Assembly (NCBI RefSeq): GCF_029323795.1
Contig: NZ_CP119758.1
Coordinates: forward strand, 2,604,001-2,668,000
Direction of reading: 5' to 3'
From: Zobellia alginiliquefaciens
GTDB taxonomy: Bacteria; Bacteroidota; Bacteroidia; Flavobacteriales; Flavobacteriaceae
Length of the DNA stretch: 64,000 nucleotides
The position numbers were made by a program, and so were the translations under genes. Positions 1-64,000 of this stretch are shown piece after piece. Below the pieces are notes generated by a model. It had not been told where the DNA came from, searched no databases, and saw only the letters and a list, made by a program, of their open reading frames with translations. Numbering within the stretch: the first letter of the stretch is position 1; each line of letters opens with the position of its first letter.

Positions 1-2
1 GG

Positions 3-755
3 TTTGAAGCTTCGGACAAAAAAGGGTTGGATAAGTTTTTAAACACCAAAATTCTAACGAATGCTAATCCAGCAATTGATGCACCTTTTGGTTATGGTGA
101 GGTTTTGAGCACGGGTAGAATAGATACGAAAACATTGGTTTCATCCTATAAAGATTATCTTGTTTCAAAAGGTTCGTTATCCGAAGAGACTTTCGATTTT
201 ACTAATTTCACTCAAACCGAAGACGGAGTCAAGTATGGATCGTGTTCAGCAAAGAATATCGTTTTCGCCGAAGGTTTTGGATTAAAGAACAATCCCTTTT
301 TTGATTATTTGCCGTTGCAGGGTTCTAAAGGAGAATATCTATTTGTTAAAGCTCCGGAGCTAAAAGAAAATCGAGCTATAAAATCATCGGTATTTATTAT
401 CCCGCAAGGTAATGATGTATACAGGGTAGGGGCTAATTACGAACGCAATGATAAGACAAACCTACCCACAGAAAGTGCTAGAGAAGGGCTTTTGTCCAAA
501 TTAAGGGTCGTGCTCAAATGCAAGTTTGATGTTGTGGGCCAAGTGGCCGGTGTCCGTCCTACAGTAGTGGATAGGAAGCCCTTGGTGGGCCGGCATCCAG
601 AATATCAATACGTATACGTACTAAATGGTTTTGGTTCACGCGGGGTGCTTATAGGCCCGTCAGTTTCTAAAAAATTATATGCTTTAATTGAAAATGGTGA
701 ATCATTGGACCAAGAAATAGATGTGGCCCGGTTTACGCAGAAATATTATCGCTAA
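3..755 (+). CDS. FAD-dependent oxidoreductase (DAO family), 3' part only
   Basis: This is the C-terminal part of an FAD-dependent amine or amino-acid oxidoreductase of the DAO fold. The reading frame is open to the left edge, so the N-terminal Rossmann GxGxxG segment lies outside the window. A TTG at 27 is in frame but is not a credible start, because coding sense continues upstream. Near the C-terminus the motif VRPTVVDRKPLVGRHP followed by VLNGFGSRGV matches the closing FAD-contact region of glycine oxidase and D-amino-acid dehydrogenase-like proteins. The substrate cannot be told from this part. The last 23 bp overlap the end of the convergent DUF983 gene. Confidence 0.8.
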   Translation, partial: FEASDKKGLDKFLNTKILTNANPAIDAPFGYGEVLSTGRIDTKTLVSSYKDYLVSKGSLSEETFDFTNFTQTEDGVKYGSCSAKNIVFAEGFGLKNNPFFDYLPLQGSKGEYLFVKAPELKENRAIKSSVFIIPQGNDVYRVGANYERNDKTNLPTESAREGLLSKLRVVLKCKFDVVGQVAGVRPTVVDRKPLVGRHPEYQYVYVLNGFGSRGVLIGPSVSKKLYALIENGESLDQEIDVARFTQKYYR

Positions 756-1149
756 CTTTTTTATGGTGCTCGGTAGCTGCATTTGGGTCATAGCCAATAA
801 AAAAATTAATCCAAATGTTTCTAGATAGCCTAATGATTATCGGCATAAAAACTATCATTGTTGCTACAATAGCAATAAAAGCAGTGGTTAAAGTTGTTCC
901 AATGAATAAAAAGCTGATTACAAATGCTGCCACTGCAAACGCAATTCCTACCGCATAACTCACGTACATGGCCCCGTAAAAAAAAGAAGGTTCAATTTTA
1001 TATTTTGTTCCGCAGGTAGAACAACGCTCGTGCATATCAAAAATTTTGCCCAAATGATACGGATTCGTATCCTCGTACATGCTCTCTTCATGGCATTTGG
1101 GACAACTTCCTGTTAAAATACTGTATAGTTTGTTTCCTTTTTTTAACAT
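733..1149 (-). CDS. DUF983 family membrane protein
   Basis: This is a small membrane protein of the DUF983 family, whose function is unknown. An N-terminal zinc-ribbon-like module carries two CxxC pairs (C16/C19 and C43/C46, counting from the chosen start). Two hydrophobic helices follow, roughly residues 60-82 and 88-110. The frame extends upstream to 1245, but the ATG at 1149 (MLKKGNKLYSILTGSCPKC) is where family members usually begin, giving 138 residues. It ends inside the convergent oxidoreductase gene, a 23 bp tail-to-tail overlap. The family assignment is solid; the role is not known. Confidence 0.85.
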   Translation of the reverse strand: MLKKGNKLYSILTGSCPKCHEESMYEDTNPYHLGKIFDMHERCSTCGTKYKIEPSFFYGAMYVSYAVGIAFAVAAFVISFLFIGTTLTTAFIAIVATMIVFMPIIIRLSRNIWINFFIGYDPNAATEHHKKVSDNISA

Positions 1150-1285
1150 TTGCAAAACTTTAGATAAAAGTACAGTTTTAAGGTTTCTTTCAATGTAACG
1201 ATCATCACAAAAAACCGTATTTTTTAATACTAAGTGACACACCATTTAGGCATGATGCCTATTTGAATCTAGAATTTTTAAAAGT

Positions 1286-3196
1286 ATGTTGAATATCCAT
1301 AACCTTTCCGTTTCTTTTGGCGGAGAATATCTTTTTGAGGAAATCTCCTTTCGTTTAAATGGCGGTGATCGGGTAGGCCTAATCGGTAAAAACGGAGCGG
1401 GTAAATCTACGCTTTTAAAAATGTTGTCCAAAGATATGCCTATTGATTCGGGTACCATCGCAATGGAGAAGAATATTAAGATTGGCTTTCTCCGCCAGGA
1501 TATAGATTTTGTTCTGGGACGAACGGTTTTAGAAGAGTCGTATCAAGCCTTTGAAGAAATAAAAGCATTAGAGCTTAAGCTGGATGAGATCAACCATCAA
1601 TTGGCAGAGCGTACGGATTATGAAAGCGATATCTATCATCAGCTTATGGTGGATTTGAGCGATATAACCCATCGCTATGAAATTTTGGGCGGATATAATT
1701 ACCAAGGTGAAACTGAAAAAATATTATTAGGACTTGGTTTTAAGCGCGAAGATTTCGATAAAAAAACCGATACTTTTTCCGGTGGATGGCGCATGCGAAT
1801 TGAATTGGCTAAACTTTTGCTGCAAAGTAATGATGTACTGCTACTGGATGAGCCCACCAACCACTTGGATATTGAGTCTATCATTTGGTTGGAGCAATTT
1901 TTAAAAGGTTATGCCGGCGCGGTAGTAATTGTTTCTCACGATAAAATGTTCTTGGATAACGTTACCAACCGTACCATAGAGATTTCTTTAGGACGTATCT
2001 ATGATTATGGTAAACCTTATTCTGAGTTTCTCTTGTTAAGAGGAGAAATTAAAGAGCAGCAGATGAACGCGCTAAAGAACCAAGAAAAAGAAATTCAGCA
2101 AGCGGAACGATTAATAGAGAAGTTCCGTGCTAAAAGTTCCAAAGCATCTATGGCGCAATCCCTTATCAAAAAACTGGATAAGATGGAACGGATAGAGGTT
2201 GATCAAGATGACAATGCGGTAATGAATTTGCGTTTTCCGGTCTCCATAACACCCGGTAAGGTCGTTGCAGAAATTGATGAACTTTCTAAGAGTTACGGAG
2301 AAAAGGATGTTTTAAAGGGAATCAATCTCCTTTTGGAACGTGATAGCAAAACAGCCTTTGTGGGGCAGAACGGCCAGGGAAAATCTACATTGGCAAAAAT
2401 AATGGTTGGCGATTTGGATTACGAAGGTAATTTGAAACTAGGGCACAATGTACAAATAGGATATTTTGCCCAGAACCAAGCCGAATATCTTGATGGTAGC
2501 AAAACCATTTTGGATACCATGATAGATGCTGCCAATGAGAAGAACAGAAGTAAGGTAAGAGATATTTTAGGCTCATTTTTGTTTAAAGGTGATGAGGTGG
2601 AAAAGTATGTAAAAGTACTTTCCGGTGGAGAGCGAAACCGTTTGGCTTTGGCTAAAATGCTTTTGCAGCCCTTTAACGTATTGGTAATGGATGAGCCCAC
2701 CAACCACTTGGATATTCAGTCTAAGAATGTGTTGAAGCAGGCACTACAGAATTTTGATGGTACGCTTGTTCTTGTGTCTCACGATAGGGACTTTCTTCAA
2801 GGGTTGACCAATAAGGTGTATGAGTTTAAGGACAAGAAAATTAAAGAGTACCTTGGTGATATAGATTATTACTTGGATCAACGCAAAGTTGAAGATTTTA
2901 GGGCAATTGAAAAAAAACAGGAAGATCAGAAGAAAAGTGTGGCACCAAAATCCGGTGCAAATGATTTTAAAGAGCAAAAGAAATTAAAATCTTTAAAAAA
3001 CAGACTCAGCTCTGTAGAGTCGGATATTGCAAAGCTGGAAAAAGAGATTGTAGAAATAGACCATCAGTTAGTAATGGACTATGACAAAACCATTGCTTCT
3101 CCCAACTTTTTTGACGGGTATGAAAAGAAGAAAAAGCAGCTGGAAGATATGATGGGCAAGTGGGAGGAAATCACCTTGGAGCTAGAAAACTATTAG
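1286..3196 (+). CDS. ABC-F family ATP-binding protein
   Basis: This is a soluble ABC protein with two ATPase domains and no membrane segment, typical of ABC-F proteins (Uup/YheS/EttA group) that act on ribosomes. Walker A motifs are GKNGAGKST (about residues 34-42) and GQNGQGKST (about 360-368). Both halves have the Walker B/D-loop DEPTNHLD and a signature (FSGGWRMR and LSGGERNR). A charged interdomain linker (about 245-300) is the arm that enters the ribosomal E site in this family. The C-terminal 100 residues are a lysine- and glutamate-rich coiled coil, as in Uup. The 636-residue length is normal. Which ABC-F subgroup it belongs to, and whether it affects antibiotic response, cannot be told. 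Confidence 0.92.
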   Translation: MLNIHNLSVSFGGEYLFEEISFRLNGGDRVGLIGKNGAGKSTLLKMLSKDMPIDSGTIAMEKNIKIGFLRQDIDFVLGRTVLEESYQAFEEIKALELKLDEINHQLAERTDYESDIYHQLMVDLSDITHRYEILGGYNYQGETEKILLGLGFKREDFDKKTDTFSGGWRMRIELAKLLLQSNDVLLLDEPTNHLDIESIIWLEQFLKGYAGAVVIVSHDKMFLDNVTNRTIEISLGRIYDYGKPYSEFLLLRGEIKEQQMNALKNQEKEIQQAERLIEKFRAKSSKASMAQSLIKKLDKMERIEVDQDDNAVMNLRFPVSITPGKVVAEIDELSKSYGEKDVLKGINLLLERDSKTAFVGQNGQGKSTLAKIMVGDLDYEGNLKLGHNVQIGYFAQNQAEYLDGSKTILDTMIDAANEKNRSKVRDILGSFLFKGDEVEKYVKVLSGGERNRLALAKMLLQPFNVLVMDEPTNHLDIQSKNVLKQALQNFDGTLVLVSHDRDFLQGLTNKVYEFKDKKIKEYLGDIDYYLDQRKVEDFRAIEKKQEDQKKSVAPKSGANDFKEQKKLKSLKNRLSSVESDIAKLEKEIVEIDHQLVMDYDKTIASPNFFDGYEKKKKQLEDMMGKWEEITLELENY

Positions 3197-3284
3197 GTTT
3201 GGCTCTTAAAATAGGGGGCTTGAATTTTGCTCACAACAGATAATCGAGTTTTCACAACATTATAGAGCGGTTAATCGATAATTT

Positions 3285-3316
3285 TTGTTTTTCATCCTCG
3301 TTTAGGCTTATTTTTG
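3285..3316 (+). promoter_or_regulatory. candidate promoter of the LRR protein gene
   Basis: A Bacteroidota-type promoter is visible: TTG at 3285-3287 and the -7 box TATTTTTG at 3309-3316 (consensus TAnnTTTG), 21 bp apart. This predicts a start near 3322 and a leader of about 55 nt before the ATG at 3379. The call rests on motif and spacing only. Confidence 0.45.
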
Positions 3317-3378
3317 TAAGGTAATTCTGTGAGAATTGCACCCAACCTTACTGTCAACCAAAAAAAATAAGTTAGTAT

Positions 3379-4251
3379 ATGAAAAGTCTATTGAGTTATT
3401 TAGTGCTTTTTTGCATAACCGTGCATGCGGTTTGGGCCGAAGTTCCAACTAAAGAAAGAGAATCTCTTGTTGAGCTTTATAAGGCCACCAATGGCGATGA
3501 ATGGCAAAGAAAATGGAATCTTGATGCAGATATCTCAACTTGGGACGGCGTTAAGGTGAGGAACAATCATGTTGTAGAAATCAATCTTTTTAATAATAAT
3601 CTACAAGGGGTTATACCGGCTAGTATTGGTGATCTTGAAAAGTTAGAATCTTTGAACCTGGCTTTTAACGGTATCACTGGAGAGCTGCCTAAAGAAATAA
3701 CTTCACTAACTCGGTTAAGGGTTTTAAAGATTGAAATGAATCGTATAAAAGGAGAACTTCCTTTGGAATTGGGGAGAATGAGAAGCTTAATGGAGCTTAC
3801 CGCTTTTAACAACTTTATTACCGGAAGCATTCCTGAAAGTATAGGGGACATTAAAAACCTTAAAGTATTGAACTTATCCAGTAACAGCTTAAAAGGAAAC
3901 ATTCCAAAAACTGTTGGTGGTTTAGCGCAGCTAGAAAGCTTGGGTCTTTTTGAGAATACGCTCGAAGGAAGTATACCTTCGGAAATAGGCGGACTTACAA
4001 AACTAAAGGAGCTTGTACTTGCCAACAATCAATTGGGAGGTGCGGTGCCGGAAGAGTTTGGTCAATTGGCAAGCTTAGAGGTGTTACAGATTCAGAATAA
4101 CAAGTTTGATTCATTCAAAAACTTACAATCAATGGATGAAAAGCAATTTCTGGTATTTGATTATGATAAGGAAGATGATAAAATCGACTTTAAAAATGTA
4201 GAGTACGGCAGAACAAGAATGGCTGATACCAAATTTGAAGACGAAGAGTAG
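3379..4251 (+). CDS. secreted leucine-rich-repeat protein
   Basis: This is an exported LRR protein of 290 residues. A Sec signal peptide (MKSLLSYLVLFCITVHAVWA) is followed by a cap with tryptophans (NGDEWQRKWN...STWDGV), as in plant-type LRR proteins. About seven tandem 24-residue repeats then follow the pattern LxxLxxLxLxxNxLxGxIPxxIG (for example NLKVLNLSSNSLKGNIP). The C-terminus is acidic, with no Por sorting domain or anchor. LRR folds bind proteins or glycans; no partner is indicated. It is a single gene with its own promoter candidate upstream and a strong terminator downstream. Confidence 0.85.
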   Translation: MKSLLSYLVLFCITVHAVWAEVPTKERESLVELYKATNGDEWQRKWNLDADISTWDGVKVRNNHVVEINLFNNNLQGVIPASIGDLEKLESLNLAFNGITGELPKEITSLTRLRVLKIEMNRIKGELPLELGRMRSLMELTAFNNFITGSIPESIGDIKNLKVLNLSSNSLKGNIPKTVGGLAQLESLGLFENTLEGSIPSEIGGLTKLKELVLANNQLGGAVPEEFGQLASLEVLQIQNNKFDSFKNLQSMDEKQFLVFDYDKEDDKIDFKNVEYGRTRMADTKFEDEE

Positions 4252-4286
4252 AAAATAGATTTCCATAATTTATAGTTAGTTTGGTT

Positions 4287-4317
4287 AAAGGGATGCGGAT
4301 ATGCATCCCTTTTTTTT
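4287..4317 (+). terminator. rho-independent terminator after the LRR gene
   Basis: A 10 bp perfect stem, AAAGGGATGC (4287-4296) with GCATCCCTTT (4303-4312), has a 6 nt loop and runs into a T tract ending at 4317. It lies 36 bp after the LRR stop codon. Confidence 0.88.
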
Positions 4318-4379
4318 ATGGAAATTTTAAAAAAAGTAGTTTTAAGATACATTTAACTTACCTCGCTTAAACTATTAAA

Positions 4380-4387
4380 TAGATTTG
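4380..4387 (+). promoter_or_regulatory. -7 box of the efflux operon promoter
   Basis: TAGATTTG fits the Bacteroidota -7 consensus TAnnTTTG and lies 37 bp before the adaptor start codon. No clear TTG -33 box is seen at the usual distance, so this is a modest candidate. Confidence 0.35.
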
Positions 4388-4423
4388 TAGTCCAACCAGC
4401 TGGCCAAATAGCCCCATATACTT

Positions 4424-5560
4424 ATGAATACACGAAAGATTGTCCTCACCGTACTTGGCATTGTACTAATTATAGTCTCAGTTTATGCCGCAATTTCAAT
4501 TGTAAATAGCAAAAGAACTCCCAGACCAAAACCAGAGAAAGTAGTTAAGACCGTTTTTACGGACACGGTTAAGAACGGAAACGTTTCTATTGTTATCCCC
4601 GCAAACGGTAATTTAAGGGCTAAACAAAGAGTAGAATTGTACGCTGAGGTTCAAGGTGTTTTTGTAAAGGGAAACAAATTATTTAAAGCAGGACAGGAGT
4701 ATAGAGCAGGTGAAACTATCATTCGCATAGATGCTTCGGAGTATGCGGCAAGTGTACAATCGGCAAAAAGTAACTTATACAATTTAATTACTTCCATAAT
4801 GCCGGATTTAAGATTGGATTATCCCGAGATATTTCCAAAGTGGCAAAAATATCTTACTGATTTTGATATGTCCAAAGGTACTCCCGCCTTACCTGAAATG
4901 ACCGATGAAAAGGAAAAATACTTCATATCTGGCCGTGGTATACTTACCAATTACTACAATGTTAAGAATTTGGAACAGCGCCTGGCCAAGTATAGAATTT
5001 CTGCCCCGTTTGGAGGTATTCTTACCGAAGCTTTGGTAACTGAAGGTACACTGGTTAGATCCGGACAAAAGCTTGGAGAATTTATTAATACAGATGTTTA
5101 TGAATTAGAAGTAGCTATAGGTAAAGACTATAGCGACCTTCTACAGGTAGGGGAGAAAGTAGAGTTGGTTAACTTGAACGGAACCAAAACATATACCGGA
5201 AAGGTAGCTCGTGTAAACGGAAGCGTAGATTTAACCTCCCAAACCATTAGGGCCTATATAGACGTAAAAGATGCAAACCTGAGAGAAGGTATGTATTTAG
5301 AGGCTAATCTAGATGCCAAACAAGAAGAAGATGCTATAGAAATAGATAGGGGGCTGCTGCTGGAGAACGATAAGATTTTTGTAGTACGCGATACCGTTCT
5401 TGACTTGGTAGACGTAAAACCAGTTTATTTCTCCGATAAGAAAGTTGTGCTGAAAGGAGTGCCGGACGGATTAACAATTGTTTCTAAACCTGTAGTAGGT
5501 GCCTATGCTGGTATGTTGGTAAAGGTTTTTGATGATAGTAACGCAAAAACCGCAAAGTAA
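4424..5560 (+). CDS. RND efflux periplasmic adaptor (MFP) subunit
   Basis: This is the membrane-fusion protein of a tripartite RND exporter, linking the inner-membrane pump to the outer-membrane channel. An N-terminal anchor helix spans about residues 6-27. It is followed by a split barrel-sandwich (lipoyl) domain (GNLRAKQRVELYAEVQGVF ... ISAPFGGILTEALVTEGTLV), a beta-barrel domain and a membrane-proximal domain. The stretch between the lipoyl halves is short for a helical hairpin and contains a proline-rich insert around residues 125-165. The stop codon overlaps the pump start (TAATG), so the two are translationally coupled. The substrate is unknown. Confidence 0.9.
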   Translation: MNTRKIVLTVLGIVLIIVSVYAAISIVNSKRTPRPKPEKVVKTVFTDTVKNGNVSIVIPANGNLRAKQRVELYAEVQGVFVKGNKLFKAGQEYRAGETIIRIDASEYAASVQSAKSNLYNLITSIMPDLRLDYPEIFPKWQKYLTDFDMSKGTPALPEMTDEKEKYFISGRGILTNYYNVKNLEQRLAKYRISAPFGGILTEALVTEGTLVRSGQKLGEFINTDVYELEVAIGKDYSDLLQVGEKVELVNLNGTKTYTGKVARVNGSVDLTSQTIRAYIDVKDANLREGMYLEANLDAKQEEDAIEIDRGLLLENDKIFVVRDTVLDLVDVKPVYFSDKKVVLKGVPDGLTIVSKPVVGAYAGMLVKVFDDSNAKTAK

Positions 5561-8500
5561 TGAGGAGTATAATTTCTTATTTTATAAAGTATCATGTAGC
5601 GGTTGATGTATTTGTACTTGCCTTTATGGTGTTTGGTATATTTGGTGCGCTTTCGCTCAAATCCAGTTATTTTCCACTTACCGATTCTAAGAACATCAAT
5701 ATAACTATTACTTACCCAGGAGCTTCTCCACAAGAAGTAGAGGAAGGTATTGTGCTCAAGATAGAAGATAACCTTAAAGGTTTGGAAGGTGTGGATAGGG
5801 TAACTTCCACGGCACGTGAAAATAGCGGTACCATCAACGTTGAAATATTAAAGGGGTATGATATTGACTTCATGCTTTTAGAAGTTAAGAATGCCGTAGA
5901 TAGAGTGCCTTCTTTCCCCACAGGGATGGAGCCATTAATTGTTTCTAAATTGGAAGCGGTCAGGGAAACCATAACTTTTGCCATAAGCGGCGACCATATT
6001 CCATTGGCTACCTTAAAAGAGATTGGCAGACAGGTAGAGAATGAGTTGCGGACCATAGATGGTATTTCTCAAATAGAAATGAGCGGTTATCCGCTAGAGG
6101 AAATAGAAATAGCGGTTAATGAGAATAGCTTATTGGCGTATAATATTTCTTTTGCAGAGGTTTCCCAAGCAGTAGCCAATGCCAATATATTGGTTACAGG
6201 AGGTAATATTAAAACGGATGCGGAAGAGTATTTGATCCGGGCCAATAATAGGTCTTACTATGGTGATGAGCTTTCTAATATGATTATTAGGGCAGATGCT
6301 TCCGGTAGTGCGATCCGTTTAAAAGATGTAGCTATCATTCGGGATCGTTTTGAAGAGTCGCCCAATGCTTCTTATTTTGATGGTAACCTTTCCGTAAGTG
6401 CCTCCATTACCAGTACCAATACGGAAGACCTTTTGGGTTCTGCCGAAAAGGTGAAAGAGTATATAGAAGATTTCAACCATAAGAACAACAATGTACAGTT
6501 AAGTGTGGTAAGTGATCGTAGTATCACCTTGAACCAACGTACGGAATTGTTAACCGAGAATGCTATTGTGGGTATGATTTTGGTACTCATATTTTTATCG
6601 TTGTTCTTAAATACGCGTCTGGCTTTTTGGGTAGCTTTCGGTTTGCCTATTTCCTTTTTGGGGATGTTCGTTTTTGCTGGCTATTTTGATGTTACCATTA
6701 ACGTATTGTCCCTTTTCGGTATGATTATCGTAATCGGTATTCTGGTGGATGACGGTATAGTAATCGCGGAGAATATTTATCAGCATTATGAAAAAGGGAA
6801 AACTCCTGTACAAGCTGCTATTGATGGTACTATGGAGGTTATACCACCAATTATTTCAGCAATTATAACTACCATACTGGCCTTTTCTATTTTCTTGTTC
6901 TTGGATGGTAGAATTGGGGAGATTTTTAGTGAGGTATCCGTAATTGTAATTCTCACGCTGGTCGTTTCCTTGGTAGAGGCATTAATTATACTACCGGCTC
7001 ACTTGGCGCACTCCAAGGCGTTGAAACCTATGGATAAGGTGCCTAAAACGGCTATAGGTAGAGCTTTTGCCAAACTCCGGGTCATTAATGAAATGGGAGA
7101 CCGTTTTATGGTTTGGATGCGAGATAATATGTATAGCCCTGCCTTGCGCTTTGGGCTGCGGTACAAAGTGCTGATGTTTGCACTGTTCGTTATGGGGCTG
7201 GTATTGACTTTAGGCTCTATAGGAGGAGGTGTTGTTAGAACGGCGTTCTTTCCAAGAATTGCAAGTGATAAGGTTTCCATAGACTTGCTAATGCCTAACG
7301 GGACTAACGAACAGGTAACGGATTCTATAATTTCTTTGATCGAAGAAAAATCGAAAATCGTAAACGAAGAACTTACGGAAAAATACTTAAAGGGTACAGG
7401 TAAGGTTCTTTTTGAAAATACAATTAAAAGAATCGGTCCTGGATCGTCTGCGGCCTCATTGGACATTAACCTTCTTCCAGGTGAAGAAAGACCGGATGCC
7501 ATTGCTGCGGATATGGTTACCAATAGGCTACAAGAATTAGTGGGGCCTGTTATTGGGGTGGAAAGCCTTATTTATGGTTCCGGAGGTAATTTTGGTGGTA
7601 GCCCGGTATCCGTATCCTTATTAGGAAACAATATTGGGGAGTTAAAAGCGGCCAAAAAAGAACTTAAGGCAGTATTGGAAAACAATGCTCTGTTGAAAGA
7701 TGTTGCGGATAATGATCCTGCCGGTATTAAGGAAATACGACTTCAGCTAAAGGAGAATGCCTACCTGTTAGGGCTTGACCTGCGAACGGTAATGAATCAG
7801 GTAAGAGCTGGTTTCTTTGGTTCTCAGGCACAACGTTTTCAAAGGGGACAAGATGAAATTAAAGTATGGGTTAGATATGATAGGGAAAACCGTTCTTCTA
7901 TTACAGATTTGGATGAAATGCGTATTGTTACCCCAGATGGGAACAGGGTACCTTTAAATGAAATCGCTACATATATAATCGAAAGGGGAGATGTTGCTAT
8001 AAATCACCTTGAAGGGCAACGGGAAATTCAAGTGTCTGCCGATATTAAGAACGAGAAAACAACGAGCGCAACAGATGTTATGAATGACATCCGTACGAAC
8101 GTAATGCCAGAAATTCAGTCAAGATATCCTACGGTGACGGCTTCCTACGAAGGTCAGAACCGAGAGGCAAACAAAATGACGGACTCCATAACTGTTGTTG
8201 GGCTATCCGTTTTAATGTTGATTTACCTTACTATTGCATTTACATTTAGAAGTTTCAGTCAACCGTTATTGCTCCTTTTATTGGTGCCGTTCAGTTTAAC
8301 GGCGGTAGCTTGGGGGCATTGGATACATGATTTCCCGGTGAATATTTTATCTATGTTGGGTATAATTGCTTTGATTGGTATTATGGTTAATGACGGACTC
8401 GTGCTCATTAGTAAATTTAACGGCAATCTCCGTGAAGGAATGAAATTTGACGATGCTATTTATGAGGCAGGTCGTTCCCGTTTTAGAGCAATTTTCTTGA

Positions 8501-8856
8501 CATCAATAACTACTATTGCAGGTTTGGCGCCCCTGTTGTTGGAACGAAGTAGACAAGCACAGTTCTTGAAGCCTATGGCCATTTCCATTGCCTATGGTAT
8601 CGCTTTTGCAACAGTGCTTACTTTATTGTTGTTACCCTTGTTCTTATCCTTTAGTAATAGGATTAAAGTGACTTCTAAATGGTTGAAAACCGGTGATGAT
8701 ATCTCTAAAGAAGAAGTTGAGCGTGCAATAAAGGAGCAAAAGGAAGAAGAAGCGCACTTACCGCCAAGTACGGTGAAAAAGATTAATGGAGCAACTCAAA
8801 AAAGCATTGAAACTTCTCAACCTGGCAAGATTGAAGATGCAGATACCAATTTATAG
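5560..8856 (+). CDS. RND efflux pump permease (AcrB/MdtB-like)
   Basis: This is the inner-membrane proton-driven transporter of the RND superfamily (HAE1-like), 1098 residues. It has 12 predicted transmembrane helices in the usual 1+5+1+5 layout and two large periplasmic porter loops. The first loop opens with ITITYPGASPQEVEEGI, a hallmark of the family. The proton-relay aspartate pair is present in TM4 (GILVDDGIVIAEN, about residues 395-407), and the equivalent second-half helix has GIMVNDGLVL. The hydrophilic C-terminal tail of about 60 residues is longer than in AcrB. It is the middle gene of an adaptor-pump-channel operon. Drug, bile salt, lipid or metal specificity cannot be assigned. 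Confidence 0.95.
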   Translation: MRSIISYFIKYHVAVDVFVLAFMVFGIFGALSLKSSYFPLTDSKNINITITYPGASPQEVEEGIVLKIEDNLKGLEGVDRVTSTARENSGTINVEILKGYDIDFMLLEVKNAVDRVPSFPTGMEPLIVSKLEAVRETITFAISGDHIPLATLKEIGRQVENELRTIDGISQIEMSGYPLEEIEIAVNENSLLAYNISFAEVSQAVANANILVTGGNIKTDAEEYLIRANNRSYYGDELSNMIIRADASGSAIRLKDVAIIRDRFEESPNASYFDGNLSVSASITSTNTEDLLGSAEKVKEYIEDFNHKNNNVQLSVVSDRSITLNQRTELLTENAIVGMILVLIFLSLFLNTRLAFWVAFGLPISFLGMFVFAGYFDVTINVLSLFGMIIVIGILVDDGIVIAENIYQHYEKGKTPVQAAIDGTMEVIPPIISAIITTILAFSIFLFLDGRIGEIFSEVSVIVILTLVVSLVEALIILPAHLAHSKALKPMDKVPKTAIGRAFAKLRVINEMGDRFMVWMRDNMYSPALRFGLRYKVLMFALFVMGLVLTLGSIGGGVVRTAFFPRIASDKVSIDLLMPNGTNEQVTDSIISLIEEKSKIVNEELTEKYLKGTGKVLFENTIKRIGPGSSAASLDINLLPGEERPDAIAADMVTNRLQELVGPVIGVESLIYGSGGNFGGSPVSVSLLGNNIGELKAAKKELKAVLENNALLKDVADNDPAGIKEIRLQLKENAYLLGLDLRTVMNQVRAGFFGSQAQRFQRGQDEIKVWVRYDRENRSSITDLDEMRIVTPDGNRVPLNEIATYIIERGDVAINHLEGQREIQVSADIKNEKTTSATDVMNDIRTNVMPEIQSRYPTVTASYEGQNREANKMTDSITVVGLSVLMLIYLTIAFTFRSFSQPLLLLLLVPFSLTAVAWGHWIHDFPVNILSMLGIIALIGIMVNDGLVLISKFNGNLREGMKFDDAIYEAGRSRFRAIFLTSITTIAGLAPLLLERSRQAQFLKPMAISIAYGIAFATVLTLLLLPLFLSFSNRIKVTSKWLKTGDDISKEEVERAIKEQKEEEAHLPPSTVKKINGATQKSIETSQPGKIEDADTNL

Positions 8857-8870
8857 AAATTAGAGTAAGA

Positions 8871-10235
8871 ATGATCAAAACATATATAGCTGCTTTCAGT
8901 TTTCTTTTACTAACGGTGGGCTTGTCCGCACAAGAAAAGAAACTATCAAAAGAAGAAGCGGTACGCTTAACCTTAGAAAACAACTTCGGAATACAAGTTG
9001 CGGGCAACCAAGTAAAAATAGCCGATAATAATCAGGGTATTCTTAATTCGGGCTATCTACCAAGTTTAACGGGTACGGCTGGGGCCAATTACAACGAATT
9101 AAACAGTACTACCGCCTATCCGGGCCAGTTTGAGTCTACGGGCGAACCAAGGGCGGATTTAGAAATTGACAATGCGGAGTCGCAATCCTATAATGGAGCA
9201 CTGGCGCTTAACTATACGTTATTTGATGGTCTAGGCCGCTTGTACAATTACAAAAGGTTAAAAGAGCAATACCAGCTTACCGAACTACAAGCTAGGGAGA
9301 CGATAGAAAATACATTGTTGCAGTTGTTCAGTGTCTATTTTGAAGTGGCCAGGCTTACGGAAAATGAAAATGTATTCAAACAAGCGCTAGAGATTTCTAC
9401 GGATCGTATCACTAGGGCAGAGTATGCCTTTGAATATGGTCAGAATACAAAGTTGGATATTCTAAATGCCCAGGTAGATGTTACTAATGATAGCATCAAC
9501 CTGCTGAATGCGAAACAACAATTGGCAAATACCAAGCGAGATCTGAACGTAATTGTTAACCAAAGTTTAAGTGAGAATTTTGAGGTCGATACGATAGTTC
9601 GTTTTGTGCCACGGTTGCAGTTAGATGAGCTAATTGGTGAAGCTAAGGTCCATAACGTTACTATTTTGCAAGCGGAGCGTAACTTGGCGATTAACGAATA
9701 TGATATTAAGGTGAACCGTTCGGGCTACTTGCCTACTATCGGTTTAACAGGGTCTTACGGTTGGAATTTAAACCAGAGTGCCCCTAGTTCTTTCTTACCG
9801 GGTCAGGTTATACCAGGTAGTAATAGAACTAGTCTAACCTTAGGATTAGGCGCCAGCCTTACATGGAATCTTTTTGATGGCGGAAGAACTACAACCTTGG
9901 TCAAAAACTCGAAAATTGCGTACGAAAATCAAGAATTGGTGCAAGAGCAGGTAGAGGTAGAAGTAGATAGGGATATTCTCAATGCTTTGGCAACCTATGA
10001 AAACCGGTTGAACGTGTATCAGATTCAAGAACAGAATGTTATCACCAATCAGAATAACTTCGAAAGGTCAAAAGAACAGTTTCAATTGGGAAGAATCACC
10101 TCCATTGAGTTTCGTCAGGCGCAGATTAACCTTCTCAATGCACAGACCAATAAGAACTTGGCAAAGTATGATGCCAAACTTGCCGAACTTCAACTGTTGC
10201 AGCTTACAGGGCAGCTGCTTAATGTAGAGTTTTAA
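8871..10235 (+). CDS. TolC-family outer membrane channel
   Basis: This is the outer-membrane efflux channel, 454 residues, with a Sec signal peptide (MIKTYIAAFSFLLLTVGLSA). Two internally repeated halves of long amphipathic helices and beta strands (OEP domain) are visible. Examples are the paired segments beginning LNSGYLPSLTGTAGANY and VNRSGYLPTIGLTGSYG and the conserved YENRL and QFQLGRITSIEFRQAQ helices. It begins 14 bp after the pump gene and completes the operon. No lipobox is seen. Confidence 0.93.
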   Translation: MIKTYIAAFSFLLLTVGLSAQEKKLSKEEAVRLTLENNFGIQVAGNQVKIADNNQGILNSGYLPSLTGTAGANYNELNSTTAYPGQFESTGEPRADLEIDNAESQSYNGALALNYTLFDGLGRLYNYKRLKEQYQLTELQARETIENTLLQLFSVYFEVARLTENENVFKQALEISTDRITRAEYAFEYGQNTKLDILNAQVDVTNDSINLLNAKQQLANTKRDLNVIVNQSLSENFEVDTIVRFVPRLQLDELIGEAKVHNVTILQAERNLAINEYDIKVNRSGYLPTIGLTGSYGWNLNQSAPSSFLPGQVIPGSNRTSLTLGLGASLTWNLFDGGRTTTLVKNSKIAYENQELVQEQVEVEVDRDILNALATYENRLNVYQIQEQNVITNQNNFERSKEQFQLGRITSIEFRQAQINLLNAQTNKNLAKYDAKLAELQLLQLTGQLLNVEF

Positions 10236-10344
10236 AATCAGGATAATCCCCAGAGGTCTTAAAAATAACTTTTCAGAATCCTCGTATTCTTTGCCATTGC
10301 TATAATTTCTTCGTAGTATAGTTTTTCTAAAATAGAGTTATATC

Positions 10345-11364
10345 ATGTCGAAAATCGGTATTGGGATTATTGGAACGGGTTCAATTGTGCATACCTATGT
10401 AAAATGTCTTTCTGAGATGGAGGGTGTTGAGATAATCGGACTTTGTACAAAATCTGTGGATAGGGTAGAACAGGTGAAAACTGAATTCGGTCTACCTGTT
10501 TATAGTGATTATGTATCCTTTTTATCGCTTCCGGAAATTAATTTGGTATGTATTTGCAACGAGAGTGGCAAGCATAGTGAGGCGATTGAAGCCGCAGCGA
10601 AGGCTGGAAAACATATTTTATGCGAAAAACCGCTAGAAGTAACTACGGATAAAATAGATAGGCTCATCGCCTTATGTAAAAAACAGGAAGTGCTATTGGG
10701 CTGTGTACTTCAGAACCGATGCAGTGCCGATTACCGCCTTGTAGAAGATGCTGTAAAATCAGGTAAATTAGGTAAGTTATTGATGGGTAATGCTAGTATC
10801 AACTGGTATCGTTCCAAAGCGTATTATTCACAAAGCAATTGGCGGGGAACCATAGAACTAGATGGTGGCGCCGCTTTTATTAATCAAGGTATTCATACGA
10901 TCGATTTGCTCATGAATCTTATGGGGCCTGCCGATTCGGTCTTCGCAAATGTGCAAACTAGGGTCCATAAAATAGAGGGAGAAGACGTAGGTGCGGCTCT
11001 GGTGAATTTTGGAAATGGAGCCATCGGTACGATTACTGCGGGTACGGCATTGGTTCCCGGGTATCCGGAGCGCATTGAAGTATATGGCGAGAAGGGAAGT
11101 ATTATTATGGAAGGAGGAAAAATCATCGCATGGAATATTCAAGGTGAAGATGCTCCGGTTTTGGATACGAAAACATCAGGTAGCGGAGCTGCCGACCCCA
11201 AGGCCATTGGGCACCAAAACCATAAAATTGTACTTCAAGATATGGTAGAATCTATTCGTGAGAGTCGTAATCCTATGGTAGATGGTGTGGAGGCCCGAAT
11301 ATCCGTAGCATTAATCAATGCTATCTATCAATCTTCAAGAGAGAAAAAACAAGTGCAACTGTAG
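10345..11364 (+). CDS. Gfo/Idh/MocA family oxidoreductase
   Basis: This is an NAD(P)-dependent sugar or inositol dehydrogenase-type protein, 339 residues. The N-terminal Rossmann fold has IGIIGTGSIVHTYVK, the family EKP motif appears as CEKPLEV (about residues 93-99), and the C-terminal alpha/beta domain contains DGGAAFINQGIHTIDLL with the usual catalytic-region histidine. The substrate is not determinable; carbohydrate oxidation or epimerisation is typical. It is followed 9 bp later by a CPXCG gene, so the two may be co-transcribed. Confidence 0.9.
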   Translation: MSKIGIGIIGTGSIVHTYVKCLSEMEGVEIIGLCTKSVDRVEQVKTEFGLPVYSDYVSFLSLPEINLVCICNESGKHSEAIEAAAKAGKHILCEKPLEVTTDKIDRLIALCKKQEVLLGCVLQNRCSADYRLVEDAVKSGKLGKLLMGNASINWYRSKAYYSQSNWRGTIELDGGAAFINQGIHTIDLLMNLMGPADSVFANVQTRVHKIEGEDVGAALVNFGNGAIGTITAGTALVPGYPERIEVYGEKGSIIMEGGKIIAWNIQGEDAPVLDTKTSGSGAADPKAIGHQNHKIVLQDMVESIRESRNPMVDGVEARISVALINAIYQSSREKKQVQL

Positions 11365-11373
11365 AATTAAAAT

Positions 11374-11556
11374 ATGTACGAACACTTTTTTCAATGTCCA
11401 TATTGTTGGGAAGACATATCTATGCTTTTAGATCCTTCCATAAAAAAGCAGACCTACGTAGAAGATTGTGAGGTCTGCTGTAATCCTATTGAAATTACTC
11501 CCGAATTTCAGGAGAGCGAATTGATTGCTTTTAGTGCCCGTGATATTGAGCAGTAG
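11374..11556 (+). CDS. CPXCG motif cysteine-rich protein
   Basis: This is a 60-residue protein with two knuckles of a probable zinc site: C8/C11 (CPYC) and C32/C35/C36. It matches the small CPXCG-motif family, whose molecular role is not established. The family's usual CPYCG is CPYCW here. It lies directly after the dehydrogenase and ends 5 bp from the convergent head-GIN gene. Confidence 0.85.
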   Translation: MYEHFFQCPYCWEDISMLLDPSIKKQTYVEDCEVCCNPIEITPEFQESELIAFSARDIEQ

Positions 11557-11561
11557 AAAGC

Positions 11562-12242
11562 TTAGTCCATTTCTTTTATTTTTCCGCCAAAAACCTTGTC
11601 TCGATCAATAGTTTTTGGATTTCCGTAAATGTAGATAGAGCCACCGGCACGTACTTTGGCAGTTACTTTATCCGAAGCTTTTACATCTGCTCTACCACCG
11701 GCATTGACCACTACTGTAGTTTTGTCGGTATCAAGTTGTTTGTTGTAAATTTTACCACCTGTGTTTACCATCACTTCCTGCTGTGTGGCAGAACCGGTAA
11801 GCGTCACCTCACCTCCGGTGATAGATTTTGTATATAGGTCTTTGATGTTCACTTTAAGATCTATGTGCCCGCCTTCTTGGGTTTTGATTTCTACACGGCT
11901 CCCCTCAACGGTTTCATCGGAGCGAATTTTGGCATTTTCGTTTGAATCGATTAGGGAGAGGTCTTCGGTATAATATAAGGTTGCTTTGGCCTCGTTTCCG
12001 TCCAAAAAATTATCGAACTCCATTTTTATTTTTAGGAGGCCATTTTTGTTTGTGATTTTTATTTCATCTCTATCATCACCTGTAATTACAATCTTGTTTT
12101 CATTACTTTTTACAAGGGAGACGATGATACGGTCGTAGACCTTAAGCTCTGTGAATTTATCTAAATCCTTGGTGTTTTCTTTTTGTGCCAAAACACCTGC
12201 TGAAAAGAACAGGGCAAGGGCAAGGAATGTCAATTTTTTCAT
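11562..12242 (-). CDS. head GIN domain (DUF2807) secreted protein
   Basis: This exported protein of 226 residues has a signal peptide ending at VLAQ. A right-handed beta-helix of the DUF2807/head-GIN type follows, with the repeating pattern GG-x-[VI]-x(5-7)-G seen in TGGEVTLTGSATQ, TGGKIYNKQLD, AGGRADVKAS and AGGSIYIYGNP. The family is abundant in Bacteroidota and its function is unresolved; an envelope adhesin or scaffold role is often suggested. It is transcribed alone and converges with the CPXCG gene. Confidence 0.85.
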   Translation of the reverse strand: MKKLTFLALALFFSAGVLAQKENTKDLDKFTELKVYDRIIVSLVKSNENKIVITGDDRDEIKITNKNGLLKIKMEFDNFLDGNEAKATLYYTEDLSLIDSNENAKIRSDETVEGSRVEIKTQEGGHIDLKVNIKDLYTKSITGGEVTLTGSATQQEVMVNTGGKIYNKQLDTDKTTVVVNAGGRADVKASDKVTAKVRAGGSIYIYGNPKTIDRDKVFGGKIKEMD

Positions 12243-12407
12243 TTTTCAATTTTTTCTCGTGTCTGGTCAAAGATAAGCTATTTTCAATGATTCCGCCAGA
12301 GCCGTAAGGTCTATCAAGTAACGCTCCAATTTCTTTTGTGGCTATTTTAAACAAATTACGTAGGTGTTGTTATGCCATTGAGAATATGGCAGTTTAATGG
12401 TATTAGC

Positions 12408-12441
12408 TTTTGTCTATTATGAATAAAAAAAGCTATTTTTA
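12408..12441 (+). promoter_or_regulatory. candidate promoter of the FGE-fold lipoprotein gene
   Basis: TTTTG at 12408-12412 and TATTTTTA at 12434-12441 are 21 bp apart, matching the Bacteroidota -33/-7 layout with one mismatch in the -7 box. The start codon follows at 12459, giving a very short leader. Confidence 0.35.
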
Positions 12442-12458
12442 GCAAAAGCATTATTTCA

Positions 12459-13520
12459 ATGAAAATCCAGTTGACCAAAGTTACCTTATTTGCCTGTCTC
12501 GTTGGGGCGGTATTTCAATCTTGTAAATCTTCAAACACAGTAACCACTGTAGAAAAAACTACAGTAGAAACGACCGAGGAAAAAGTCGTAGAAAAAATAC
12601 CTGCAGAAGCATCTGCGGAAACGTCAAACGGCTATACGGAAACCGTTCCCGAAACCGATAAGAGTTTTGATATGGTGCTTATTCCCGAAGGCTCTTTTAC
12701 CATGGGAAGTCCAGAATCGGAAGCGAATAGAAAAGCGGATGAAGGCCCTCAAAAAGAGGTGGAGCTAGATGCTTTTTATATGGCAAAGCATGAGCTAACG
12801 TGGGATTTATTCGAGCTTTTCTTCAAACAGAACAAAGAACTTTTTGTGAAGCTAGATGATGACCGCGTGGTAAAAATAGATGCCATTACACGTCCTAGTC
12901 CACCTTATGAAGACCCTTCATACGGTATGGGAAAAGATGGTTTTCCTGCAGTGAGTATGTCTGCTTATTCCGCATTGGTGTATTGCAAATGGTTGAGTAC
13001 GGTAACCGGTAAATTCTACCGCCTGCCAACGGAAGCTGAGTGGGAGTACGCTGCCAAAGCGGGAACGGAAAGTGCCTATAGTTTTGGAGATGATATCGCG
13101 GCCATTGGCGACTATGCGGTATATTACAAAAACTCGGAGAGCAAGTATGCTAAGGTAGGTTCTAAAAAACCAAATCCTTGGGGTTTGTATGATATGCACG
13201 GTAACGCCGCCGAGTGGACATTAGATGAATACAAAGAAGATGCCTATGCCACTACGGATAAGAAAAACCCGTGGGTAACACCGGCCGTTATTCACCCGCG
13301 ATCTTACAGAGGTGGTTCTTGGGATGACGATGCCGATAAGCTTCGTTCGTCCGCACGAACGGCATCCAGTTTAAAACAACAGAAGCGTGATCCTCAGATT
13401 CCTAAGAGTTTTTGGTGGTTTACAGATTCCAATTATGTTGGTTTTAGATTGGTGAGCCCTAAGGTGCAACCTAGCGAAGAAGAGCAGAAACAATTCTGGC
13501 AGACGGTTCTAGATGAATAG
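12459..13520 (+). CDS. FGE-sulfatase-fold lipoprotein (SUMF1-like)
   Basis: This is a predicted lipoprotein of 353 residues. A hydrophobic signal ends in VFQSC (lipidation at C22), followed by a Thr/Glu-rich linker. From about residue 70 it has the formylglycine-generating-enzyme fold: MVLIPEGSFTMGSPESE, the RLPTEAEWEYAAKAG signature, DMHGNAAEWTLDEY and RGGSWDDD, ending in YVGFRLV. The cysteine pair that binds copper in true formylglycine-generating enzymes (after the RGGS region) is absent; aspartates and serines stand there. It is therefore probably a non-canonical member, as in gliding-associated or structural FGE-fold lipoproteins, rather than a sulfatase maturase. A YceI gene follows 34 bp downstream. 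Confidence 0.82.
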   Translation: MKIQLTKVTLFACLVGAVFQSCKSSNTVTTVEKTTVETTEEKVVEKIPAEASAETSNGYTETVPETDKSFDMVLIPEGSFTMGSPESEANRKADEGPQKEVELDAFYMAKHELTWDLFELFFKQNKELFVKLDDDRVVKIDAITRPSPPYEDPSYGMGKDGFPAVSMSAYSALVYCKWLSTVTGKFYRLPTEAEWEYAAKAGTESAYSFGDDIAAIGDYAVYYKNSESKYAKVGSKKPNPWGLYDMHGNAAEWTLDEYKEDAYATTDKKNPWVTPAVIHPRSYRGGSWDDDADKLRSSARTASSLKQQKRDPQIPKSFWWFTDSNYVGFRLVSPKVQPSEEEQKQFWQTVLDE

Positions 13521-13554
13521 CCATATTCCTAATTAACGTATTGAAACTTATAAA

Positions 13555-14082
13555 ATGAAAAAAGCAGTTTTTCTAGTACTTTTTGTGAGCTTAACTTGGT
13601 TAGGCCAGGCGCAAGAATATGCACTTTCTGACGCCAGTAAAATGACCATTTCGGGCTCATCTACCGTTCATGATTGGGAAGTAGCGGCCAACACCGTGAA
13701 TGCCACCTTAGAATACGATGGAACGGCCCCAAAGAAAATTAATTTGGAAGTGGCCGTAGAAGATATTAAAAGTGAGCGTGGTGCCGCGATGGATAAAAAA
13801 ATGCACGAAGCCCTAAAAAAGGAGGAACACCCAAATGTTACTTTTAAACTTGTGGAGGTAAAGAATACATCTATTTTGGTAGGCACTTTAAATATTGCGG
13901 GAACGGAAAAGTCCGTAGAAATTCCGGTAACTATGGAAACAGTTTCTGACGGTCTTAAAATTACGGGACAAAAGAAATTGATATTACAAGATTACGGAAT
14001 GGAGCCCCCAACGGCTATGTTCGGTCAGATTATTGTTGGTGATGAGGTAACCGTAAATTTCGATTTGACATTTTCAAAATAG
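13555..14082 (+). CDS. YceI family periplasmic protein
   Basis: This is a small periplasmic beta-barrel lipocalin-like protein, 175 residues with signal peptide (MKKAVFLVLFVSLTWLGQAQ). Family marks are MTISGSSTVHDWEV near the N-terminus, IKSERGAAMDKKMHEALKKEEHPNVTF in the middle and VNFDLTF at the end. Other YceI proteins bind isoprenoid chains such as polyprenyl or quinone lipids; the ligand here is not known. It probably forms an operon with the preceding FGE-fold lipoprotein. Confidence 0.9.
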   Translation: MKKAVFLVLFVSLTWLGQAQEYALSDASKMTISGSSTVHDWEVAANTVNATLEYDGTAPKKINLEVAVEDIKSERGAAMDKKMHEALKKEEHPNVTFKLVEVKNTSILVGTLNIAGTEKSVEIPVTMETVSDGLKITGQKKLILQDYGMEPPTAMFGQIIVGDEVTVNFDLTFSK

Positions 14083-14141
14083 TAAGTCTTTTATGGCACA
14101 CGGATTTTTAATATATACTTGACTTTAATACCTTTTTACCT

Positions 14142-15329
14142 ATGGATAGTCATCAAATAATTAAAAGTCTTGCCTTAAGATTTGCGCCTGATTTTGTAGA
14201 AATACGAAGGCACCTGCACCAAAATCCTGAACTGTCATTTCAAGAATATAATACCTGCGCTTATCTTAAAGAGCAGTTGTTATCGCTTGGAGTAACCGAT
14301 ATTGAATCGGTGGCAAGCACAGGGCTTCTGGCTACTATAAATGGAGATAAACCCGGTAAGACGGTGCTATTGCGTTCAGATATTGATGCCCTACCAATTC
14401 TTGAAGAAAATAAGATTGACTATGCTTCGGGAAACCCTGGGGTCATGCACGCCTGTGGCCATGATGCACATAGCGCTTCCCTTTTGTTGTGCTCCAAGAT
14501 TCTTTTGGAGTTAAAAGGTGATTTCTCGGGAACTGTAAAACTGTTGTTTCAACCTGCAGAAGAATTGAGTCCGGGTGGGGCAATTAAAGTCATGCAGGAG
14601 AAAGCATATACTGACTTGGGGCGCATTCCCCACATTGGGCAACACGTACGGCCAGATATGCCGGTCGGAAAAGTAGGTTTTCGCTCTGGGAAATTTATGG
14701 CTAGTATGGACGAACTTTTTTTGACCATTAAAGGGAAGGGTGGTCATGCCGCCATGCCCGAAAAATTGATTGATCCGGTATTGATATCCTCACATATTAT
14801 TGTTGCTGCGCAACAACTCGTTAGCCGTATGGCCGATCCCAAAGTACCTTCCGTACTTTCTTTTGGTAAGGTAATTGCCAACGGAGCTATAAATGTAATT
14901 CCGGACGAGGTAACCATCGAGGGTACGTTTAGGACTTTTGATGAAACCTGGCGAAAATCGGCATTGGAAAAACTGACTAAATTGGTTACGACTATGGCAG
15001 AGGCTATGGGCGGGAGCTGTGAACTTAAAATTAACCATGGGTATCCACATTTAAAAAATGAGGCGCTGTTAACGGAGGATTTACGTAGCCACGCACAAGC
15101 ATATTTGGGAGAAGAAAAGGTAGAAGAACTAGACCAATGGATGGCAGCGGAAGATTTCGCATACTACAGCCAGCAGCATCCGGCTTGTTTCTATATGCTG
15201 GGTGTGGGCAATGTTGAAAAAAATATTCAATCTGGACTTCATACCCCCACTTTTAATATTGATGAATCTGCCTTGGAAATTGGCGGCGGACTCATGGCTT
15301 GGCTTGCCATCAAAACACTTTCCGTATAA
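14142..15329 (+). CDS. M20 family metallo-amidohydrolase
   Basis: This is a zinc or manganese-dependent M20D amidohydrolase of the hippurate/IAA-amino-acid hydrolase type, 395 residues, with no signal peptide. Metal-ligand motifs are MHACGHDAHSA (about residues 102-112), LLFQPAEELSPGG and, near the C-terminus, the histidine in GLHTPTFN. A lid/dimerisation domain lies between (GKGGHAAMPEKLIDPV). It probably cleaves N-acyl or aminoacyl amides in the cytoplasm. It stands alone. Confidence 0.92.
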   Translation: MDSHQIIKSLALRFAPDFVEIRRHLHQNPELSFQEYNTCAYLKEQLLSLGVTDIESVASTGLLATINGDKPGKTVLLRSDIDALPILEENKIDYASGNPGVMHACGHDAHSASLLLCSKILLELKGDFSGTVKLLFQPAEELSPGGAIKVMQEKAYTDLGRIPHIGQHVRPDMPVGKVGFRSGKFMASMDELFLTIKGKGGHAAMPEKLIDPVLISSHIIVAAQQLVSRMADPKVPSVLSFGKVIANGAINVIPDEVTIEGTFRTFDETWRKSALEKLTKLVTTMAEAMGGSCELKINHGYPHLKNEALLTEDLRSHAQAYLGEEKVEELDQWMAAEDFAYYSQQHPACFYMLGVGNVEKNIQSGLHTPTFNIDESALEIGGGLMAWLAIKTLSV

Positions 15330-15443
15330 CCTATTTTTAGATTAATTCTTTTCTGCGGTATTACTGTAATCGGATGCTAAAAAGTGTCGAACTCACATAA
15401 AACGGGCTGTTGTATTCAAAAAATGATAAAGAATAACTAAAAA

Positions 15444-15489
15444 GTGCAACTCTTTCAGTTGTGCACCCTGTGGCAATCTGCTACTTTTA
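15444..15489 (+). promoter_or_regulatory. candidate promoter with imperfect palindrome before the cytochrome/Mo cluster
   Basis: TTG (15459-15461) and TACTTTTA (15482-15489) are 20 bp apart, a near-consensus Bacteroidota promoter 37 bp before the ATG at 15527. An imperfect palindrome, GTGCAACT (15444-15451) with AGTTGTGCAC (15457-15466, two extra bases), overlaps the -33 box and could be an operator. Confidence 0.4.
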
Positions 15490-15526
15490 AGGAATCACAT
15501 GAAGTGTAAAATGTACGATTCCGAAA

Positions 15527-17860
15527 ATGAAATATAAGGTAGTTATTTTAGCAGTTTTGGCAGGTTTGATTGGATTCCTTTTTATGTACAAGAAAGGAGT
15601 ATTCCAAACGGAAACGAATGCGTATGCAGATATGAAACTTCCAGAGACGGTAGATTATAATTTTCATATCAAACCCATCCTTTCCGATAATTGTTATACC
15701 TGCCATGGTCCGGATGCCAACAAAAGAAAGGCCGGTTTACGGTTGGATATTGAGGAAGCCGCTTTTTCTGAATTGAAAGAAAAACCGGGCCACTTTCCTA
15801 TTGTATCTAAAAATTTAAAGAAAAGTGAGGTATATAAGGTTATCGTCTCCGATGATGATGACATTCTGATGCCCCCAGTAGATTCGCAATTGGCTTTGAA
15901 TTCCTATGAGAAGAAACTCATTAAAAAATGGATAGAACAGGGTGCTAAATTTGAAAAACACTGGGCGTATATCTCCCCGGAAAAAGATAAACTTCCAGTA
16001 ACCGAAAATACAGAGTGGGCGCAGAATGAAATAGATGGGTTCATTCTGGGTAAATTAGAGGATAAGGGACTTTCGCCTTCCGAAAAAGCACCCATAGAAA
16101 CACTCATACGCAGAATAAGTCTGGATTTAACAGGCTTACCTCCGCTTCCCGAACAGGTAGATAAGTTAATTGCCAAAGGCGATATTGATGAAATTATAGA
16201 CACCTTTTTAGCGTTGCCCGCTTATGGTGAGCGTATGACGCAATCTTGGTTGGATGTAGCACGTTATGCGGATTCTCACGGATATCAAGATGATAGTTAC
16301 CGTACCATGTGGCCGTGGCGTGATTGGGTGATTCATGCCTTCAACGAAAATTTACCTTATGATGAGTTTCTGACCTGGCAATTGGCGGGAGACCTTTTGC
16401 CCAATGCTACCAAAGAACAGATTCTGGCTACGGGTTTCAATCGAAATCATCCAATAACTCAAGAAGGGGGTATTGTACAAGAAGAATATCGTACCAATTA
16501 CGTTTTGGATCGCACTAATACGCTAGGAAAGGGAATTTTGGGTATTACTTTGGAATGTGCGCAGTGCCATGACCATAAATACGATGCCATTTCTCAGGCC
16601 AATTATTTTGAGATGTTCGCTTTTTTTAACCAAGTGGATGAAAAGGGGCTGCAGATGACCGCTCCTCCGGCAGCAAAACTTAGGTATTTTGCAGATCCAC
16701 CTTATATCAAAATTTCAAAAGAAGAAACGGAAAATGTGCTTTCGTTCATTAATATGGATAGTCTTCCGGAAATCAATGTGATGGTGATGAACGATTCGGC
16801 ACCAAAGACCACCTATATTTTAAATAGGGGACAATATGACCAGCCAGCAGATTCTGTGAGTCCAAAAACACCCGAAGCTATTTTTTCTTTCTCCGATAAT
16901 TTGCCTAAAAACAGATTAGGTCTTGCCCAGTGGCTTACGGATAGTAAAAACCCGCTTACGGCGCGGGTGTATGTCAATCGTATTTGGGCCATGTTATTTG
17001 GTAAGGGGTTAGTGGAAACCGCTGGGGATTTTGGTGTTCAGGGGAGCCTTCCTACACATCCCGGGTTGTTAGATTGGTTGGCGGTAGATTTTATGGAGCA
17101 CAGATGGGACACCAAGTATTTGCTTAAGAAAATAATGCAATCCGCTACCTACCAACAGAAATCGGAATTACGACCGGAAATCAAAAAAGCGGACCCTGAA
17201 AATAAATTGTTGGCACGTGCACCTCGTTTTAGAATGAGTGGCGAAATGATTAGAGATTATATTTTGACCACCAGCGGATTGCTCAATCCGGAGTTGGGTG
17301 GCCCCAGTGTAAAACCTTACCAACCTGCTGGTTTGTGGGAAGAAACGAATGCCGGTGGTAACCGGGGAATATTAACGAAATACATTCCCGATCAAGGCGA
17401 AGATTTATACCGTCGTTCTCTGTATACATTTTGGAAGCGCACATTACCACCGCCCAATATGACCATTTTTGATGCGCCCACCCGCGACTTTTCGGAAGTG
17501 AAAAGGCAAAAAACTAATACGCCCTTACAGGCATTGGTGCTGCAGAATGATGTACAGGTATTGGAAGCGGCAAGAGTTTTGGCACAACGGAGTATTAAGC
17601 AACAACCGGACAATCCCAAGTTGGTCGAAGACCTATTTAAACGCATTTTGGTCCGTAGTCCCCGTAAAGAAGAACTATTGACGTTGAATACCTATTATCA
17701 CAGTGCACTTGATCAGTATACAAACGATTTAGAGAGTGCTGAGAAATTGTTGGCCGCAGGCGATTACGAACAGATAGACGTACACCCTGCAAAAGCAGCG
17801 GCATTGATGTTGACTGCTCAAGTTATTTACAATTTAGACGAAACCATTACAAAAGAATAA
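15527..17860 (+). CDS. planctomycete-type cytochrome c (PSC) plus DUF1549/DUF1553 (PSD1) protein
   Basis: This is a 777-residue exported protein with an N-terminal hydrophobic helix (residues 4-20). A planctomycete cytochrome C domain follows with one heme-binding CYTCH (C56-H60) and the typical context ...CHGPDANKRKAGLRLD and ILMPPVDS. Then comes DUF1549 (RRISLDLTGLPPLPEQ ... RYADSHGYQDDSYRTMWPWRDW), which holds a second CXXCH (C344-H348, CAQCHDHKYDAI). DUF1553 forms the C-terminal half (VYVNRIWAMLFGKGLVETAGDFG ... TNTPLQALVLQND). This architecture is abundant in Planctomycetes, always beside DUF1501 genes; the reaction is not known. The DUF1501 gene starts 4 bp later. Confidence 0.9.
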   Translation: MKYKVVILAVLAGLIGFLFMYKKGVFQTETNAYADMKLPETVDYNFHIKPILSDNCYTCHGPDANKRKAGLRLDIEEAAFSELKEKPGHFPIVSKNLKKSEVYKVIVSDDDDILMPPVDSQLALNSYEKKLIKKWIEQGAKFEKHWAYISPEKDKLPVTENTEWAQNEIDGFILGKLEDKGLSPSEKAPIETLIRRISLDLTGLPPLPEQVDKLIAKGDIDEIIDTFLALPAYGERMTQSWLDVARYADSHGYQDDSYRTMWPWRDWVIHAFNENLPYDEFLTWQLAGDLLPNATKEQILATGFNRNHPITQEGGIVQEEYRTNYVLDRTNTLGKGILGITLECAQCHDHKYDAISQANYFEMFAFFNQVDEKGLQMTAPPAAKLRYFADPPYIKISKEETENVLSFINMDSLPEINVMVMNDSAPKTTYILNRGQYDQPADSVSPKTPEAIFSFSDNLPKNRLGLAQWLTDSKNPLTARVYVNRIWAMLFGKGLVETAGDFGVQGSLPTHPGLLDWLAVDFMEHRWDTKYLLKKIMQSATYQQKSELRPEIKKADPENKLLARAPRFRMSGEMIRDYILTTSGLLNPELGGPSVKPYQPAGLWEETNAGGNRGILTKYIPDQGEDLYRRSLYTFWKRTLPPPNMTIFDAPTRDFSEVKRQKTNTPLQALVLQNDVQVLEAARVLAQRSIKQQPDNPKLVEDLFKRILVRSPRKEELLTLNTYYHSALDQYTNDLESAEKLLAAGDYEQIDVHPAKAAALMLTAQVIYNLDETITKE

Positions 17861-17864
17861 GGCT

Positions 17865-19328
17865 ATGAAAGAGGAGAAAAAAAACAATGAAAATCCGTTA
17901 AAAGTAAACAGGCGTCATTTCTTTTCACAATTGAGCGTGGGTATTGGTTCCCTGGCCTTGGGGTCATTACTGATTCCTGATCTGTTTAAAGGCGGAGGTG
18001 CACAACCTTTGGCACAGCAACCGCTGGGTATTCCTCATTTTGCTCCCAAGGCAAAACGTGTTATCTATCTTTTTCAAGCGGGTGGCCCCTCGCAATTTGA
18101 GAGTTTTGATTACAAGCCTACATTGAAGAAACGCATGGGTGAAGATTTGCCCGAATCCATAAGAAACGGACAGCGGTTAACGGGTATGACATCCGGGCAA
18201 GATAAGTTTCCGTTGATGCCATCGGCCACTAATTTCAAACAGCATGGTCAGAGTGGGGCTTGGGTCAGTGACTATTTTCCCCATATTGCCAAAATTGCGG
18301 ATGAGATTACCGTGGTAAAAAGCATGCATACGGATGCTATCAACCATGATCCGGCCATTACCTTCTTTCAAACGGGAAGTCAGATTTCCGGGCGCCCCAG
18401 TATGGGCTCGTGGATGAGTTACGGCCTTGGTAGTGAAAATAAAAACTTGCCCTCTTTTGTGGTTTTGACCTCTAGGGGAAAGGGCAACAGTCAAGGTTTG
18501 TATTCCAAATTATGGTCTAGTGGATTTTTAGATTCCAAACACCAAGGGGTTCTGTTGCGCTCGGGTAAAGACCCTGTTCTGTATTTGAATGACCCTGACG
18601 GAATCTCAAGATCGGATAAGCGCCATTTGTTGAACGAAGTCTCTCAATTGAACAAAATGCATCATGTGGAAACAGGTGATGACGAAATAGAATCGCGTAT
18701 TGCGCAATATGAAATGGCATACCGCATGCAAATGTCCGTACCCGATGTAATGGACGTTTCAAAAGAACCGGAATCTATTGTAAAGTTGTACGGGGAGGAT
18801 TGTCAAGTGCCGGGCACCTATGCTGCAAATGCTTTACAGGCAAGAAGGTTGGCAGAAAACGGAGTTCGCTTTATACAACTGTATCACCAAGGATGGGATC
18901 AACACGGTAATTTGCCCAATGCCATGGCGGGGCAGGCGAAAGATGTAGATCAAGCTTCCGCAGCGTTAGTCATGGATTTGAAGCAAAGGGGCATGTTAGA
19001 GGATACGTTGGTAGTTTGGGGCGGTGAATTTGGAAGGACGAACTTCTGCCAAGGTAAGTTTGATCCAAAAGATTTTGGTCGTGATCACCACCCACGTGCG
19101 TTCAGTATTTGGATGGCTGGAGGAGGTATCAAGCCAGGTCTCAATTATGGTAAGACTGATGAGTTTGGATATAATATTGTTGAAAATCCGGTGCACGTGC
19201 ATGATTTTCATGCCACCTTAATGCATGCCATGGGATTGGACCACGAGCAAATGACCTATAAATATCAAGGAAGACGTTTCCGATTGACCGATGTTGCCGG
19301 GAATGTAATCAAAGACCTATTAGCATAA
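17865..19328 (+). CDS. DUF1501 protein with Tat signal
   Basis: This is a DUF1501 protein of 487 residues, related in fold to the alkaline phosphatase/sulfatase superfamily. The N-terminus has a twin-arginine motif, NRRHFFSQL (R16-R17), and a hydrophobic stretch (GIGSLALGSLLIPDLF), so it is probably exported folded by the Tat system. Conserved stretches include FQAGGPSQFESFDYKP, SMHTDAINHDPA, LYHQGWDQHGNLP and VVWGGEFGRTNF...GRDHHPRAFSIWMAGGGI, with Asp and His residues fit for a metal site. Pairing with PSC/PSD1 proteins is constant across bacteria but the substrate is unknown. The next gene follows after 3 bp. Confidence 0.9.
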   Translation: MKEEKKNNENPLKVNRRHFFSQLSVGIGSLALGSLLIPDLFKGGGAQPLAQQPLGIPHFAPKAKRVIYLFQAGGPSQFESFDYKPTLKKRMGEDLPESIRNGQRLTGMTSGQDKFPLMPSATNFKQHGQSGAWVSDYFPHIAKIADEITVVKSMHTDAINHDPAITFFQTGSQISGRPSMGSWMSYGLGSENKNLPSFVVLTSRGKGNSQGLYSKLWSSGFLDSKHQGVLLRSGKDPVLYLNDPDGISRSDKRHLLNEVSQLNKMHHVETGDDEIESRIAQYEMAYRMQMSVPDVMDVSKEPESIVKLYGEDCQVPGTYAANALQARRLAENGVRFIQLYHQGWDQHGNLPNAMAGQAKDVDQASAALVMDLKQRGMLEDTLVVWGGEFGRTNFCQGKFDPKDFGRDHHPRAFSIWMAGGGIKPGLNYGKTDEFGYNIVENPVHVHDFHATLMHAMGLDHEQMTYKYQGRRFRLTDVAGNVIKDLLA

Positions 19329-19331
19329 CCA

Positions 19332-20765
19332 ATGACCCGTATTCTGAAAAACCGTTGGGTAGACTATGCCATTTTGGGGCTATCCGTATTTCTTATTTTT
19401 TGTTTGATTTTCGATTCGTATATAGAGTTGCCAAATCTTGTGGCGTGGCTGGGGCGTTGGCATCCATTGATTCTCCATTTTCCGATTGTACTTCTGTTGA
19501 TCGCTGTTTTTTTAGGGCTAACAGGAAAAAAAGTTCCGGACGAATTACTCGTAGTTGCGGTGCTCTCGGCTTTAGTGACTGCTGTTTCCGGGTTTTTCCT
19601 AGGAAAGGAAACCCTGGTAAAAGGAGATTTGCTCTTTTGGCACCAATGGCTGGGTGGAGGTGTGGCCTTAGTAGCTTCCCTTTGGTATGTTCTGGCGAAT
19701 AGAGGATTGAGCGGTACGATGTATACGAAGGTGCTTCAAGTTGTCATGGTCGGTTTGGTGGCGGTTACGGGGCACTATGGCGGAATGGTCACCCATGGGG
19801 AGGAATTTTTAGCACTTCCCACAAACAAAAAAGAAAAAGAGATTCCAGAAAATCCTGTGATTTATGCGGATGTAGTAACCACAATTTTAGAGGATAAATG
19901 TGTGTCATGCCACAATCCCAATAAAAAGAAGGGCGAACTACTCATGACCAATTTAGAAGAGTTGCTAAAAGGAGGGGAGAGCGGTCAGACGCTTATTCCT
20001 GGGGACCCCATAAAAAGTCAGCTAATCAGTAGATTGCACCTTCCGGCGGAAGACGAAGAACATATGCCACCGGAAGGCAAAGCACCGTTGACCCAAAGTG
20101 AAATAGAGATTTTGGAAAGATGGGTGGCTTTGGGCGCTTCGGATACCCTTAGATTTGACCAATTACCGGAAAGTGAACCTTTGGTAGCACTCATAAAAGG
20201 TTTGAAAGAAGGGGATGCCGAATCAAAATGGGCCAGTCTTCCCGTTGTGGCGGATAGTACAATAAAGAATTTATCGAACGATTATCTCACCATAGAGCGA
20301 ATGGCAGCGAATTCCAACGCTTTAAGTATTGATGTGTTTTCGCCGCCCGAGTATACTGCGGCACCTATTATTGCCATGGAGCGTATTGCGGCTAACATTG
20401 TGGAACTCGATTTAAGTGGGTTGCCCATTGGTTCAGCGGAAATGGATTTCGTAGCCAGATGTCAAAATCTGGAATGGCTCGAAGTGGATAAAACTCCTGT
20501 TACCGATGCAGAGGTGGAAAAACTAACGGCATTAAAAAACCTTCGGCTTTTAAAAATTTATGAAACCCCGGTAACGGACAAAAGCATATCTGTTTTTAAG
20601 CAATTGGGAAGTTTAAAAAGTCTGTATGTATGGAAAACGGAACTGTCTAACGAAGCCCTCGAGAGCTTAAAGAGCGAAAATTCAGGCCTCGCCATTAATT
20701 ACGGAATCAATCCTGAAATTGAGACCTTTTTTGTGGCCAGTGATTCTGTTGCAATAGCCAAGTAA
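19332..20765 (+). CDS. membrane-bound c-type cytochrome with DUF2231-like membrane domain and LRR-like tail
   Basis: This is a 477-residue membrane cytochrome. About five transmembrane helices fill residues 12-150, and the WHPLILHFPIVLLL stretch (residues 43-56) is typical of DUF2231. A planctomycete-type cytochrome c domain follows with CVSCH (C190-H194) and HMPPEGKAPLTQSEIEILERWV. The last 130 residues are LRR-like (NLEWLEVDKTPVTDAEVEKL, then NLRLLKIYETPVTD). It could take electrons from the soluble partners into the membrane quinone or cytochrome pool; that role is inferred from the layout. It is tightly linked to the DUF1501 gene. Confidence 0.85.
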   Translation: MTRILKNRWVDYAILGLSVFLIFCLIFDSYIELPNLVAWLGRWHPLILHFPIVLLLIAVFLGLTGKKVPDELLVVAVLSALVTAVSGFFLGKETLVKGDLLFWHQWLGGGVALVASLWYVLANRGLSGTMYTKVLQVVMVGLVAVTGHYGGMVTHGEEFLALPTNKKEKEIPENPVIYADVVTTILEDKCVSCHNPNKKKGELLMTNLEELLKGGESGQTLIPGDPIKSQLISRLHLPAEDEEHMPPEGKAPLTQSEIEILERWVALGASDTLRFDQLPESEPLVALIKGLKEGDAESKWASLPVVADSTIKNLSNDYLTIERMAANSNALSIDVFSPPEYTAAPIIAMERIAANIVELDLSGLPIGSAEMDFVARCQNLEWLEVDKTPVTDAEVEKLTALKNLRLLKIYETPVTDKSISVFKQLGSLKSLYVWKTELSNEALESLKSENSGLAINYGINPEIETFFVASDSVAIAK

Positions 20766-20888
20766 AGGTTTGTGCGGTTAATACTTCCTGTATCAGGCCA
20801 TAAGGGGGCGTTATCAATGGAACAGCGTAGTATTCTTTAATTATTAAGTAACTTTAGAGCTATAGGTAAACTTGAAATACCTCTAGCT

Positions 20889-21503
20889 ATGAAAACAAAA
20901 TCCTATATTCTCATACTCTTTCTGTTAATGGCGGGCTTCGTTCTCGCATCTATGTATACCCCTTCGGAAAGTGATTATGTTTCTGTTCCTCCTTCAAAAA
21001 AAAATAGCGAAACTCCTTCTGATATAGCTTTTCATAAAATGATGGATGTGTTGACGCACCCGCGCTGCGTTAACTGCCACCCGAACGATCATGTGCCCAA
21101 ACAGGGGATTGAGGGCGACCCTCACGACTTTGGGATGAGTAGGGGAGAAAACAATCTCGGCTTTGAAGCCACAAAATGCACCACTTGCCATCAGACGGAA
21201 AACAATCCATATTCCGGGGTTCCTGGGGCACCACATTGGTCATTGGCTCCGCATTCTATGCAATGGCAGGGGCTGGATAGATTTGAAATTGCAGCCTCCA
21301 TGATGGATACGGGACGTAATGGCGGCCGTACGCCCGAGGATATTCTACATCATTTAACCGAAGACAAATTGGTGTTATGGGCTTTTCATCCAGGAGTTGA
21401 TGCCAAAGGGGAACCTCGTGAAGTGCCTCCGGTATCTAAAGAAGAATATATAAAAGCCGTGGAAGCATGGTTCGAAAACGGACATGTCATTCCATCCAAA
21501 TAA
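20889..21503 (+). CDS. diheme c-type cytochrome, isoquinoline 1-oxidoreductase-associated type
   Basis: This is a small exported cytochrome of 204 residues with an N-terminal signal or anchor (residues 5-21). Two CXXCH heme sites are visible: CVNCH (C60-H64) and CTTCH (C97-H101). Conserved histidines and methionines between and after them (MSRG, HSMQWQG) may serve as axial ligands. It resembles the cytochrome-like subunits annotated next to isoquinoline 1-oxidoreductases. It precedes the [2Fe-2S] and Mo subunits and would be their electron acceptor. A 123 bp gap separates it from the upstream cytochrome gene. Confidence 0.82.
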   Translation: MKTKSYILILFLLMAGFVLASMYTPSESDYVSVPPSKKNSETPSDIAFHKMMDVLTHPRCVNCHPNDHVPKQGIEGDPHDFGMSRGENNLGFEATKCTTCHQTENNPYSGVPGAPHWSLAPHSMQWQGLDRFEIAASMMDTGRNGGRTPEDILHHLTEDKLVLWAFHPGVDAKGEPREVPPVSKEEYIKAVEAWFENGHVIPSK

Positions 21504-21519
21504 AAGAAAAAAATCGACT

Positions 21520-22014
21520 ATGAAAATTTCAATGCAGGTCAATGGGCAGTCGCATGTTGTTGAACTTACGGATGAGTATACCCCTTTGCTGTGGGTTATC
21601 CGAGATATGCTGGGATTGAAAGGCACCAAGTTTGGCTGTGGAAAAGCGGCCTGTGGAGCATGTACGCTCCATGTAGATGGCGAAGCGGTTCGGTCCTGTT
21701 CCTATCCCGTAAAATTTGCGGAGGGAAAAGAAATCACGACTATTGAAGGATTGGGAGATGCCACAAATCCGCATCCCGTACAACAGGCCTGGATAGAGGA
21801 AATTGTGCCACAATGCGGCTATTGCCAGCCGGGTTTTATGATGGCTACGGCCGCATTATTGGATAAAATTCCAAATCCAACAAACCAAGATATAGATGAT
21901 AATATCATAAACGTTTGTAGATGCGGAACGTATTATAGAATGCGTAAAGCCATTCACCTTGCTGCCGAAAAGCAGAGTACTTTAAAAACAGACAGCGAAC
22001 CTACAAATTCTTAG
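21520..22014 (+). CDS. [2Fe-2S] subunit of a molybdenum hydroxylase
   Basis: This is the small iron-sulfur subunit of a xanthine-oxidase-family enzyme, 164 residues. The plant-ferredoxin cluster is held by C40, C45, C48 and C60 (GCGKAACGACTLHVDG), and the second all-helical domain by C99, C102, C133 and C135 (PQCGYCQPGFMM; NVCRCGTYYR). The ATG at 21520 is preferred: an in-frame ATG at 21484 lies inside the upstream gene and adds a non-conserved basic stretch. There is no signal peptide, so it would be exported bound to the Tat-bearing large subunit. It abuts the large-subunit gene with no gap. Confidence 0.92.
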   Translation: MKISMQVNGQSHVVELTDEYTPLLWVIRDMLGLKGTKFGCGKAACGACTLHVDGEAVRSCSYPVKFAEGKEITTIEGLGDATNPHPVQQAWIEEIVPQCGYCQPGFMMATAALLDKIPNPTNQDIDDNIINVCRCGTYYRMRKAIHLAAEKQSTLKTDSEPTNS

Positions 22015-24183
22015 ATGATGACAGAGAACGAATCCTCAGGAAATAAGAAAGTATCAAGGCGAAAGTTTTTGGTACGTGGCGGTTTAGGTACGGTGGGCGT
22101 ATTGGCCGTAGGAACCTATTTATTCAGAAATCCGATCAGAAGGGCTGTTTTGGAGAAGGTAAATTCAATGGATATTGAATATTTAGGAAGCACGGATAAT
22201 CCCATGTTATGGTTTGAGTTGGGCCCGGCCAATGAAATCATTCTACATTCACCAAAAATAGAAATGGGGCAAGGTACGTTTACGGGATTGGCACAAATGG
22301 CTGCGGATGAACTGGAAGTTCCTTTTCAGAATGTAAAAGTTGTACATGCCACTACGGATACAGGAAATATTGACCAGTTCAGTACGGGAGGGAGCACGTC
22401 TATTTCAGGACTTTGGCAACCGTTACGGGAATTGGCGGCCACTTTTCGGGAAATGCTGAAGCTTAAAGGGGCGGAGAAATTAGGGGTTCCCGTGTCCGAA
22501 GTCACCGCAGTAGACGGTATAGTTTCGGGAAATGGAAAAAGCCTTTCCTATTCGGAAATTGCAGAAGGAGTAACCAGTTGGACCATTCCGGATACTCCTG
22601 TTTTAAAAAATAGAGATACCTATCGCTTTGTTGGAAAACCTTTGCCACGCGTAGATTTAGAGGATAAGGTCTATGGCTCGCCTATGTTCGGTTTGGATGC
22701 CGAAATGCCAAATATGGTGTTTGGGGCAGTAGTTCGACCTTCAAAAATAGGAGCAAAATATATCAGTGCCACCGCGGATAAGGCCGAAAAAATGCCCGGA
22801 GTCATTAAAATTGTCAAGGAAGATGATTTTGTTGCCGTAGTTGCGGAATCGTATATCGAAGCCGAAAATGCCAAACAAGCAATTGAGGTGGTCTGGGAAA
22901 CCCCGGATAATTTACAGCAAGAGGAGATAGTGGCTATGATGACGGTGGGAAACGGAAACTCCAGTATTATTCAAAAACAGGGCGATGCTTTGGAAGGGGA
23001 TGCCGTTGTGCAGATGGAATTTAGAAGTCCCATTGGTGCACACGCCCAGATAGAACCCAATGGTGTGGTCGCATCCGTTGTAGATGAGAAGGCAACGATT
23101 ATGATTTCTACCCAGGTCATTGGTATTACGCGTAAAGAGGTAGCCTCCCGTTTGGGATGGGATGAAGAGCAGGTAAATGTGATTCCCACCTATCTAGGTG
23201 GTGGTTTTGGAAGACGACTGCATACGCCCCATGCGGTTCAGGCAGCGGTGATGTCCAAAGCTGTGGGCAAACCTGTAAAGTACGTTTTTAGTCGGGAAGA
23301 AGAATTTCAGCATGATATGTTCCGTCCGCCTACCCATCATATTGTAAAAGGAAGTCTGAACGAGGAGGGTTTATTAAGCGGACTCGAACATCATTTTGTG
23401 AGTGGGGATGTGGGTAATAATTCGGCATTGATACCTAATGTGGTACCCACTATTTTGGGTGCGGATGTGGGAGCTATTAGAGGTGCATTTATTCAGTATA
23501 CAGCCGTACCCAATCATAGGTCTGTGTATTGGCATGTAGATTTGCCTTTTGCTACCAGTTGGTGGCGTAGTTTAGGTTTATTGGCCAATACCTTTGCCAT
23601 AGAAAGTTTTGTAGATGAGATGGCGCTGAAAGCAGAAAAGAATGCCATAGAATTCCGTTTGGCACATATTGGCGATGATGAAGCAGGGAAACGCTTAAAA
23701 AATGTAATCCGTACCGCAGGTGAGAAATCGGGATATTCCGAAGAAATCAAAGCGAATAGAGCTATGGGATTTGCAGCCTCGGTAGATGCGGGCACACCTT
23801 GTGCGCATGTGGTTGAGGTTTCCGTAACGGATAACGAAATAAAAGTCCATAAAGTTACGGTAGTTTTAGACCCTGGCCTTGCTGTAAACCCGGATCAGGT
23901 TAGGGCGCAATGCGAAGGCTGCGTTATTATGGGCATGAGTGCGGTACTGTTCGAGCAAATGAAAGTGGTGGACGGCTCTTTGACCCCTACGATTTACGGA
24001 CCCTATGAAATGGCATTAATGAAACATGCGCCCAAAGAAATAGAAGTGGTATTGCTTCAAGGCAAAGATACACCGGGCCCTGTGGGCGAACCGCCATTGG
24101 GACCCATTGGTGCGGCGATTGCCAATGCCGTAAAAAGACTAACGGGCAAACGTCTGCAATCCATGCCCCTAAAATTGACATAA
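22015..24183 (+). CDS. molybdopterin-binding hydroxylase large subunit (IorB-like, Tat-exported)
   Basis: This is the catalytic molybdenum-cofactor subunit of a xanthine dehydrogenase-family hydroxylase, 722 residues, closest in layout to isoquinoline 1-oxidoreductase beta or aldehyde oxidoreductase. The N-terminus has a Tat motif, SRRKFLVRGG (R15-R16), and a hydrophobic helix, so the enzyme should act in the periplasm. Moco-contact motifs are PKIEMGQGTFTGLAQM, YLGGGFGRRLHTPHAVQAA and, near the C-terminus, GEPPLGPIGAAIANAV, whose glutamate is the usual catalytic base. It inserts a water-derived oxygen into an N-heterocycle or aldehyde and passes electrons to the [2Fe-2S] subunit. The substrate is unknown. 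A strong terminator follows. Confidence 0.92.
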   Translation: MMTENESSGNKKVSRRKFLVRGGLGTVGVLAVGTYLFRNPIRRAVLEKVNSMDIEYLGSTDNPMLWFELGPANEIILHSPKIEMGQGTFTGLAQMAADELEVPFQNVKVVHATTDTGNIDQFSTGGSTSISGLWQPLRELAATFREMLKLKGAEKLGVPVSEVTAVDGIVSGNGKSLSYSEIAEGVTSWTIPDTPVLKNRDTYRFVGKPLPRVDLEDKVYGSPMFGLDAEMPNMVFGAVVRPSKIGAKYISATADKAEKMPGVIKIVKEDDFVAVVAESYIEAENAKQAIEVVWETPDNLQQEEIVAMMTVGNGNSSIIQKQGDALEGDAVVQMEFRSPIGAHAQIEPNGVVASVVDEKATIMISTQVIGITRKEVASRLGWDEEQVNVIPTYLGGGFGRRLHTPHAVQAAVMSKAVGKPVKYVFSREEEFQHDMFRPPTHHIVKGSLNEEGLLSGLEHHFVSGDVGNNSALIPNVVPTILGADVGAIRGAFIQYTAVPNHRSVYWHVDLPFATSWWRSLGLLANTFAIESFVDEMALKAEKNAIEFRLAHIGDDEAGKRLKNVIRTAGEKSGYSEEIKANRAMGFAASVDAGTPCAHVVEVSVTDNEIKVHKVTVVLDPGLAVNPDQVRAQCEGCVIMGMSAVLFEQMKVVDGSLTPTIYGPYEMALMKHAPKEIEVVLLQGKDTPGPVGEPPLGPIGAAIANAVKRLTGKRLQSMPLKLT

Positions 24184-24194
24184 ATTAAAACCTA

Positions 24195-24226
24195 AAAAAG
24201 GCTTCCAGTTGGTTGGAAGCCTTTTT
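24195..24226 (+). terminator. rho-independent terminator of the cytochrome/Mo cluster
   Basis: A perfect 13 bp stem, AAAAAGGCTTCCA (24195-24207) with TGGAAGCCTTTTT (24214-24226), closes a 6 nt loop. It starts 11 bp after the Mo-subunit stop codon. The A and T runs on both sides make it usable in either direction. Confidence 0.92.
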
Positions 24227-24264
24227 AAACTTTAGTGCTTCTCTTGTTCTTTAGCTTTTTCCTA

Positions 24265-24547
24265 GATCACAAGACCGGTGGTCTTGCATCTTTCCATAAA
24301 ACAAAGAACCACGCCGAAATGGGCGTGGTTTCTAACTTAAAGTGATGGCACTAGGATTACCTTTCGGTGTTCCTAGGCGGCTCAATGTTGCAAATTGTAA
24401 ACCACGAGCTAGCGCTCTGGTTCTTCATCTTATTCCAAGATCACAAGACCGGTGGTCTTGCATCTTTCCATAAAACAAAGAACCACGCCGAAATGGGCGT
24501 GGTTTCTTAATTTAAAGTGATGGCACTAGGATTCGAACCTAGGACCG
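24265..24547 (-). repeat. left copy of the tRNA-Arg-associated repeat block (degenerate tRNA 3' ends plus terminators)
   Basis: This block is almost identical to 25886-26169. It holds two sub-units of about 69 bp (24265-24333 and 24439-24507), each with the small stem AAGACC/GGTCTT and the terminator hairpin AACCACGCC/GGCGTGGTT. Each sub-unit is followed by a piece of the tRNA-Arg 3' end: 16 nt at 24343-24358 and 30 nt at 24518-24547, the latter equal to tRNA positions from the T-arm to the discriminator base. After 24547 the match stops abruptly. The block explains the gene-free stretch before the Fic gene. Confidence 0.85.
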
Positions 24548-24568
24548 TCATTTAAGTTTTAAAAATCA

Positions 24569-25687
24569 TCAATTTTCACTCAATTGAAGATAGTAGCGGG
24601 TACCTTTCAACGCTCCTGTTTTATACAGGGCACCTATATCGATTAAGTGTTTTAAATCCCTTGTAGCTGTGGAAGCAGAGGTTCCGGCAATGCGGGTGTA
24701 GTTGTCGGCACTTAAGCCTCCTTTGAATCCCGTATGACCCTCTTCAAAAACACGACGTATTACTTTAAGTTGCCGTTTATTCATTTGGTTTGAAAAGCGG
24801 TCAAAATAATGTGCTTTTTGAATCAAAAAGTCGATAACTTTTAAGGTGTTCTCTTGGGCATCTAAAATGGTTTGACCAAAATAAACAAGCCAATCCGTCA
24901 ACTCGCATTTGCGATTATGTTTTTCTAAAGTCCCATAATATTCTTTTTTCTTCGCCTCTATCATTTGGGACAGAGAAATTAAAGCAGGACGTTGTATACT
25001 TTGAGAAATTGATTTTTCAGCTATGGCACGTCCAATGCGGCCATTACCATCTTCAAAAGGGTGGATGGTCACAAAATAAAAATGAGCAATACCAGCTTTT
25101 GCTAAAGGCGATATTGATTTGTTGTCTATAGTATGAACCGTATTGAACCATATAACAAATTCATCCATTTCAGAGCGTATTACTTTGGATGGAGGCGCCT
25201 CAAAATGAACGGTGGGCCTATCTAGTCGCCCTGAGACAATCTGCATAGGGTCCTCATGGGTGCGGTATCGTCCTGTATCTACCAAATCCCTTCTACCACT
25301 GGTTAACATGTTGTGCCATTGGAACATTTGTTTATGGGACAGTGGCTGATTATAGGTTTTATATAGGTCGACCATCATTTCAGAAACCCCAAATTCGGCA
25401 GGGGGTAATTTTCGTTTGGTAGACTCAAGCCCCAAATTCTTTTTGATAGATTCCTGTATACTAGCTATATTGAGAAACTCGCCTTCAATTTCAGAAGTTT
25501 TTAAGGCTTCATCGGAAAGTATTTGAATTAAAAGCTGGTCTTTTTCTTCTTGTTTTATATGTTTAAAAGCCCCTAGGGCTACCCCATTTTTTTGTAAAAA
25601 ATTGCGTTCTAACGCTTCAATAGCCTCTTTTTTAAAGGTAAAATGAGGCCATTCTTTTGTTTGCCAATTCCATTTTTGATGTCCCAT
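24569..25687 (-). CDS. Fic family protein (class II AMPylase) with C-terminal winged helix
   Basis: This is a Fic-domain enzyme of 372 residues that probably transfers AMP from ATP to a protein side chain. An N-terminal helical region (DUF4172-like, starting KWNWQTKEWP) carries the autoinhibitory motif TSEIEG (T64-G69), matching (S/T)xxxE(G/N). This places it in class II, where the motif blocks ATP on the same chain. The catalytic motif HPFEDGNGRIGR (H209-R220) is complete. The C-terminal 80 residues look like a winged-helix DNA-binding domain (GLSADNYTRIAGTSASTATRDLKHL), which suggests autoregulation. It is the only gene between two copies of the tRNA-linked repeat block, so it was probably acquired there. 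No toxin-antitoxin partner gene is visible. Confidence 0.93.
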   Translation of the reverse strand: MGHQKWNWQTKEWPHFTFKKEAIEALERNFLQKNGVALGAFKHIKQEEKDQLLIQILSDEALKTSEIEGEFLNIASIQESIKKNLGLESTKRKLPPAEFGVSEMMVDLYKTYNQPLSHKQMFQWHNMLTSGRRDLVDTGRYRTHEDPMQIVSGRLDRPTVHFEAPPSKVIRSEMDEFVIWFNTVHTIDNKSISPLAKAGIAHFYFVTIHPFEDGNGRIGRAIAEKSISQSIQRPALISLSQMIEAKKKEYYGTLEKHNRKCELTDWLVYFGQTILDAQENTLKVIDFLIQKAHYFDRFSNQMNKRQLKVIRRVFEEGHTGFKGGLSADNYTRIAGTSASTATRDLKHLIDIGALYKTGALKGTRYYLQLSEN

Positions 25688-25740
25688 GAGCTATAACTTT
25701 GCTTTTTATAGCTCAAATTTAGTCAAATTTTGAGCTATAT
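25688..25740 (-). promoter_or_regulatory. Fic promoter and operator-like inverted repeats
   Basis: Read on the minus strand, TAAATTTG (25714-25721) fits the -7 consensus. Arms of GAGCTATA occur three times: 25688-25696 and 25706-25714 form a perfect 9 bp inverted repeat directly before the ATG, and a third arm lies at 25732-25740. This is suited to repression by the Fic protein's own winged helix, or to a leader hairpin. Motif evidence only. Confidence 0.45.
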
Positions 25741-25885
25741 ATTAGGTATTTACTGCTCAAATATAGATACTATATTGGATTATAGTGTTTTAGGGTTCGT
25801 AATTTTGATTTAACCGCTGATTTTTCACTTTACAGCTATTTAATGAGTTCTTATAGTCTTTCTCCACAACCTTAAGGCTTTATCC

Positions 25886-26139
25886 ATCACAAGACTGCTG
25901 GTCTTGCAGCTTTCCATAAAACAAAGAACCACGCCGAAATGGGCGTGGTTTCTAACTTAAAGTGATATGGCACTAGGATTACCTTTCGGTATTCCTAGGC
26001 GGCTCAATGTTGCAAATTGCAAACCACGAGCTAGCGCTCTGGTTCTTCGTCTTATTCCAAGATCACAAGACCGGTGTTCTTGCACCTTTCCATAAAACAA
26101 AGAACCACGCCGAAATGGGCGTGGTTTCTTAATTTAAAG

Positions 26140-26169
<30 letters not shown>
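25886..26169 (-). repeat. right copy of the tRNA-Arg-associated repeat block
   Basis: This is the second copy of the block at 24265-24547, lying about 1.62 kb further on. It differs by a few substitutions and a 2 bp insertion (GATATGG for GATGG). Again there are two sub-units with terminator hairpins, one 3'-end relic of the tRNA at 25963-25980, and finally the functional tRNA 3' end at 26140-26169. Between 25741 and 25885 only AT-rich DNA with no gene is seen. Confidence 0.85.
26103..26126 (-). terminator. terminator of tRNA-Arg
   Basis: The perfect 9 bp stem AACCACGCC/GGCGTGGTT has a 6 nt loop and, on the minus strand, is followed by CTTTGTTTT. It lies 13 bp downstream of the tRNA 3' end. 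The same hairpin occurs three more times in the flanking repeat blocks. Confidence 0.75.
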
Positions 26170-26213
<44 letters not shown>

Positions 26214-26378
26214 ATTTTTAAAGCGGTGCAAAGATATATTTTTTTCTAGAAAAAGACCCTTATAGAGTTTAAAAAATGGATTTTCTATTTAAAAAAATAG
26301 GATAACAAGATGTAAATCTTTAATATTTAATGAGTTGACTGTTTTTTAAGAGAGTCCATACTATTTGTAAACAGCGGT

Positions 26379-26774
26379 TTATTCGGAGCTTTCTAGTTTA
26401 GATTCCATTAGTTTTTGGCGTATGATCTCAAATTCCCTATTGAGCTCATGCTCATCTATAGGTTTTTTAAGAATGTGTAACGGCTCGGTTTTTTTGGCGT
26501 TCTCCAAAGTGCTGTAATCTGAATTTCCCGTAATGTAAACAAACGGAATATTATATTTTTCCTTTAGGATAGCTGCGGTTTCAATTCCATTTATACCTCC
26601 GGAAAGGCCTATGTCCAATAGCACTACGTTGGGCATATAGTGTTCTGCAATAGAAAGCGCGTCTTCTCCGTTGTCTGCCGTTCTAACGTGTGTATCGCCC
26701 ACATTGGTGATAATGTGCTCTATGAACATCTGAATGATTAGGTTGTCTTCTACAATTAGGACTTTTAGTTTCAT
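26379..26774 (-). CDS. single-domain response regulator
   Basis: This is a receiver-only protein of 131 residues (CheY-like) with the acidic pair E9-D10, phosphorylation site D54 (VVLLDIGLSG), T82 and K104 (LKKP). The pattern VEDNLIIQMFIEHIITNVG resembles receivers paired with HisKA_2 kinases in Bacteroidota. The ATG at 26774 is chosen; the frame could begin at a TTG inside the kinase gene (26795), which is less likely. It begins 4 bp after the kinase stop codon, so the two form one operon. With no output domain it must act through protein contacts or a phosphorelay. Confidence 0.9.
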   Translation of the reverse strand: MKLKVLIVEDNLIIQMFIEHIITNVGDTHVRTADNGEDALSIAEHYMPNVVLLDIGLSGGINGIETAAILKEKYNIPFVYITGNSDYSTLENAKKTEPLHILKKPIDEHELNREFEIIRQKLMESKLESSE

Positions 26775-26778
26775 AGCG

Positions 26779-28344
26779 TCAGGATATCTGTTCAATTTCT
26801 TGAAACGTTATTATATAGTGCGTGCCGTTCTCGGTATTATCTTTTTCAATTGTTCCTTTTAGTTGTAGGGTTAACATATGAATTAATTTCAGTCCCAAAG
26901 ATTTGGTGTTTCTAAAATCGATTTCATCTGAAAAGCCAGTTCCGTTATCGCCAATATGCAAAAGGAAGTTGGGGTATTTCAATTTTTCAAACTTTATAGA
27001 AATGGTTCCCTCGTCCTTGTTTTTGAATCCATATTTTAAGGAATTGGTAATGATTTCATTTACCATAAGCCCAAGCGGAACCGAGGTGTCTAGGTTCAGA
27101 TGCAATTCTTCTGCTTCAATATGTAAATCAATTTTTTTGTCGGACCCCTTCATAGAAGCTATTAAGGTCGTTGCCAATTGTTTTACATAGTCCCCATAGT
27201 TTATGCGGCTAAGGTCTTTGGAGCGGTACAGCATTTCATGAATGATGGCCATAGAGTTAATGCGGTACTGACTGTACCTAAAAAGCCCTTTAATTTTATC
27301 GTCTTTTATAAAACTGGATTGTAAGCTCAACAAACTGGTAATGACCTGTAAGTTGTTTTTCACCCTATGGTGGATCTCTTTTAAAAGGGTATCGCGCTCA
27401 TTCAAACGGCTTTTTATAGTTTGGTTTAATGAATCTATGTAGGTGTTCTTTTTATAAAGCATGTAAATGATACACAGGAACAGTATAATTCCAATGGTTA
27501 AAATGGCTGCCGTGGTATAGTTGGATTTTTTATAATCTGCCATTTGTTGGCGTATGGAAGCAATATCCGGCTTGGTGTACAATGTCCAAGTTTGATTTCC
27601 TTCTAGACTGACTTTCCTTTTTACATATAAAGCATCTCCGTAGCGATCTCTTTTTGATAGGTTCAATTTAGAGGGGGCATAGAGGGTTTCGTTATCGCCG
27701 CTATAAAACACCACTTTTTTGGAATTTAGAAAGCCAATATCCTGCCCCTTAAAATTCTCAAGCCAATTTTTGGCGTTTAGGTTTAGGCCAACAATACCAT
27801 ATAGTTCCTTATCTATATAAATCGGGGTGAAAAAACGAACCGTGGGTCTATGTGGAAGTTCAATAGTGTCATTTTCAATATTCAGGTTCATATTACTAAT
27901 ATGAACATCGCCTTTAGCTAGCTTTAAGGTCTTTTTAAAATAATCTCGATTTCCCTTAAATTGAAAGGTAGAGGCAACCGTACTGTCTTTGTTTTCTATC
28001 CGTATGACCTCCATTCCCTTTAAATCAATAAAGCGGGCCTGAAAATAATTGCTGTCGGTATTCAGAAAATGCCTGAGCTTTTTCTGGGTAACCTCTAAGG
28101 GTACATCTGTTTTAAGGTCTAACTCTACTAATTTACTTAGAAAAGTGACATTTTTCTTGCTGATATTATATAGTTCGAAAAGGCGCGATTCAGCATCTTT
28201 CAGCTTATTCTTGGCCTTGATCTCTTCAACTAACGTAATATTTTTGTGAAAAAGCTCAATACGCTGAAGCGAAAGATTCCATATGATAATACAGGTAATC
28301 AAGAATAAGATGGCCGATGTGATGATTAATTTTTTCCCCATCAA
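26779..28344 (-). CDS. sensor histidine kinase (HisKA_2/HATPase, LytS/HWE-like group)
   Basis: This is a membrane sensor kinase of 521 residues. TM1 spans about residues 5-24, a periplasmic Cache-like sensor 30-270, and TM2 279-296. The phosphoacceptor helix has EIHHRVKNNLQVITSLLSLQ (H325/H326), the signature of the HisKA_2 family. The HATPase_c domain carries the N-box PLGLMVNEIITNSLKYGF and the G-box GDNGTGFSD. It is followed by its partner receiver gene. The ligand is unknown; the sensor contains FFTPIYIDKELYGIVGLNLN, typical of Cache folds. A possible -7 box TAATTTTG lies at 28381-28388 on the minus strand. Confidence 0.9.
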   Translation of the reverse strand: MMGKKLIITSAILFLITCIIIWNLSLQRIELFHKNITLVEEIKAKNKLKDAESRLFELYNISKKNVTFLSKLVELDLKTDVPLEVTQKKLRHFLNTDSNYFQARFIDLKGMEVIRIENKDSTVASTFQFKGNRDYFKKTLKLAKGDVHISNMNLNIENDTIELPHRPTVRFFTPIYIDKELYGIVGLNLNAKNWLENFKGQDIGFLNSKKVVFYSGDNETLYAPSKLNLSKRDRYGDALYVKRKVSLEGNQTWTLYTKPDIASIRQQMADYKKSNYTTAAILTIGIILFLCIIYMLYKKNTYIDSLNQTIKSRLNERDTLLKEIHHRVKNNLQVITSLLSLQSSFIKDDKIKGLFRYSQYRINSMAIIHEMLYRSKDLSRINYGDYVKQLATTLIASMKGSDKKIDLHIEAEELHLNLDTSVPLGLMVNEIITNSLKYGFKNKDEGTISIKFEKLKYPNFLLHIGDNGTGFSDEIDFRNTKSLGLKLIHMLTLQLKGTIEKDNTENGTHYIITFQEIEQIS

Positions 28345-28592
28345 TAGCTAATTATTCTCGTATTTTGTGTGGTATGCTATCAAAATTACGAATGTTAATA
28401 AGTGGTTTGGTCTTTTAAATATACCGCTATTTGCAAGCACTTTGGTGTTAAGGAGAAGTTAAAAATGTAGTCTTTTTACTACTTTTCGGTTTTAAAGTTA
28501 ACAATTGGTCTGGTTGTGCTCCTATACGTCTGATTATCAAAAATCTAATTTAAGGGAAAGTAGGGTCTCTTGTTAATAAAATATACAGGATA

Positions 28593-30689
28593 CTATTCAA
28601 TATCCAATAAAATATCTAGGATAAGAATGGCGGCTTCCGTAATTTTTGTGCCCGGCCCAAATACGGCAATAGCACCGCTTTCAAATAAATAGGAATAATC
28701 CTGCTTGGGAATAACCCCGCCAACCACCACCATAATATCATCCCGGCCCTGATTTTTTAGTTCTGAAATAACTTCGGGCACCAAGGTCTTGTGTCCCCCG
28801 GCCAAAGAAGAGATACCTAAAATGTGCACATCATTCTCTACGGCTTGTTTGGCTACTTCTGCAGGAGTTTGGAACAGCGGACCAATATCTACGTCAAAAC
28901 CTAAATCCGCATAGCCCGTTGCAATTACTTTGGCTCCACGGTCATGTCCATCTTGCCCCATTTTTGCTACCAAAATACGGGGGCGTCTTCCTTCTTGTGC
29001 GGCAAACTGGTCTGAAAGCTCACATGCCTTTTTAAAACTACCGTCTTCTTTAATTTCCTTTGAATACACGCCTGAAATAGATTGAATAGTTGCTCTGTAC
29101 CTGCCAAAAACCGTTTCTAGGGCGCTACTTATTTCGCCTAAAGTAGCACGGTGTCTAGCAGCTTCTACTGCTAAAGCTAATAAATTTTCATCTGTAGTCG
29201 TATCTATTGAGTCGGTCATTTTTTGATGTGCGGCAGCGGTAAGTGCGTTAAGTGCATGCGCTACTTTTTCATCGTTCCGTTCCTGTTTTATGTGTTGAAG
29301 GCGCGCCAGTTGCTTTTTGCGTACCGCATTATTATCCACCTCTAAAATTTGAAGTCCGTCTTCCTCTTCCGTTTGGTATTTGTTTACGCCAACAATACTA
29401 TCTTGACCGCTATCTATCCGTGCCTGTTTTTTTGCTGCCGTTTCTTCAATGCGCATTTTGGGTATGCCCATTTCTATGGCTTTGGTCATACCGCCCATCT
29501 CCTCAATTTCTTCAATAAGCTCCCAAGCTTTGTGGGCTAGGTCTTCCGTTAGTTTTTCCACATAAAAACTACCAGCCCAAGGGTCTACTGTTTTTGTGAT
29601 TTTTGTTTCTTCTCTCAGATATAGCTGAGTGTTGCGGGCAATACGTGCGGAGAAATCTGTGGGCAGCGCAATGGCTTCGTCCAGCGCATTGGTATGTAAA
29701 CTTTGGGTGCCTCCCAATACGGCGGATAGGGCTTCAATAGTAGTACGTGCCACATTATTGAACGGGTCCTGTGCCGTAAGACTCCATCCGCTGGTCTGGC
29801 AGTGCGTGCGGAGCGACATGGATTTGTTGCTCTTTGGATGGAACTGTTTTACCAGTTTTGCCCATAGCATTCGCCCTGCACGCAGTTTGGCAATTTCCGT
29901 AAAATGGTCCATGCCAATTCCCCAAAAGAAAGAAAGCCTAGGTGCGAAACTATCAATGTCAAGTCCCGCTTTTAGACCTGTACGAATGTATTCCAGTCCA
30001 TCGGCTAAGGTATAGGCCAGTTCCAGCTCTGCCGTGGCACCCGCTTCGTGCATATGATATCCTGAAATGCTGATACTATTGAATTTGGGCATATGTTCGC
30101 TCGTATATCGAAAAATATCCGAAATAATAGCCATGGAAGGCGCAGGTGGGTAGATATAAGTATTACGCACCATAAATTCCTTTAAAATATCATTCTGTAT
30201 GGTACCTGTCAGTTCATTTAGGGAAACGCCTTGTTCTTCCGCGGCAACAATATAAAAAGCCATAATGGGAAGCACGGCCCCGTTCATGGTCATGGAAACG
30301 GACATCTCATTCAACGGAATACCATCAAAGAGAATCTTCATGTCCTCTACCGTGTCTATGGCCACACCAGCTTTGCCTACATCGCCCACCACACGTTCAT
30401 GGTCACTGTCATACCCACGATGTGTGGCCAGGTCAAAGGCAATGGAAAGTCCTTTTTGACCTGCTTTTAGGTTTCTTCGGTAAAAGGCATTGCTCTCTTC
30501 CGCGGTAGAGAATCCCGCATATTGTCTTATGGTCCACGGGCGTTGTACATACATAGTACTGTACGGGCCACGTAAAAAAGGAGGTCTTCCGGCAGCAAAG
30601 TTCAGGTGCTCAAAATTTTCCTCATTTAGCAAGGTGTCCGGCTGTACCGCAGATTTATTAAAGGCGATATGTTGAATGTCTTTTCTCAT
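28593..30689 (-). CDS. mutB: methylmalonyl-CoA mutase large (B12-binding) subunit
   Basis: This is the catalytic subunit that interconverts (R)-methylmalonyl-CoA and succinyl-CoA, 698 residues. The N-terminal TIM barrel shows [24 protein letters not shown] and the substrate-loop region [19 protein letters not shown]. The C-terminal B12 domain has [20 protein letters not shown], in which DxHxxG holds the cobalt-coordinating histidine. The ATG at 30689 ([10 protein letters not shown]) is preferred over a GTG three codons upstream. It follows the small-subunit gene by 30 bp on the same strand. The pathway is propionate/succinate metabolism; epimerase and meaB genes are not in this window. Confidence 0.96.
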
Positions 30690-30719
30690 ATAATGCACAT
30701 CTCTATGTTATAGAGGTTT

Positions 30720-32111
30720 TTAGCCCTGCCAACCTTCATTTTTAAGTCGTTCCCGCTCTAGGGCTTCCGTCAGTCTACTTTCTAAAATAGGCTCGATTAA
30801 AGTTTTTGCTTTTCGCTTGGAACCAAAAGGAGGCTTTTTCAATTGGTTTTTCATACGGTCATCAGAACTGGAGTATCTATTGGAACCTACTAATATCTCC
30901 TTTTCACTATTGAATTTTGCTTGTTCTTTTTGGGCACTCTCCCTTATTTTTTTCTGAAGGGTATGGTATTTTAACTGTTTTAGAAATCCCCCATTCGCTT
31001 CCATATCCTTAAAGAGAATTAGTGCTTTCTCCGCAAGTTGGTCTGTTAGGCTTTCTATGTAATAGGAGCCTATGGCAGGGTTTTGTAGCGATTTAAAATA
31101 ACTTTCCTCCTTAAGGAGTAGCAACTGATTTCTAGCGATGCGTTCCGCAAATGAATTGTTATTATGATAGATAAAATCATAGTTAAGATTACAAACGCTA
31201 TCGGCACCTCCCAAAATAGCGGACATACATTCCGTTGTGGTGCGGATCATATTCATATTATAATCATAGAGCGTCTTGTTTCGTTTGGAAGGCGTTGCTT
31301 CTATGCGGCAATCGGCGGTAATATCATATTCAGCAGCAAGTAATTTCCAGAGTTTTCGTAGGGCACGTAATTTGGCGATTTCAAAAAAATAGTTGCCGCC
31401 CATGGCCATTTTAAAGGTAATGGATTCTAATTTTGAACCAAAACGATGCAAATATTCATTGGCATGTGCTAAGGCATAGGCCAGTTGCTGTATCATGTTT
31501 CCCCCCGCATTTTGGTACAGTTCCGCATTTACGGTAACCACTTTTTTTGGCGATGGCGTTTGAGTGGCTTGCAAAAGCTGTTGGAGGATTTCAAAATCCT
31601 CGGCCATATTCGTAAACCAATTCCCCGTAGCTGCGAGATGCCCAATGGGATCCATGTGAAAGGAGATAGGATAATTTTCTTGGGATAACAAATGTGTCAG
31701 TTTCTGCATGCCTTCAGTAGAAGCACTTTCAAATTGACAATGAATCGCAACCGATTGGCAATCGATATTCCTGAGTAGTGCCTTCAGGTCCATATCTGGC
31801 GAAGGCAAGGTGAACCATATACTTTCTGCACCACCGGCAATGGCATGAATAGCATTCTTGTTCGCCATAGAAAGCTCACGAACCACAATATGTTGCGTTA
31901 TGAGCCAATTGTTATGAGCTGTTCGCGAAGACTGATTTTGACCTTCCAAATCATCGGCATGATAAAAGGGCTTCACTTTTATGCCCTCGGGGGACTCCCA
32001 AACCAATTTTTCATTGTAATCGGCACCTTTCAATTCATATTGAATGTTTTGTTTCCACGCTTTCGCGGAAACTTCTTGAAAATCAGTAAACAATTTTTGT
32101 TTCATGCCCAT
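30720..32111 (-). CDS. mutA: methylmalonyl-CoA mutase small subunit
   Basis: This is the non-catalytic partner of the mutase, 463 residues. It keeps the barrel-like half (FQEVSAKAWKQNIQYELKGADYNEKLVWESPEG ... TTECMSAILGGADSVCNLNYD ... ERIARNQLLLLKEES) but lacks the DxHxxG B12 domain. It is therefore shorter than the small subunits that keep a degenerate cobalamin domain. A second in-frame ATG two codons later (32105, MKQKLFTDF) is an equally likely start. It lies immediately upstream of mutB in one operon. Confidence 0.92.
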   Translation of the reverse strand: MGMKQKLFTDFQEVSAKAWKQNIQYELKGADYNEKLVWESPEGIKVKPFYHADDLEGQNQSSRTAHNNWLITQHIVVRELSMANKNAIHAIAGGAESIWFTLPSPDMDLKALLRNIDCQSVAIHCQFESASTEGMQKLTHLLSQENYPISFHMDPIGHLAATGNWFTNMAEDFEILQQLLQATQTPSPKKVVTVNAELYQNAGGNMIQQLAYALAHANEYLHRFGSKLESITFKMAMGGNYFFEIAKLRALRKLWKLLAAEYDITADCRIEATPSKRNKTLYDYNMNMIRTTTECMSAILGGADSVCNLNYDFIYHNNNSFAERIARNQLLLLKEESYFKSLQNPAIGSYYIESLTDQLAEKALILFKDMEANGGFLKQLKYHTLQKKIRESAQKEQAKFNSEKEILVGSNRYSSSDDRMKNQLKKPPFGSKRKAKTLIEPILESRLTEALERERLKNEGWQG

Positions 32112-32193
32112 AGACTATACCAATCGTTCATGAAAAGTACGATTTTAAGATTTAGTTTAAAAGTATTTCCTGTTGGCCCCCAACTAGAGATTT

Positions 32194-33366
32194 CTAATTT
32201 ATTTGCTGCCAGTCCTTTCCATCACTTTGCAACCATAAAACACCCTCGTTTTTTGTGCTGAAGGATTTTTCTCCATTAGGTGTGATGTAGGGAACATTTA
32301 ATCTGGTCTTTGTTCCTCCTAAATCTTTAACTATATATATATGACCAAGATTCTGGTCGCCGGGTAATGGCAAAGTAAGATGTTCAACAATTTTATCTAA
32401 AATTACCGTATAGTCATTAGTGGTTAATGATACTTTGTGGTTAGAGAGTCTTCTAATGTTGGTTTCAATCTTATTTTGTTTAGCTACTGTTCCATTACGA
32501 CCAATAATTGCTCCATCAACTCTTAGGTCACCACCTACATGTAAAGTTGCTTGTGGATTGGTAACCATTATCCCTACTTTGTTGCCGTCAGTAACTCTGA
32601 CAACTTCACGGCCCTCTGAGGCCATGGCTACAGCGCCAGACCCAGGAACGAACAGTCCGGAATTGAAACTTCCAGTAAAATGATAGGAAGGAAAGCTTGC
32701 CGTACCAAATGAACTAGAAATTCTTGCTGCTTTCAAAATCCCATTGACTTCGAGTTCATTTGAAGGTTTGTTCGTGCCTATGCCTAATCTTTTATTAGTG
32801 TTGTCCCAGAATAAATCTTCATTAGCTTCAAAAGGCGCACCATTGTTTTGGTTCGCAAAAAATATAGAACCTGGTGTTCCTATGTGGCCACCGTCCAATA
32901 TGCCTGTATTAATAATAGTTTCTTGGTTATTCTCATCAAAATAGGTGTAAGTTCCATTTCCATTGTCAACAAAACGGGTTATAGTCTCTGGGCTGCTATC
33001 AAATGTTATGGAGCCGGAACTTGTATTAAAACTAAATGTTCCGTCATTATGATCAATTATTGAAAATTCACCAGAATAATCACAAAGGTTTGTCCATGAA
33101 TTACCGTTGTAATAAAATATACAAGCTTCAGTAGTGTTGTATACAATAGCACCCTCCATAGGGGAGATGGCCAGCATTTGCTCATTGCTTACTCTGCTAA
33201 GCACTAAGGCATGCGTTGTACTTTCTAATTCAAGTAATGATGCATGGTCTATTTCTTCTGGGTTATCTCCAATCTTTACCTGTGCATTTGTTGTCGATAC
33301 CAGAAATAGAAATACTATACAGGATAGGTAAATGAGATAGGGGGAATTTCTCAAAAATCTTATCAA
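32194..33366 (-). CDS. secreted protein of unknown function with tail-fibre-like repeats
   Basis: I do not recognise a named family. The 390-residue protein has a signal peptide (LIYLSCIVFLFLVSTTNA) followed by VKIGDNPEEIDHASLLELEST. This opening, with ALVLSRVSNEQM and GAIVYNTTEACIFYYNGNSWTNL, is common in secreted flavobacterial proteins. The middle has RLGIGTNKPSNELEVNGILKAARIS and NPQATLHVGGDLRVDGAI, beta-helical stretches like those in phage tail fibres and intramolecular-chaperone proteins. No C-terminal sorting domain is seen. It probably forms an extracellular or surface structure. It lies 82 bp upstream of mutA on the same strand. Confidence 0.7.
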   Translation of the reverse strand: MIRFLRNSPYLIYLSCIVFLFLVSTTNAQVKIGDNPEEIDHASLLELESTTHALVLSRVSNEQMLAISPMEGAIVYNTTEACIFYYNGNSWTNLCDYSGEFSIIDHNDGTFSFNTSSGSITFDSSPETITRFVDNGNGTYTYFDENNQETIINTGILDGGHIGTPGSIFFANQNNGAPFEANEDLFWDNTNKRLGIGTNKPSNELEVNGILKAARISSSFGTASFPSYHFTGSFNSGLFVPGSGAVAMASEGREVVRVTDGNKVGIMVTNPQATLHVGGDLRVDGAIIGRNGTVAKQNKIETNIRRLSNHKVSLTTNDYTVILDKIVEHLTLPLPGDQNLGHIYIVKDLGGTKTRLNVPYITPNGEKSFSTKNEGVLWLQSDGKDWQQIN

Positions 33367-34048
33367 AATGAATATTTTATACTATATACGCATAAAATCA
33401 TCATTTTGACGAAAAAACCCCCTTTTTTTTGTTGATTTGCTTTGTTTGTGGTTTTTGCTAAGCCTTTAAATTTTTCACGTACGGACTCTGTTTGGCGTGC
33501 CAGAAATGTAACTGGATCGTATTGAATATCTTCGAATCTAGACAGTGAAACGTAAGAAGATTTGTTTAGAAAGCTAAAGTTATAAATAGAAGAGCAAGCA
33601 TTTTATTTAAAGGGCATTGTTTATAATAAGGAGTGTGAAAAAAAAGCATTATTATGAACGTTACAAAACCCGATATGTTAATTATTATATAGATAATAAT
33701 TAAGAGGTAGGGCCACTTTTTCCAAAGTAATAATAACATTTTTTTTCATAAAAACCTGTAAGACGGATTTTTGTTAACATATCCGCAATGAGGTTTAAAT
33801 AGTACTTTAAATTAGAGGTGAGTTAACTTTCTTTTATACAAAAGATTATGTTTATTTGAGGCTTGAAAAATACATTACAAAAAGTGTGTAGCGAATGGTT
33901 TGTTAGATAGGGTTGTAAATGCTTTTACATGGAACTGTATAATATTTGTCTAAACAGAATCTGTTGATGTAGAGTTTTTGATTTTCAGAATTTTGTATAG
34001 AGATGTGAGAAATTAGGTGCAAGCTAAATCAATCAAATAATTAATTGA
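33367..34048. other. 682 bp AT-rich gene-free region between divergent genes
   Basis: No credible gene is seen on either strand. The stretch separates the divergent secreted-protein gene and the polysaccharide locus, and it must hold both promoters. A perfect 11 bp A/T inverted repeat, TTAATTATTAT/ATAATAATTAA with loop ATAG, lies at 33678-33703. The several hundred bases before the flippase gene could form a long regulated leader; this is inference. Confidence 0.5.
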
Positions 34049-35572
34049 ATGACCCCAGCAAATAGAGTAATAGTCAATACTGCAATCTTATATGGTCGTA
34101 TGGTATTGACCGTAGGGGTTTCTTTATATTCAACACGATTAATTTTGGATGCCCTTGGTAGTACGGATTACGGTATTTTTGAGTTGGTGGCGGGCATAAT
34201 TGCAGTGTTGGCATTTTTGAAAAATACAATGGCAACCTCCACCCAACGATTTTTATCTTTCTACCAAGGTAAGAACGATATTGAGAACCAAAAATCGGTA
34301 TTTGCCAACAGTCTTGCCATGCATGTAGCTTTAGGTCTTTTGATTGTTGTTGTTTTGGCTCTCTTGGAATCTTATCTATTCGAACATTTTCTGAATATTG
34401 CGGAAAATCGTATATACGCTGCTAAAATAGTCTACCGCACCATGTTGGCTTCGTTGTTGTTTAGTATGATTAACGTACCGTTTATGGGTACACTGGTGGC
34501 CCATGAAAATTTACTTTTTGTTGCAGTGGTAAATATTCTTGAGGCGTTACTTAAGTTGGCTATTGCTTTTATTCTAATTTCTCTACAGGGCAATAGGCTA
34601 ATCGCCTATAGTTATCTAATGGCCGCGCTGGCGTTTGTTACTTTAATATTGTACGTCGTATTCTGTATTAGAAAATATGACGAGTGTTCACTTAAAAATA
34701 CACAAATTAATAAAGAACAGATTAAAGAACTATCTTCATTTGCAGGGTGGAATCTTTTTGGAGCTTTATGTGGTTTGGGAAGAACCCAAGGTTTGGCAGT
34801 GCTGCTGAATATTTTCTTTGGTACGGTAATTAACGCGGCATATGGTATAGCGAATCAATTATCCGCACAAATGTATTTTTTGTCCGCAACCATGCTAAGA
34901 GCTTTAAACCCTCAGATTATGAAAAGTGAAGGGGTCGATGACAGGGAGAGAATGCTGCGGTTGTCTATGATAGCAAGTAAATTTGGCTTCTTTTTGGTGG
35001 CGATTATTGCAATACCCGCAATTTTTGAAATGAACTGCATATTAAAGTTCTGGTTAAAGGATGTGCCGGAGTTTACTACAATATTCGCACAACTTATTCT
35101 AGTTTCAATATTGTTGAACCAAATAACTATTGGTTTGCAATCCGCTCTTCAGGCAACTGGAAGAATCAAACTGTATCAAACCGTTGTTGGAGGTGTCATT
35201 TTAATGACGCTACCTGTTGCCTATATATTTTTGAAAATGGGTTTTCCCCCGTATTATGTTTTTGTTAGTTATCTGTGTTTAGAGGCAATAGGGGTTGGGC
35301 TTCGTATTTGGATAGCGCAAAAAATAGCACAGTTATCTGTTCCGTTATATCTAAAACGTGTAATGGTTGTAAGCATTGTTCCTTTAATCAGTAACATAGC
35401 TATATGTTGGCTAATAACAAGAAATTTAGAAATGGAATACCGGTTTTTACTAACGGGCTGTTTGTCTGCTATTGTTTTTACGACTAGTATCTATTTTTAT
35501 GGTCTTTATGAAGATGAGAAGACACTTTTGACTAAATTTTTTAATACAATAATGAATAAAGTTAGAAAATGA
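34049..35572 (+). CDS. polysaccharide flippase (Wzx-like, MATE/MOP superfamily)
   Basis: This is a 507-residue inner-membrane protein with 12-14 predicted helices. Its N-terminus, GRMVLTVGVSLYSTRLILDALGSTDYGIFELV, is characteristic of lipid-linked oligosaccharide flippases of Bacteroidota. It would move undecaprenyl-linked repeat units to the periplasm. It is the first gene of the polysaccharide operon. Its stop codon overlaps the next start (ATGA), which implies translational coupling with the FrhB-like gene. Confidence 0.9.
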   Translation: MTPANRVIVNTAILYGRMVLTVGVSLYSTRLILDALGSTDYGIFELVAGIIAVLAFLKNTMATSTQRFLSFYQGKNDIENQKSVFANSLAMHVALGLLIVVVLALLESYLFEHFLNIAENRIYAAKIVYRTMLASLLFSMINVPFMGTLVAHENLLFVAVVNILEALLKLAIAFILISLQGNRLIAYSYLMAALAFVTLILYVVFCIRKYDECSLKNTQINKEQIKELSSFAGWNLFGALCGLGRTQGLAVLLNIFFGTVINAAYGIANQLSAQMYFLSATMLRALNPQIMKSEGVDDRERMLRLSMIASKFGFFLVAIIAIPAIFEMNCILKFWLKDVPEFTTIFAQLILVSILLNQITIGLQSALQATGRIKLYQTVVGGVILMTLPVAYIFLKMGFPPYYVFVSYLCLEAIGVGLRIWIAQKIAQLSVPLYLKRVMVVSIVPLISNIAICWLITRNLEMEYRFLLTGCLSAIVFTTSIYFYGLYEDEKTLLTKFFNTIMNKVRK

Positions 35573-36966
35573 AGGATAACACGGAAATAAATAAACTGAA
35601 TGAGACTGTTATCAAAGGTGGGTATTGTGTGGGTTGTGGCGTTTGTGCCACTGTCAAAAATTCTCCTTTTGAAGTAAAGTTTGATGAATTCGCCAAGCTG
35701 CAAGCAACAATTAAAGAGGGTGCAAGCCTTGAAGATGATGTTGAAGTTTTAAAATTATGTCCTTTTTCTGATGAGAGCGAAAACGAAGATGAGATAGGAA
35801 AAGGTCTGTTTGGAGATACAAATGTGAAGCATGATAAACTAGGTTATATCAATTCAACATATGCCGGTCATGTAGACGAAGAGAGTTTTAGGGATAATGG
35901 TAGCTCAGGAGGTATGGGTTCTTGGGTGCTAACTGAACTCTTGAGACAAAACTTAGTTGATGGTATTATTCACGTCAAACCTAGTGAAGGAGATGTTTTA
36001 TTCAAATACACTATTTCTCGTACAACAGAAGAAATTTCTCAAGGTTCTTCTTCTAGGTACTATCCCATTGAAATGTCTGAAGTGATAAGCTTGATTAAAG
36101 AAAAAGCGGGAAGATATGCAATTGTCGGTTTACCCTGTTTTATAAAATCAATAAGATTACTTGCAAAGCAGGATGCTGTAATAAATGAAAGAATCAAATT
36201 TTGTATAGGTCTAGTTTGTGGTCATTTAAAGAGTGCACATTTCGGAAGTATGTGGGGCTGGCAACTTGGAGTTCATCCAGACGATTTGGAAAAGATAAAC
36301 TTTAGGCATAAACTTGATAATAATAACGCAAGTAAGTACGGTGTTAGTGTTTTAAGTAAGGATGATGATAATGAAATAATAAGCCCTCCATTGAACGAAT
36401 TATACGGTGCCAATTGGGGATGGGGCTTTTTTAAATATCAAGCTTGCGATTATTGTGACGATGTTGTTGGAGAAACTGCGGATATTTCTATTGGAGATGC
36501 ATGGCTACCGGAATATGTTAAGGACAGCAAAGGCACCAATGTTATAGTGGTTAGGGATAAAACGATATCACGTTTAATTGAAAAGGCTAGAGTGGAGAAA
36601 AAACTGCATTTTGATGAAATTACCCCGGAGAAAGTGGTTCAATCACAAAGTTCCGGTTTTAATCATAGAAGAGAGGGGCTAGCCTATCGTTTACAGTTAA
36701 AAGATAAGAATAATGAATGGCGGCCTGAAAAAAGAGTAAGCCCTAATGCAGACCATCTGAGTAAAAAGATTCAATTAAGACAAGAACTTCGTATGGACTT
36801 GGCGAATCAGAGTCATGTGGCATTCCAAGAGGCTTTGAAAAATGGCCAATTTAGCTTGTTCAAAAACAGGATGAATTCCATCGTAAAAGTTTACGAACAA
36901 ACTTATAAGATTACGTTGTTGAGAAAGGTTTTCAACCGCCTTAAAAAAACCTTAAATAAAATTTAA
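35569..36966 (+). CDS. FrhB-like (coenzyme F420 hydrogenase beta domain) polysaccharide protein
   Basis: This 465-residue protein belongs to the coenzyme F420 hydrogenase/dehydrogenase beta family, found in many polysaccharide loci next to pyruvyl transferases. The N-terminal cysteines C20, C23 and C26 (YCVGCGVCAT) and later LCPF could bind an iron-sulfur cluster. The C-terminal domain contains the conserved YQACDYCDDVVGETADISIGDAW. The biochemical job in glycan synthesis is not settled; a redox step on the sugar substrate is plausible. Its neighbours overlap or abut it (3 bp to the pyruvyl transferase). Confidence 0.85.
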   Translation: MKDNTEINKLNETVIKGGYCVGCGVCATVKNSPFEVKFDEFAKLQATIKEGASLEDDVEVLKLCPFSDESENEDEIGKGLFGDTNVKHDKLGYINSTYAGHVDEESFRDNGSSGGMGSWVLTELLRQNLVDGIIHVKPSEGDVLFKYTISRTTEEISQGSSSRYYPIEMSEVISLIKEKAGRYAIVGLPCFIKSIRLLAKQDAVINERIKFCIGLVCGHLKSAHFGSMWGWQLGVHPDDLEKINFRHKLDNNNASKYGVSVLSKDDDNEIISPPLNELYGANWGWGFFKYQACDYCDDVVGETADISIGDAWLPEYVKDSKGTNVIVVRDKTISRLIEKARVEKKLHFDEITPEKVVQSQSSGFNHRREGLAYRLQLKDKNNEWRPEKRVSPNADHLSKKIQLRQELRMDLANQSHVAFQEALKNGQFSLFKNRMNSIVKVYEQTYKITLLRKVFNRLKKTLNKI

Positions 36967-36969
36967 CAA

Positions 36970-38073
36970 ATGAAGATAGCCATTTTAACACTCCCATTCA
37001 ATAACAATTATGGGGGCTTATTACAGTCGTATGCACTACAAGTTCTATTAAAAAGACGTGGTCATGAGGTTACCGTACTCAAAGTGACCTCAAGATTGCC
37101 GGCAACTTCGTTCAAAGAGTCTGTTTATAGATTTTTAAAAACGGCTTTGGGAAAGGAACGAGCAAATCAAAAGAGATTGAAGAAAATCTCTAAAAATATG
37201 AAAGCTTTCGAAAACAATAATATGGAGACGACAGCACCTATTTATAGTCAGAAAGACTTTAGCTCTTATAATGATTATGATGCATATGTTGTCGGTAGTG
37301 ATCAAGTATGGAGGTTTGATTACACAAAGAAACGCTATAGAAATTATTTTTTAAATTTTGTTGTTAATCAAAACGCACTTAAAATATCTTTCGCGGCCTC
37401 TTTCGGTATTGATGAATGGAAACTAACCAAAGATAAGACTCAAGAATTATCTGGATTAGCCTCAAAATTCAATTCCATTTCTGTTCGAGAAAAAAGCGGA
37501 GTCAAATTATGCGGTGAACATTTAAAAGTAAATGCCACTCATATATTGGATCCGGCAATACTAGTTGAGCCTGAATTGTATAATGGTCTAACAACTACAG
37601 AAGATTCCAATAACATACCTGATAATGGGCTTCTTATTTATATGTTGGATTATGGAGGTGACAAGCAAAAATCTGCTGAAATTATTGCCAAAGAACTACA
37701 ATGTACTCCATTTAGAGTTGGTGTAGAGAAAGCAAATGAGGGAAACTTTGACGATAAAATGATTTATCCGACTGTAGGAAGTTGGATTGAAGGTTTTAGG
37801 AAAGCAAGGTTTATTATTACAGATTCGTTCCATGGCTGTGCTTTTTCCATTTTATTTAATAAGCCATTTATTGTTTATGGAAATACATCAAGGGGAATTA
37901 CAAGGTTTGACTCAATATTGGAGACGTTTGATTTGAAGAAAAGATTTGTTATTAATAGTAGTGAGATTAGTATAGAAACTCTGAATGAAAGTGTTGATTA
38001 TAATCGGGTCAACAAAATTATCGAAAATGAGAGAGAATTGGCTCAGAAATTTTTAGATGAAGCGGGACTTTAG
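36970..38073 (+). CDS. polysaccharide pyruvyl transferase family protein
   Basis: This is a GT-B-like enzyme of 367 residues that would add ketal-linked pyruvate (from PEP) to a sugar in the polymer. Family motifs are NNYGGLLQSYALQVLLKRRGHEV at the N-terminus, YVVGSDQVWRFDY (about residues 111-123), SFAASFG and FIITDSFHGCAFSILFNKPFI near the C-terminus. It lies directly after the FrhB-like gene, a pairing seen in many bacterial exopolysaccharide loci. It predicts an acidic, pyruvylated product. Confidence 0.9.
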   Translation: MKIAILTLPFNNNYGGLLQSYALQVLLKRRGHEVTVLKVTSRLPATSFKESVYRFLKTALGKERANQKRLKKISKNMKAFENNNMETTAPIYSQKDFSSYNDYDAYVVGSDQVWRFDYTKKRYRNYFLNFVVNQNALKISFAASFGIDEWKLTKDKTQELSGLASKFNSISVREKSGVKLCGEHLKVNATHILDPAILVEPELYNGLTTTEDSNNIPDNGLLIYMLDYGGDKQKSAEIIAKELQCTPFRVGVEKANEGNFDDKMIYPTVGSWIEGFRKARFIITDSFHGCAFSILFNKPFIVYGNTSRGITRFDSILETFDLKKRFVINSSEISIETLNESVDYNRVNKIIENERELAQKFLDEAGL

Positions 38074-38123
38074 GTTTATAGGTAAGAGAAATTAATTTTA
38101 TAATTTTAAGACTCTTTTAATTA

Positions 38124-39266
38124 ATGAAAATTTTGTTTTACACCAAGATTTCACCCTTTCCCATAAACGGAGGTGAAAGAATAAGATCATATGGTTTGCT
38201 CAAGGTATTGTCCGAGCTAGGCCATACTGTTGTTGCAGTGGTTTCCAATCAGAATTCTATTAATTTTGCTGATTATAAACTTAAGAATGTAAGCTACTTT
38301 GAGCTTAATAATGAGGCTTTTACCACATTCGAAAGGATAACGGGCAAGTATTATTTTAGCCCTTCAAAAAAAATATATTCGGTACTCGATAATTTAATAG
38401 AACAAAACGATTTTGATTTTGCATTTTTGGATTATGCCTTTATAGGTCAATATATTAAGATGTTCAAAAAAACCGGTATTCCGGTAGTGTATGGTACTCA
38501 TAATGCAGAATCTTCTTTGCTCTTGCAGGAACCGGTCAACGGTCTATTCAACAAAATAAGAAAGATTCAATTTTACTGGCAAGCCTATAGGCATGAGCGA
38601 ATATTCTTTCCTACCGCAAATAAGTTAATTTGTGTAAGCGAAGACGATAAGTCTTTTTATACCAAATTTATGAAGAGTGACAAAATTCATCTCATACCTA
38701 ATTTTCTGGATGAATCTAGATATATTGCTAATTACAATAAAGAAGATTACTTTATTATGACCGCCAATTTTGGGGCCTATATGAATAAAATGGGTCTAAA
38801 ATGGATTATTGAGGAAGTTTGGAACAAAACTTTAGACAACGAGCAAAAGCTACTACTTGTCGGTAAAGGCTCAAAAGAGGCTTATAGTGAATTAATAAGC
38901 ACTTATGATTACAAGAATATAATTGCCATTGGTCCCGTCGATGATATGGTTCCCTACATAGCCAAGGCAAAGGCCGTTTTGATTCCACTTTTACAAGGAA
39001 GTGGTTCTAGGCTTAAATGTTTGGAGGCTATGGCGCTTAAAACTTCCATAATCTCAACATCCAAAGGTGTCGAGGGCACAGTGAGCCACGGGTTTTTAGT
39101 TGCAGATACTCCGGAAGAGTTTAGAAAAACCATTGAGAACTTTACGGTTGATAAGGAAAGGGAAAGTATGCTTTACAATACATTCGTTTCTAATTATTCA
39201 TTGGCAAAAAATAAGGAAAGAATGAATAGGCTTATACAGGAATTAGATATTGAGAAAAACGATTAA
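38124..39266 (+). CDS. glycosyltransferase family 4-like (group 1)
   Basis: This is a GT-B glycosyltransferase of 380 residues. The N-terminal acceptor domain starts YTKISPFPINGGERIRSYGLLKVLSELGH, with the glycine-rich donor-loop pattern. The C-terminal half has VDDMVPYIAKAKAVLIPLLQGSGSRLKCLEAMALKTSIISTSKGVEG, the usual nucleotide-sugar site with the acidic residue in KCLEAMA. The sugar donor is not assignable. It lies 50 bp after the pyruvyl transferase gene and 8 bp before the next transferase. Confidence 0.88.
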   Translation: MKILFYTKISPFPINGGERIRSYGLLKVLSELGHTVVAVVSNQNSINFADYKLKNVSYFELNNEAFTTFERITGKYYFSPSKKIYSVLDNLIEQNDFDFAFLDYAFIGQYIKMFKKTGIPVVYGTHNAESSLLLQEPVNGLFNKIRKIQFYWQAYRHERIFFPTANKLICVSEDDKSFYTKFMKSDKIHLIPNFLDESRYIANYNKEDYFIMTANFGAYMNKMGLKWIIEEVWNKTLDNEQKLLLVGKGSKEAYSELISTYDYKNIIAIGPVDDMVPYIAKAKAVLIPLLQGSGSRLKCLEAMALKTSIISTSKGVEGTVSHGFLVADTPEEFRKTIENFTVDKERESMLYNTFVSNYSLAKNKERMNRLIQELDIEKND

Positions 39267-39274
39267 GGCTTTTT

Positions 39275-40447
39275 ATGATCAATAAAAAACTAATTTACGA
39301 CACGGCCGTTACAGGTCATCATTCAGAATATATAAGCCACCTAATTGATTATCTATCCGATTTCAATACTGAAGGCAACGAATATTTTTTTGTGGTGAGT
39401 CCTAAATTCCCATCACTTTTTCCGGAAATTTACGAAAAAGGTAAAAACATATTTGGTGTGCACTGGATGCCGGTTCAAGAGAATGAGATGAAGCGAATAC
39501 GAGAAGGCAATACTATTTTAGCTTCTATCCGATCAATGGATATTATGAATGCCTATGCAAAAAAAATTGGGGCAGACCATGTAGTGCCATTAGACTTTCA
39601 TACCATTAAATACGGGGCTATATTTAAGCGGGTGTCTCATAATATTTCATCCATTCTGTTTTTACAATTTTATAGATTAAAAAGAGTTACGTTCAAGGAG
39701 AAATTAGAGTTTTATAAAAGGTATTATTTAACAAAGTGGTGTATTGGAAACCCTAGTATACAGAAGATTTTTGTGCTAAACGATCAAGAAACGGTAAATT
39801 ACATGAACAATGAGTTCCATACAGATTGTTTTCAAATGCTGCCTGATCCAATTCCTCAGCTTGAGCCTTTGGATAATTTTGATATTTATGAGCACTATGG
39901 TATTGAACCACATAGGAAAATATACCTTCATATTGGGGCGTTAGGAGAAAGAAAGGGTACCGATGAGGTTATCGACTCAGCGCACCATCTTACGACTCAA
40001 GCGCAAAAAGATATTGCTGTTTTATTGGTAGGCAAAGCTGGAAATTTAAGTCAAGAAAATTTGTATAATGAAAAAATAGGAGAAGTAACTATCAAAACAG
40101 GGGTGCAGATGTTATGGGACAACCAGTTTGTTCCCACAAAAATGATGAAGAGTATCTTTAATCAATGCCATGCGGTTTTGTTACCCTATAAAAACGCCGA
40201 ATTTTCAAGTGGTATTCTTGGCCATGCCGCAGCTGCTAGCAAAAGGGTAATAGCTACAAAGGCTGGATTAATAGAGGAATTAGTGTCTAGATACAATTTA
40301 GGAGAACTATTAGCTGTGCCAGATGGTGGTAATTTGGCTTTAAAGATGACCCAAATGTTGGGCGAAGACGTAGGTATAGAAGGCCAACGTAGATTTGTTG
40401 AAAATCATAGTCCTAAAATGTTTGCGGAGTTGATTTTGAAACTCTAA
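39275..40447 (+). CDS. glycosyltransferase (GT4-like)
   Basis: This is a GT-B-type transferase of 390 residues. Its C-terminal half is clearest: YLHIGALGERKGTDEVIDSAHHL, then FNQCHAVLLPYKNAEFSSGILGHAAAASKRVIATKAGLIEELV, matching the donor-binding segment of group 1 enzymes. The N-terminal half is divergent (TAVTGHHSEYISHLIDYLS). The specificity is unknown. It forms part of the continuous polysaccharide operon. Confidence 0.82.
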   Translation: MINKKLIYDTAVTGHHSEYISHLIDYLSDFNTEGNEYFFVVSPKFPSLFPEIYEKGKNIFGVHWMPVQENEMKRIREGNTILASIRSMDIMNAYAKKIGADHVVPLDFHTIKYGAIFKRVSHNISSILFLQFYRLKRVTFKEKLEFYKRYYLTKWCIGNPSIQKIFVLNDQETVNYMNNEFHTDCFQMLPDPIPQLEPLDNFDIYEHYGIEPHRKIYLHIGALGERKGTDEVIDSAHHLTTQAQKDIAVLLVGKAGNLSQENLYNEKIGEVTIKTGVQMLWDNQFVPTKMMKSIFNQCHAVLLPYKNAEFSSGILGHAAAASKRVIATKAGLIEELVSRYNLGELLAVPDGGNLALKMTQMLGEDVGIEGQRRFVENHSPKMFAELILKL

Positions 40448-40508
40448 TTATTGTTCAAGAAAGAATATTTTTATTATGTTCTATGTAATATTTAGGTTAT
40501 AATAGTTT

Positions 40509-41699
40509 ATGAACTTATACAAAATCTATAAAGAAAGGTTTCACTTTTCGTTGAATTTTTATAGCCTTTTCTTATTGGTGACATTTATACCGGATATTAT
40601 AGGAATGCCTCCATCATTAATATCTTATAGTTTGTGGGCCGTTAAGTCATGTACTGCCATATGGTTGATTGTATTGTATAGCAAGAAGTGGTATTATTTA
40701 AATTGGGGAGAGCAACTTTTTGTCTTTGTTTCAGCTGTTTATTTAATTAATATTTTTATCGATATTTTTTGGCAGAACTATCCCGTTGGCATGGGAAACC
40801 CGATAGATTTAATGGGTTTCACTTTGAGCATACTAATAGCTTTGGCTTTTCGGTATGATAAAGCGTTCGTTTCCAATCATTCTTTTTTCTTTTTCTTAAT
40901 CAGTTTAGCTATTGGATTGGTAATAGCATTCTTTTTGGCAAAAGAGAGTCCTTTTCCGCTGGTAGGGCGCTATGATGCCAATTCTACCGTAAATACTATT
41001 AATTATGGACAAATGGGGTGTGCTTTGTCACTAGTTTCTGTTTATGGCTTGCTCAACCGCCCTTTCAAGTATAGTAAGTTAATTTATCCTTTATTATTTT
41101 TATTAGGAATTATTTCCATAATGAAAGCTGGTTCACGATCACCTGTCGTAGTGTTGCTTGCTGTAAGTGTCTTTTATTTCTTTGCCAAAGCTGGTTTTAT
41201 GAAGGGGATAATCCTCGTAAGTTGCACGGCATTAATTTTTTATTTTTCCATAGGTATTTTAATTGAATTATCTGAAGCTGTGGGTAGTAGTATTGTTACC
41301 CGACTGTTATCAGCCATAGAAACCGGTGAAACCAGTGGACGTGATAATATTTATGAGAATGCAATAGGACAATTCTTGGATTCTCCGTTCTTCGGGAATT
41401 ATTATTTAATACCATCTGGAATAGCTAAAGGATACTATCCGCATAATTTTTTTATAGAAGCATTTATGACCGTTGGGATTTTTGGGGGTATTCCGTATGT
41501 TGTAATGGTAGCGGTTACGATGGTTAAATCGTATAAAGTTTTGAAAAACAGGCATCCTTCTGGTTGGATTATTTTACTTTTTTTACAAATATTGATTTTT
41601 GGGATGTTTTCATCATCTCTGTATAGTTCTCAAGATTTTTGGGCGCTTAGTTTTTTTATATTATCCCTGAAAGAAGAATCATTAGTCTCAGTATCTTAA
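40509..41699 (+). CDS. O-antigen/polysaccharide polymerase (Wzy-like)
   Basis: This membrane protein of 396 residues has about 10-11 predicted helices and a long periplasmic loop around residues 255-315. The stretch ETGETSGRDNIYENAIGQFLDSPFFGNYYL (about residues 275-304) matches the Wzy_C/ligase signature GRxxxY..A......PxxG. It would polymerise flipped repeat units in the periplasm. Its C-terminal 18 residues are nearly repeated in the chimeric relic at 42977-43198. Confidence 0.82.
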   Translation: MNLYKIYKERFHFSLNFYSLFLLVTFIPDIIGMPPSLISYSLWAVKSCTAIWLIVLYSKKWYYLNWGEQLFVFVSAVYLINIFIDIFWQNYPVGMGNPIDLMGFTLSILIALAFRYDKAFVSNHSFFFFLISLAIGLVIAFFLAKESPFPLVGRYDANSTVNTINYGQMGCALSLVSVYGLLNRPFKYSKLIYPLLFLLGIISIMKAGSRSPVVVLLAVSVFYFFAKAGFMKGIILVSCTALIFYFSIGILIELSEAVGSSIVTRLLSAIETGETSGRDNIYENAIGQFLDSPFFGNYYLIPSGIAKGYYPHNFFIEAFMTVGIFGGIPYVVMVAVTMVKSYKVLKNRHPSGWIILLFLQILIFGMFSSSLYSSQDFWALSFFILSLKEESLVSVS

Positions 41700-41979
41700 A
41701 TGCGTAAAAACAGTATTTTAAACTTGATAAGTAAACTACTCAAACGAAATGGATTTAAAGGAAAACAAATATTTCAACATTGCTGATAAACCATATTTTC
41801 TAATGACTCAGCTGGATAGTGAGATTAAAATAAGGGTGTGGTGTAAAAAATATGCTAGAGGTAGGGATTTTTTAGGGACAGTCTCTGAAAATGTAATTAA
41901 TTAAGTTTTATTAGATATCTTGAAATGTTCAATTACCCTATATCATCAATTCCATAACCAATTAAAAAAATAGAAGATT
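41700..41979 (+). pseudogene. probable gene remnant region after the polymerase
   Basis: This 280 bp stretch has no full gene. An ATG immediately after the polymerase stop opens a 28-residue frame (41700-41786, MRKNSILNLISKLLKRNGFKG...), which looks like the start of a longer protein. An overlapping frame at 41749-41904 codes for 51 residues (MDLKENKYFNIADKPYFLM...). The position and abrupt stops suggest decay of a former cluster gene, in line with the chimeric relic nearby. No family can be named; either frame could be chance. Confidence 0.35.
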
Positions 41980-42906
41980 ATGAAACTTTTCGTAGATACA
42001 AAAAGAATTAGTTCCAATAGCTGGAATATTGGTCATGGTAATAAAATATCTCATCTTTTTTTTGTTTTAAATCTGGCTGAAAAATTGGGAGTAAAACCCA
42101 TATTGACAGCCAATAGTTCCTTAGACTCTATTTTTGATTTATCCGCGATAAAGAAAACCGAAGAATCCGATGAGGTAGTAGATTGTATTTATGAGGAACA
42201 GTCGGCTTTTTTGGAATTAAATCTTCTTCAAAAAGCTCTTAGTAAACTTGGCATTTTTTTATCAGTAAACGATAGTCTTAAAAAGGTGATTGAAAGAAGT
42301 CTAAGGCAAAAAAAAGAAGAGCAGGAACTTTTGCAAACACTACCAAAATTTGAAGAGGGTTATGCAAAAGGTCATTTTTGGCATTATCAATTAATGCCTT
42401 CAGAAAAAACTTTAAACAAACACATAAATATTAAACCAAGTATTTTGGAGGAATGTATTGCTAAATATCCTGATTTACGGGATAAAAATTCAGTAATGGT
42501 CCATTTGAGAGATACGGATTTTAATAGCCATTTACGCCATATCTTTAAAAAATCAATAGCCTTGCCTGAAGAGTACTACTCCAAAAGTATAGAACTTTGT
42601 GAATCAAAATTGGGGCCGAATCTTAAATATCACCTTTTCTCTGATAACCGTGAAAAAATAACTAATATTTTTAAGGGAAAAAATTATGTACTTCATGAAG
42701 ATAATGCTGCTATGGATTGGGCATGTCTTTATCAGGGCGAAAATATTATTCAAAGTAATTCATCTTTTTGCTGGACCGCGTCTTTGTTCAAAAAATTTAG
42801 CATTCAACCAGCAGGAGGATATAATTGGGCCTATTCAAGGTTAGGGTCTGTACCTCATGGTTTCGAAATGCCCTTTTCACAGCTTATAAATCTAAACTTA
42901 GACTGA
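41980..42906 (+). CDS. GT11-like (alpha-1,2-fucosyltransferase-type) glycosyltransferase
   Basis: This 308-residue protein has the arrangement of GT11 enzymes, though divergent. It shows MVHLRDTDF where GT11 has HIRRGDY, then EEYYSKSIELCES, YHLFSDNREKI and DWACLYQGENIIQSNSSFCWTASLF, the last being the well-conserved NSSFxWW-like acceptor-site segment. Fucosyl or related sugar transfer is therefore likely, but the changed first motif makes the donor uncertain. It lies 73 bp after the remnant frame and before the chimeric relic. Confidence 0.7.
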   Translation: MKLFVDTKRISSNSWNIGHGNKISHLFFVLNLAEKLGVKPILTANSSLDSIFDLSAIKKTEESDEVVDCIYEEQSAFLELNLLQKALSKLGIFLSVNDSLKKVIERSLRQKKEEQELLQTLPKFEEGYAKGHFWHYQLMPSEKTLNKHINIKPSILEECIAKYPDLRDKNSVMVHLRDTDFNSHLRHIFKKSIALPEEYYSKSIELCESKLGPNLKYHLFSDNREKITNIFKGKNYVLHEDNAAMDWACLYQGENIIQSNSSFCWTASLFKKFSIQPAGGYNWAYSRLGSVPHGFEMPFSQLINLNLD

Positions 42907-42976
42907 AATTTATCGAGTTTCTCATGGCATATTTATATAAATTGTACATGTCCTAATTTAAAAATTTAGCTTACAC

Positions 42977-43198
42977 ATGAGTTTATCACCTGTTTTATTA
43001 TTTACCTATAAAAAGGTCACTCCGCTAAATGCTGCCATTGAGGCACTAGGGCAAAATCAATTGGCTTCTGAATTATATAATTCCCAAGATTTTTGGGCTC
43101 TCAGCTTCTTTATTTTGTCACTGGAGAGTAATATACATGGTAAACGGTCTAAATTAAAAAACTATGGTAGGGTAAATGAAATAGAATCTAACGGGTAA
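42977..43198 (+). pseudogene. chimeric relic: glycosyltransferase start fused to polymerase end
   Basis: This 73-codon frame is a fusion of two gene fragments. Residues 1-32 match the start of the GT2 protein encoded at 44434 (26 of 32 identical; shared block LLFTYKKVTPL). Residues 33-50, LYNSQDFWALSFFILSLE, match the C-terminus of the Wzy-like protein at 40509 (16 of 18 identical). The tail has no match here. At the DNA level both halves are diverged from the present genes, so it derives from lost paralogues, joined near 43074 by deletion or recombination. It is unlikely to be functional. Confidence 0.75.
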
Positions 43199-43227
43199 GT
43201 TCAAGAAATTGATAAAAAAGGTAGAAT

Positions 43228-44430
43228 ATGGAAGCACATAAAAAGTTGACTTTGGTTGTAGTTGATCTTTCCGTGCAACGGACAAGTCCTGCAGGTAGCT
43301 GTATCTTGTCAGAGTTAGATGGGCTCGCTAATGAATATAAAATTCATCTTTTAGCTAATGAGGCAGATGAAAACCTTCAGGAAAAATTAGTTTTTCATAA
43401 GATAAATTCACCTAATATACCTCTATTTGTTCGATATATGGTATTTTCAAATCGTGTTAAAACGAAAATGAAAGAGGTCATAAAACAAATTGAAGGCCCG
43501 TATGTTATTCAGACTACCCAAGGGCAATATATAGATTGTACTATAGCATATCCTCATTTTTGCCATAGGGCCTATTTACAAAAACATTGGAAAAAAAGTT
43601 CAATAACTGGGGTGAGAAGGGTATTGCGCAAACTTAATCACATGTACCATGCCAGACAGGAGGCTAAGGCTTTTAATAAGGCTAAAGTAATTGTAACTCC
43701 ATCTCAAGGTCTAGCCAGAGAGCTGTTGGAAATATATCCACAATGCCGAGATAAAATTAAAATCATAGCTAATCCGGTCGATGTAGCCCATTATAAAAGA
43801 CCATTAGATTATAAGCGGAATGAACAGAGAGCTAAATTAGGATTAAGTTCTTCGGATTTTGTAATTGCTTTTGCCGCGTTAGGGGATTTTGCTCGTAAAG
43901 GCCTGCCGGAATTAATGGAAAGTTTGACTGAAGACAATGCGTTGGACAGTTCGCATATTAAGATTCTGGTTATAGGCGGTAAACCAAAAGAAATTGTAAG
44001 CTATAAAGATAAGGCGAGTAGATTAGGAATAGAGAACAAAATGATTTTTGTAGGCTTTCAAAAAGACATACGCCCCTATTTATGGATGAGTAATATTTTT
44101 GCTTTACCCTCACTATATGAGATTTTCTCTCTAGTCTGTATACAAGCTGCTGCTGCCAGTTTACCTATTATGGTAACTAAATTGCATGGGGTTGAAGAAT
44201 ATTTAGAGCATGAAAAGAATGGGTGGTTAATAGAGCGTAATTCTGAATCAATTGCCAAAGTTTTAATTGGAATTACCCAAGGTAAATATGATATAGAAAA
44301 AATGGGCGGGAATGCAATGATTGCCGCTACGCAATATGATCATGGGGCTTATAAACAACAATGGAAAGACATTTATAAATCTCTTGAAAATGAGGTATCA
44401 ATAACTGGTACGGAATTTCGAATATCTTAG
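43228..44430 (+). CDS. glycosyltransferase family 4
   Basis: This is a GT-B transferase of 400 residues. The acceptor half contains VVDLSVQRTSPAGSCILSELDGLAN. The donor half has VIAFAALGDFARKGLPELMESL, RPYLWMSNIFALPSLYEIFSLVCIQAAAASLPIMVTKLHGVEEYL, the classical EX7E-like nucleotide-sugar region with E of YEIFS. The donor and linkage are unknown. It is followed 3 bp later by a GT2 gene. Confidence 0.9.
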   Translation: MEAHKKLTLVVVDLSVQRTSPAGSCILSELDGLANEYKIHLLANEADENLQEKLVFHKINSPNIPLFVRYMVFSNRVKTKMKEVIKQIEGPYVIQTTQGQYIDCTIAYPHFCHRAYLQKHWKKSSITGVRRVLRKLNHMYHARQEAKAFNKAKVIVTPSQGLARELLEIYPQCRDKIKIIANPVDVAHYKRPLDYKRNEQRAKLGLSSSDFVIAFAALGDFARKGLPELMESLTEDNALDSSHIKILVIGGKPKEIVSYKDKASRLGIENKMIFVGFQKDIRPYLWMSNIFALPSLYEIFSLVCIQAAAASLPIMVTKLHGVEEYLEHEKNGWLIERNSESIAKVLIGITQGKYDIEKMGGNAMIAATQYDHGAYKQQWKDIYKSLENEVSITGTEFRIS

Positions 44431-44433
44431 ACT

Positions 44434-45336
44434 ATGAAATTAGCCCCTATTTTACTATTTACCTATAAAAAGGTCACTCCCTTAAAAGCTACCATTGAGG
44501 CATTGGGGAAGAATCAACTGGCTTCTGAATCAGATCTTATCATTTTCTCGGATGGAGCTAAGAGTGAAAAAGATAATGTTCAAGTAAATGAAGTAAGAGC
44601 CTACCTTAAAAAAGGCATAACTGGTTTTAAACAAGTTGTCATTTTTGAATCTCTTGAAAATAAAGGTTTAGCGACCTCAATAATAGATGGCGTTTCTAAA
44701 ATAATTGAAGAGAGAGGTTCGGCTATTGTGTTAGAAGACGATTTGGTTACCAGTAAAAACTTTTTGTTATTTATGAACCAGGCCTTGAATGACTTTAAAA
44801 ATGATGACAGGGTTCATTCTATCTCTGGTTACACGATGCCAATAAAGACACCTTTAAACTATTCTTATGACAATTATTTTACAAGACGGGCATCTTCTTG
44901 GGGCTGGGCCACATGGAAGGATAGGTGGGTGTCTGTAGATTGGTCTGTGTCAGATTATAATAGTTTTATTAGCGATGGGTCGCGTAAAAAGAAATTTAAT
45001 GAGATGGGGTCCGATATGACCTCTATGTTAAGTAAACAAATGAACGGAGAGATAAGTTCTTGGGCTATCAGATGGTGCTATCATCAATTTAAATTTAATC
45101 AACTTTCTGTTTTTCCAACAATATCCAAAGTTGTCAATATAGGGTTTGGTCTAGAGGCAACTCATACAAAATTTAGTGACACCCGCTTTGAAACTCATCT
45201 CGATAGTAGCGATAAGACTAGATTTAGTTTTGATAAGGAGCCCAAACTCAGACAACAATTTGTAAAACAATTTATCTCAAAGTACAGTTTGCGGACAAGA
45301 ATTTACTATAAAATCAAGAATATTTTGGGAATTTAA
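44434..45336 (+). CDS. glycosyltransferase family 2-like (GT-A)
   Basis: This is a GT-A transferase of 300 residues. It begins APILLFTYKKVTPLKATIEAL and has the metal-binding acidic motif AIVLEDDLVTSKNFLLFMNQAL (about residues 97-118). The segment FTRRASSWGWATWKDRWVSVDW is typical of bacterial GT2 enzymes resembling N-acetylglucosaminyltransferase I. The N-terminal 32 codons are paralogous to the chimeric relic at 42977. Confidence 0.88.
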   Translation: MKLAPILLFTYKKVTPLKATIEALGKNQLASESDLIIFSDGAKSEKDNVQVNEVRAYLKKGITGFKQVVIFESLENKGLATSIIDGVSKIIEERGSAIVLEDDLVTSKNFLLFMNQALNDFKNDDRVHSISGYTMPIKTPLNYSYDNYFTRRASSWGWATWKDRWVSVDWSVSDYNSFISDGSRKKKFNEMGSDMTSMLSKQMNGEISSWAIRWCYHQFKFNQLSVFPTISKVVNIGFGLEATHTKFSDTRFETHLDSSDKTRFSFDKEPKLRQQFVKQFISKYSLRTRIYYKIKNILGI

Positions 45337-45345
45337 AATGTTTTA

Positions 45346-46449
45346 ATGAAGAAAAAAATTCTTTTCATATTGCATATTCCTCCTCCAATAAATGGAGCGG
45401 CTATGGTAGGCGAACAGATTAAGAATAGCAAAAAAATAAATTCCGTATTTGAAACGGATTATATAAACTTAACCACGTCTTTTAACCTTAACAAAATAGG
45501 AAAGGGTGGAGTTTCTAAAATTTTCACGGCTATACTAATCGCTAAAAAAGTTATACAGGCACTGCGTAAAAAAGACTACGATTTATGTTATATGACACTT
45601 ACGGCCAAGGGATTTGGTTTTTATAAGGATTTTTTGATTGTTCTAGTACTTAAATTGTTCGGCAAAGAAATTGTCTACCACTTTCATAATAAGGGAGTAG
45701 AACAAAATAGTGGGAATACCCTAAACCGTTTGTTATATACATTTACCTTTAAGAATACTAAAAGTATTCAACTTTCACCTCTTTTATATTATGATATAAA
45801 GCGCTACGTCCTACCCAAGGATGTTCATTTCTGTGCAAATGGTATACCTGATGCGTTCGAGTCTAAAAAGGAGAAAGAGAATAATCTGGATTCACCTTGC
45901 AAATTCTTGTTTTTATCTAATATGATGGAGGAAAAAGGAGTTTTGATTTTATTGGAAGCTTGCGGTTTATTAAAGAAAAGAGCGTTAAGCTTTGAGTGTC
46001 ATTTTATTGGGGCCTGGTCCGATATTTCGGAAGAGTTTTTTTATGAAAAGATAGGTCAATTAGATATTGCTGATAATGTATTTGCACACGGAAAACAGTA
46101 TGGTAGTGATAAAGTAAAGTTTTTTAGTAGTGCCGATGTATTTGTTTTTCCAACATTTTATAATAATGAGTGTTTTCCCCTAGTACTTCTTGAAGCTATG
46201 CAATATGGTCTTCCCGTAGTAAGCACACGTGAAGGAGGAATAGCCGATATTGTGAAAGAAAACATGACGGGATTCTTAGTACCTCGGCAAGATGAAAAGG
46301 AATTAGCGAGTGTACTGGTGGATTTAATAGTAGATGTGCCGTTACGGGAGCAAATGGGCGAAAAAGGAAGAGAAAGATTTGAGGACTTGTATACGAGTGA
46401 AATTTTTGAGGCTAATCTTCTGGAAATCCTTAATGATGTCATTAGATAA
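45346..46449 (+). CDS. glycosyltransferase family 4 (group 1)
   Basis: This is a GT-B enzyme of 367 residues. The N-terminus, FILHIPPPINGAAMVGEQIKNS, and the donor site DVFVFPTFYNNECFPLVLLEAMQYGLPVVSTREGGIADIV, with the EX7E pair, are textbook group 1 features. The C-terminal crossover helix GRERFEDLYTSEIFEANLLEIL closes the fold. It lies 9 bp after the GT2 gene. The specificity is unknown. Confidence 0.93.
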   Translation: MKKKILFILHIPPPINGAAMVGEQIKNSKKINSVFETDYINLTTSFNLNKIGKGGVSKIFTAILIAKKVIQALRKKDYDLCYMTLTAKGFGFYKDFLIVLVLKLFGKEIVYHFHNKGVEQNSGNTLNRLLYTFTFKNTKSIQLSPLLYYDIKRYVLPKDVHFCANGIPDAFESKKEKENNLDSPCKFLFLSNMMEEKGVLILLEACGLLKKRALSFECHFIGAWSDISEEFFYEKIGQLDIADNVFAHGKQYGSDKVKFFSSADVFVFPTFYNNECFPLVLLEAMQYGLPVVSTREGGIADIVKENMTGFLVPRQDEKELASVLVDLIVDVPLREQMGEKGRERFEDLYTSEIFEANLLEILNDVIR

Positions 46450-46508
46450 TTATAGACCTGAAGGATTATGTGATAATATGTGTTTCTAGTATTCAAAACT
46501 GAATTGGA

Positions 46509-47267
46509 ATGAGAAAGTTAAAAACGGAAAGTTGTATGGGATACTCACTCTTTGCAGATGAGCTGGAGAGAATTCCATTAAATACCAAATTGGAGGTAAA
46601 TACAATAAACCAATATTCATATTGTATAGCGGAAAAGGATATTGAGTTCCAAAAAGCACTTGTAAATGCAGATGTTTTATTACCTGATGGTATTGGTATG
46701 GTATGGGCGGCTCGTATGTTGAGAGGCATTCGCATAAAGAAAATAGCTGGAGCGGACATTCATAGCTTTTTATTGAACAAATTGAATGCGAGTAGCGGCT
46801 CCTGTTTTTATTTAGGGGCTTCAGAGGAAACCCTTGTGAAAATCAAGGAACGGTTAAAAATAGAATTTCCTAATGTTTCTGTAGCTAGTTACTCCCCTCC
46901 CTATAAATCATCTTTTGACAGTTTGGATTCTGAACTAATGGTCAAGGCCGTGAATTCATTTAAACCAGATGTGCTTTTTGTTGGAATGACCGCCCCTAAA
47001 CAGGAAAAATGGGGTCATTCCCATAAAGAGCAACTAGATGCCCATATTATTTGTTCCATAGGGGCTGTTTTTGATTTTTATGCCGGAACGGTAAAAAGGC
47101 CAAATAAAATATGGATTAATTTGGGCCTGGAATGGTTTGGCCGTTTGATAAAAGAACCCAAGAGAATGTGGAAAAGATACATTTATTATGGTGTGGTTTT
47201 TTTATACTACTTGTCCAAACAAAAAATTAGCGGAAAGATTAAAAAAAGGAATTTTAGGACTGTATAG
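46509..47267 (+). CDS. WecG/TagA/CpsF family glycosyltransferase (GT26)
   Basis: This GT26 enzyme of 252 residues probably transfers the second sugar (for example ManNAc or another hexose) onto the lipid-linked first sugar at the cytoplasmic membrane face. Motifs are ADVLLPDGIGMVWAARML, IAGADI, VGMTAPKQEKWGHSH and SIGAVFDFYAGTVKRPNKIW...GLEWFGRLIKEPKRMWKRY, all characteristic of the family. It precedes the chain-length kinase gene by 102 bp. Confidence 0.93.
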   Translation: MRKLKTESCMGYSLFADELERIPLNTKLEVNTINQYSYCIAEKDIEFQKALVNADVLLPDGIGMVWAARMLRGIRIKKIAGADIHSFLLNKLNASSGSCFYLGASEETLVKIKERLKIEFPNVSVASYSPPYKSSFDSLDSELMVKAVNSFKPDVLFVGMTAPKQEKWGHSHKEQLDAHIICSIGAVFDFYAGTVKRPNKIWINLGLEWFGRLIKEPKRMWKRYIYYGVVFLYYLSKQKISGKIKKRNFRTV

Positions 47268-47369
47268 GGTGGTTTAGGAAAATGTCCGTTAGGGATAATA
47301 CTAATTCCGAAGAAGAATTCAATAGACGAAATAACAAGGATAATAATAAAATACAATTGTTGTAACATT

Positions 47370-49751
47370 ATGGCTAAAGAAAATGAAGAATATTATAATA
47401 CGGATAGAGAATTGCCGGATTTTAGAGAGCTTCTAGATAGTTATTTACGGTATTGGCCTTTATTTTTAGTAAGTGTGGTCATAGCCGTAATTATCGGTCT
47501 ATTGTACTTAAGGTTTACCATACCAACTTATGCGGCGTCAACTAGTGTAATTATTGAAAATGAGGAAGCCAAAGGGCCTTCTGGTGAAGGTGCTGCGTAT
47601 GCGGATTTGGGGCTGTTAAAAGGACTAAGTACAAGTAGCATTGAAAATGAATTAGGTTTGCTAAGATCCAAAAGGTTAATGCTTAACGCAGTAAAAGCAT
47701 TGCAGTTAAATGTTTTGTACTATGCGCCAGAAAGCTTTCCAAGACAAGAGGTGTATAAGCAAAGTCCGTACTTATTGCGGATATTGCGTCTAGACGAGAA
47801 CAGTTTATCGGAAGCGATAAGGGATGAAATAAATTTTATTAGCCTTCAAAAAACGGATTCTTCCCATGTAGAAATTTTGTTTCCAAATGGTGAAAATAGT
47901 AATGTTAAGCTAGGAAATGTTATAGAACACGGTTTTGTAGATTTTGTTATAGAGGCAAATGAAGATTTTAAGGTTAATCAAGAAAAAGACGTGCCAGTTG
48001 GAGTTGATATTGAATTTGTTTCGCTGTCTGGGCGCGCGAGTCTGTATCAATCCCAATTAGAAGTGGAATTGGTTGAGGAAAGTTCTACTTTAATTGAAGT
48101 ACGAATAGTTGACGAGGTAAGGAAAAGGGCCGAGGATATATTAAACCAGTTGATTTTTGAATATAATCAAGAAGCTATTGAGGATAAAAATTTAATAGCT
48201 AGAAATAGTGCCTTTTTCATTGATGAACGTTTAAGTATCATCAATTCCGAACTGGACTCAGTGGAATCGGGGAAGGAACAATTTAAGGCGTCCAATAGAT
48301 TAACGGATATTGATACAGAATCTTCACTGATTATAGAGAATGCGAGTGATTATGAAAAAAAACAACAGGAGGTAAGTAATCAATTAGAGCTTACTAATGC
48401 AATGATAGATCATTTGCGGTCCAACGATTCTAATTTATTGCCTACCAATCTGGGTCTTGACGAGATGGGGACAAATAGTTTGATAAGTGATTTTAATGCT
48501 ACGGTGCTTGAACGTAATAGGTTAATGAACGGTGCTACGGAGAAAAACCCCCTTGTAATACGTTTGACCGACCAGATTACGCAGATTAAAAATAACATTC
48601 AGACTAGTTTGGAGCGTAGACGGATGAACCTTAGGATTTCTATGGATAACCTTAGTAGGCAGGCGGGTATTTTAGGTTCCCAGATTTCCGAAGTTCCCTC
48701 CCAGGAAAGGGAGTATAGGGGAATAGAGCGTCAACAAAATATCAAAGAAGCACTTTATCTGTTTCTTTTGCAAAAACGAGAAGAGAATTCTTTATCCCTA
48801 GCGGTTACCGCACCAAAGGCTAAACTTGTAGACAAAGCTTACAGCGGCGGAACACCTATTGCTCCAAATAATAAGATTGTTATTGCCATATCATTTTTAT
48901 TAGGGTTGTTTTTGCCCTTTTTGGCTATTAATATAAAGAGGCTCTTAGATAATAAAATTAGAAGTCGCGAGCAGGTAAGAAAAGTAGTGCCTCAAATACC
49001 GTTAATTGCAGAAATACCTCATGTTTCATCTGGTGATTCAAATCTTATTAAATCCAACGAGCGATCACTGATTGGAGAGTCTTTTAACATTTTAAGCGCA
49101 AACCTAAGTTACGTAATAGGAGAGAAAGCTATAGGCACAAAAGGAAAGTGTATTTACGTTACTTCATCTACACAGGGAGAAGGTAAGACTTTTACGGTCA
49201 TGAATCTCGCCATGACCTTAGTGCAAACCGGCAAATCTGTTGTAGTTGTCGGTGCGGATTTACGAAATCCGCAGTTGCAACGTTATGAAGATGGACAATT
49301 AAGTACGCGAGGTCTAAGTACATTTTTGGCAGGTTCTGATCCACAGGTGTTAAATTTTGTTGATGATTCTAAATTACATGAAAATTTAAAACTGCTTCCA
49401 TCAGGTCCTGTACCTCCCAACCCTATACAGCTTTTGCAAAACGAGAAAATGGAAGGTATGTTCAACGAACTTAAAAGTATATTTGATTATGTCATTGTAG
49501 ATACGGCTCCTTCAATGATTTTAGCAGATACATTTTTAATAAGTAAGTATGCTGATGTAACGCTATATCTCTTAAGAGTTGGGCGTACAAAGAGAAAGGT
49601 AATGGAATTTGCTCTGGATATCAACAATCAGAAAAAACTCAAAAATATGGGCTTTTTGCTGAATGATGTTAAAATGTTAGATTCTAACTATGGCCATCAA
49701 TATGGAGTTGAGAATACCAAAAGTAAAATCAAATCAATATTAGGTATTTAG
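47370..49751 (+). CDS. wzc: polysaccharide co-polymerase with tyrosine autokinase domain (Wzc-like BY-kinase)
   Basis: This inner-membrane co-polymerase of 793 residues sets chain length and export. The N-terminal Wzz domain lies between TM1 (about residues 32-52) and TM2 (about 505-525), with a long coiled-coil periplasmic segment between. The cytoplasmic kinase has Walker A STQGEGKT (about 600-607; S/T follows K), Walker A' VVVVGADLRNP and Walker B YVIVDTAPS. The C-terminus has only two tyrosines (NYGHQYG), fewer than the Y-cluster of E. coli Wzc. No wza-type gene lies beside it. Confidence 0.92.
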   Translation: MAKENEEYYNTDRELPDFRELLDSYLRYWPLFLVSVVIAVIIGLLYLRFTIPTYAASTSVIIENEEAKGPSGEGAAYADLGLLKGLSTSSIENELGLLRSKRLMLNAVKALQLNVLYYAPESFPRQEVYKQSPYLLRILRLDENSLSEAIRDEINFISLQKTDSSHVEILFPNGENSNVKLGNVIEHGFVDFVIEANEDFKVNQEKDVPVGVDIEFVSLSGRASLYQSQLEVELVEESSTLIEVRIVDEVRKRAEDILNQLIFEYNQEAIEDKNLIARNSAFFIDERLSIINSELDSVESGKEQFKASNRLTDIDTESSLIIENASDYEKKQQEVSNQLELTNAMIDHLRSNDSNLLPTNLGLDEMGTNSLISDFNATVLERNRLMNGATEKNPLVIRLTDQITQIKNNIQTSLERRRMNLRISMDNLSRQAGILGSQISEVPSQEREYRGIERQQNIKEALYLFLLQKREENSLSLAVTAPKAKLVDKAYSGGTPIAPNNKIVIAISFLLGLFLPFLAINIKRLLDNKIRSREQVRKVVPQIPLIAEIPHVSSGDSNLIKSNERSLIGESFNILSANLSYVIGEKAIGTKGKCIYVTSSTQGEGKTFTVMNLAMTLVQTGKSVVVVGADLRNPQLQRYEDGQLSTRGLSTFLAGSDPQVLNFVDDSKLHENLKLLPSGPVPPNPIQLLQNEKMEGMFNELKSIFDYVIVDTAPSMILADTFLISKYADVTLYLLRVGRTKRKVMEFALDINNQKKLKNMGFLLNDVKMLDSNYGHQYGVENTKSKIKSILGI

Positions 49752-50060
49752 GCTTATGGCATCGATTTTATGAAATCTCATAACAGAAAAGTTTATGGCT
49801 TTGTAGGGAAATGTATCTCTATAGAGCCTTTTTTTGGGGAAGATGGGTATGTTAGTAACTGCAGCGATTGGTAATGCTTTTTAGCCACCCATCTTTATTT
49901 ATCAAGTTTTGGATACCTAAAGAATTTTGATGGAGTTTAAAATTGAATTATAATTCTTTAATTTCTAGAAATAGGGTAGTAATAGTTGGGGCAATACGGG
50001 CTACTTATCTAAATAATTAGATTAGATACTAAAGAGTCATTTTATCAAATGTACATTTTT
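49752..50060. other. 309 bp gene-free convergent spacer with inverted repeat
   Basis: No gene is seen between the convergent wzc-like and sugar-phosphate transferase genes. A 9 bp perfect inverted repeat, AAGATGGGT (49840-49848) and ACCCATCTT (49887-49895), spans a 38 nt loop and could help end transcription from either side. Otherwise the stretch is AT-rich with no signal I can name. Confidence 0.45.
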
Positions 50061-51416
50061 TTAATATGCATTATCTTCTCCCTTTACAACATTATAAACA
50101 GTAAGAAATATTATTCTTATATCTAACCAAATACTCCATTTTTCAACGTAAAAGATATCTAGTTTTGTTCTATTTAGAATATCTGATTTTTCCGCAATTT
50201 CACCTCGATACCCCTTAATTTGAGCTAGTCCTGTTATACCCGGTTTCACAAAATGCCGTACCAAGTATTTATCTACACTTATCTCGTAATCCATAGTGTG
50301 TACCTCCATATGTGGCCTTGGCCCCACAACGCTCATATCGCCCAAAAAGACATTAAAAAATTGAGGTAGTTCATCTATGCTAGTTTTTCTAATAAATTGT
50401 CCTACACGGGTTACCCGCATATCTCCTTTAGTGGCCATTTTAGAATTTGCATTTTTAGAAGGACGCATAGATCTAAACTTATAGCACCAAAATACTCGTC
50501 TTTTAAGTCCGTGTCTTTTTTGTTTGAAGTAGAGTTTGCCGGGTGATTCTAATTTAATCAATACAAACATTAAGGGTACGAGCCACGAGAGTACCGTAAT
50601 CATGACAAAAGCAGAAAATACAATATCAAATGACCGTTTAACCACTCTAGCGAACAGTGTGTCCAGGGGTACTCTTCTTAAGTTGAGTACGGGTATGGTT
50701 TCGTAGAGTTCTATAAACATACCTCTTGAATAAATCTCTTTGTTATCCGGTATAATCTTTACCCGAATGAGATTGTTGTCAGCAAAATCAATGAGATTGT
50801 GAAGTTCTTTCCTATTGAATTTGGAGGCAACCAAATAAATTTCATCAATATTATTTTCTAGAATGTAGAGAAAACAATCAAGTACGGGCCCTAAATAGGT
50901 GGGGCTCTTAGATTTTTTATTATTAAAATAGCCCATATAGCGGTACCCAAGTTCAGGGTCGTCAAAGACCTTTCTGATTTTTTTAAGGTTTTTGTCCCTG
51001 CCAATAACAACCACTCTAACCGAATTACCGCCCCACAAACGGTATTTTATCCGTAACCAAAAATAGAAGGAACGATATAGGATTAGCGTAGAACAAATTA
51101 CAAGATAAATCAGCAATTGCTGTTCTAGCGATTCATAAATTCTGCCAGTAATACCGAACAAAGCGAAATAGGCCAAACCATATATCAAATAAAGCTGGAC
51201 AACCTTATGGATATTTGTAAAAAAACTTTCCTTACGCTTTCTGGTATAATAACCAAGACCATAAGTAACCAGAAGCCAAGAACCATTGTAATGTAGAATA
51301 TGATAGACGTTAGTATAGGTATCTGGTGTAAGGCAATAGAGCAACCCATTAATTATACATAAATGGATTAAAATTGATATAGGAATTGCCCAGTCTGACC
51401 TTTTCGAGTTTATCAT
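50061..51416 (-). CDS. undecaprenyl-phosphate sugar-1-phosphate transferase (WcaJ/WbaP-type)
   Basis: This is the polyprenyl-phosphate hexose-1-phosphate transferase that starts repeat-unit synthesis, 451 residues. Four or five N-terminal helices (within residues 10-125) are followed by a CoA-binding-like domain and one re-entrant helix (about 270-292). The catalytic domain has KLESPGKLYFKQKRHG, FWCYKFRSMRP, RKTSIDELPQFFNVFLGDMSVVGPRP and KPGITGLAQIKGYRGE, including the DE pair of the active site. It is transcribed opposite to the rest of the locus. The sugar may be glucose or galactose. Confidence 0.94.
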   Translation of the reverse strand: MINSKRSDWAIPISILIHLCIINGLLYCLTPDTYTNVYHILHYNGSWLLVTYGLGYYTRKRKESFFTNIHKVVQLYLIYGLAYFALFGITGRIYESLEQQLLIYLVICSTLILYRSFYFWLRIKYRLWGGNSVRVVVIGRDKNLKKIRKVFDDPELGYRYMGYFNNKKSKSPTYLGPVLDCFLYILENNIDEIYLVASKFNRKELHNLIDFADNNLIRVKIIPDNKEIYSRGMFIELYETIPVLNLRRVPLDTLFARVVKRSFDIVFSAFVMITVLSWLVPLMFVLIKLESPGKLYFKQKRHGLKRRVFWCYKFRSMRPSKNANSKMATKGDMRVTRVGQFIRKTSIDELPQFFNVFLGDMSVVGPRPHMEVHTMDYEISVDKYLVRHFVKPGITGLAQIKGYRGEIAEKSDILNRTKLDIFYVEKWSIWLDIRIIFLTVYNVVKGEDNAY

Positions 51417-51780
51417 TTCTCCAGTTCTTATTACTTAAAATAGGTTGCGGTTGCTTAATTCAATCGTACAATATTCGGAAAAACCACCAGTAATTAGGTA
51501 GGGCTTAGTAGGAAGTAATGCAATGGTAACAACGGGATAACAGCAATTTTTCACAGATGATACCATATTCTTAAGAACTAGCTTTAATAAAATATTCTGG
51601 AGCATTTGTGGAGTGCTATTTAAGGCGGTAAATATATGCTTTAGTCTCTTATAGGCAAAAAAAAAAGTCGTTGTAGGGTTAGGAATTGCATTGTTAACAA
51701 CAAGATTATCGGTTTTCAATTAGGAATTCATCTGAATTTTTGGATTGAACAAGTTATTGAAGAAGATACAATCTTAAAAC
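51417..51780. other. gene-free region upstream of the sugar-phosphate transferase
   Basis: This AT-rich stretch lies between the transferase start (minus strand) and the structured elements. A 94-codon minus-strand frame (51435-51719) exists but has no family-like composition or start context and is judged non-coding. The transferase promoter should lie here; no clear -33/-7 pair was found. Confidence 0.4.
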
Positions 51781-51781
51781 T

Positions 51782-51881
51782 AAAAAAGGGAACGCACCCC
51801 TACGTTCCCTTTATGAAGTTATGTAGTATCTATTTTAAGATGAAATAGACAAAACAACCTACTTATGAGTTACAAAGATGC
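51782..51881 (-). ncRNA. candidate structured small RNA, copy 1
   Basis: Read on the minus strand, the conserved block GCATCTTTGTAACTC is followed by AAGTAGGTTG. The hairpin CTATTTT/GAAATAG region (plus 51830-51848) comes next, and a terminator-like 10 bp stem AAAGGGAACG/CGTTCCCTTT (plus 51785-51812) with a T-run ends it. The whole is repeated at 51982-52081 with compensatory changes. CATCTTTG is one base from the -7 consensus and a conserved TTTGAATCAATA lies 26 bp before it. The RNA would be about 85 nt. It could alternatively be tandem terminators or leader attenuators. Confidence 0.5.
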
Positions 51882-51981
51882 GTTTGTTCTATTGACGCTA
51901 TTGATTCAAAAAAATGAAATTTTGACACATTCGATAGTAATGCAAAACCATATCCTCATTTAAAACCTCATTAGTAGACAT

Positions 51982-52081
51982 AAAAAAAGGGAGCGTTCCC
52001 CAACGCTCCCTTTCCGAGTTATATCCTACCTATTTCAACGTTGAAATAGGAATTCAACCTACTTATGAGTTACAAATATGC
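51982..52081 (-). ncRNA. candidate structured small RNA, copy 2
   Basis: This is the second copy of the element at 51782-51881. The terminal stem is 12 bp, AAAGGGAGCGTT/AACGCTCCCTTT (plus 51986-52013), with seven Ts after it on the minus strand. The inner stem CCTATTTCAA/TTGAAATAGG (52029-52050) is perfect. Relative to copy 1, an A-T pair in the terminal stem becomes G-C and a T-G pair in the inner stem becomes C-G, so pairing is kept while sequence changes. The unpaired stretch CAACCTACTTATGAGTTACA (plus strand) is unchanged. Confidence 0.5.
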
Positions 52082-52141
52082 AACCGTTTTTTAGTGGGTA
52101 TTGATTCAAAAAAAATCAAAATTGATCCAAATGGTTTCTCG

Positions 52142-52273
52142 TTAATTAATGACGTAGCCTAAAATCCAGTAAAGGATAATAAAAACTACTATAGTTCCTA
52201 TACACCCACATTTGCCTCCTCCTATTTTTTTAGCGCCCCAACCGGCCAATATCGCTTTTAGTATGTTTTTCAT
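52142..52273 (-). CDS. 43-residue membrane peptide, hypothetical
   Basis: This short gene codes for 43 residues. It has a basic, glycine-rich start (MKNILKAILAGWGAKKIGGG), a CGC motif (C22, C24) and a single hydrophobic helix (about residues 25-42, IGTIVVFIILYWILGYVI). It begins 10 bp after the stop of the upstream helical-protein gene on the same strand, so it is probably the last gene of that operon. No named family is recognised; a small envelope-stress-type membrane peptide would fit. The real coding status is likely but unproven. Confidence 0.55.
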   Translation of the reverse strand: MKNILKAILAGWGAKKIGGGKCGCIGTIVVFIILYWILGYVIN

Positions 52274-52283
52274 AGGTGTTTGT

Positions 52284-52760
52284 TTAGGAGGTCTTTAGAG
52301 GACCGGATTTATATTTTGTGTTGTAGTCCATCTGTAGTTTTTGGACGGTACTGTTCATGTCTTCGGCCTGGGATTGCAACAGCGCATTCGTGGTCTTTGG
52401 CATTCCGCTAAAGGCTAAAAGGCTTTGATACAGTAAAACTAGCGCTTGTTCCTTATCGGTAATCAAGACATTGATCTGTGCTTCCGTTAGATTTTCTTCT
52501 AAGTGCTGTCTTTCCAGAGGAGCAAAAATAGGTTGGTCCGTTGTGAAAGGTTCAATAATTTTTCGTTCCGTTACGGCACGGTATTCGTCCGTTAGAATTT
52601 TGGTGAAATCCCCTTGTTCAAAATGGCGTTTTTTAAAATAAGCCTGATAGGTAGGGTAGCGGTCCGATTGTATTAAAGTGCCATACACCTTTTCTGCGGC
52701 CACCATTTCCGTTATCAGTCTATGTAATTCGTTTTTCCAAGTACTGCGTTCTTTTTTCAT
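52284..52760 (-). CDS. conserved helical protein of unknown function
   Basis: I do not recognise a named family with confidence. The 158-residue protein is predicted to be almost all alpha-helical, soluble and without signal peptide. It opens MKKERSTWKNELHRLITEMV and has amphipathic helices such as TEAQINVLITDKEQALVLLY. The layout of long helices is reminiscent of four-helix ferritin-like or DUF2383-type proteins, but no metal-binding ExxH pair is evident. It lies in a minus-strand operon with two short-chain dehydrogenases, a context often tied to general stress response. Confidence 0.6.
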   Translation of the reverse strand: MKKERSTWKNELHRLITEMVAAEKVYGTLIQSDRYPTYQAYFKKRHFEQGDFTKILTDEYRAVTERKIIEPFTTDQPIFAPLERQHLEENLTEAQINVLITDKEQALVLLYQSLLAFSGMPKTTNALLQSQAEDMNSTVQKLQMDYNTKYKSGPLKTS

Positions 52761-52798
52761 TTTTTCAGATTTTTAAATTAACATCATGCTTCATTAAA

Positions 52799-53617
52799 TC
52801 AACCGAAAGCTGACTCTACGGCGCCTCCATCAATACGTACATTGGTTCCGTTTACAAAACTGGCATGCTCGGAGCACAGGAATGCAACTACGGAAGCTAC
52901 TTCTTCCGGTTTTCCTCTACGTTCCATGGCAATATGCGGTCTTTTGTTTTTTACAAACCACTCTACGGCCTCTTTTACGGAAATGTCCTTCTCTTTGGCA
53001 AGTTTTTCCATCATGGCATCCGTCATAGGGGTTTCTATATAGGCCGGTGAAACACAATTGAATAAAATGTTCTCTTTGGAGTACGAGCGGGACAAGCATT
53101 TGGAAAGGTTGACAATAGCCGCCTTACACGCGTTATATGGACTCTCCTCTACGTACGGTTGGAAGGCATTTTCACTGGCCACCATAATCATACGGCCCCA
53201 TTTTAGTTTTTGCATTTGCGGGATGAAAGCACGAGCAATGCGAACAGCACCCATAAGGTCAACTTCTATAGTATTCATCCAATCGTCATCGGTGAGTTTT
53301 AAAAAATCGTCCGAGGCTCCAGTGACACCGGCGGAATGAAAAATGATATGTGCACCACCAAACTCCGTTTCTATTTTTTTTGCCAAGTCCAACACGGCTT
53401 GGTTTTTAGAAACATCAGCAGCTACGCCCATTACCTTGGCCCCATCTTTTGCCTCCGCTTCAATTTGTTGTACGGCATCGGCCAGTTTTTCGCCATTGTC
53501 CTTATCGGAAATCACGACATTCACACCTTCTCGTGCTAAAAACTTAGCAGTTTCTATACCTAGTCCGGAATCGCCTCCGGTTATAAGAGCTGTTTTTCCT
53601 TTTATCTTTAAATCCAT
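52799..53617 (-). CDS. short-chain dehydrogenase/reductase (SDR)
   Basis: This is a classical SDR of 272 residues. The NAD(P)-binding motif TGGDSGLG lies at residues 13-20, and the acidic residue of ISDKDNGE after the second strand favours NAD. The catalytic YxxxK is Y161-K165 (SPYNACKAA), preceded by VASENA, which provides the serine region. The C-terminus RIDGGAVESAFG is family-typical. The substrate is unknown. It lies 42 bp downstream of a second SDR gene in the same operon. Confidence 0.92.
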   Translation of the reverse strand: MDLKIKGKTALITGGDSGLGIETAKFLAREGVNVVISDKDNGEKLADAVQQIEAEAKDGAKVMGVAADVSKNQAVLDLAKKIETEFGGAHIIFHSAGVTGASDDFLKLTDDDWMNTIEVDLMGAVRIARAFIPQMQKLKWGRMIMVASENAFQPYVEESPYNACKAAIVNLSKCLSRSYSKENILFNCVSPAYIETPMTDAMMEKLAKEKDISVKEAVEWFVKNKRPHIAMERRGKPEEVASVVAFLCSEHASFVNGTNVRIDGGAVESAFG

Positions 53618-53659
53618 TGTGTTTTTTTTGATTCGTAATTTTTTAATTTGATGTTTGTC

Positions 53660-54478
53660 TTATCCGTTGGTCGTAAACCCTGGATAACAAGTCATTCCCC
53701 CATCTACAAAAATGGTTGTTCCATTAATGTATTCAGATTCGTCCGATGCCAACCAACTGGCCACACTTCCAATATCTTCGGGTAGACCAATACGTTTGTA
53801 CGGTATCAATTTCAACATATCTTCTTTGCCTTGTTCCGTACTCCAAACGTCTTTATTGATATCGGTTTTAATGGCCCCTGGTGCAATACTGTTGCATCGT
53901 ACTTTATGTGGGGCATAAGCTTGACAAATACTTTCCATCAACATTAATAGTCCGCCTTTTGAAGCTGCGTAATTGGCATGTCCCGCCCAAGGTATTTCTT
54001 CATGTACCGAGCTCATGTGGATTATTTTTCCCAAGGAGTTGGACACTTCTTTTCGCATTCCCCGTCTTAAAAATTCATTTAGGGCCTCTTTGGCACATAG
54101 GAACTGCCCGGTAAGATTTACATCGATCACTTTTTTCCAGGCATCCAATGGCATTTCATGAAGAGGGTGGTCTATTTGTAAACCTGCGTTAGCCACACAA
54201 ACATCTACAGTGCCAAAATGTGAAATTGTTTTTCGGAACAGGTCTTTTACCTCTTCTTCCTTACTTACATCACATTTTAGAACAATGGCCTCGCCGCAAC
54301 TGGAATTTTTGTTGATCCAATCTGCTACTTCTTCCGCCTCTTCTTTAGAGCTTCTATAATTGACCACAATATTGGCGCCTTCGGTTCCCATGGCTTTTGC
54401 TACGGCTGCTCCAATACCACCGCTTGACCCGGTTATGATACAGGTTTGGTTTTCGAGTCTTTTATTTGGTTTTTGCAT
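53660..54478 (-). CDS. SDR, glucose 1-dehydrogenase-like
   Basis: This is a classical SDR of 272 residues that resembles Bacillus-type glucose 1-dehydrogenases. It has TGSSGGIG (residues 16-23), NYRSSKEEAEEV favouring NADP, the catalytic serine region MSSVHEEIPWAGH, Y170-K174 (YAASKGG), IAPGAIKTDIN and FVDGGMTCYPGF. The last motif, with its GGMT-xYP pattern, is the strongest hint to that subgroup. It is the first gene of the minus-strand operon. Confidence 0.9.
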   Translation of the reverse strand: MQKPNKRLENQTCIITGSSGGIGAAVAKAMGTEGANIVVNYRSSKEEAEEVADWINKNSSCGEAIVLKCDVSKEEEVKDLFRKTISHFGTVDVCVANAGLQIDHPLHEMPLDAWKKVIDVNLTGQFLCAKEALNEFLRRGMRKEVSNSLGKIIHMSSVHEEIPWAGHANYAASKGGLLMLMESICQAYAPHKVRCNSIAPGAIKTDINKDVWSTEQGKEDMLKLIPYKRIGLPEDIGSVASWLASDESEYINGTTIFVDGGMTCYPGFTTNG

Positions 54479-54718
54479 GTCTTACGGATTAGATCATAAA
54501 ATTACGCTTAGAGGTGCAGCCGGGATTGCCCAATACATAAAATTGATAGCTCAATGCAATTGGTGTTCAAAGCGATTATAGCAAGAGTTTTCGGTTTTGT
54601 TTTTACGGCATAAATTTTAGGTATTAAGCCTATTTACGCCATCTGTTAGTTGTTATTTTGGGGACAGGGCAGTTCATAAAATTGCCCGTTTATTAAAGAA
54701 GAATTAAAAAATATAAAT

Positions 54719-55228
54719 ATGATAAAGCCGAAAACGGAAGTACCTGATATTGAACTACCACTTATTAACGATACCCAGTGGAGCTTGTCCGCTCAAAAAA
54801 GCAAATCCTTTACGGTCCTTGTTTTTTATAGGGGGTTACATTGTCCTATATGTAAGAACTACCTAGAGGCGCTAGCTAAAAAATTAAAAGATTTTTCAGA
54901 TAGGGGCGCACATGTTATAGCAATTAGCAGTGACAGTGAGGAACGTGCTAAAAAATCAGGTAAGGAATGGGATGTTCCAGAATTGCCTATTGCCTATGGG
55001 TTGCCAATTGAAGAAGCACGGAATTGGGGATTGTTTGTTTCCGAGGCCGTTAAGGATTCGGAACCTGATACGTTTTCGGAGCCAGGAGTTTTTCTGGTGA
55101 GACCGGATAAAACTTTATACGCCAGTGCGATACAGACTATGCCGTTTGCGCGTCCTGATTGGAAGGATATACTAAATGCTATAGATTATATAGAAAAGAA
55201 CGATTATCCTGCAAGAGGAGGTGAATAA
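54719..55228 (+). CDS. peroxiredoxin-like (AhpC/TSA, thioredoxin-fold) protein
   Basis: This 169-residue thioredoxin-fold protein belongs to the peroxiredoxin-like group. The active-site segment is VLVFYRGLHCPICKNYLEAL with C42 and C45 in a CPIC arrangement, where typical peroxiredoxins have a single peroxidatic cysteine in PxxxTxxC. This favours a reductase or atypical peroxidase role. There is no signal peptide. It stands alone on the plus strand, divergent from the SDR operon, consistent with an oxidative-stress setting. Confidence 0.88.
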   Translation: MIKPKTEVPDIELPLINDTQWSLSAQKSKSFTVLVFYRGLHCPICKNYLEALAKKLKDFSDRGAHVIAISSDSEERAKKSGKEWDVPELPIAYGLPIEEARNWGLFVSEAVKDSEPDTFSEPGVFLVRPDKTLYASAIQTMPFARPDWKDILNAIDYIEKNDYPARGGE

Positions 55229-55387
55229 ATAGAGGTTATAGTTAACCTGTTTCCAATTGAATTAAAAGTTTGGTCTCAAAACAATTAGAGATTGGCCTTA
55301 TGGCCTGTTCTGTTAGTTGTATTGAAAGGTATTTCGTATATTTAAAGGAGAGGGTACGCACGATTCTTAGAGCGAAATATGAACTAA

Positions 55388-55840
55388 ATGAACAGGATTA
55401 TGGAATTACATTATAAAATTTATAGGAAGGTAAAAATATATTTTAACAAGGTGCATGGCGCTTTGCCCCATCTTGAAACTTTAAAGGAGAGGCCCAATTT
55501 ATCTTATGGCACGGCCATGGTGGTGTCAAGAATTGAGGAAATGGAACTGATGCAAGCGCAATTGGTAAGTTTCTTTTTGGATCCGTCTTTAAAACTACCT
55601 TATATGCCTTCTTCCCGCTGTTTGGCCTTGACCAATTGGTATGCCAATGACACACTAGTTTCTTGTGGGAATTTAAATTCCTTTTACGCGGAGTTAACCA
55701 AGGAAGATGAAAAGGTGCTACGGGAAGCAGGTTATATTATTGCCGATTCACTTTTGCCTTCCAAATTGAGAACTGTGTTTGAAGAACATAGGGATAGACT
55801 TAAAAATTTGAGGCTTACTAAAGAGTCGCTGATAGAATAA
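55388..55840 (+). CDS. hypothetical protein
   Basis: No family is recognised. The 150-residue product is soluble and helix-rich, with a basic N-terminus (MNRIMELHYKIYRKVKIYFNKVHG) and a conserved-looking centre, FFLDPSLKLPYMPSSRCLALTNWYANDTL. A second in-frame ATG four codons in (55400) could be the true start. It ends 3 bp before the alpha/beta hydrolase gene, so the two are probably co-transcribed and may act together. Confidence 0.6.
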   Translation: MNRIMELHYKIYRKVKIYFNKVHGALPHLETLKERPNLSYGTAMVVSRIEEMELMQAQLVSFFLDPSLKLPYMPSSRCLALTNWYANDTLVSCGNLNSFYAELTKEDEKVLREAGYIIADSLLPSKLRTVFEEHRDRLKNLRLTKESLIE

Positions 55841-55843
55841 TAC

Positions 55844-56599
55844 ATGCAAGAATATACAGGATTGAAATATGAAAGAATAGGTAATGGAAAAAGGACTATC
55901 GTCTTTGTGCATTACTTTGGTGGCGATGCCGGAAGCTGGTCGTGGTTGGCAAAGCGATTAGGGAAAAAGTATACCTGTATCATGCTCAATCTACCTGGTT
56001 TTGGAGGAACGAAACCGCTAGCGGAACCGTCCATTTACGGGATGGCCCAATATATAAATGTGTGTATAGAAGAGTTGAAATTGAAAGACTACATCTTATG
56101 TGGCCATTCTATGGGTGCTAAACTGGTACTCTACGCAGCCCAAATAAAGAATGCGAACTTGCCCAAAAAGATACTATTAATTGCACCATCGCCCCCTACC
56201 ATAGAAAATATGAGCAATGATGAGCGCAAACGAATGCTAAACCACCCTAATAGGGATGAAGCGGCAAATACGGTTCATGGTGCCAAGCAAAAGAAAATGG
56301 GGAAGAAAAGATTATTGTACGCCGTAAACTCTCAATTACGAATAGAGGAGGAGACTTGGAAATGGTGGCTTCACACGGGTATGAACAACAATATTGCGGA
56401 ACGTATTAAAGGACTTGATATTCCAACGGATGTTATTTTTTCCAATGATGACCCGGTGATTTCTACAGAGGTAATTTATAACGAAGTGCTCCCGTATATT
56501 GCGAATCCATCTACCGTGGCTTTGAGCAAGGTAGGGCATCTAATCCCCATGGAAATGCCACGACGATTGGCAAGAATCATCAAAAAACTCCATAAATAG
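55844..56599 (+). CDS. alpha/beta hydrolase
   Basis: This is an alpha/beta-hydrolase fold enzyme of 251 residues. The oxyanion-region motif is FVHYFGGDAGSW (residues 21-32), the nucleophile elbow GHSMG has S89, and the C-terminal histidine lies in VGHLIPMEMP. The acid residue is probably the aspartate in FSNDDPVIS. There is no signal peptide. Esterase, lipase or haloperoxidase-like activities are all possible. It is coupled to the preceding hypothetical gene. Confidence 0.88.
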   Translation: MQEYTGLKYERIGNGKRTIVFVHYFGGDAGSWSWLAKRLGKKYTCIMLNLPGFGGTKPLAEPSIYGMAQYINVCIEELKLKDYILCGHSMGAKLVLYAAQIKNANLPKKILLIAPSPPTIENMSNDERKRMLNHPNRDEAANTVHGAKQKKMGKKRLLYAVNSQLRIEEETWKWWLHTGMNNNIAERIKGLDIPTDVIFSNDDPVISTEVIYNEVLPYIANPSTVALSKVGHLIPMEMPRRLARIIKKLHK

Positions 56600-56734
56600 A
56601 AGATTTTCAATTTTATTGGATGTCGCAGTTTGATACTACTGATTGCGGAAAAAGACAACTTCAGAAGCAAATAAGTTAATATATCATTGTTAAAAGCGTA
56701 AAAATCATGCGCTTATTACTGACCTTTGCCGAGC

Positions 56735-59700
56735 ATGCAAAAGGAGAAGAAGAAAAATAGGTGGTTACGGCGCTTAGGGCGGGTGTTCTTGGTATTGCTG
56801 TTCTTGTTTTTTGGGTTAGTACTTTTTATCCGTAGCCAATGGGGGCAAGATATTATTGTGGGTAAACTTACCGACTACGTTGCTCAAAAGACCAATACCA
56901 AAGTAGAGATAGACCGTTTGTTCCTAACGTTTACCGGAAATGTATTTTTGGAAGGCCTGTATTTGGAAGATACCAAAGGAGATACTTTGGTGTATTCAAA
57001 AAACTTGGAGGTCAATTTGCCATTAACTCCTTTGATTTTCGGCAATGAACTCAATTTAAAATCCGCCACATGGGAAGGATTGCAAGCCCACATCACTAGA
57101 GCCGAATCTTCTGAAGATTTTAACTTTACTTTTCTCGTAGATGCATTTGCCACAGCGGATACTACCACTACCACAACTGGCGACCCCATGCAAATCAGTA
57201 TTGGGGAATTAGACTTTAAAGATTTTAACCTGGTTTACGATGACCAATTTTTGGGCATTGATAGTCGCATTCAATTGGGGGAATTGATTTTGGATGCCGA
57301 TGAAACCGATTTGGAAAATTTACGATTTGAGCTCGATGAACTGGAGCTCTCAAATACCAATATCCAGTACAAACAAACAAAACCTTTTACAACCGAGGAT
57401 ACTACACAGACAACATTGCCATTTTTGGCGGTAGACCGTCTTCAGTTTAAAAATGTAAAAGCCGATTATAGTTCCGTTCCAGATTCTATTAGTGCGAAAT
57501 TTAACGTACAGGATTTTGAGCTGGAATTACCAAAAGCCGATTTGGCTACCAATGATATAGCTGTAGATAGAATAGCGTTAAAAGGCTCGTCCGTTTCTTT
57601 ACAATTGCCTGCTGCTACAACAACGGATTCTACAGTAACAAACAGTTCCAATGCCGGTTTTGAATGGCCAAATTTTAAAGTGCGTTTGGATGAGGTAGAT
57701 TTTACGGGCAATACCCTGGCCTATTCTATGGGTGACGCCAAATCCGAAGAAGGAAAAATAAACCCGAATGCTTTAGCATTTTCCAATTTCCAGCTTCAGG
57801 CGAATGGTATCGCCTACCAACCCCAAAAGTTGGAAATGGACCTTGGCTCTTTCTCCTTTTCGGAAGCAAGCGGAATTACTTTGAAGGACTTGACGTTCAA
57901 TGCAAATATTGATGAGACCTCGGCTGCTTTGAAGAATTTGCAATTGCGTGTGAACGAAAGTACGTTGGGAGGGCAAATGACAATGAATTACCCGTCTGTA
58001 GAAGAATTAATGGATACGCCAGAGCGGACGCAAGTAGATATGAAGCTTCAAGATGTGTTTTTGAACTTAAAAGATGTATTTACGCTACAACCGGAACTTG
58101 CTGAGAATGTTTATTTACAGTCGGCTATGCAACATCCCGTGGAGGGAAATATTACGGCGGAGGGCACTTTAAAGAAAATCGATTTAAAAAATATGCAATT
58201 GAATTGGGGTGAAACAACCCGGTTCGTAGCCCAGGGAAATGTTCAAAATGTAACACAACCGGATTCGCTCTATTTTAACTTTGATACCATTCATCTGAAT
58301 ACCGTAAAAGAGGATATTGCACAATTTGTTTCGGAACAAGAGTTGGGTATTTCGCTTCCCAAAACTGTAACTATTAGTGCCGCGGCAACCGGAAAAATAG
58401 ATGATTTGACGGCGGAGGCAAGCTTGGAAATTCCTGAAGGAACTATTGCTGTGAATGGTAACTACCAAGATATTCAAGAGATGCGGTTTGATGGAAATGT
58501 AAAGGTAGATAGCCTACAACTGAACAAACTTTTGAATAACCCGGAATTGGGTGGTGTTTCCTTTACGATGGATGTTTCTGGTGGCGGAACAGTGAACCAT
58601 CTGGATGCAAAATTGAAAACAGATTTTACGCAGTTGACATTGAGTAATTATGATTTTTCGGATTTAAAACTGGAAGGTGAGATTAACAATGGAAAAGGGG
58701 GAATTGACTTGGCCTTTAAGGACGAGAACCTCAATTTTTCAGCAAAAAGTAAAGTGGCCTTGGATTCCGTTAATTCAACAATGGACTTGAATTTAAACGT
58801 TATTGGGGCTGATTTGTATGCCTTAGGGGTTACCACAGAAAGTATTAAAACGGGACTGCAGCTAGATGCTACATTTAAGGGAAATGCCGAGGCGTATCAT
58901 ATAGATGCACAAATTGAAAATGGAATAGCGGTCTATGATAATGAGCAATACCAAATGGGGCCTGTCAGTTTAAAATCTTTTATTGATGCAACTCGTACGG
59001 ATGTTTCGGTTGATAGCGATTTTTTGATTGCCGATTTAAAATCCAATGCTTCGCCAAAAGGATTGAGCGATGTATTAACACATCAATTTGAAAACTATTT
59101 TAAAGACTCCATTGCAGAGACTACGGTAGATTCGGTTCAGGTGAAAATGAACGTAAAACTATCGCCAACGCCCTTTCTTACGGAAGTTTTTTTACGAGAT
59201 GTGGATCGCTTGGATTCGGTTTTGATAGATGCCGATTTTAATGCCCTTACCAAAAAGCTAAATGCCAATGTACGTGTGCCTTCCGTGTCGTACCAAGGGA
59301 GCTCTGTTGATAGTCTCAATGCACAGGTTACTGGTAATGCCACCAATCTTAGTTTTAACGCAGGTTTTGCAGCTCTCGTGTCGGACCCCATCCACATTAA
59401 GAAAACCTTCGTAAAGGGCGACTTAAAAAACAAAAAGTTATTTCTGGACTTTGTGGCTATGGACGATAGCGAGGCTATTGCACAGATTTCGTCCCAATTG
59501 ACACTTGCAAAAGATACCACGCTCATTCGTATTGAGCCTTCTAATTTGGTATTGAACAAAGGGAAATGGTCTGTGCCTGAAGATAATCAGATTGCCGTTA
59601 GTGATAAATTATTGCAGTTTAGAAATGTAAACTTCACCCGAAATGACCAGTCGTTGACCCTTAGCGATCAATTGCCCAACCAAGAAGAGGAGCATATTGG

Positions 59701-61732
59701 TATTCACTTCGATAATTTTAAGCTCCAAACTTTTTTAAGTCTTTTGAACCCTGATGAAACCCTGGCCTCCGGTATGGTAAAGGGCGATTTGATCATAGAG
59801 AATCCGTTTGGTGCGACAGGCCTTGTTGCCGATTTTAAAATCAATTCCTTGGAAGCATTTGAAAGTCCTTTGGGCAACCTGACGCTACAGGCCAATTCTA
59901 CAGGGAATGCGGCTTATGATTTTAACCTCGCCTTAAAGGAAGGAGGGGCAGATTTGGATTTAAAAGGCGATTACGCCGCTGCCGAAAGCGGGGCAAAATT
60001 GAACTTGGATTTGGACCTGAACCGCATAGAACTGAAAACATTGGAGGGCTTTGCCCAAGGCGCAATCAAAGATAGCCACGGTGCGTTTTCCGGGAAAATA
60101 AATGTCTCGGGAACTACAGCTTCACCTGAGTATGATGGGGTTTTGAATTTTTCCGAAGTGGATTTTAATGTTTCGGAATTGAATTCGGTGTTTAAAATAA
60201 CCGACGAAAAACTAAAACTGGACACGGAAGGCGTCTATTTTGATGATTTTCAGATTGCCGACGCGGATGGCAGCGATTTTACGGTACAGGGAGCGGTCCT
60301 AACTGAGGACTTGTTGAATCCAGCTTTTGATCTACAGTTGGATGCAGAGAATTTTAGAGTGCTGAATTCTACAAAAGAGGACAATGAACTGTATTACGGT
60401 GTAGCCAGTTTGGATGCGGATATAAAGTTACAAGGTGATTTAGAGCTGCCAGAGGTGAGTGGCAAACTCCGTGTTCGGAAGGTAACGGATATTACTTATG
60501 TAGTTCCGGAATCTCAATTGGATGTTGAGGAGCGCGATGGCGTAGTACTTTTTGTGAACAGAGAGAATCCGGATGCTATTATAACACGAAACGATCAGGA
60601 AGAGACACCTGCATTTTTTCAGGGAATGGACGTAAGAACCGTTTTGGAAATAGCGGAAGATGCCGATTTTCATGTGATTATAGACGAGCGAACGGGAGAT
60701 AATCTGGCCATTTCTGGGGATGCTGCGCTCAATCTTAATATTGAGCCTAATGGCAGAATAAGTCTTTCGGGCCGATATGAACTGAAATCCGGGCATTATG
60801 AGACCAGCCTTTATAATCTTGTAAAACGACGGTTTGAGATAAACCCGGGAAGTACCATTATATGGCAAGGAGACCCCACGGATGCTAAATTAGATGTAAC
60901 AGCGGTCTATAATATAGAAACGTCCGTAGAGCCCCTCATGTCTACCGTAACATCTGGAGAAGATATTAGTGTGAGTTCAAAATATAGGGAAGTGCTACCG
61001 TTTTTGGTGTATTTGAATGTAGATGGAGAACTCTTGCAACCCGAGCTATCTTTTGGTCTGGACATGCCGGAAGACGAGCAAGGGGCCCTAAGTGGAGCCG
61101 TTTATGGTAGGGTACAACAATTGAACGGACAAGAGGCGGAATTGAACAAACAGGTGTTTTCATTACTGGCGTTGAACCGTTTTTATCCGGATTCCGGAAG
61201 TGATGGAAGTTCGGGGGGAACGGCCGCTCTTGCTAGGGATAACGTAAACAAAGTGTTGTCTGGCGAGCTCAATGCTTTTTCTGATAAAGTTTTCGGAAAT
61301 ACGGGTGTTGAGGTAGATTTTGACCTGGATAGTTTTACCGATTACCAGGGAGACACTCCACAAGACCGCACCCAACTGAATATCAACGCAAAGAAAAAAC
61401 TGTTTGATGACCGTTTGGTAGTCACTGCAGGTAGTGCCGTAGATGTAGAAGGTAGTGCACAATCTGGTCAGGAAGAGACACCGATCATCGGTAACGTGAG
61501 TTTGGAATATTTACTGACTAAGGACGGAAGGTACCGTCTGCGTGGTTTTCGGAAAAGTGAGTATGAAAATATTATTGACGGTCAGTTGATTGTAACCGGA
61601 ATGGCCGTTATATTTAATAGGGAGTTTAATAAGTTTAGTCAGTTGTTCAATCCTATTAAAAAGGAAGCAGAGGAAAAGAAAGCGGAAACGGACGCTGGCC
61701 AAAAGGAAGAAATGCCAAATCAGGAAGAGTAA
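56735..61732 (+). CDS. tamB: TamB-like translocation and assembly module protein (DUF490)
   Basis: This is a very large envelope protein of 1665 residues. An N-terminal basic stretch and signal-anchor helix (about residues 14-31) precede a long beta-rich AsmA/TamB repeat region. The conserved C-terminal DUF490 domain has ISGDAALNLNIEPNGRISLSGRYELKSGHYETS, FEINPGSTIIWQGDP and ALLALNRF. TamB proteins bridge inner and outer membranes for outer-membrane protein assembly or phospholipid transport. The ATG at 56735 is chosen; a TTG three codons earlier is also in frame. The partner Omp85 gene begins 1 bp after its stop codon. Confidence 0.93.
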   Translation: MQKEKKKNRWLRRLGRVFLVLLFLFFGLVLFIRSQWGQDIIVGKLTDYVAQKTNTKVEIDRLFLTFTGNVFLEGLYLEDTKGDTLVYSKNLEVNLPLTPLIFGNELNLKSATWEGLQAHITRAESSEDFNFTFLVDAFATADTTTTTTGDPMQISIGELDFKDFNLVYDDQFLGIDSRIQLGELILDADETDLENLRFELDELELSNTNIQYKQTKPFTTEDTTQTTLPFLAVDRLQFKNVKADYSSVPDSISAKFNVQDFELELPKADLATNDIAVDRIALKGSSVSLQLPAATTTDSTVTNSSNAGFEWPNFKVRLDEVDFTGNTLAYSMGDAKSEEGKINPNALAFSNFQLQANGIAYQPQKLEMDLGSFSFSEASGITLKDLTFNANIDETSAALKNLQLRVNESTLGGQMTMNYPSVEELMDTPERTQVDMKLQDVFLNLKDVFTLQPELAENVYLQSAMQHPVEGNITAEGTLKKIDLKNMQLNWGETTRFVAQGNVQNVTQPDSLYFNFDTIHLNTVKEDIAQFVSEQELGISLPKTVTISAAATGKIDDLTAEASLEIPEGTIAVNGNYQDIQEMRFDGNVKVDSLQLNKLLNNPELGGVSFTMDVSGGGTVNHLDAKLKTDFTQLTLSNYDFSDLKLEGEINNGKGGIDLAFKDENLNFSAKSKVALDSVNSTMDLNLNVIGADLYALGVTTESIKTGLQLDATFKGNAEAYHIDAQIENGIAVYDNEQYQMGPVSLKSFIDATRTDVSVDSDFLIADLKSNASPKGLSDVLTHQFENYFKDSIAETTVDSVQVKMNVKLSPTPFLTEVFLRDVDRLDSVLIDADFNALTKKLNANVRVPSVSYQGSSVDSLNAQVTGNATNLSFNAGFAALVSDPIHIKKTFVKGDLKNKKLFLDFVAMDDSEAIAQISSQLTLAKDTTLIRIEPSNLVLNKGKWSVPEDNQIAVSDKLLQFRNVNFTRNDQSLTLSDQLPNQEEEHIGIHFDNFKLQTFLSLLNPDETLASGMVKGDLIIENPFGATGLVADFKINSLEAFESPLGNLTLQANSTGNAAYDFNLALKEGGADLDLKGDYAAAESGAKLNLDLDLNRIELKTLEGFAQGAIKDSHGAFSGKINVSGTTASPEYDGVLNFSEVDFNVSELNSVFKITDEKLKLDTEGVYFDDFQIADADGSDFTVQGAVLTEDLLNPAFDLQLDAENFRVLNSTKEDNELYYGVASLDADIKLQGDLELPEVSGKLRVRKVTDITYVVPESQLDVEERDGVVLFVNRENPDAIITRNDQEETPAFFQGMDVRTVLEIAEDADFHVIIDERTGDNLAISGDAALNLNIEPNGRISLSGRYELKSGHYETSLYNLVKRRFEINPGSTIIWQGDPTDAKLDVTAVYNIETSVEPLMSTVTSGEDISVSSKYREVLPFLVYLNVDGELLQPELSFGLDMPEDEQGALSGAVYGRVQQLNGQEAELNKQVFSLLALNRFYPDSGSDGSSGGTAALARDNVNKVLSGELNAFSDKVFGNTGVEVDFDLDSFTDYQGDTPQDRTQLNINAKKKLFDDRLVVTAGSAVDVEGSAQSGQEETPIIGNVSLEYLLTKDGRYRLRGFRKSEYENIIDGQLIVTGMAVIFNREFNKFSQLFNPIKKEAEEKKAETDAGQKEEMPNQEE

Positions 61733-61733
61733 T

Positions 61734-64000
61734 ATGAAGTTGAGTACCACATCTATTTCAAGAGTTGTTATACTGCTGTGTTTGGCGGCCCAATCTGCAT
61801 GTAGCGTGGGGAAGTACATACCTGAGGATGAATTGCTGTTTACTGGAGCGGAAATTCACGTAGATTCCGAAGAGGATAAAAGGGCGTTAAAACCGGTGGA
61901 GCAAGAACTGAGTACGCTTCTAAAACCTACTCCAAATTCAACCATTTTAGGAATGCGTTTGGGACTCTATTACCATTACAAAGCGCAAAAGGAAAAACCG
62001 GGTTTCCTAAACAGATGGCTCAATAAAAAGTTTGGTGAGGAGCCCGTGTATATGAGCGATGTTAATCCTGATAGAATAGAGGAGTTAATGCTTAACAGGT
62101 TGGATAATCGTGGGTTTTTCTATAGTCAAGTGTCTTCTGAAATGGACAGTACAAAAAAATATGCTTCCGTAACCTACACGGCAGAACTGCCAAAGCCCTA
62201 TACGCTAGAGCAGTGGCAGTTAGATAAAGATAGCTTGCCTATTTATGACGAAATAGAATTGGCAATGTCAGACACCCAATTAAAAGCAGGTGAACGTTTT
62301 GATTTGGAACTTTTAAAATATGAGCGAGAACGTATAGATTCCCATCTTAAGAACAAAGGGTATTATAATTTTAATCCTGATTTTTTGATTTTTGAGGCCG
62401 ATACCAATCGCTATGAGAATAAAAAATTCGACTTATTTCTTAGACTGAAAAAGGGAACACCGCAGAAATCGGTTATACCCTATACGATTGATTCTATTGC
62501 GGTCTATCCCAATTATTCCATTGAGCAAGATAGTCTGCCAAGCCCCTCTGAGGTGACGGAGGAAAACGGAATTTATTTTATTCAAGATGAAGAGTTCTTC
62601 AAGCCCAAACGTTTGGAACCCTATATTCTTTTTGAAAAAGGACAGAAGTACAATTCTGAAAGGGCACGTTTAACGAGCAATAGACTTTCCGCTTTGGGGA
62701 GTTACAAGTTCGTGAACATACGGTTCAATGAAACGGACACTACAAATACCAAAGATACCGGCTCTTTGAACGCAGATATCTTCTTATCGCCTTTAACCAA
62801 AAGGTCTATTCGGACAGAGCTTCAAGCAGTAACAAAGTCCAATGGTTTTGCAGGCCCGGGAATTTCGGTGACCTATAATAATCGGAATGTGTTTAATGGA
62901 GGTGAGACGCTGAGTTTAACAGGCAATTTTGCTTATGAAGCCCAGTTGTCGGGAGGTGATGATGCCGGACTCAGTAGTATTGCGGGCGGACTCAAAGCAG
63001 ATTTGTTATTGCCCAGACTTGTGCCTTTCTCGCCCAGTAGGTTTAATTATGCGGTGCCGAAGACCAAAATAAGTTTGGGTGGGGATATTTTAAAGCGAAG
63101 TAAATTATATACACTTACTTCATTTAACAGCTCTTTTGGGTATACCTGGAATGCCAATAAGTTTGTATACCATGAGTTGAATCCCATTAGCATAACCTAT
63201 GTAAACCTCACGGATACTACGGCCGAGTTTGAGGAGATTCTGGATAACAATGCTTTTTTAAGCAGTAGTTTTGAACAGCAATTTATAGCAGGACTAAATT
63301 ATACATTCACTTATAATGAACTTGTGGACCAAAACAAGGACCGTCCTATTTATGTGTCCACAAGTTTGGATGTTGCCGGTAATACGTTAAGTCTCTTGAA
63401 CGGAGGAAAAAGTACCGCTTTTGGATTGGAATATGCACAGTATGCAAAAGCGGATATTGACTTTAGGTATTATTTAAAATGGGGAAAAGAAAATGCTTTG
63501 GTAAGTCGTTTGTATGCAGGTTGGGGTATACCTTATGGGAACTCATCTACTTTGCCCTTTGTAAAACAATTTTTTTCGGGAGGGCCGTATAGTGTTCGCG
63601 CTTTCCCGATTAGAGGTTTGGGGCCGGGAACATTTAGTAGTGCAGAAGATAGTACCAGTTCATACTTTGATCAATCCGGTAACTTACGTTTAGAAGCTAA
63701 CTTAGAATACAGGTTTCCTATTTGGTCATACTTAAAAGGTGCGTTCTTTATAGATGCAGGTAATGTTTGGTTGACCAATGAGGTAGAGATAGATGAAACG
63801 GAGTCAGAAGAGACCATTGCATTTAATCAGCAATTGACCACAGAAGGGAAGTTTGGTTCAGATTGGATGAAGGAGTTAGGTGTAGGCGTAGGATTCGGGC
63901 TTCGAGTGGATATTCAAAGTTTTGTAATTCGGTTTGATTTTGCCTCACCTTTGCAAGTGCCTTACAATCCGGAAGGCGAGCGATTAAGAACGCCGTTTAT
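61734..64000 (+). CDS. Omp85/BamA-TamA family outer membrane lipoprotein, 5' part
   Basis: The frame opens at the ATG at 61734 and stays open to the window edge (about 755 codons), so the C-terminus is missing. A signal peptide ends in a lipobox (LAAQSAC), making it a probable lipoprotein. POTRA-like segments follow, for example RIEELMLNRLDNRGFFYSQV and RLTSNRLSALGSYKFVNIRF. The Omp85 beta-barrel starts around residue 370; the strand motif SGGPYSVRAFPIRGLGPG corresponds to the conserved VRGF loop with Ala replacing Gly. Next to tamB, it is the likely TamA-like partner. Confidence 0.9.
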   Translation, partial: MKLSTTSISRVVILLCLAAQSACSVGKYIPEDELLFTGAEIHVDSEEDKRALKPVEQELSTLLKPTPNSTILGMRLGLYYHYKAQKEKPGFLNRWLNKKFGEEPVYMSDVNPDRIEELMLNRLDNRGFFYSQVSSEMDSTKKYASVTYTAELPKPYTLEQWQLDKDSLPIYDEIELAMSDTQLKAGERFDLELLKYERERIDSHLKNKGYYNFNPDFLIFEADTNRYENKKFDLFLRLKKGTPQKSVIPYTIDSIAVYPNYSIEQDSLPSPSEVTEENGIYFIQDEEFFKPKRLEPYILFEKGQKYNSERARLTSNRLSALGSYKFVNIRFNETDTTNTKDTGSLNADIFLSPLTKRSIRTELQAVTKSNGFAGPGISVTYNNRNVFNGGETLSLTGNFAYEAQLSGGDDAGLSSIAGGLKADLLLPRLVPFSPSRFNYAVPKTKISLGGDILKRSKLYTLTSFNSSFGYTWNANKFVYHELNPISITYVNLTDTTAEFEEILDNNAFLSSSFEQQFIAGLNYTFTYNELVDQNKDRPIYVSTSLDVAGNTLSLLNGGKSTAFGLEYAQYAKADIDFRYYLKWGKENALVSRLYAGWGIPYGNSSTLPFVKQFFSGGPYSVRAFPIRGLGPGTFSSAEDSTSSYFDQSGNLRLEANLEYRFPIWSYLKGAFFIDAGNVWLTNEVEIDETESEETIAFNQQLTTEGKFGSDWMKELGVGVGFGLRVDIQSFVIRFDFASPLQVPYNPEGERLRTPF

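Follow-up and report, generated by a model that had tools for sequence, protein, structure and literature searches.

We analysed a stretch of 64,000 nucleotides from Zobellia alginiliquefaciens (GCF_029323795.1, NZ_CP119758.1, positions 2,604,001 to 2,668,000 of the forward strand), which is referred to below as the window. Six open reading frames follow one another on its + strand, in the order and at the positions reported by a first-pass annotation of the same DNA, and the 123-base gap at 20766–20888 and the stem-loop at 24195–24226 that was said to close the run are both real. Genes 1–3 (15527–20765) are called module A, or the triad, and genes 4–6 (20889–24183) module B, or the trio. The features are listed here with the evidence for each.

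15527–17860, + strand: module A gene 1, a PSCyt1–PSCyt2(DUF1549)–PSD1(DUF1553) protein with two CXXCH motifs and an N-terminal hydrophobic segment (Pfam, motifs, hydrophobicity)
17865–19328, + strand: module A gene 2, a Tat-type DUF1501 protein with NRRHFF (Pfam E 9.5e-158; RRxF in 20/20 homologs)
19332–20765, + strand: module A gene 3, a membrane protein with hydrophobic N-terminal segments and one PSCyt1 heme site (Pfam, motifs, hydrophobicity)
20830–20888, + strand: conserved leader 5' of module B, containing a TAnnTTT-type element at 20849–20856 (alignment of 7 intergenic stretches)
20889–21503, + strand: module B gene 1, a short diheme c-type cytochrome with an N-terminal hydrophobic segment (motifs, hydrophobicity; no Pfam or NCBIfam match at cut-off)
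21520–22014 (ORF from 21484), + strand: module B gene 2, a two-[2Fe-2S] subunit with 8 conserved cysteines (Pfam, PDB match, motifs)
22015–24183, + strand: module B gene 3, a Tat-type, IorB-like molybdopterin subunit in which Glu692 of the GEPP motif is kept (Pfam, PDB match, motifs)
24195–24226, + strand: terminator-like stem-loop 3' of module B, with an A run before it and a T run after it (listed on the − strand; near-symmetric, with the T run on +)

Pfam searches detected PSCyt1, PSCyt2 and PSD1 in gene 1, DUF1501 in gene 2, PSCyt1 in gene 3, Fer2 and Fer2_2 in gene 5, and MoCoBD_1 and MoCoBD_2 in gene 6; gene 4 had no match at E 0.001. Against NCBIfam, no family was found for genes 1–4, and genes 5 and 6 gave only sub-cut-off matches to xanthine/aldehyde/CO dehydrogenase and related models. 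The motifs claimed previously were confirmed, with 2, 0, 1, 2, 0 and 0 CXXCH motifs in genes 1–6, 8 cysteines in the FeS protein, and Tat motifs on both the Mo subunit (SRRKFL) and the DUF1501 protein. Since these motifs are kept across the homolog rows, they are not chance occurrences.

In module A, both CXXCH motifs of gene 1 and the single CXXCH of gene 3 were kept in 21/21 homolog rows, counting some genomes twice. Five histidines of gene 3 (H44, H49, H104, H148 and H155) are near-invariant and all lie within the first 160 residues, two of them inside hydrophobic segments; heme b binding by these residues is conceivable, as is contact with the quinone pool. The C-terminus of gene 3 gave a weak, sub-cut-off match of the leucine-rich-repeat type. 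A PDB sequence search with the PSD1 and DUF1501 proteins returned no relatives at E up to 0.01, and a fold prediction for the DUF1501 protein, made from four close rows only, was unusable (pLDDT 31). We take DUF1501 to be a member of the alkaline-phosphatase superfamily. The genome itself contains at least 5 DUF1501 matches at E 1e-20, and module A is therefore one of several such modules.

The three genes of the triad were together in 14/14 orthologous loci, counting the window, with the PSD1 and DUF1501 genes side by side in every one of them and a single extra ORF between genes 2 and 3 in one locus (L107). Upstream of the triad we found an FGE-like gene in 10/14 loci, a YceI gene in 10/14 and an M20 amidohydrolase gene in 6/14; an SDR gene lay 3' of it in 5/14, two of which were run against Pfam. 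Across genera, the triad is accompanied more steadily by these FGE-like, YceI and M20 genes (12459–15329 in the window) than by the Mo module.

We presume that DUF1501 is the family of the conserved neighbour gene of planctomycete PSCyt/PSD1 proteins. As far as the available portions of two papers go, PSCyt2/PSD1 proteins encoded beside a conserved neighbour, an arrangement that the window shares, are reported as having an unknown function (PMC5615132, PMC2754498). These portions concern Verrucomicrobia and Planctomycetes, whereas the set in the window belongs to Bacteroidota and continues with a membrane PSCyt1 protein. The accessible text of PMC5615132 states that nothing is known of the functions of PSCyt/PSD proteins and suggests carbohydrate metabolism. 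Our literature search yielded no function for PSD1/PSCyt proteins in the excerpts obtained, and no paper naming DUF1501 and DUF1553 together.

In module B, all 8 cysteines of the FeS subunit are near-invariant (at least 97% of 103 rows, some genomes appearing twice). Its gene more likely starts at the ATG at 21520 than at 21484. With this start, the protein has 164 aa (the ORFs of its homologs have a median of 163 aa) and the gene no longer overlaps the diheme gene. The FeS protein has no hydrophobic signal of its own. The Mo subunit carries the RRxF motif in 88/91 homologs, and E692 of the GEPP motif, a glutamate that we take to be the catalytic-type residue, is kept in at least 97% of 92 rows. 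Both subunits find their best PDB relatives in one enzyme, an aldehyde dehydrogenase (8gy3) that is presumably from an acetic acid bacterium: its large subunit (chain C) matches the Mo subunit with E 3.1e-67, and its small subunit (chain B) matches the FeS subunit with E 5.6e-47. A second FeS–Mo pair is present in the same genome at C1:4650394–4652550, with a Mo subunit of 33% identity and a third gene that appears to be XdhC-like; of the ORFs in that 5.2-kb stretch that reach 120 aa, none is a diheme gene.

Judged from its sequence, the diheme protein is the unusual part of module B. It is 204 aa long, its gene comes first in the trio, and both CXXCH motifs were kept in 94/94 homolog rows (some genomes twice). 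The window protein itself reaches no family model cut-off in Pfam or NCBIfam, and its Pfam matches are all sub-cut-off. Over 58 homologs, weak Pfam matches to MtrC/MtrF, c554 and paired-CXXCH families were obtained (best E 4.8e-05), together with a weak match to NCBIfam ExtM in 35/58 (best E 4.3e-05). Neither the protein nor the 58-row profile matched any PDB chain at E up to 1. A structure model of modest confidence (pLDDT 73.4, with its minimum near the second heme site) found no PDB fold with E <= 0.001.

The diheme gene was absent from the locus of the Mo homolog in 9/92 rows, one of which (L118) starts near a contig end, and a family-wide search found no diheme gene elsewhere in the genomes of these nine. 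The diheme protein is therefore not the only possible electron acceptor. Because the nine are scattered among diheme-bearing rows in a tree of 45 rows, the subunit has probably been lost or replaced more than once. At two further loci (L130 8209–11091 and L131 6524–9447), the diheme gene adjoins a distant Mo subunit of about 30% identity, and no FeS ORF of 100 aa or more lies beside them; the diheme family may thus also serve other arrangements.

To see how module B is organised elsewhere, we used a diheme profile search, which recovered at least 575 relatives, and examined the best 80 loci. Among these best 80, the diheme, FeS and Mo genes occurred in this order on the same strand in 79, and the one remaining locus (L174) ends with its contig. 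The FeS match began no more than 65 bases from the diheme match in 69 of the 79 and at 90 to 914 bases in the other ten. The earlier proposal that the Moco, [2Fe-2S] and diheme c components form one conserved unit, with an IorB-like Mo enzyme beside a cytochrome, is thus supported, and with at least 575 diheme relatives the combination of an IorAB-like enzyme and a cytochrome c is a common design in Bacteroidota.

XdhC-like and MobA-like genes were found 3' of the trio in 12 of the best 80 loci each; TetR genes were shared neighbours in 15 and AraC genes in 12, with one example of each kind annotated. Other shared neighbours occurred in at most 24 of these 80 loci and mainly reflected Maribacter-type synteny (DDAH-like, citrate synthase and glycosyltransferase genes). 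The neighbouring genes in this set gave no substrate. Genes for PSD1, DUF1501 and the membrane cytochrome lay within the flanks (up to 9 kb) of only 3 of the best 80 loci, all of them from Zobellia (L162, L163 and L165), and were absent from the flanks of the Z. barbeyronii locus (L164). In 70 of the 80 loci, the sequence reached 6 kb or more upstream of the diheme gene; the contigs of the other ten are too short for a sure display of the triad.

We then used four proteins of the locus (diheme c, membrane cytochrome, Mo subunit and DUF1501) as queries against 199 family genomes, calling a triad ortholog where the membrane cytochrome reached at least 49% identity and DUF1501 at least 84%, and a Mo ortholog at 57% or more. 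Triad orthologs were present in 14/199 genomes, Mo-subunit orthologs in 15/199 (a sixteenth Mo subunit reached 40%) and the diheme c in 10/199. Five genomes had both a triad and a Mo ortholog, and only in the genome of the window were the two adjacent. They lay about 82 kb and about 146 kb apart on one contig in two genomes (G018 and G172) and on different contigs in the other two (G001 and G050). Among the mapped family loci, the 13 other triad stretches (14–16 kb) all lacked a Mo module, and no triad was present in the 18 Mo or diheme stretches (6–19 kb). The five genomes with both exceeded the 1.06 expected when kinship is ignored (one-sided Fisher p = 0.0016), as did the three outside the genus of the window (0.79 expected, p = 0.035, kinship again ignored). 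Triad and diheme c co-occurred without significant excess on the same basis (2 versus 0.70 expected, p = 0.15).

The genus Zobellia, represented by nine genomes, provided a closer view. The diheme c was found in 7/9 genomes and a full Mo subunit at 71% identity or more in 8/9, and orthologs of the membrane cytochrome (at least 72%), DUF1501 (at least 93%) and PSD1 (at least 84%) shared one set of seven genomes. All six genes were adjacent in 5/9 (G000, G205, G203, G204 and G199). In two others (G200 and G202; loci L144 and L141), the FGE-like, YceI and M20 genes are followed directly by the diheme–FeS–Mo trio, and no ortholog of PSD1, DUF1501 or the membrane cytochrome was found genome-wide at the genus thresholds; these genomes contained only distant DUF1501 copies (at most 64%) and, in G200, a PSD1 copy (52%). 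The last two genomes have the triad: in G001 it is on a different contig from the FeS–Mo pair and the diheme gene is absent, and in G201 (5.52 Mb) the only trace of the Mo subunit is a 154-aa C-terminal piece elsewhere (L156 1495–1959).

These distributions bear on the proposal of the first-pass annotation that the six genes form a single periplasmic chain, in which the membrane cytochrome of the triad is the terminal carrier and the PSD1/DUF1501 pair treats the substrate or product. The shared strand, the close packing, the adjacency in 5/9 genus genomes and the lack of a terminator-like site between the halves would fit such a chain. However, a neighbourhood survey had been named beforehand as the test of this idea, and outside the genus conservation stopped at 20765 in the loci examined. 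The halves were apart in 4/5 family genomes having both, the triad was near only 3 of the best 80 diheme loci (of at least 575), module B was intact in two genomes without any triad ortholog, and it has a separate conserved leader; within the genus, each half also occurs alone. The six-gene system was thus not borne out by the family, genus and 80-locus surveys, and we regard it as extremely improbable.

Instead, we consider it likely that the locus consists of two independent modules that became neighbours within Zobellia: module A, which joins PSD1, DUF1501 and the membrane cytochrome and has a history and neighbours of its own, and module B, a periplasmic Mo dehydrogenase that oxidises an aldehyde or aldose. 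Because M20 adjoins the triad in other genera too (L103, L104, L106 and L108), the simplest order of events would be that G200 and G202 lost the triad once the modules had met; the Mo tree is compatible with either one event or two for these genomes. A false six-gene pathway is thereby replaced by two testable units, and the natural occurrence, within one genus, of an intact module B both with and without the triad offers a clean comparison for the role of either module.

The region between the modules is consistent with separate transcription of module B. In an intergenic alignment, about 60 bases before the diheme gene were alike in 7/7 genomes, two of which lack the triad. Since this leader is conserved with or without the triad, it points to a promoter belonging to module B, and the TAnnTTT-type element within it is, we assume, of the Bacteroidota promoter type. 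No terminator-like site was listed in the 123-base gap, so read-through from module A is possible. This leaves room for a link limited to the genus, in which the modules are co-transcribed or metabolically joined in Zobellia, with the triad releasing an aldehyde or aldose for module B, and each works alone elsewhere. Besides the gap, the adjacency in 5/9 genus genomes and the excess of triad–Mo co-occurrence in the family would agree with it, but 2/7 trio-bearing genus genomes have an intact trio without the triad, and the adjacency may be inherited from one event. A functional link of the two modules inside Zobellia is possible, and we judge this particular version of it unlikely.

Returning to module B as an independent enzyme, we compared it with known systems. 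It shows three features of the IorAB-like group, namely a Tat-motif MoCo subunit, a two-[2Fe-2S] subunit with 8 cysteines and a clustered c-type cytochrome. According to the available part of PMC6365646, deoxyribose is oxidised in P. simiae with an IorA-like protein and a Tat-motif IorB-like protein encoded in a cluster with a cytochrome c gene, and a related cluster of P. putida (PP_3621–PP_3623) is a proposed vanillin dehydrogenase. PaoEFG, as described in the text available of PMC12064950, has the same three kinds of subunit and oxidises HMF in the periplasm. The window shares with the Pseudomonas dehydrogenases, as excerpted there, the combination of a two-cluster FeS subunit, a Mo subunit and a c-type cytochrome in one cluster, and with the P. 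simiae enzyme the Tat motif on the Mo subunit; it differs in that its cytochrome gene comes first and encodes the 204-aa diheme protein. It resembles the membrane-bound aldehyde dehydrogenases of acetic acid bacteria in that 8gy3 is the closest solved homolog of the Mo and FeS subunits. In the portion obtained of PMC9171043, however, that enzyme is described with an MCD cofactor, [2Fe-2S] clusters and three hemes c, the latter in the usual cytochrome subunit, compared with two in the diheme protein of the window. The best reading of these sequence comparisons is that module B belongs to the known kind of IorAB-like enzyme with a cytochrome c, represented by PaoEFG and the deoxyribose and vanillin dehydrogenases, and appears to carry a variant cytochrome. 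A literature search found no paper joining isoquinoline 1-oxidoreductase, cytochrome c and Bacteroidetes.

Module B was read as a periplasmic aldehyde or aldose dehydrogenase because of its 8gy3 relatives, the published IorAB-like clusters and the XdhC-like and MobA-like neighbours. The Tat-exported Mo subunit would oxidise an aldehyde or aldose outside the inner membrane, and the electrons would reach the respiratory chain by way of the two [2Fe-2S] clusters in the FeS subunit and then the diheme c anchored in the membrane. The FeS subunit, having no hydrophobic signal, would presumably be carried out together with the Mo subunit. Hydroxylation of an N-heterocycle of the isoquinoline or purine type is an unlikely alternative. 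It would be favoured by NCBIfam, where the Mo subunit has its best partial matches in the xanthine dehydrogenase subunits XdhA (178.5 bits; cut-off 780) and PRK09970, both far below cut-off. Among solved structures, however, both subunits have their closest relatives in an aldehyde dehydrogenase. Moreover, in the available text of PMC6365646, the isoquinoline iorAB genes have no nearby cytochrome gene, whereas the aldehyde/aldose clusters have one.

If the two modules do cooperate in the six-gene Zobellia genomes, the triad might make or present an aldehyde-type product for module B, and both might feed electrons to the membrane protein of the triad, whose histidines possibly bind heme b. We consider this scheme very unlikely; if it held, it would be a first functional assignment of a PSD1/DUF1501 module.

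Downstream of the trio, the region 24241–26213 of the window contains a Fic/DUF4172 gene (24569–25687, − strand) between direct repeats (101 nt, four copies; 203 nt, two copies at 98%). Acquisition of module B through the downstream tRNA-Arg site was considered and rejected, as none of the direct repeats found there pairs the two sides of module B. The 3' portion of the tRNA-Arg gene (26139–26213) is contained in the repeats around the Fic gene, and the Fic gene is absent from this site in one relative (L139) and present in another (L142). The Fic/DUF4172 region has the look of a small tRNA-associated islet.
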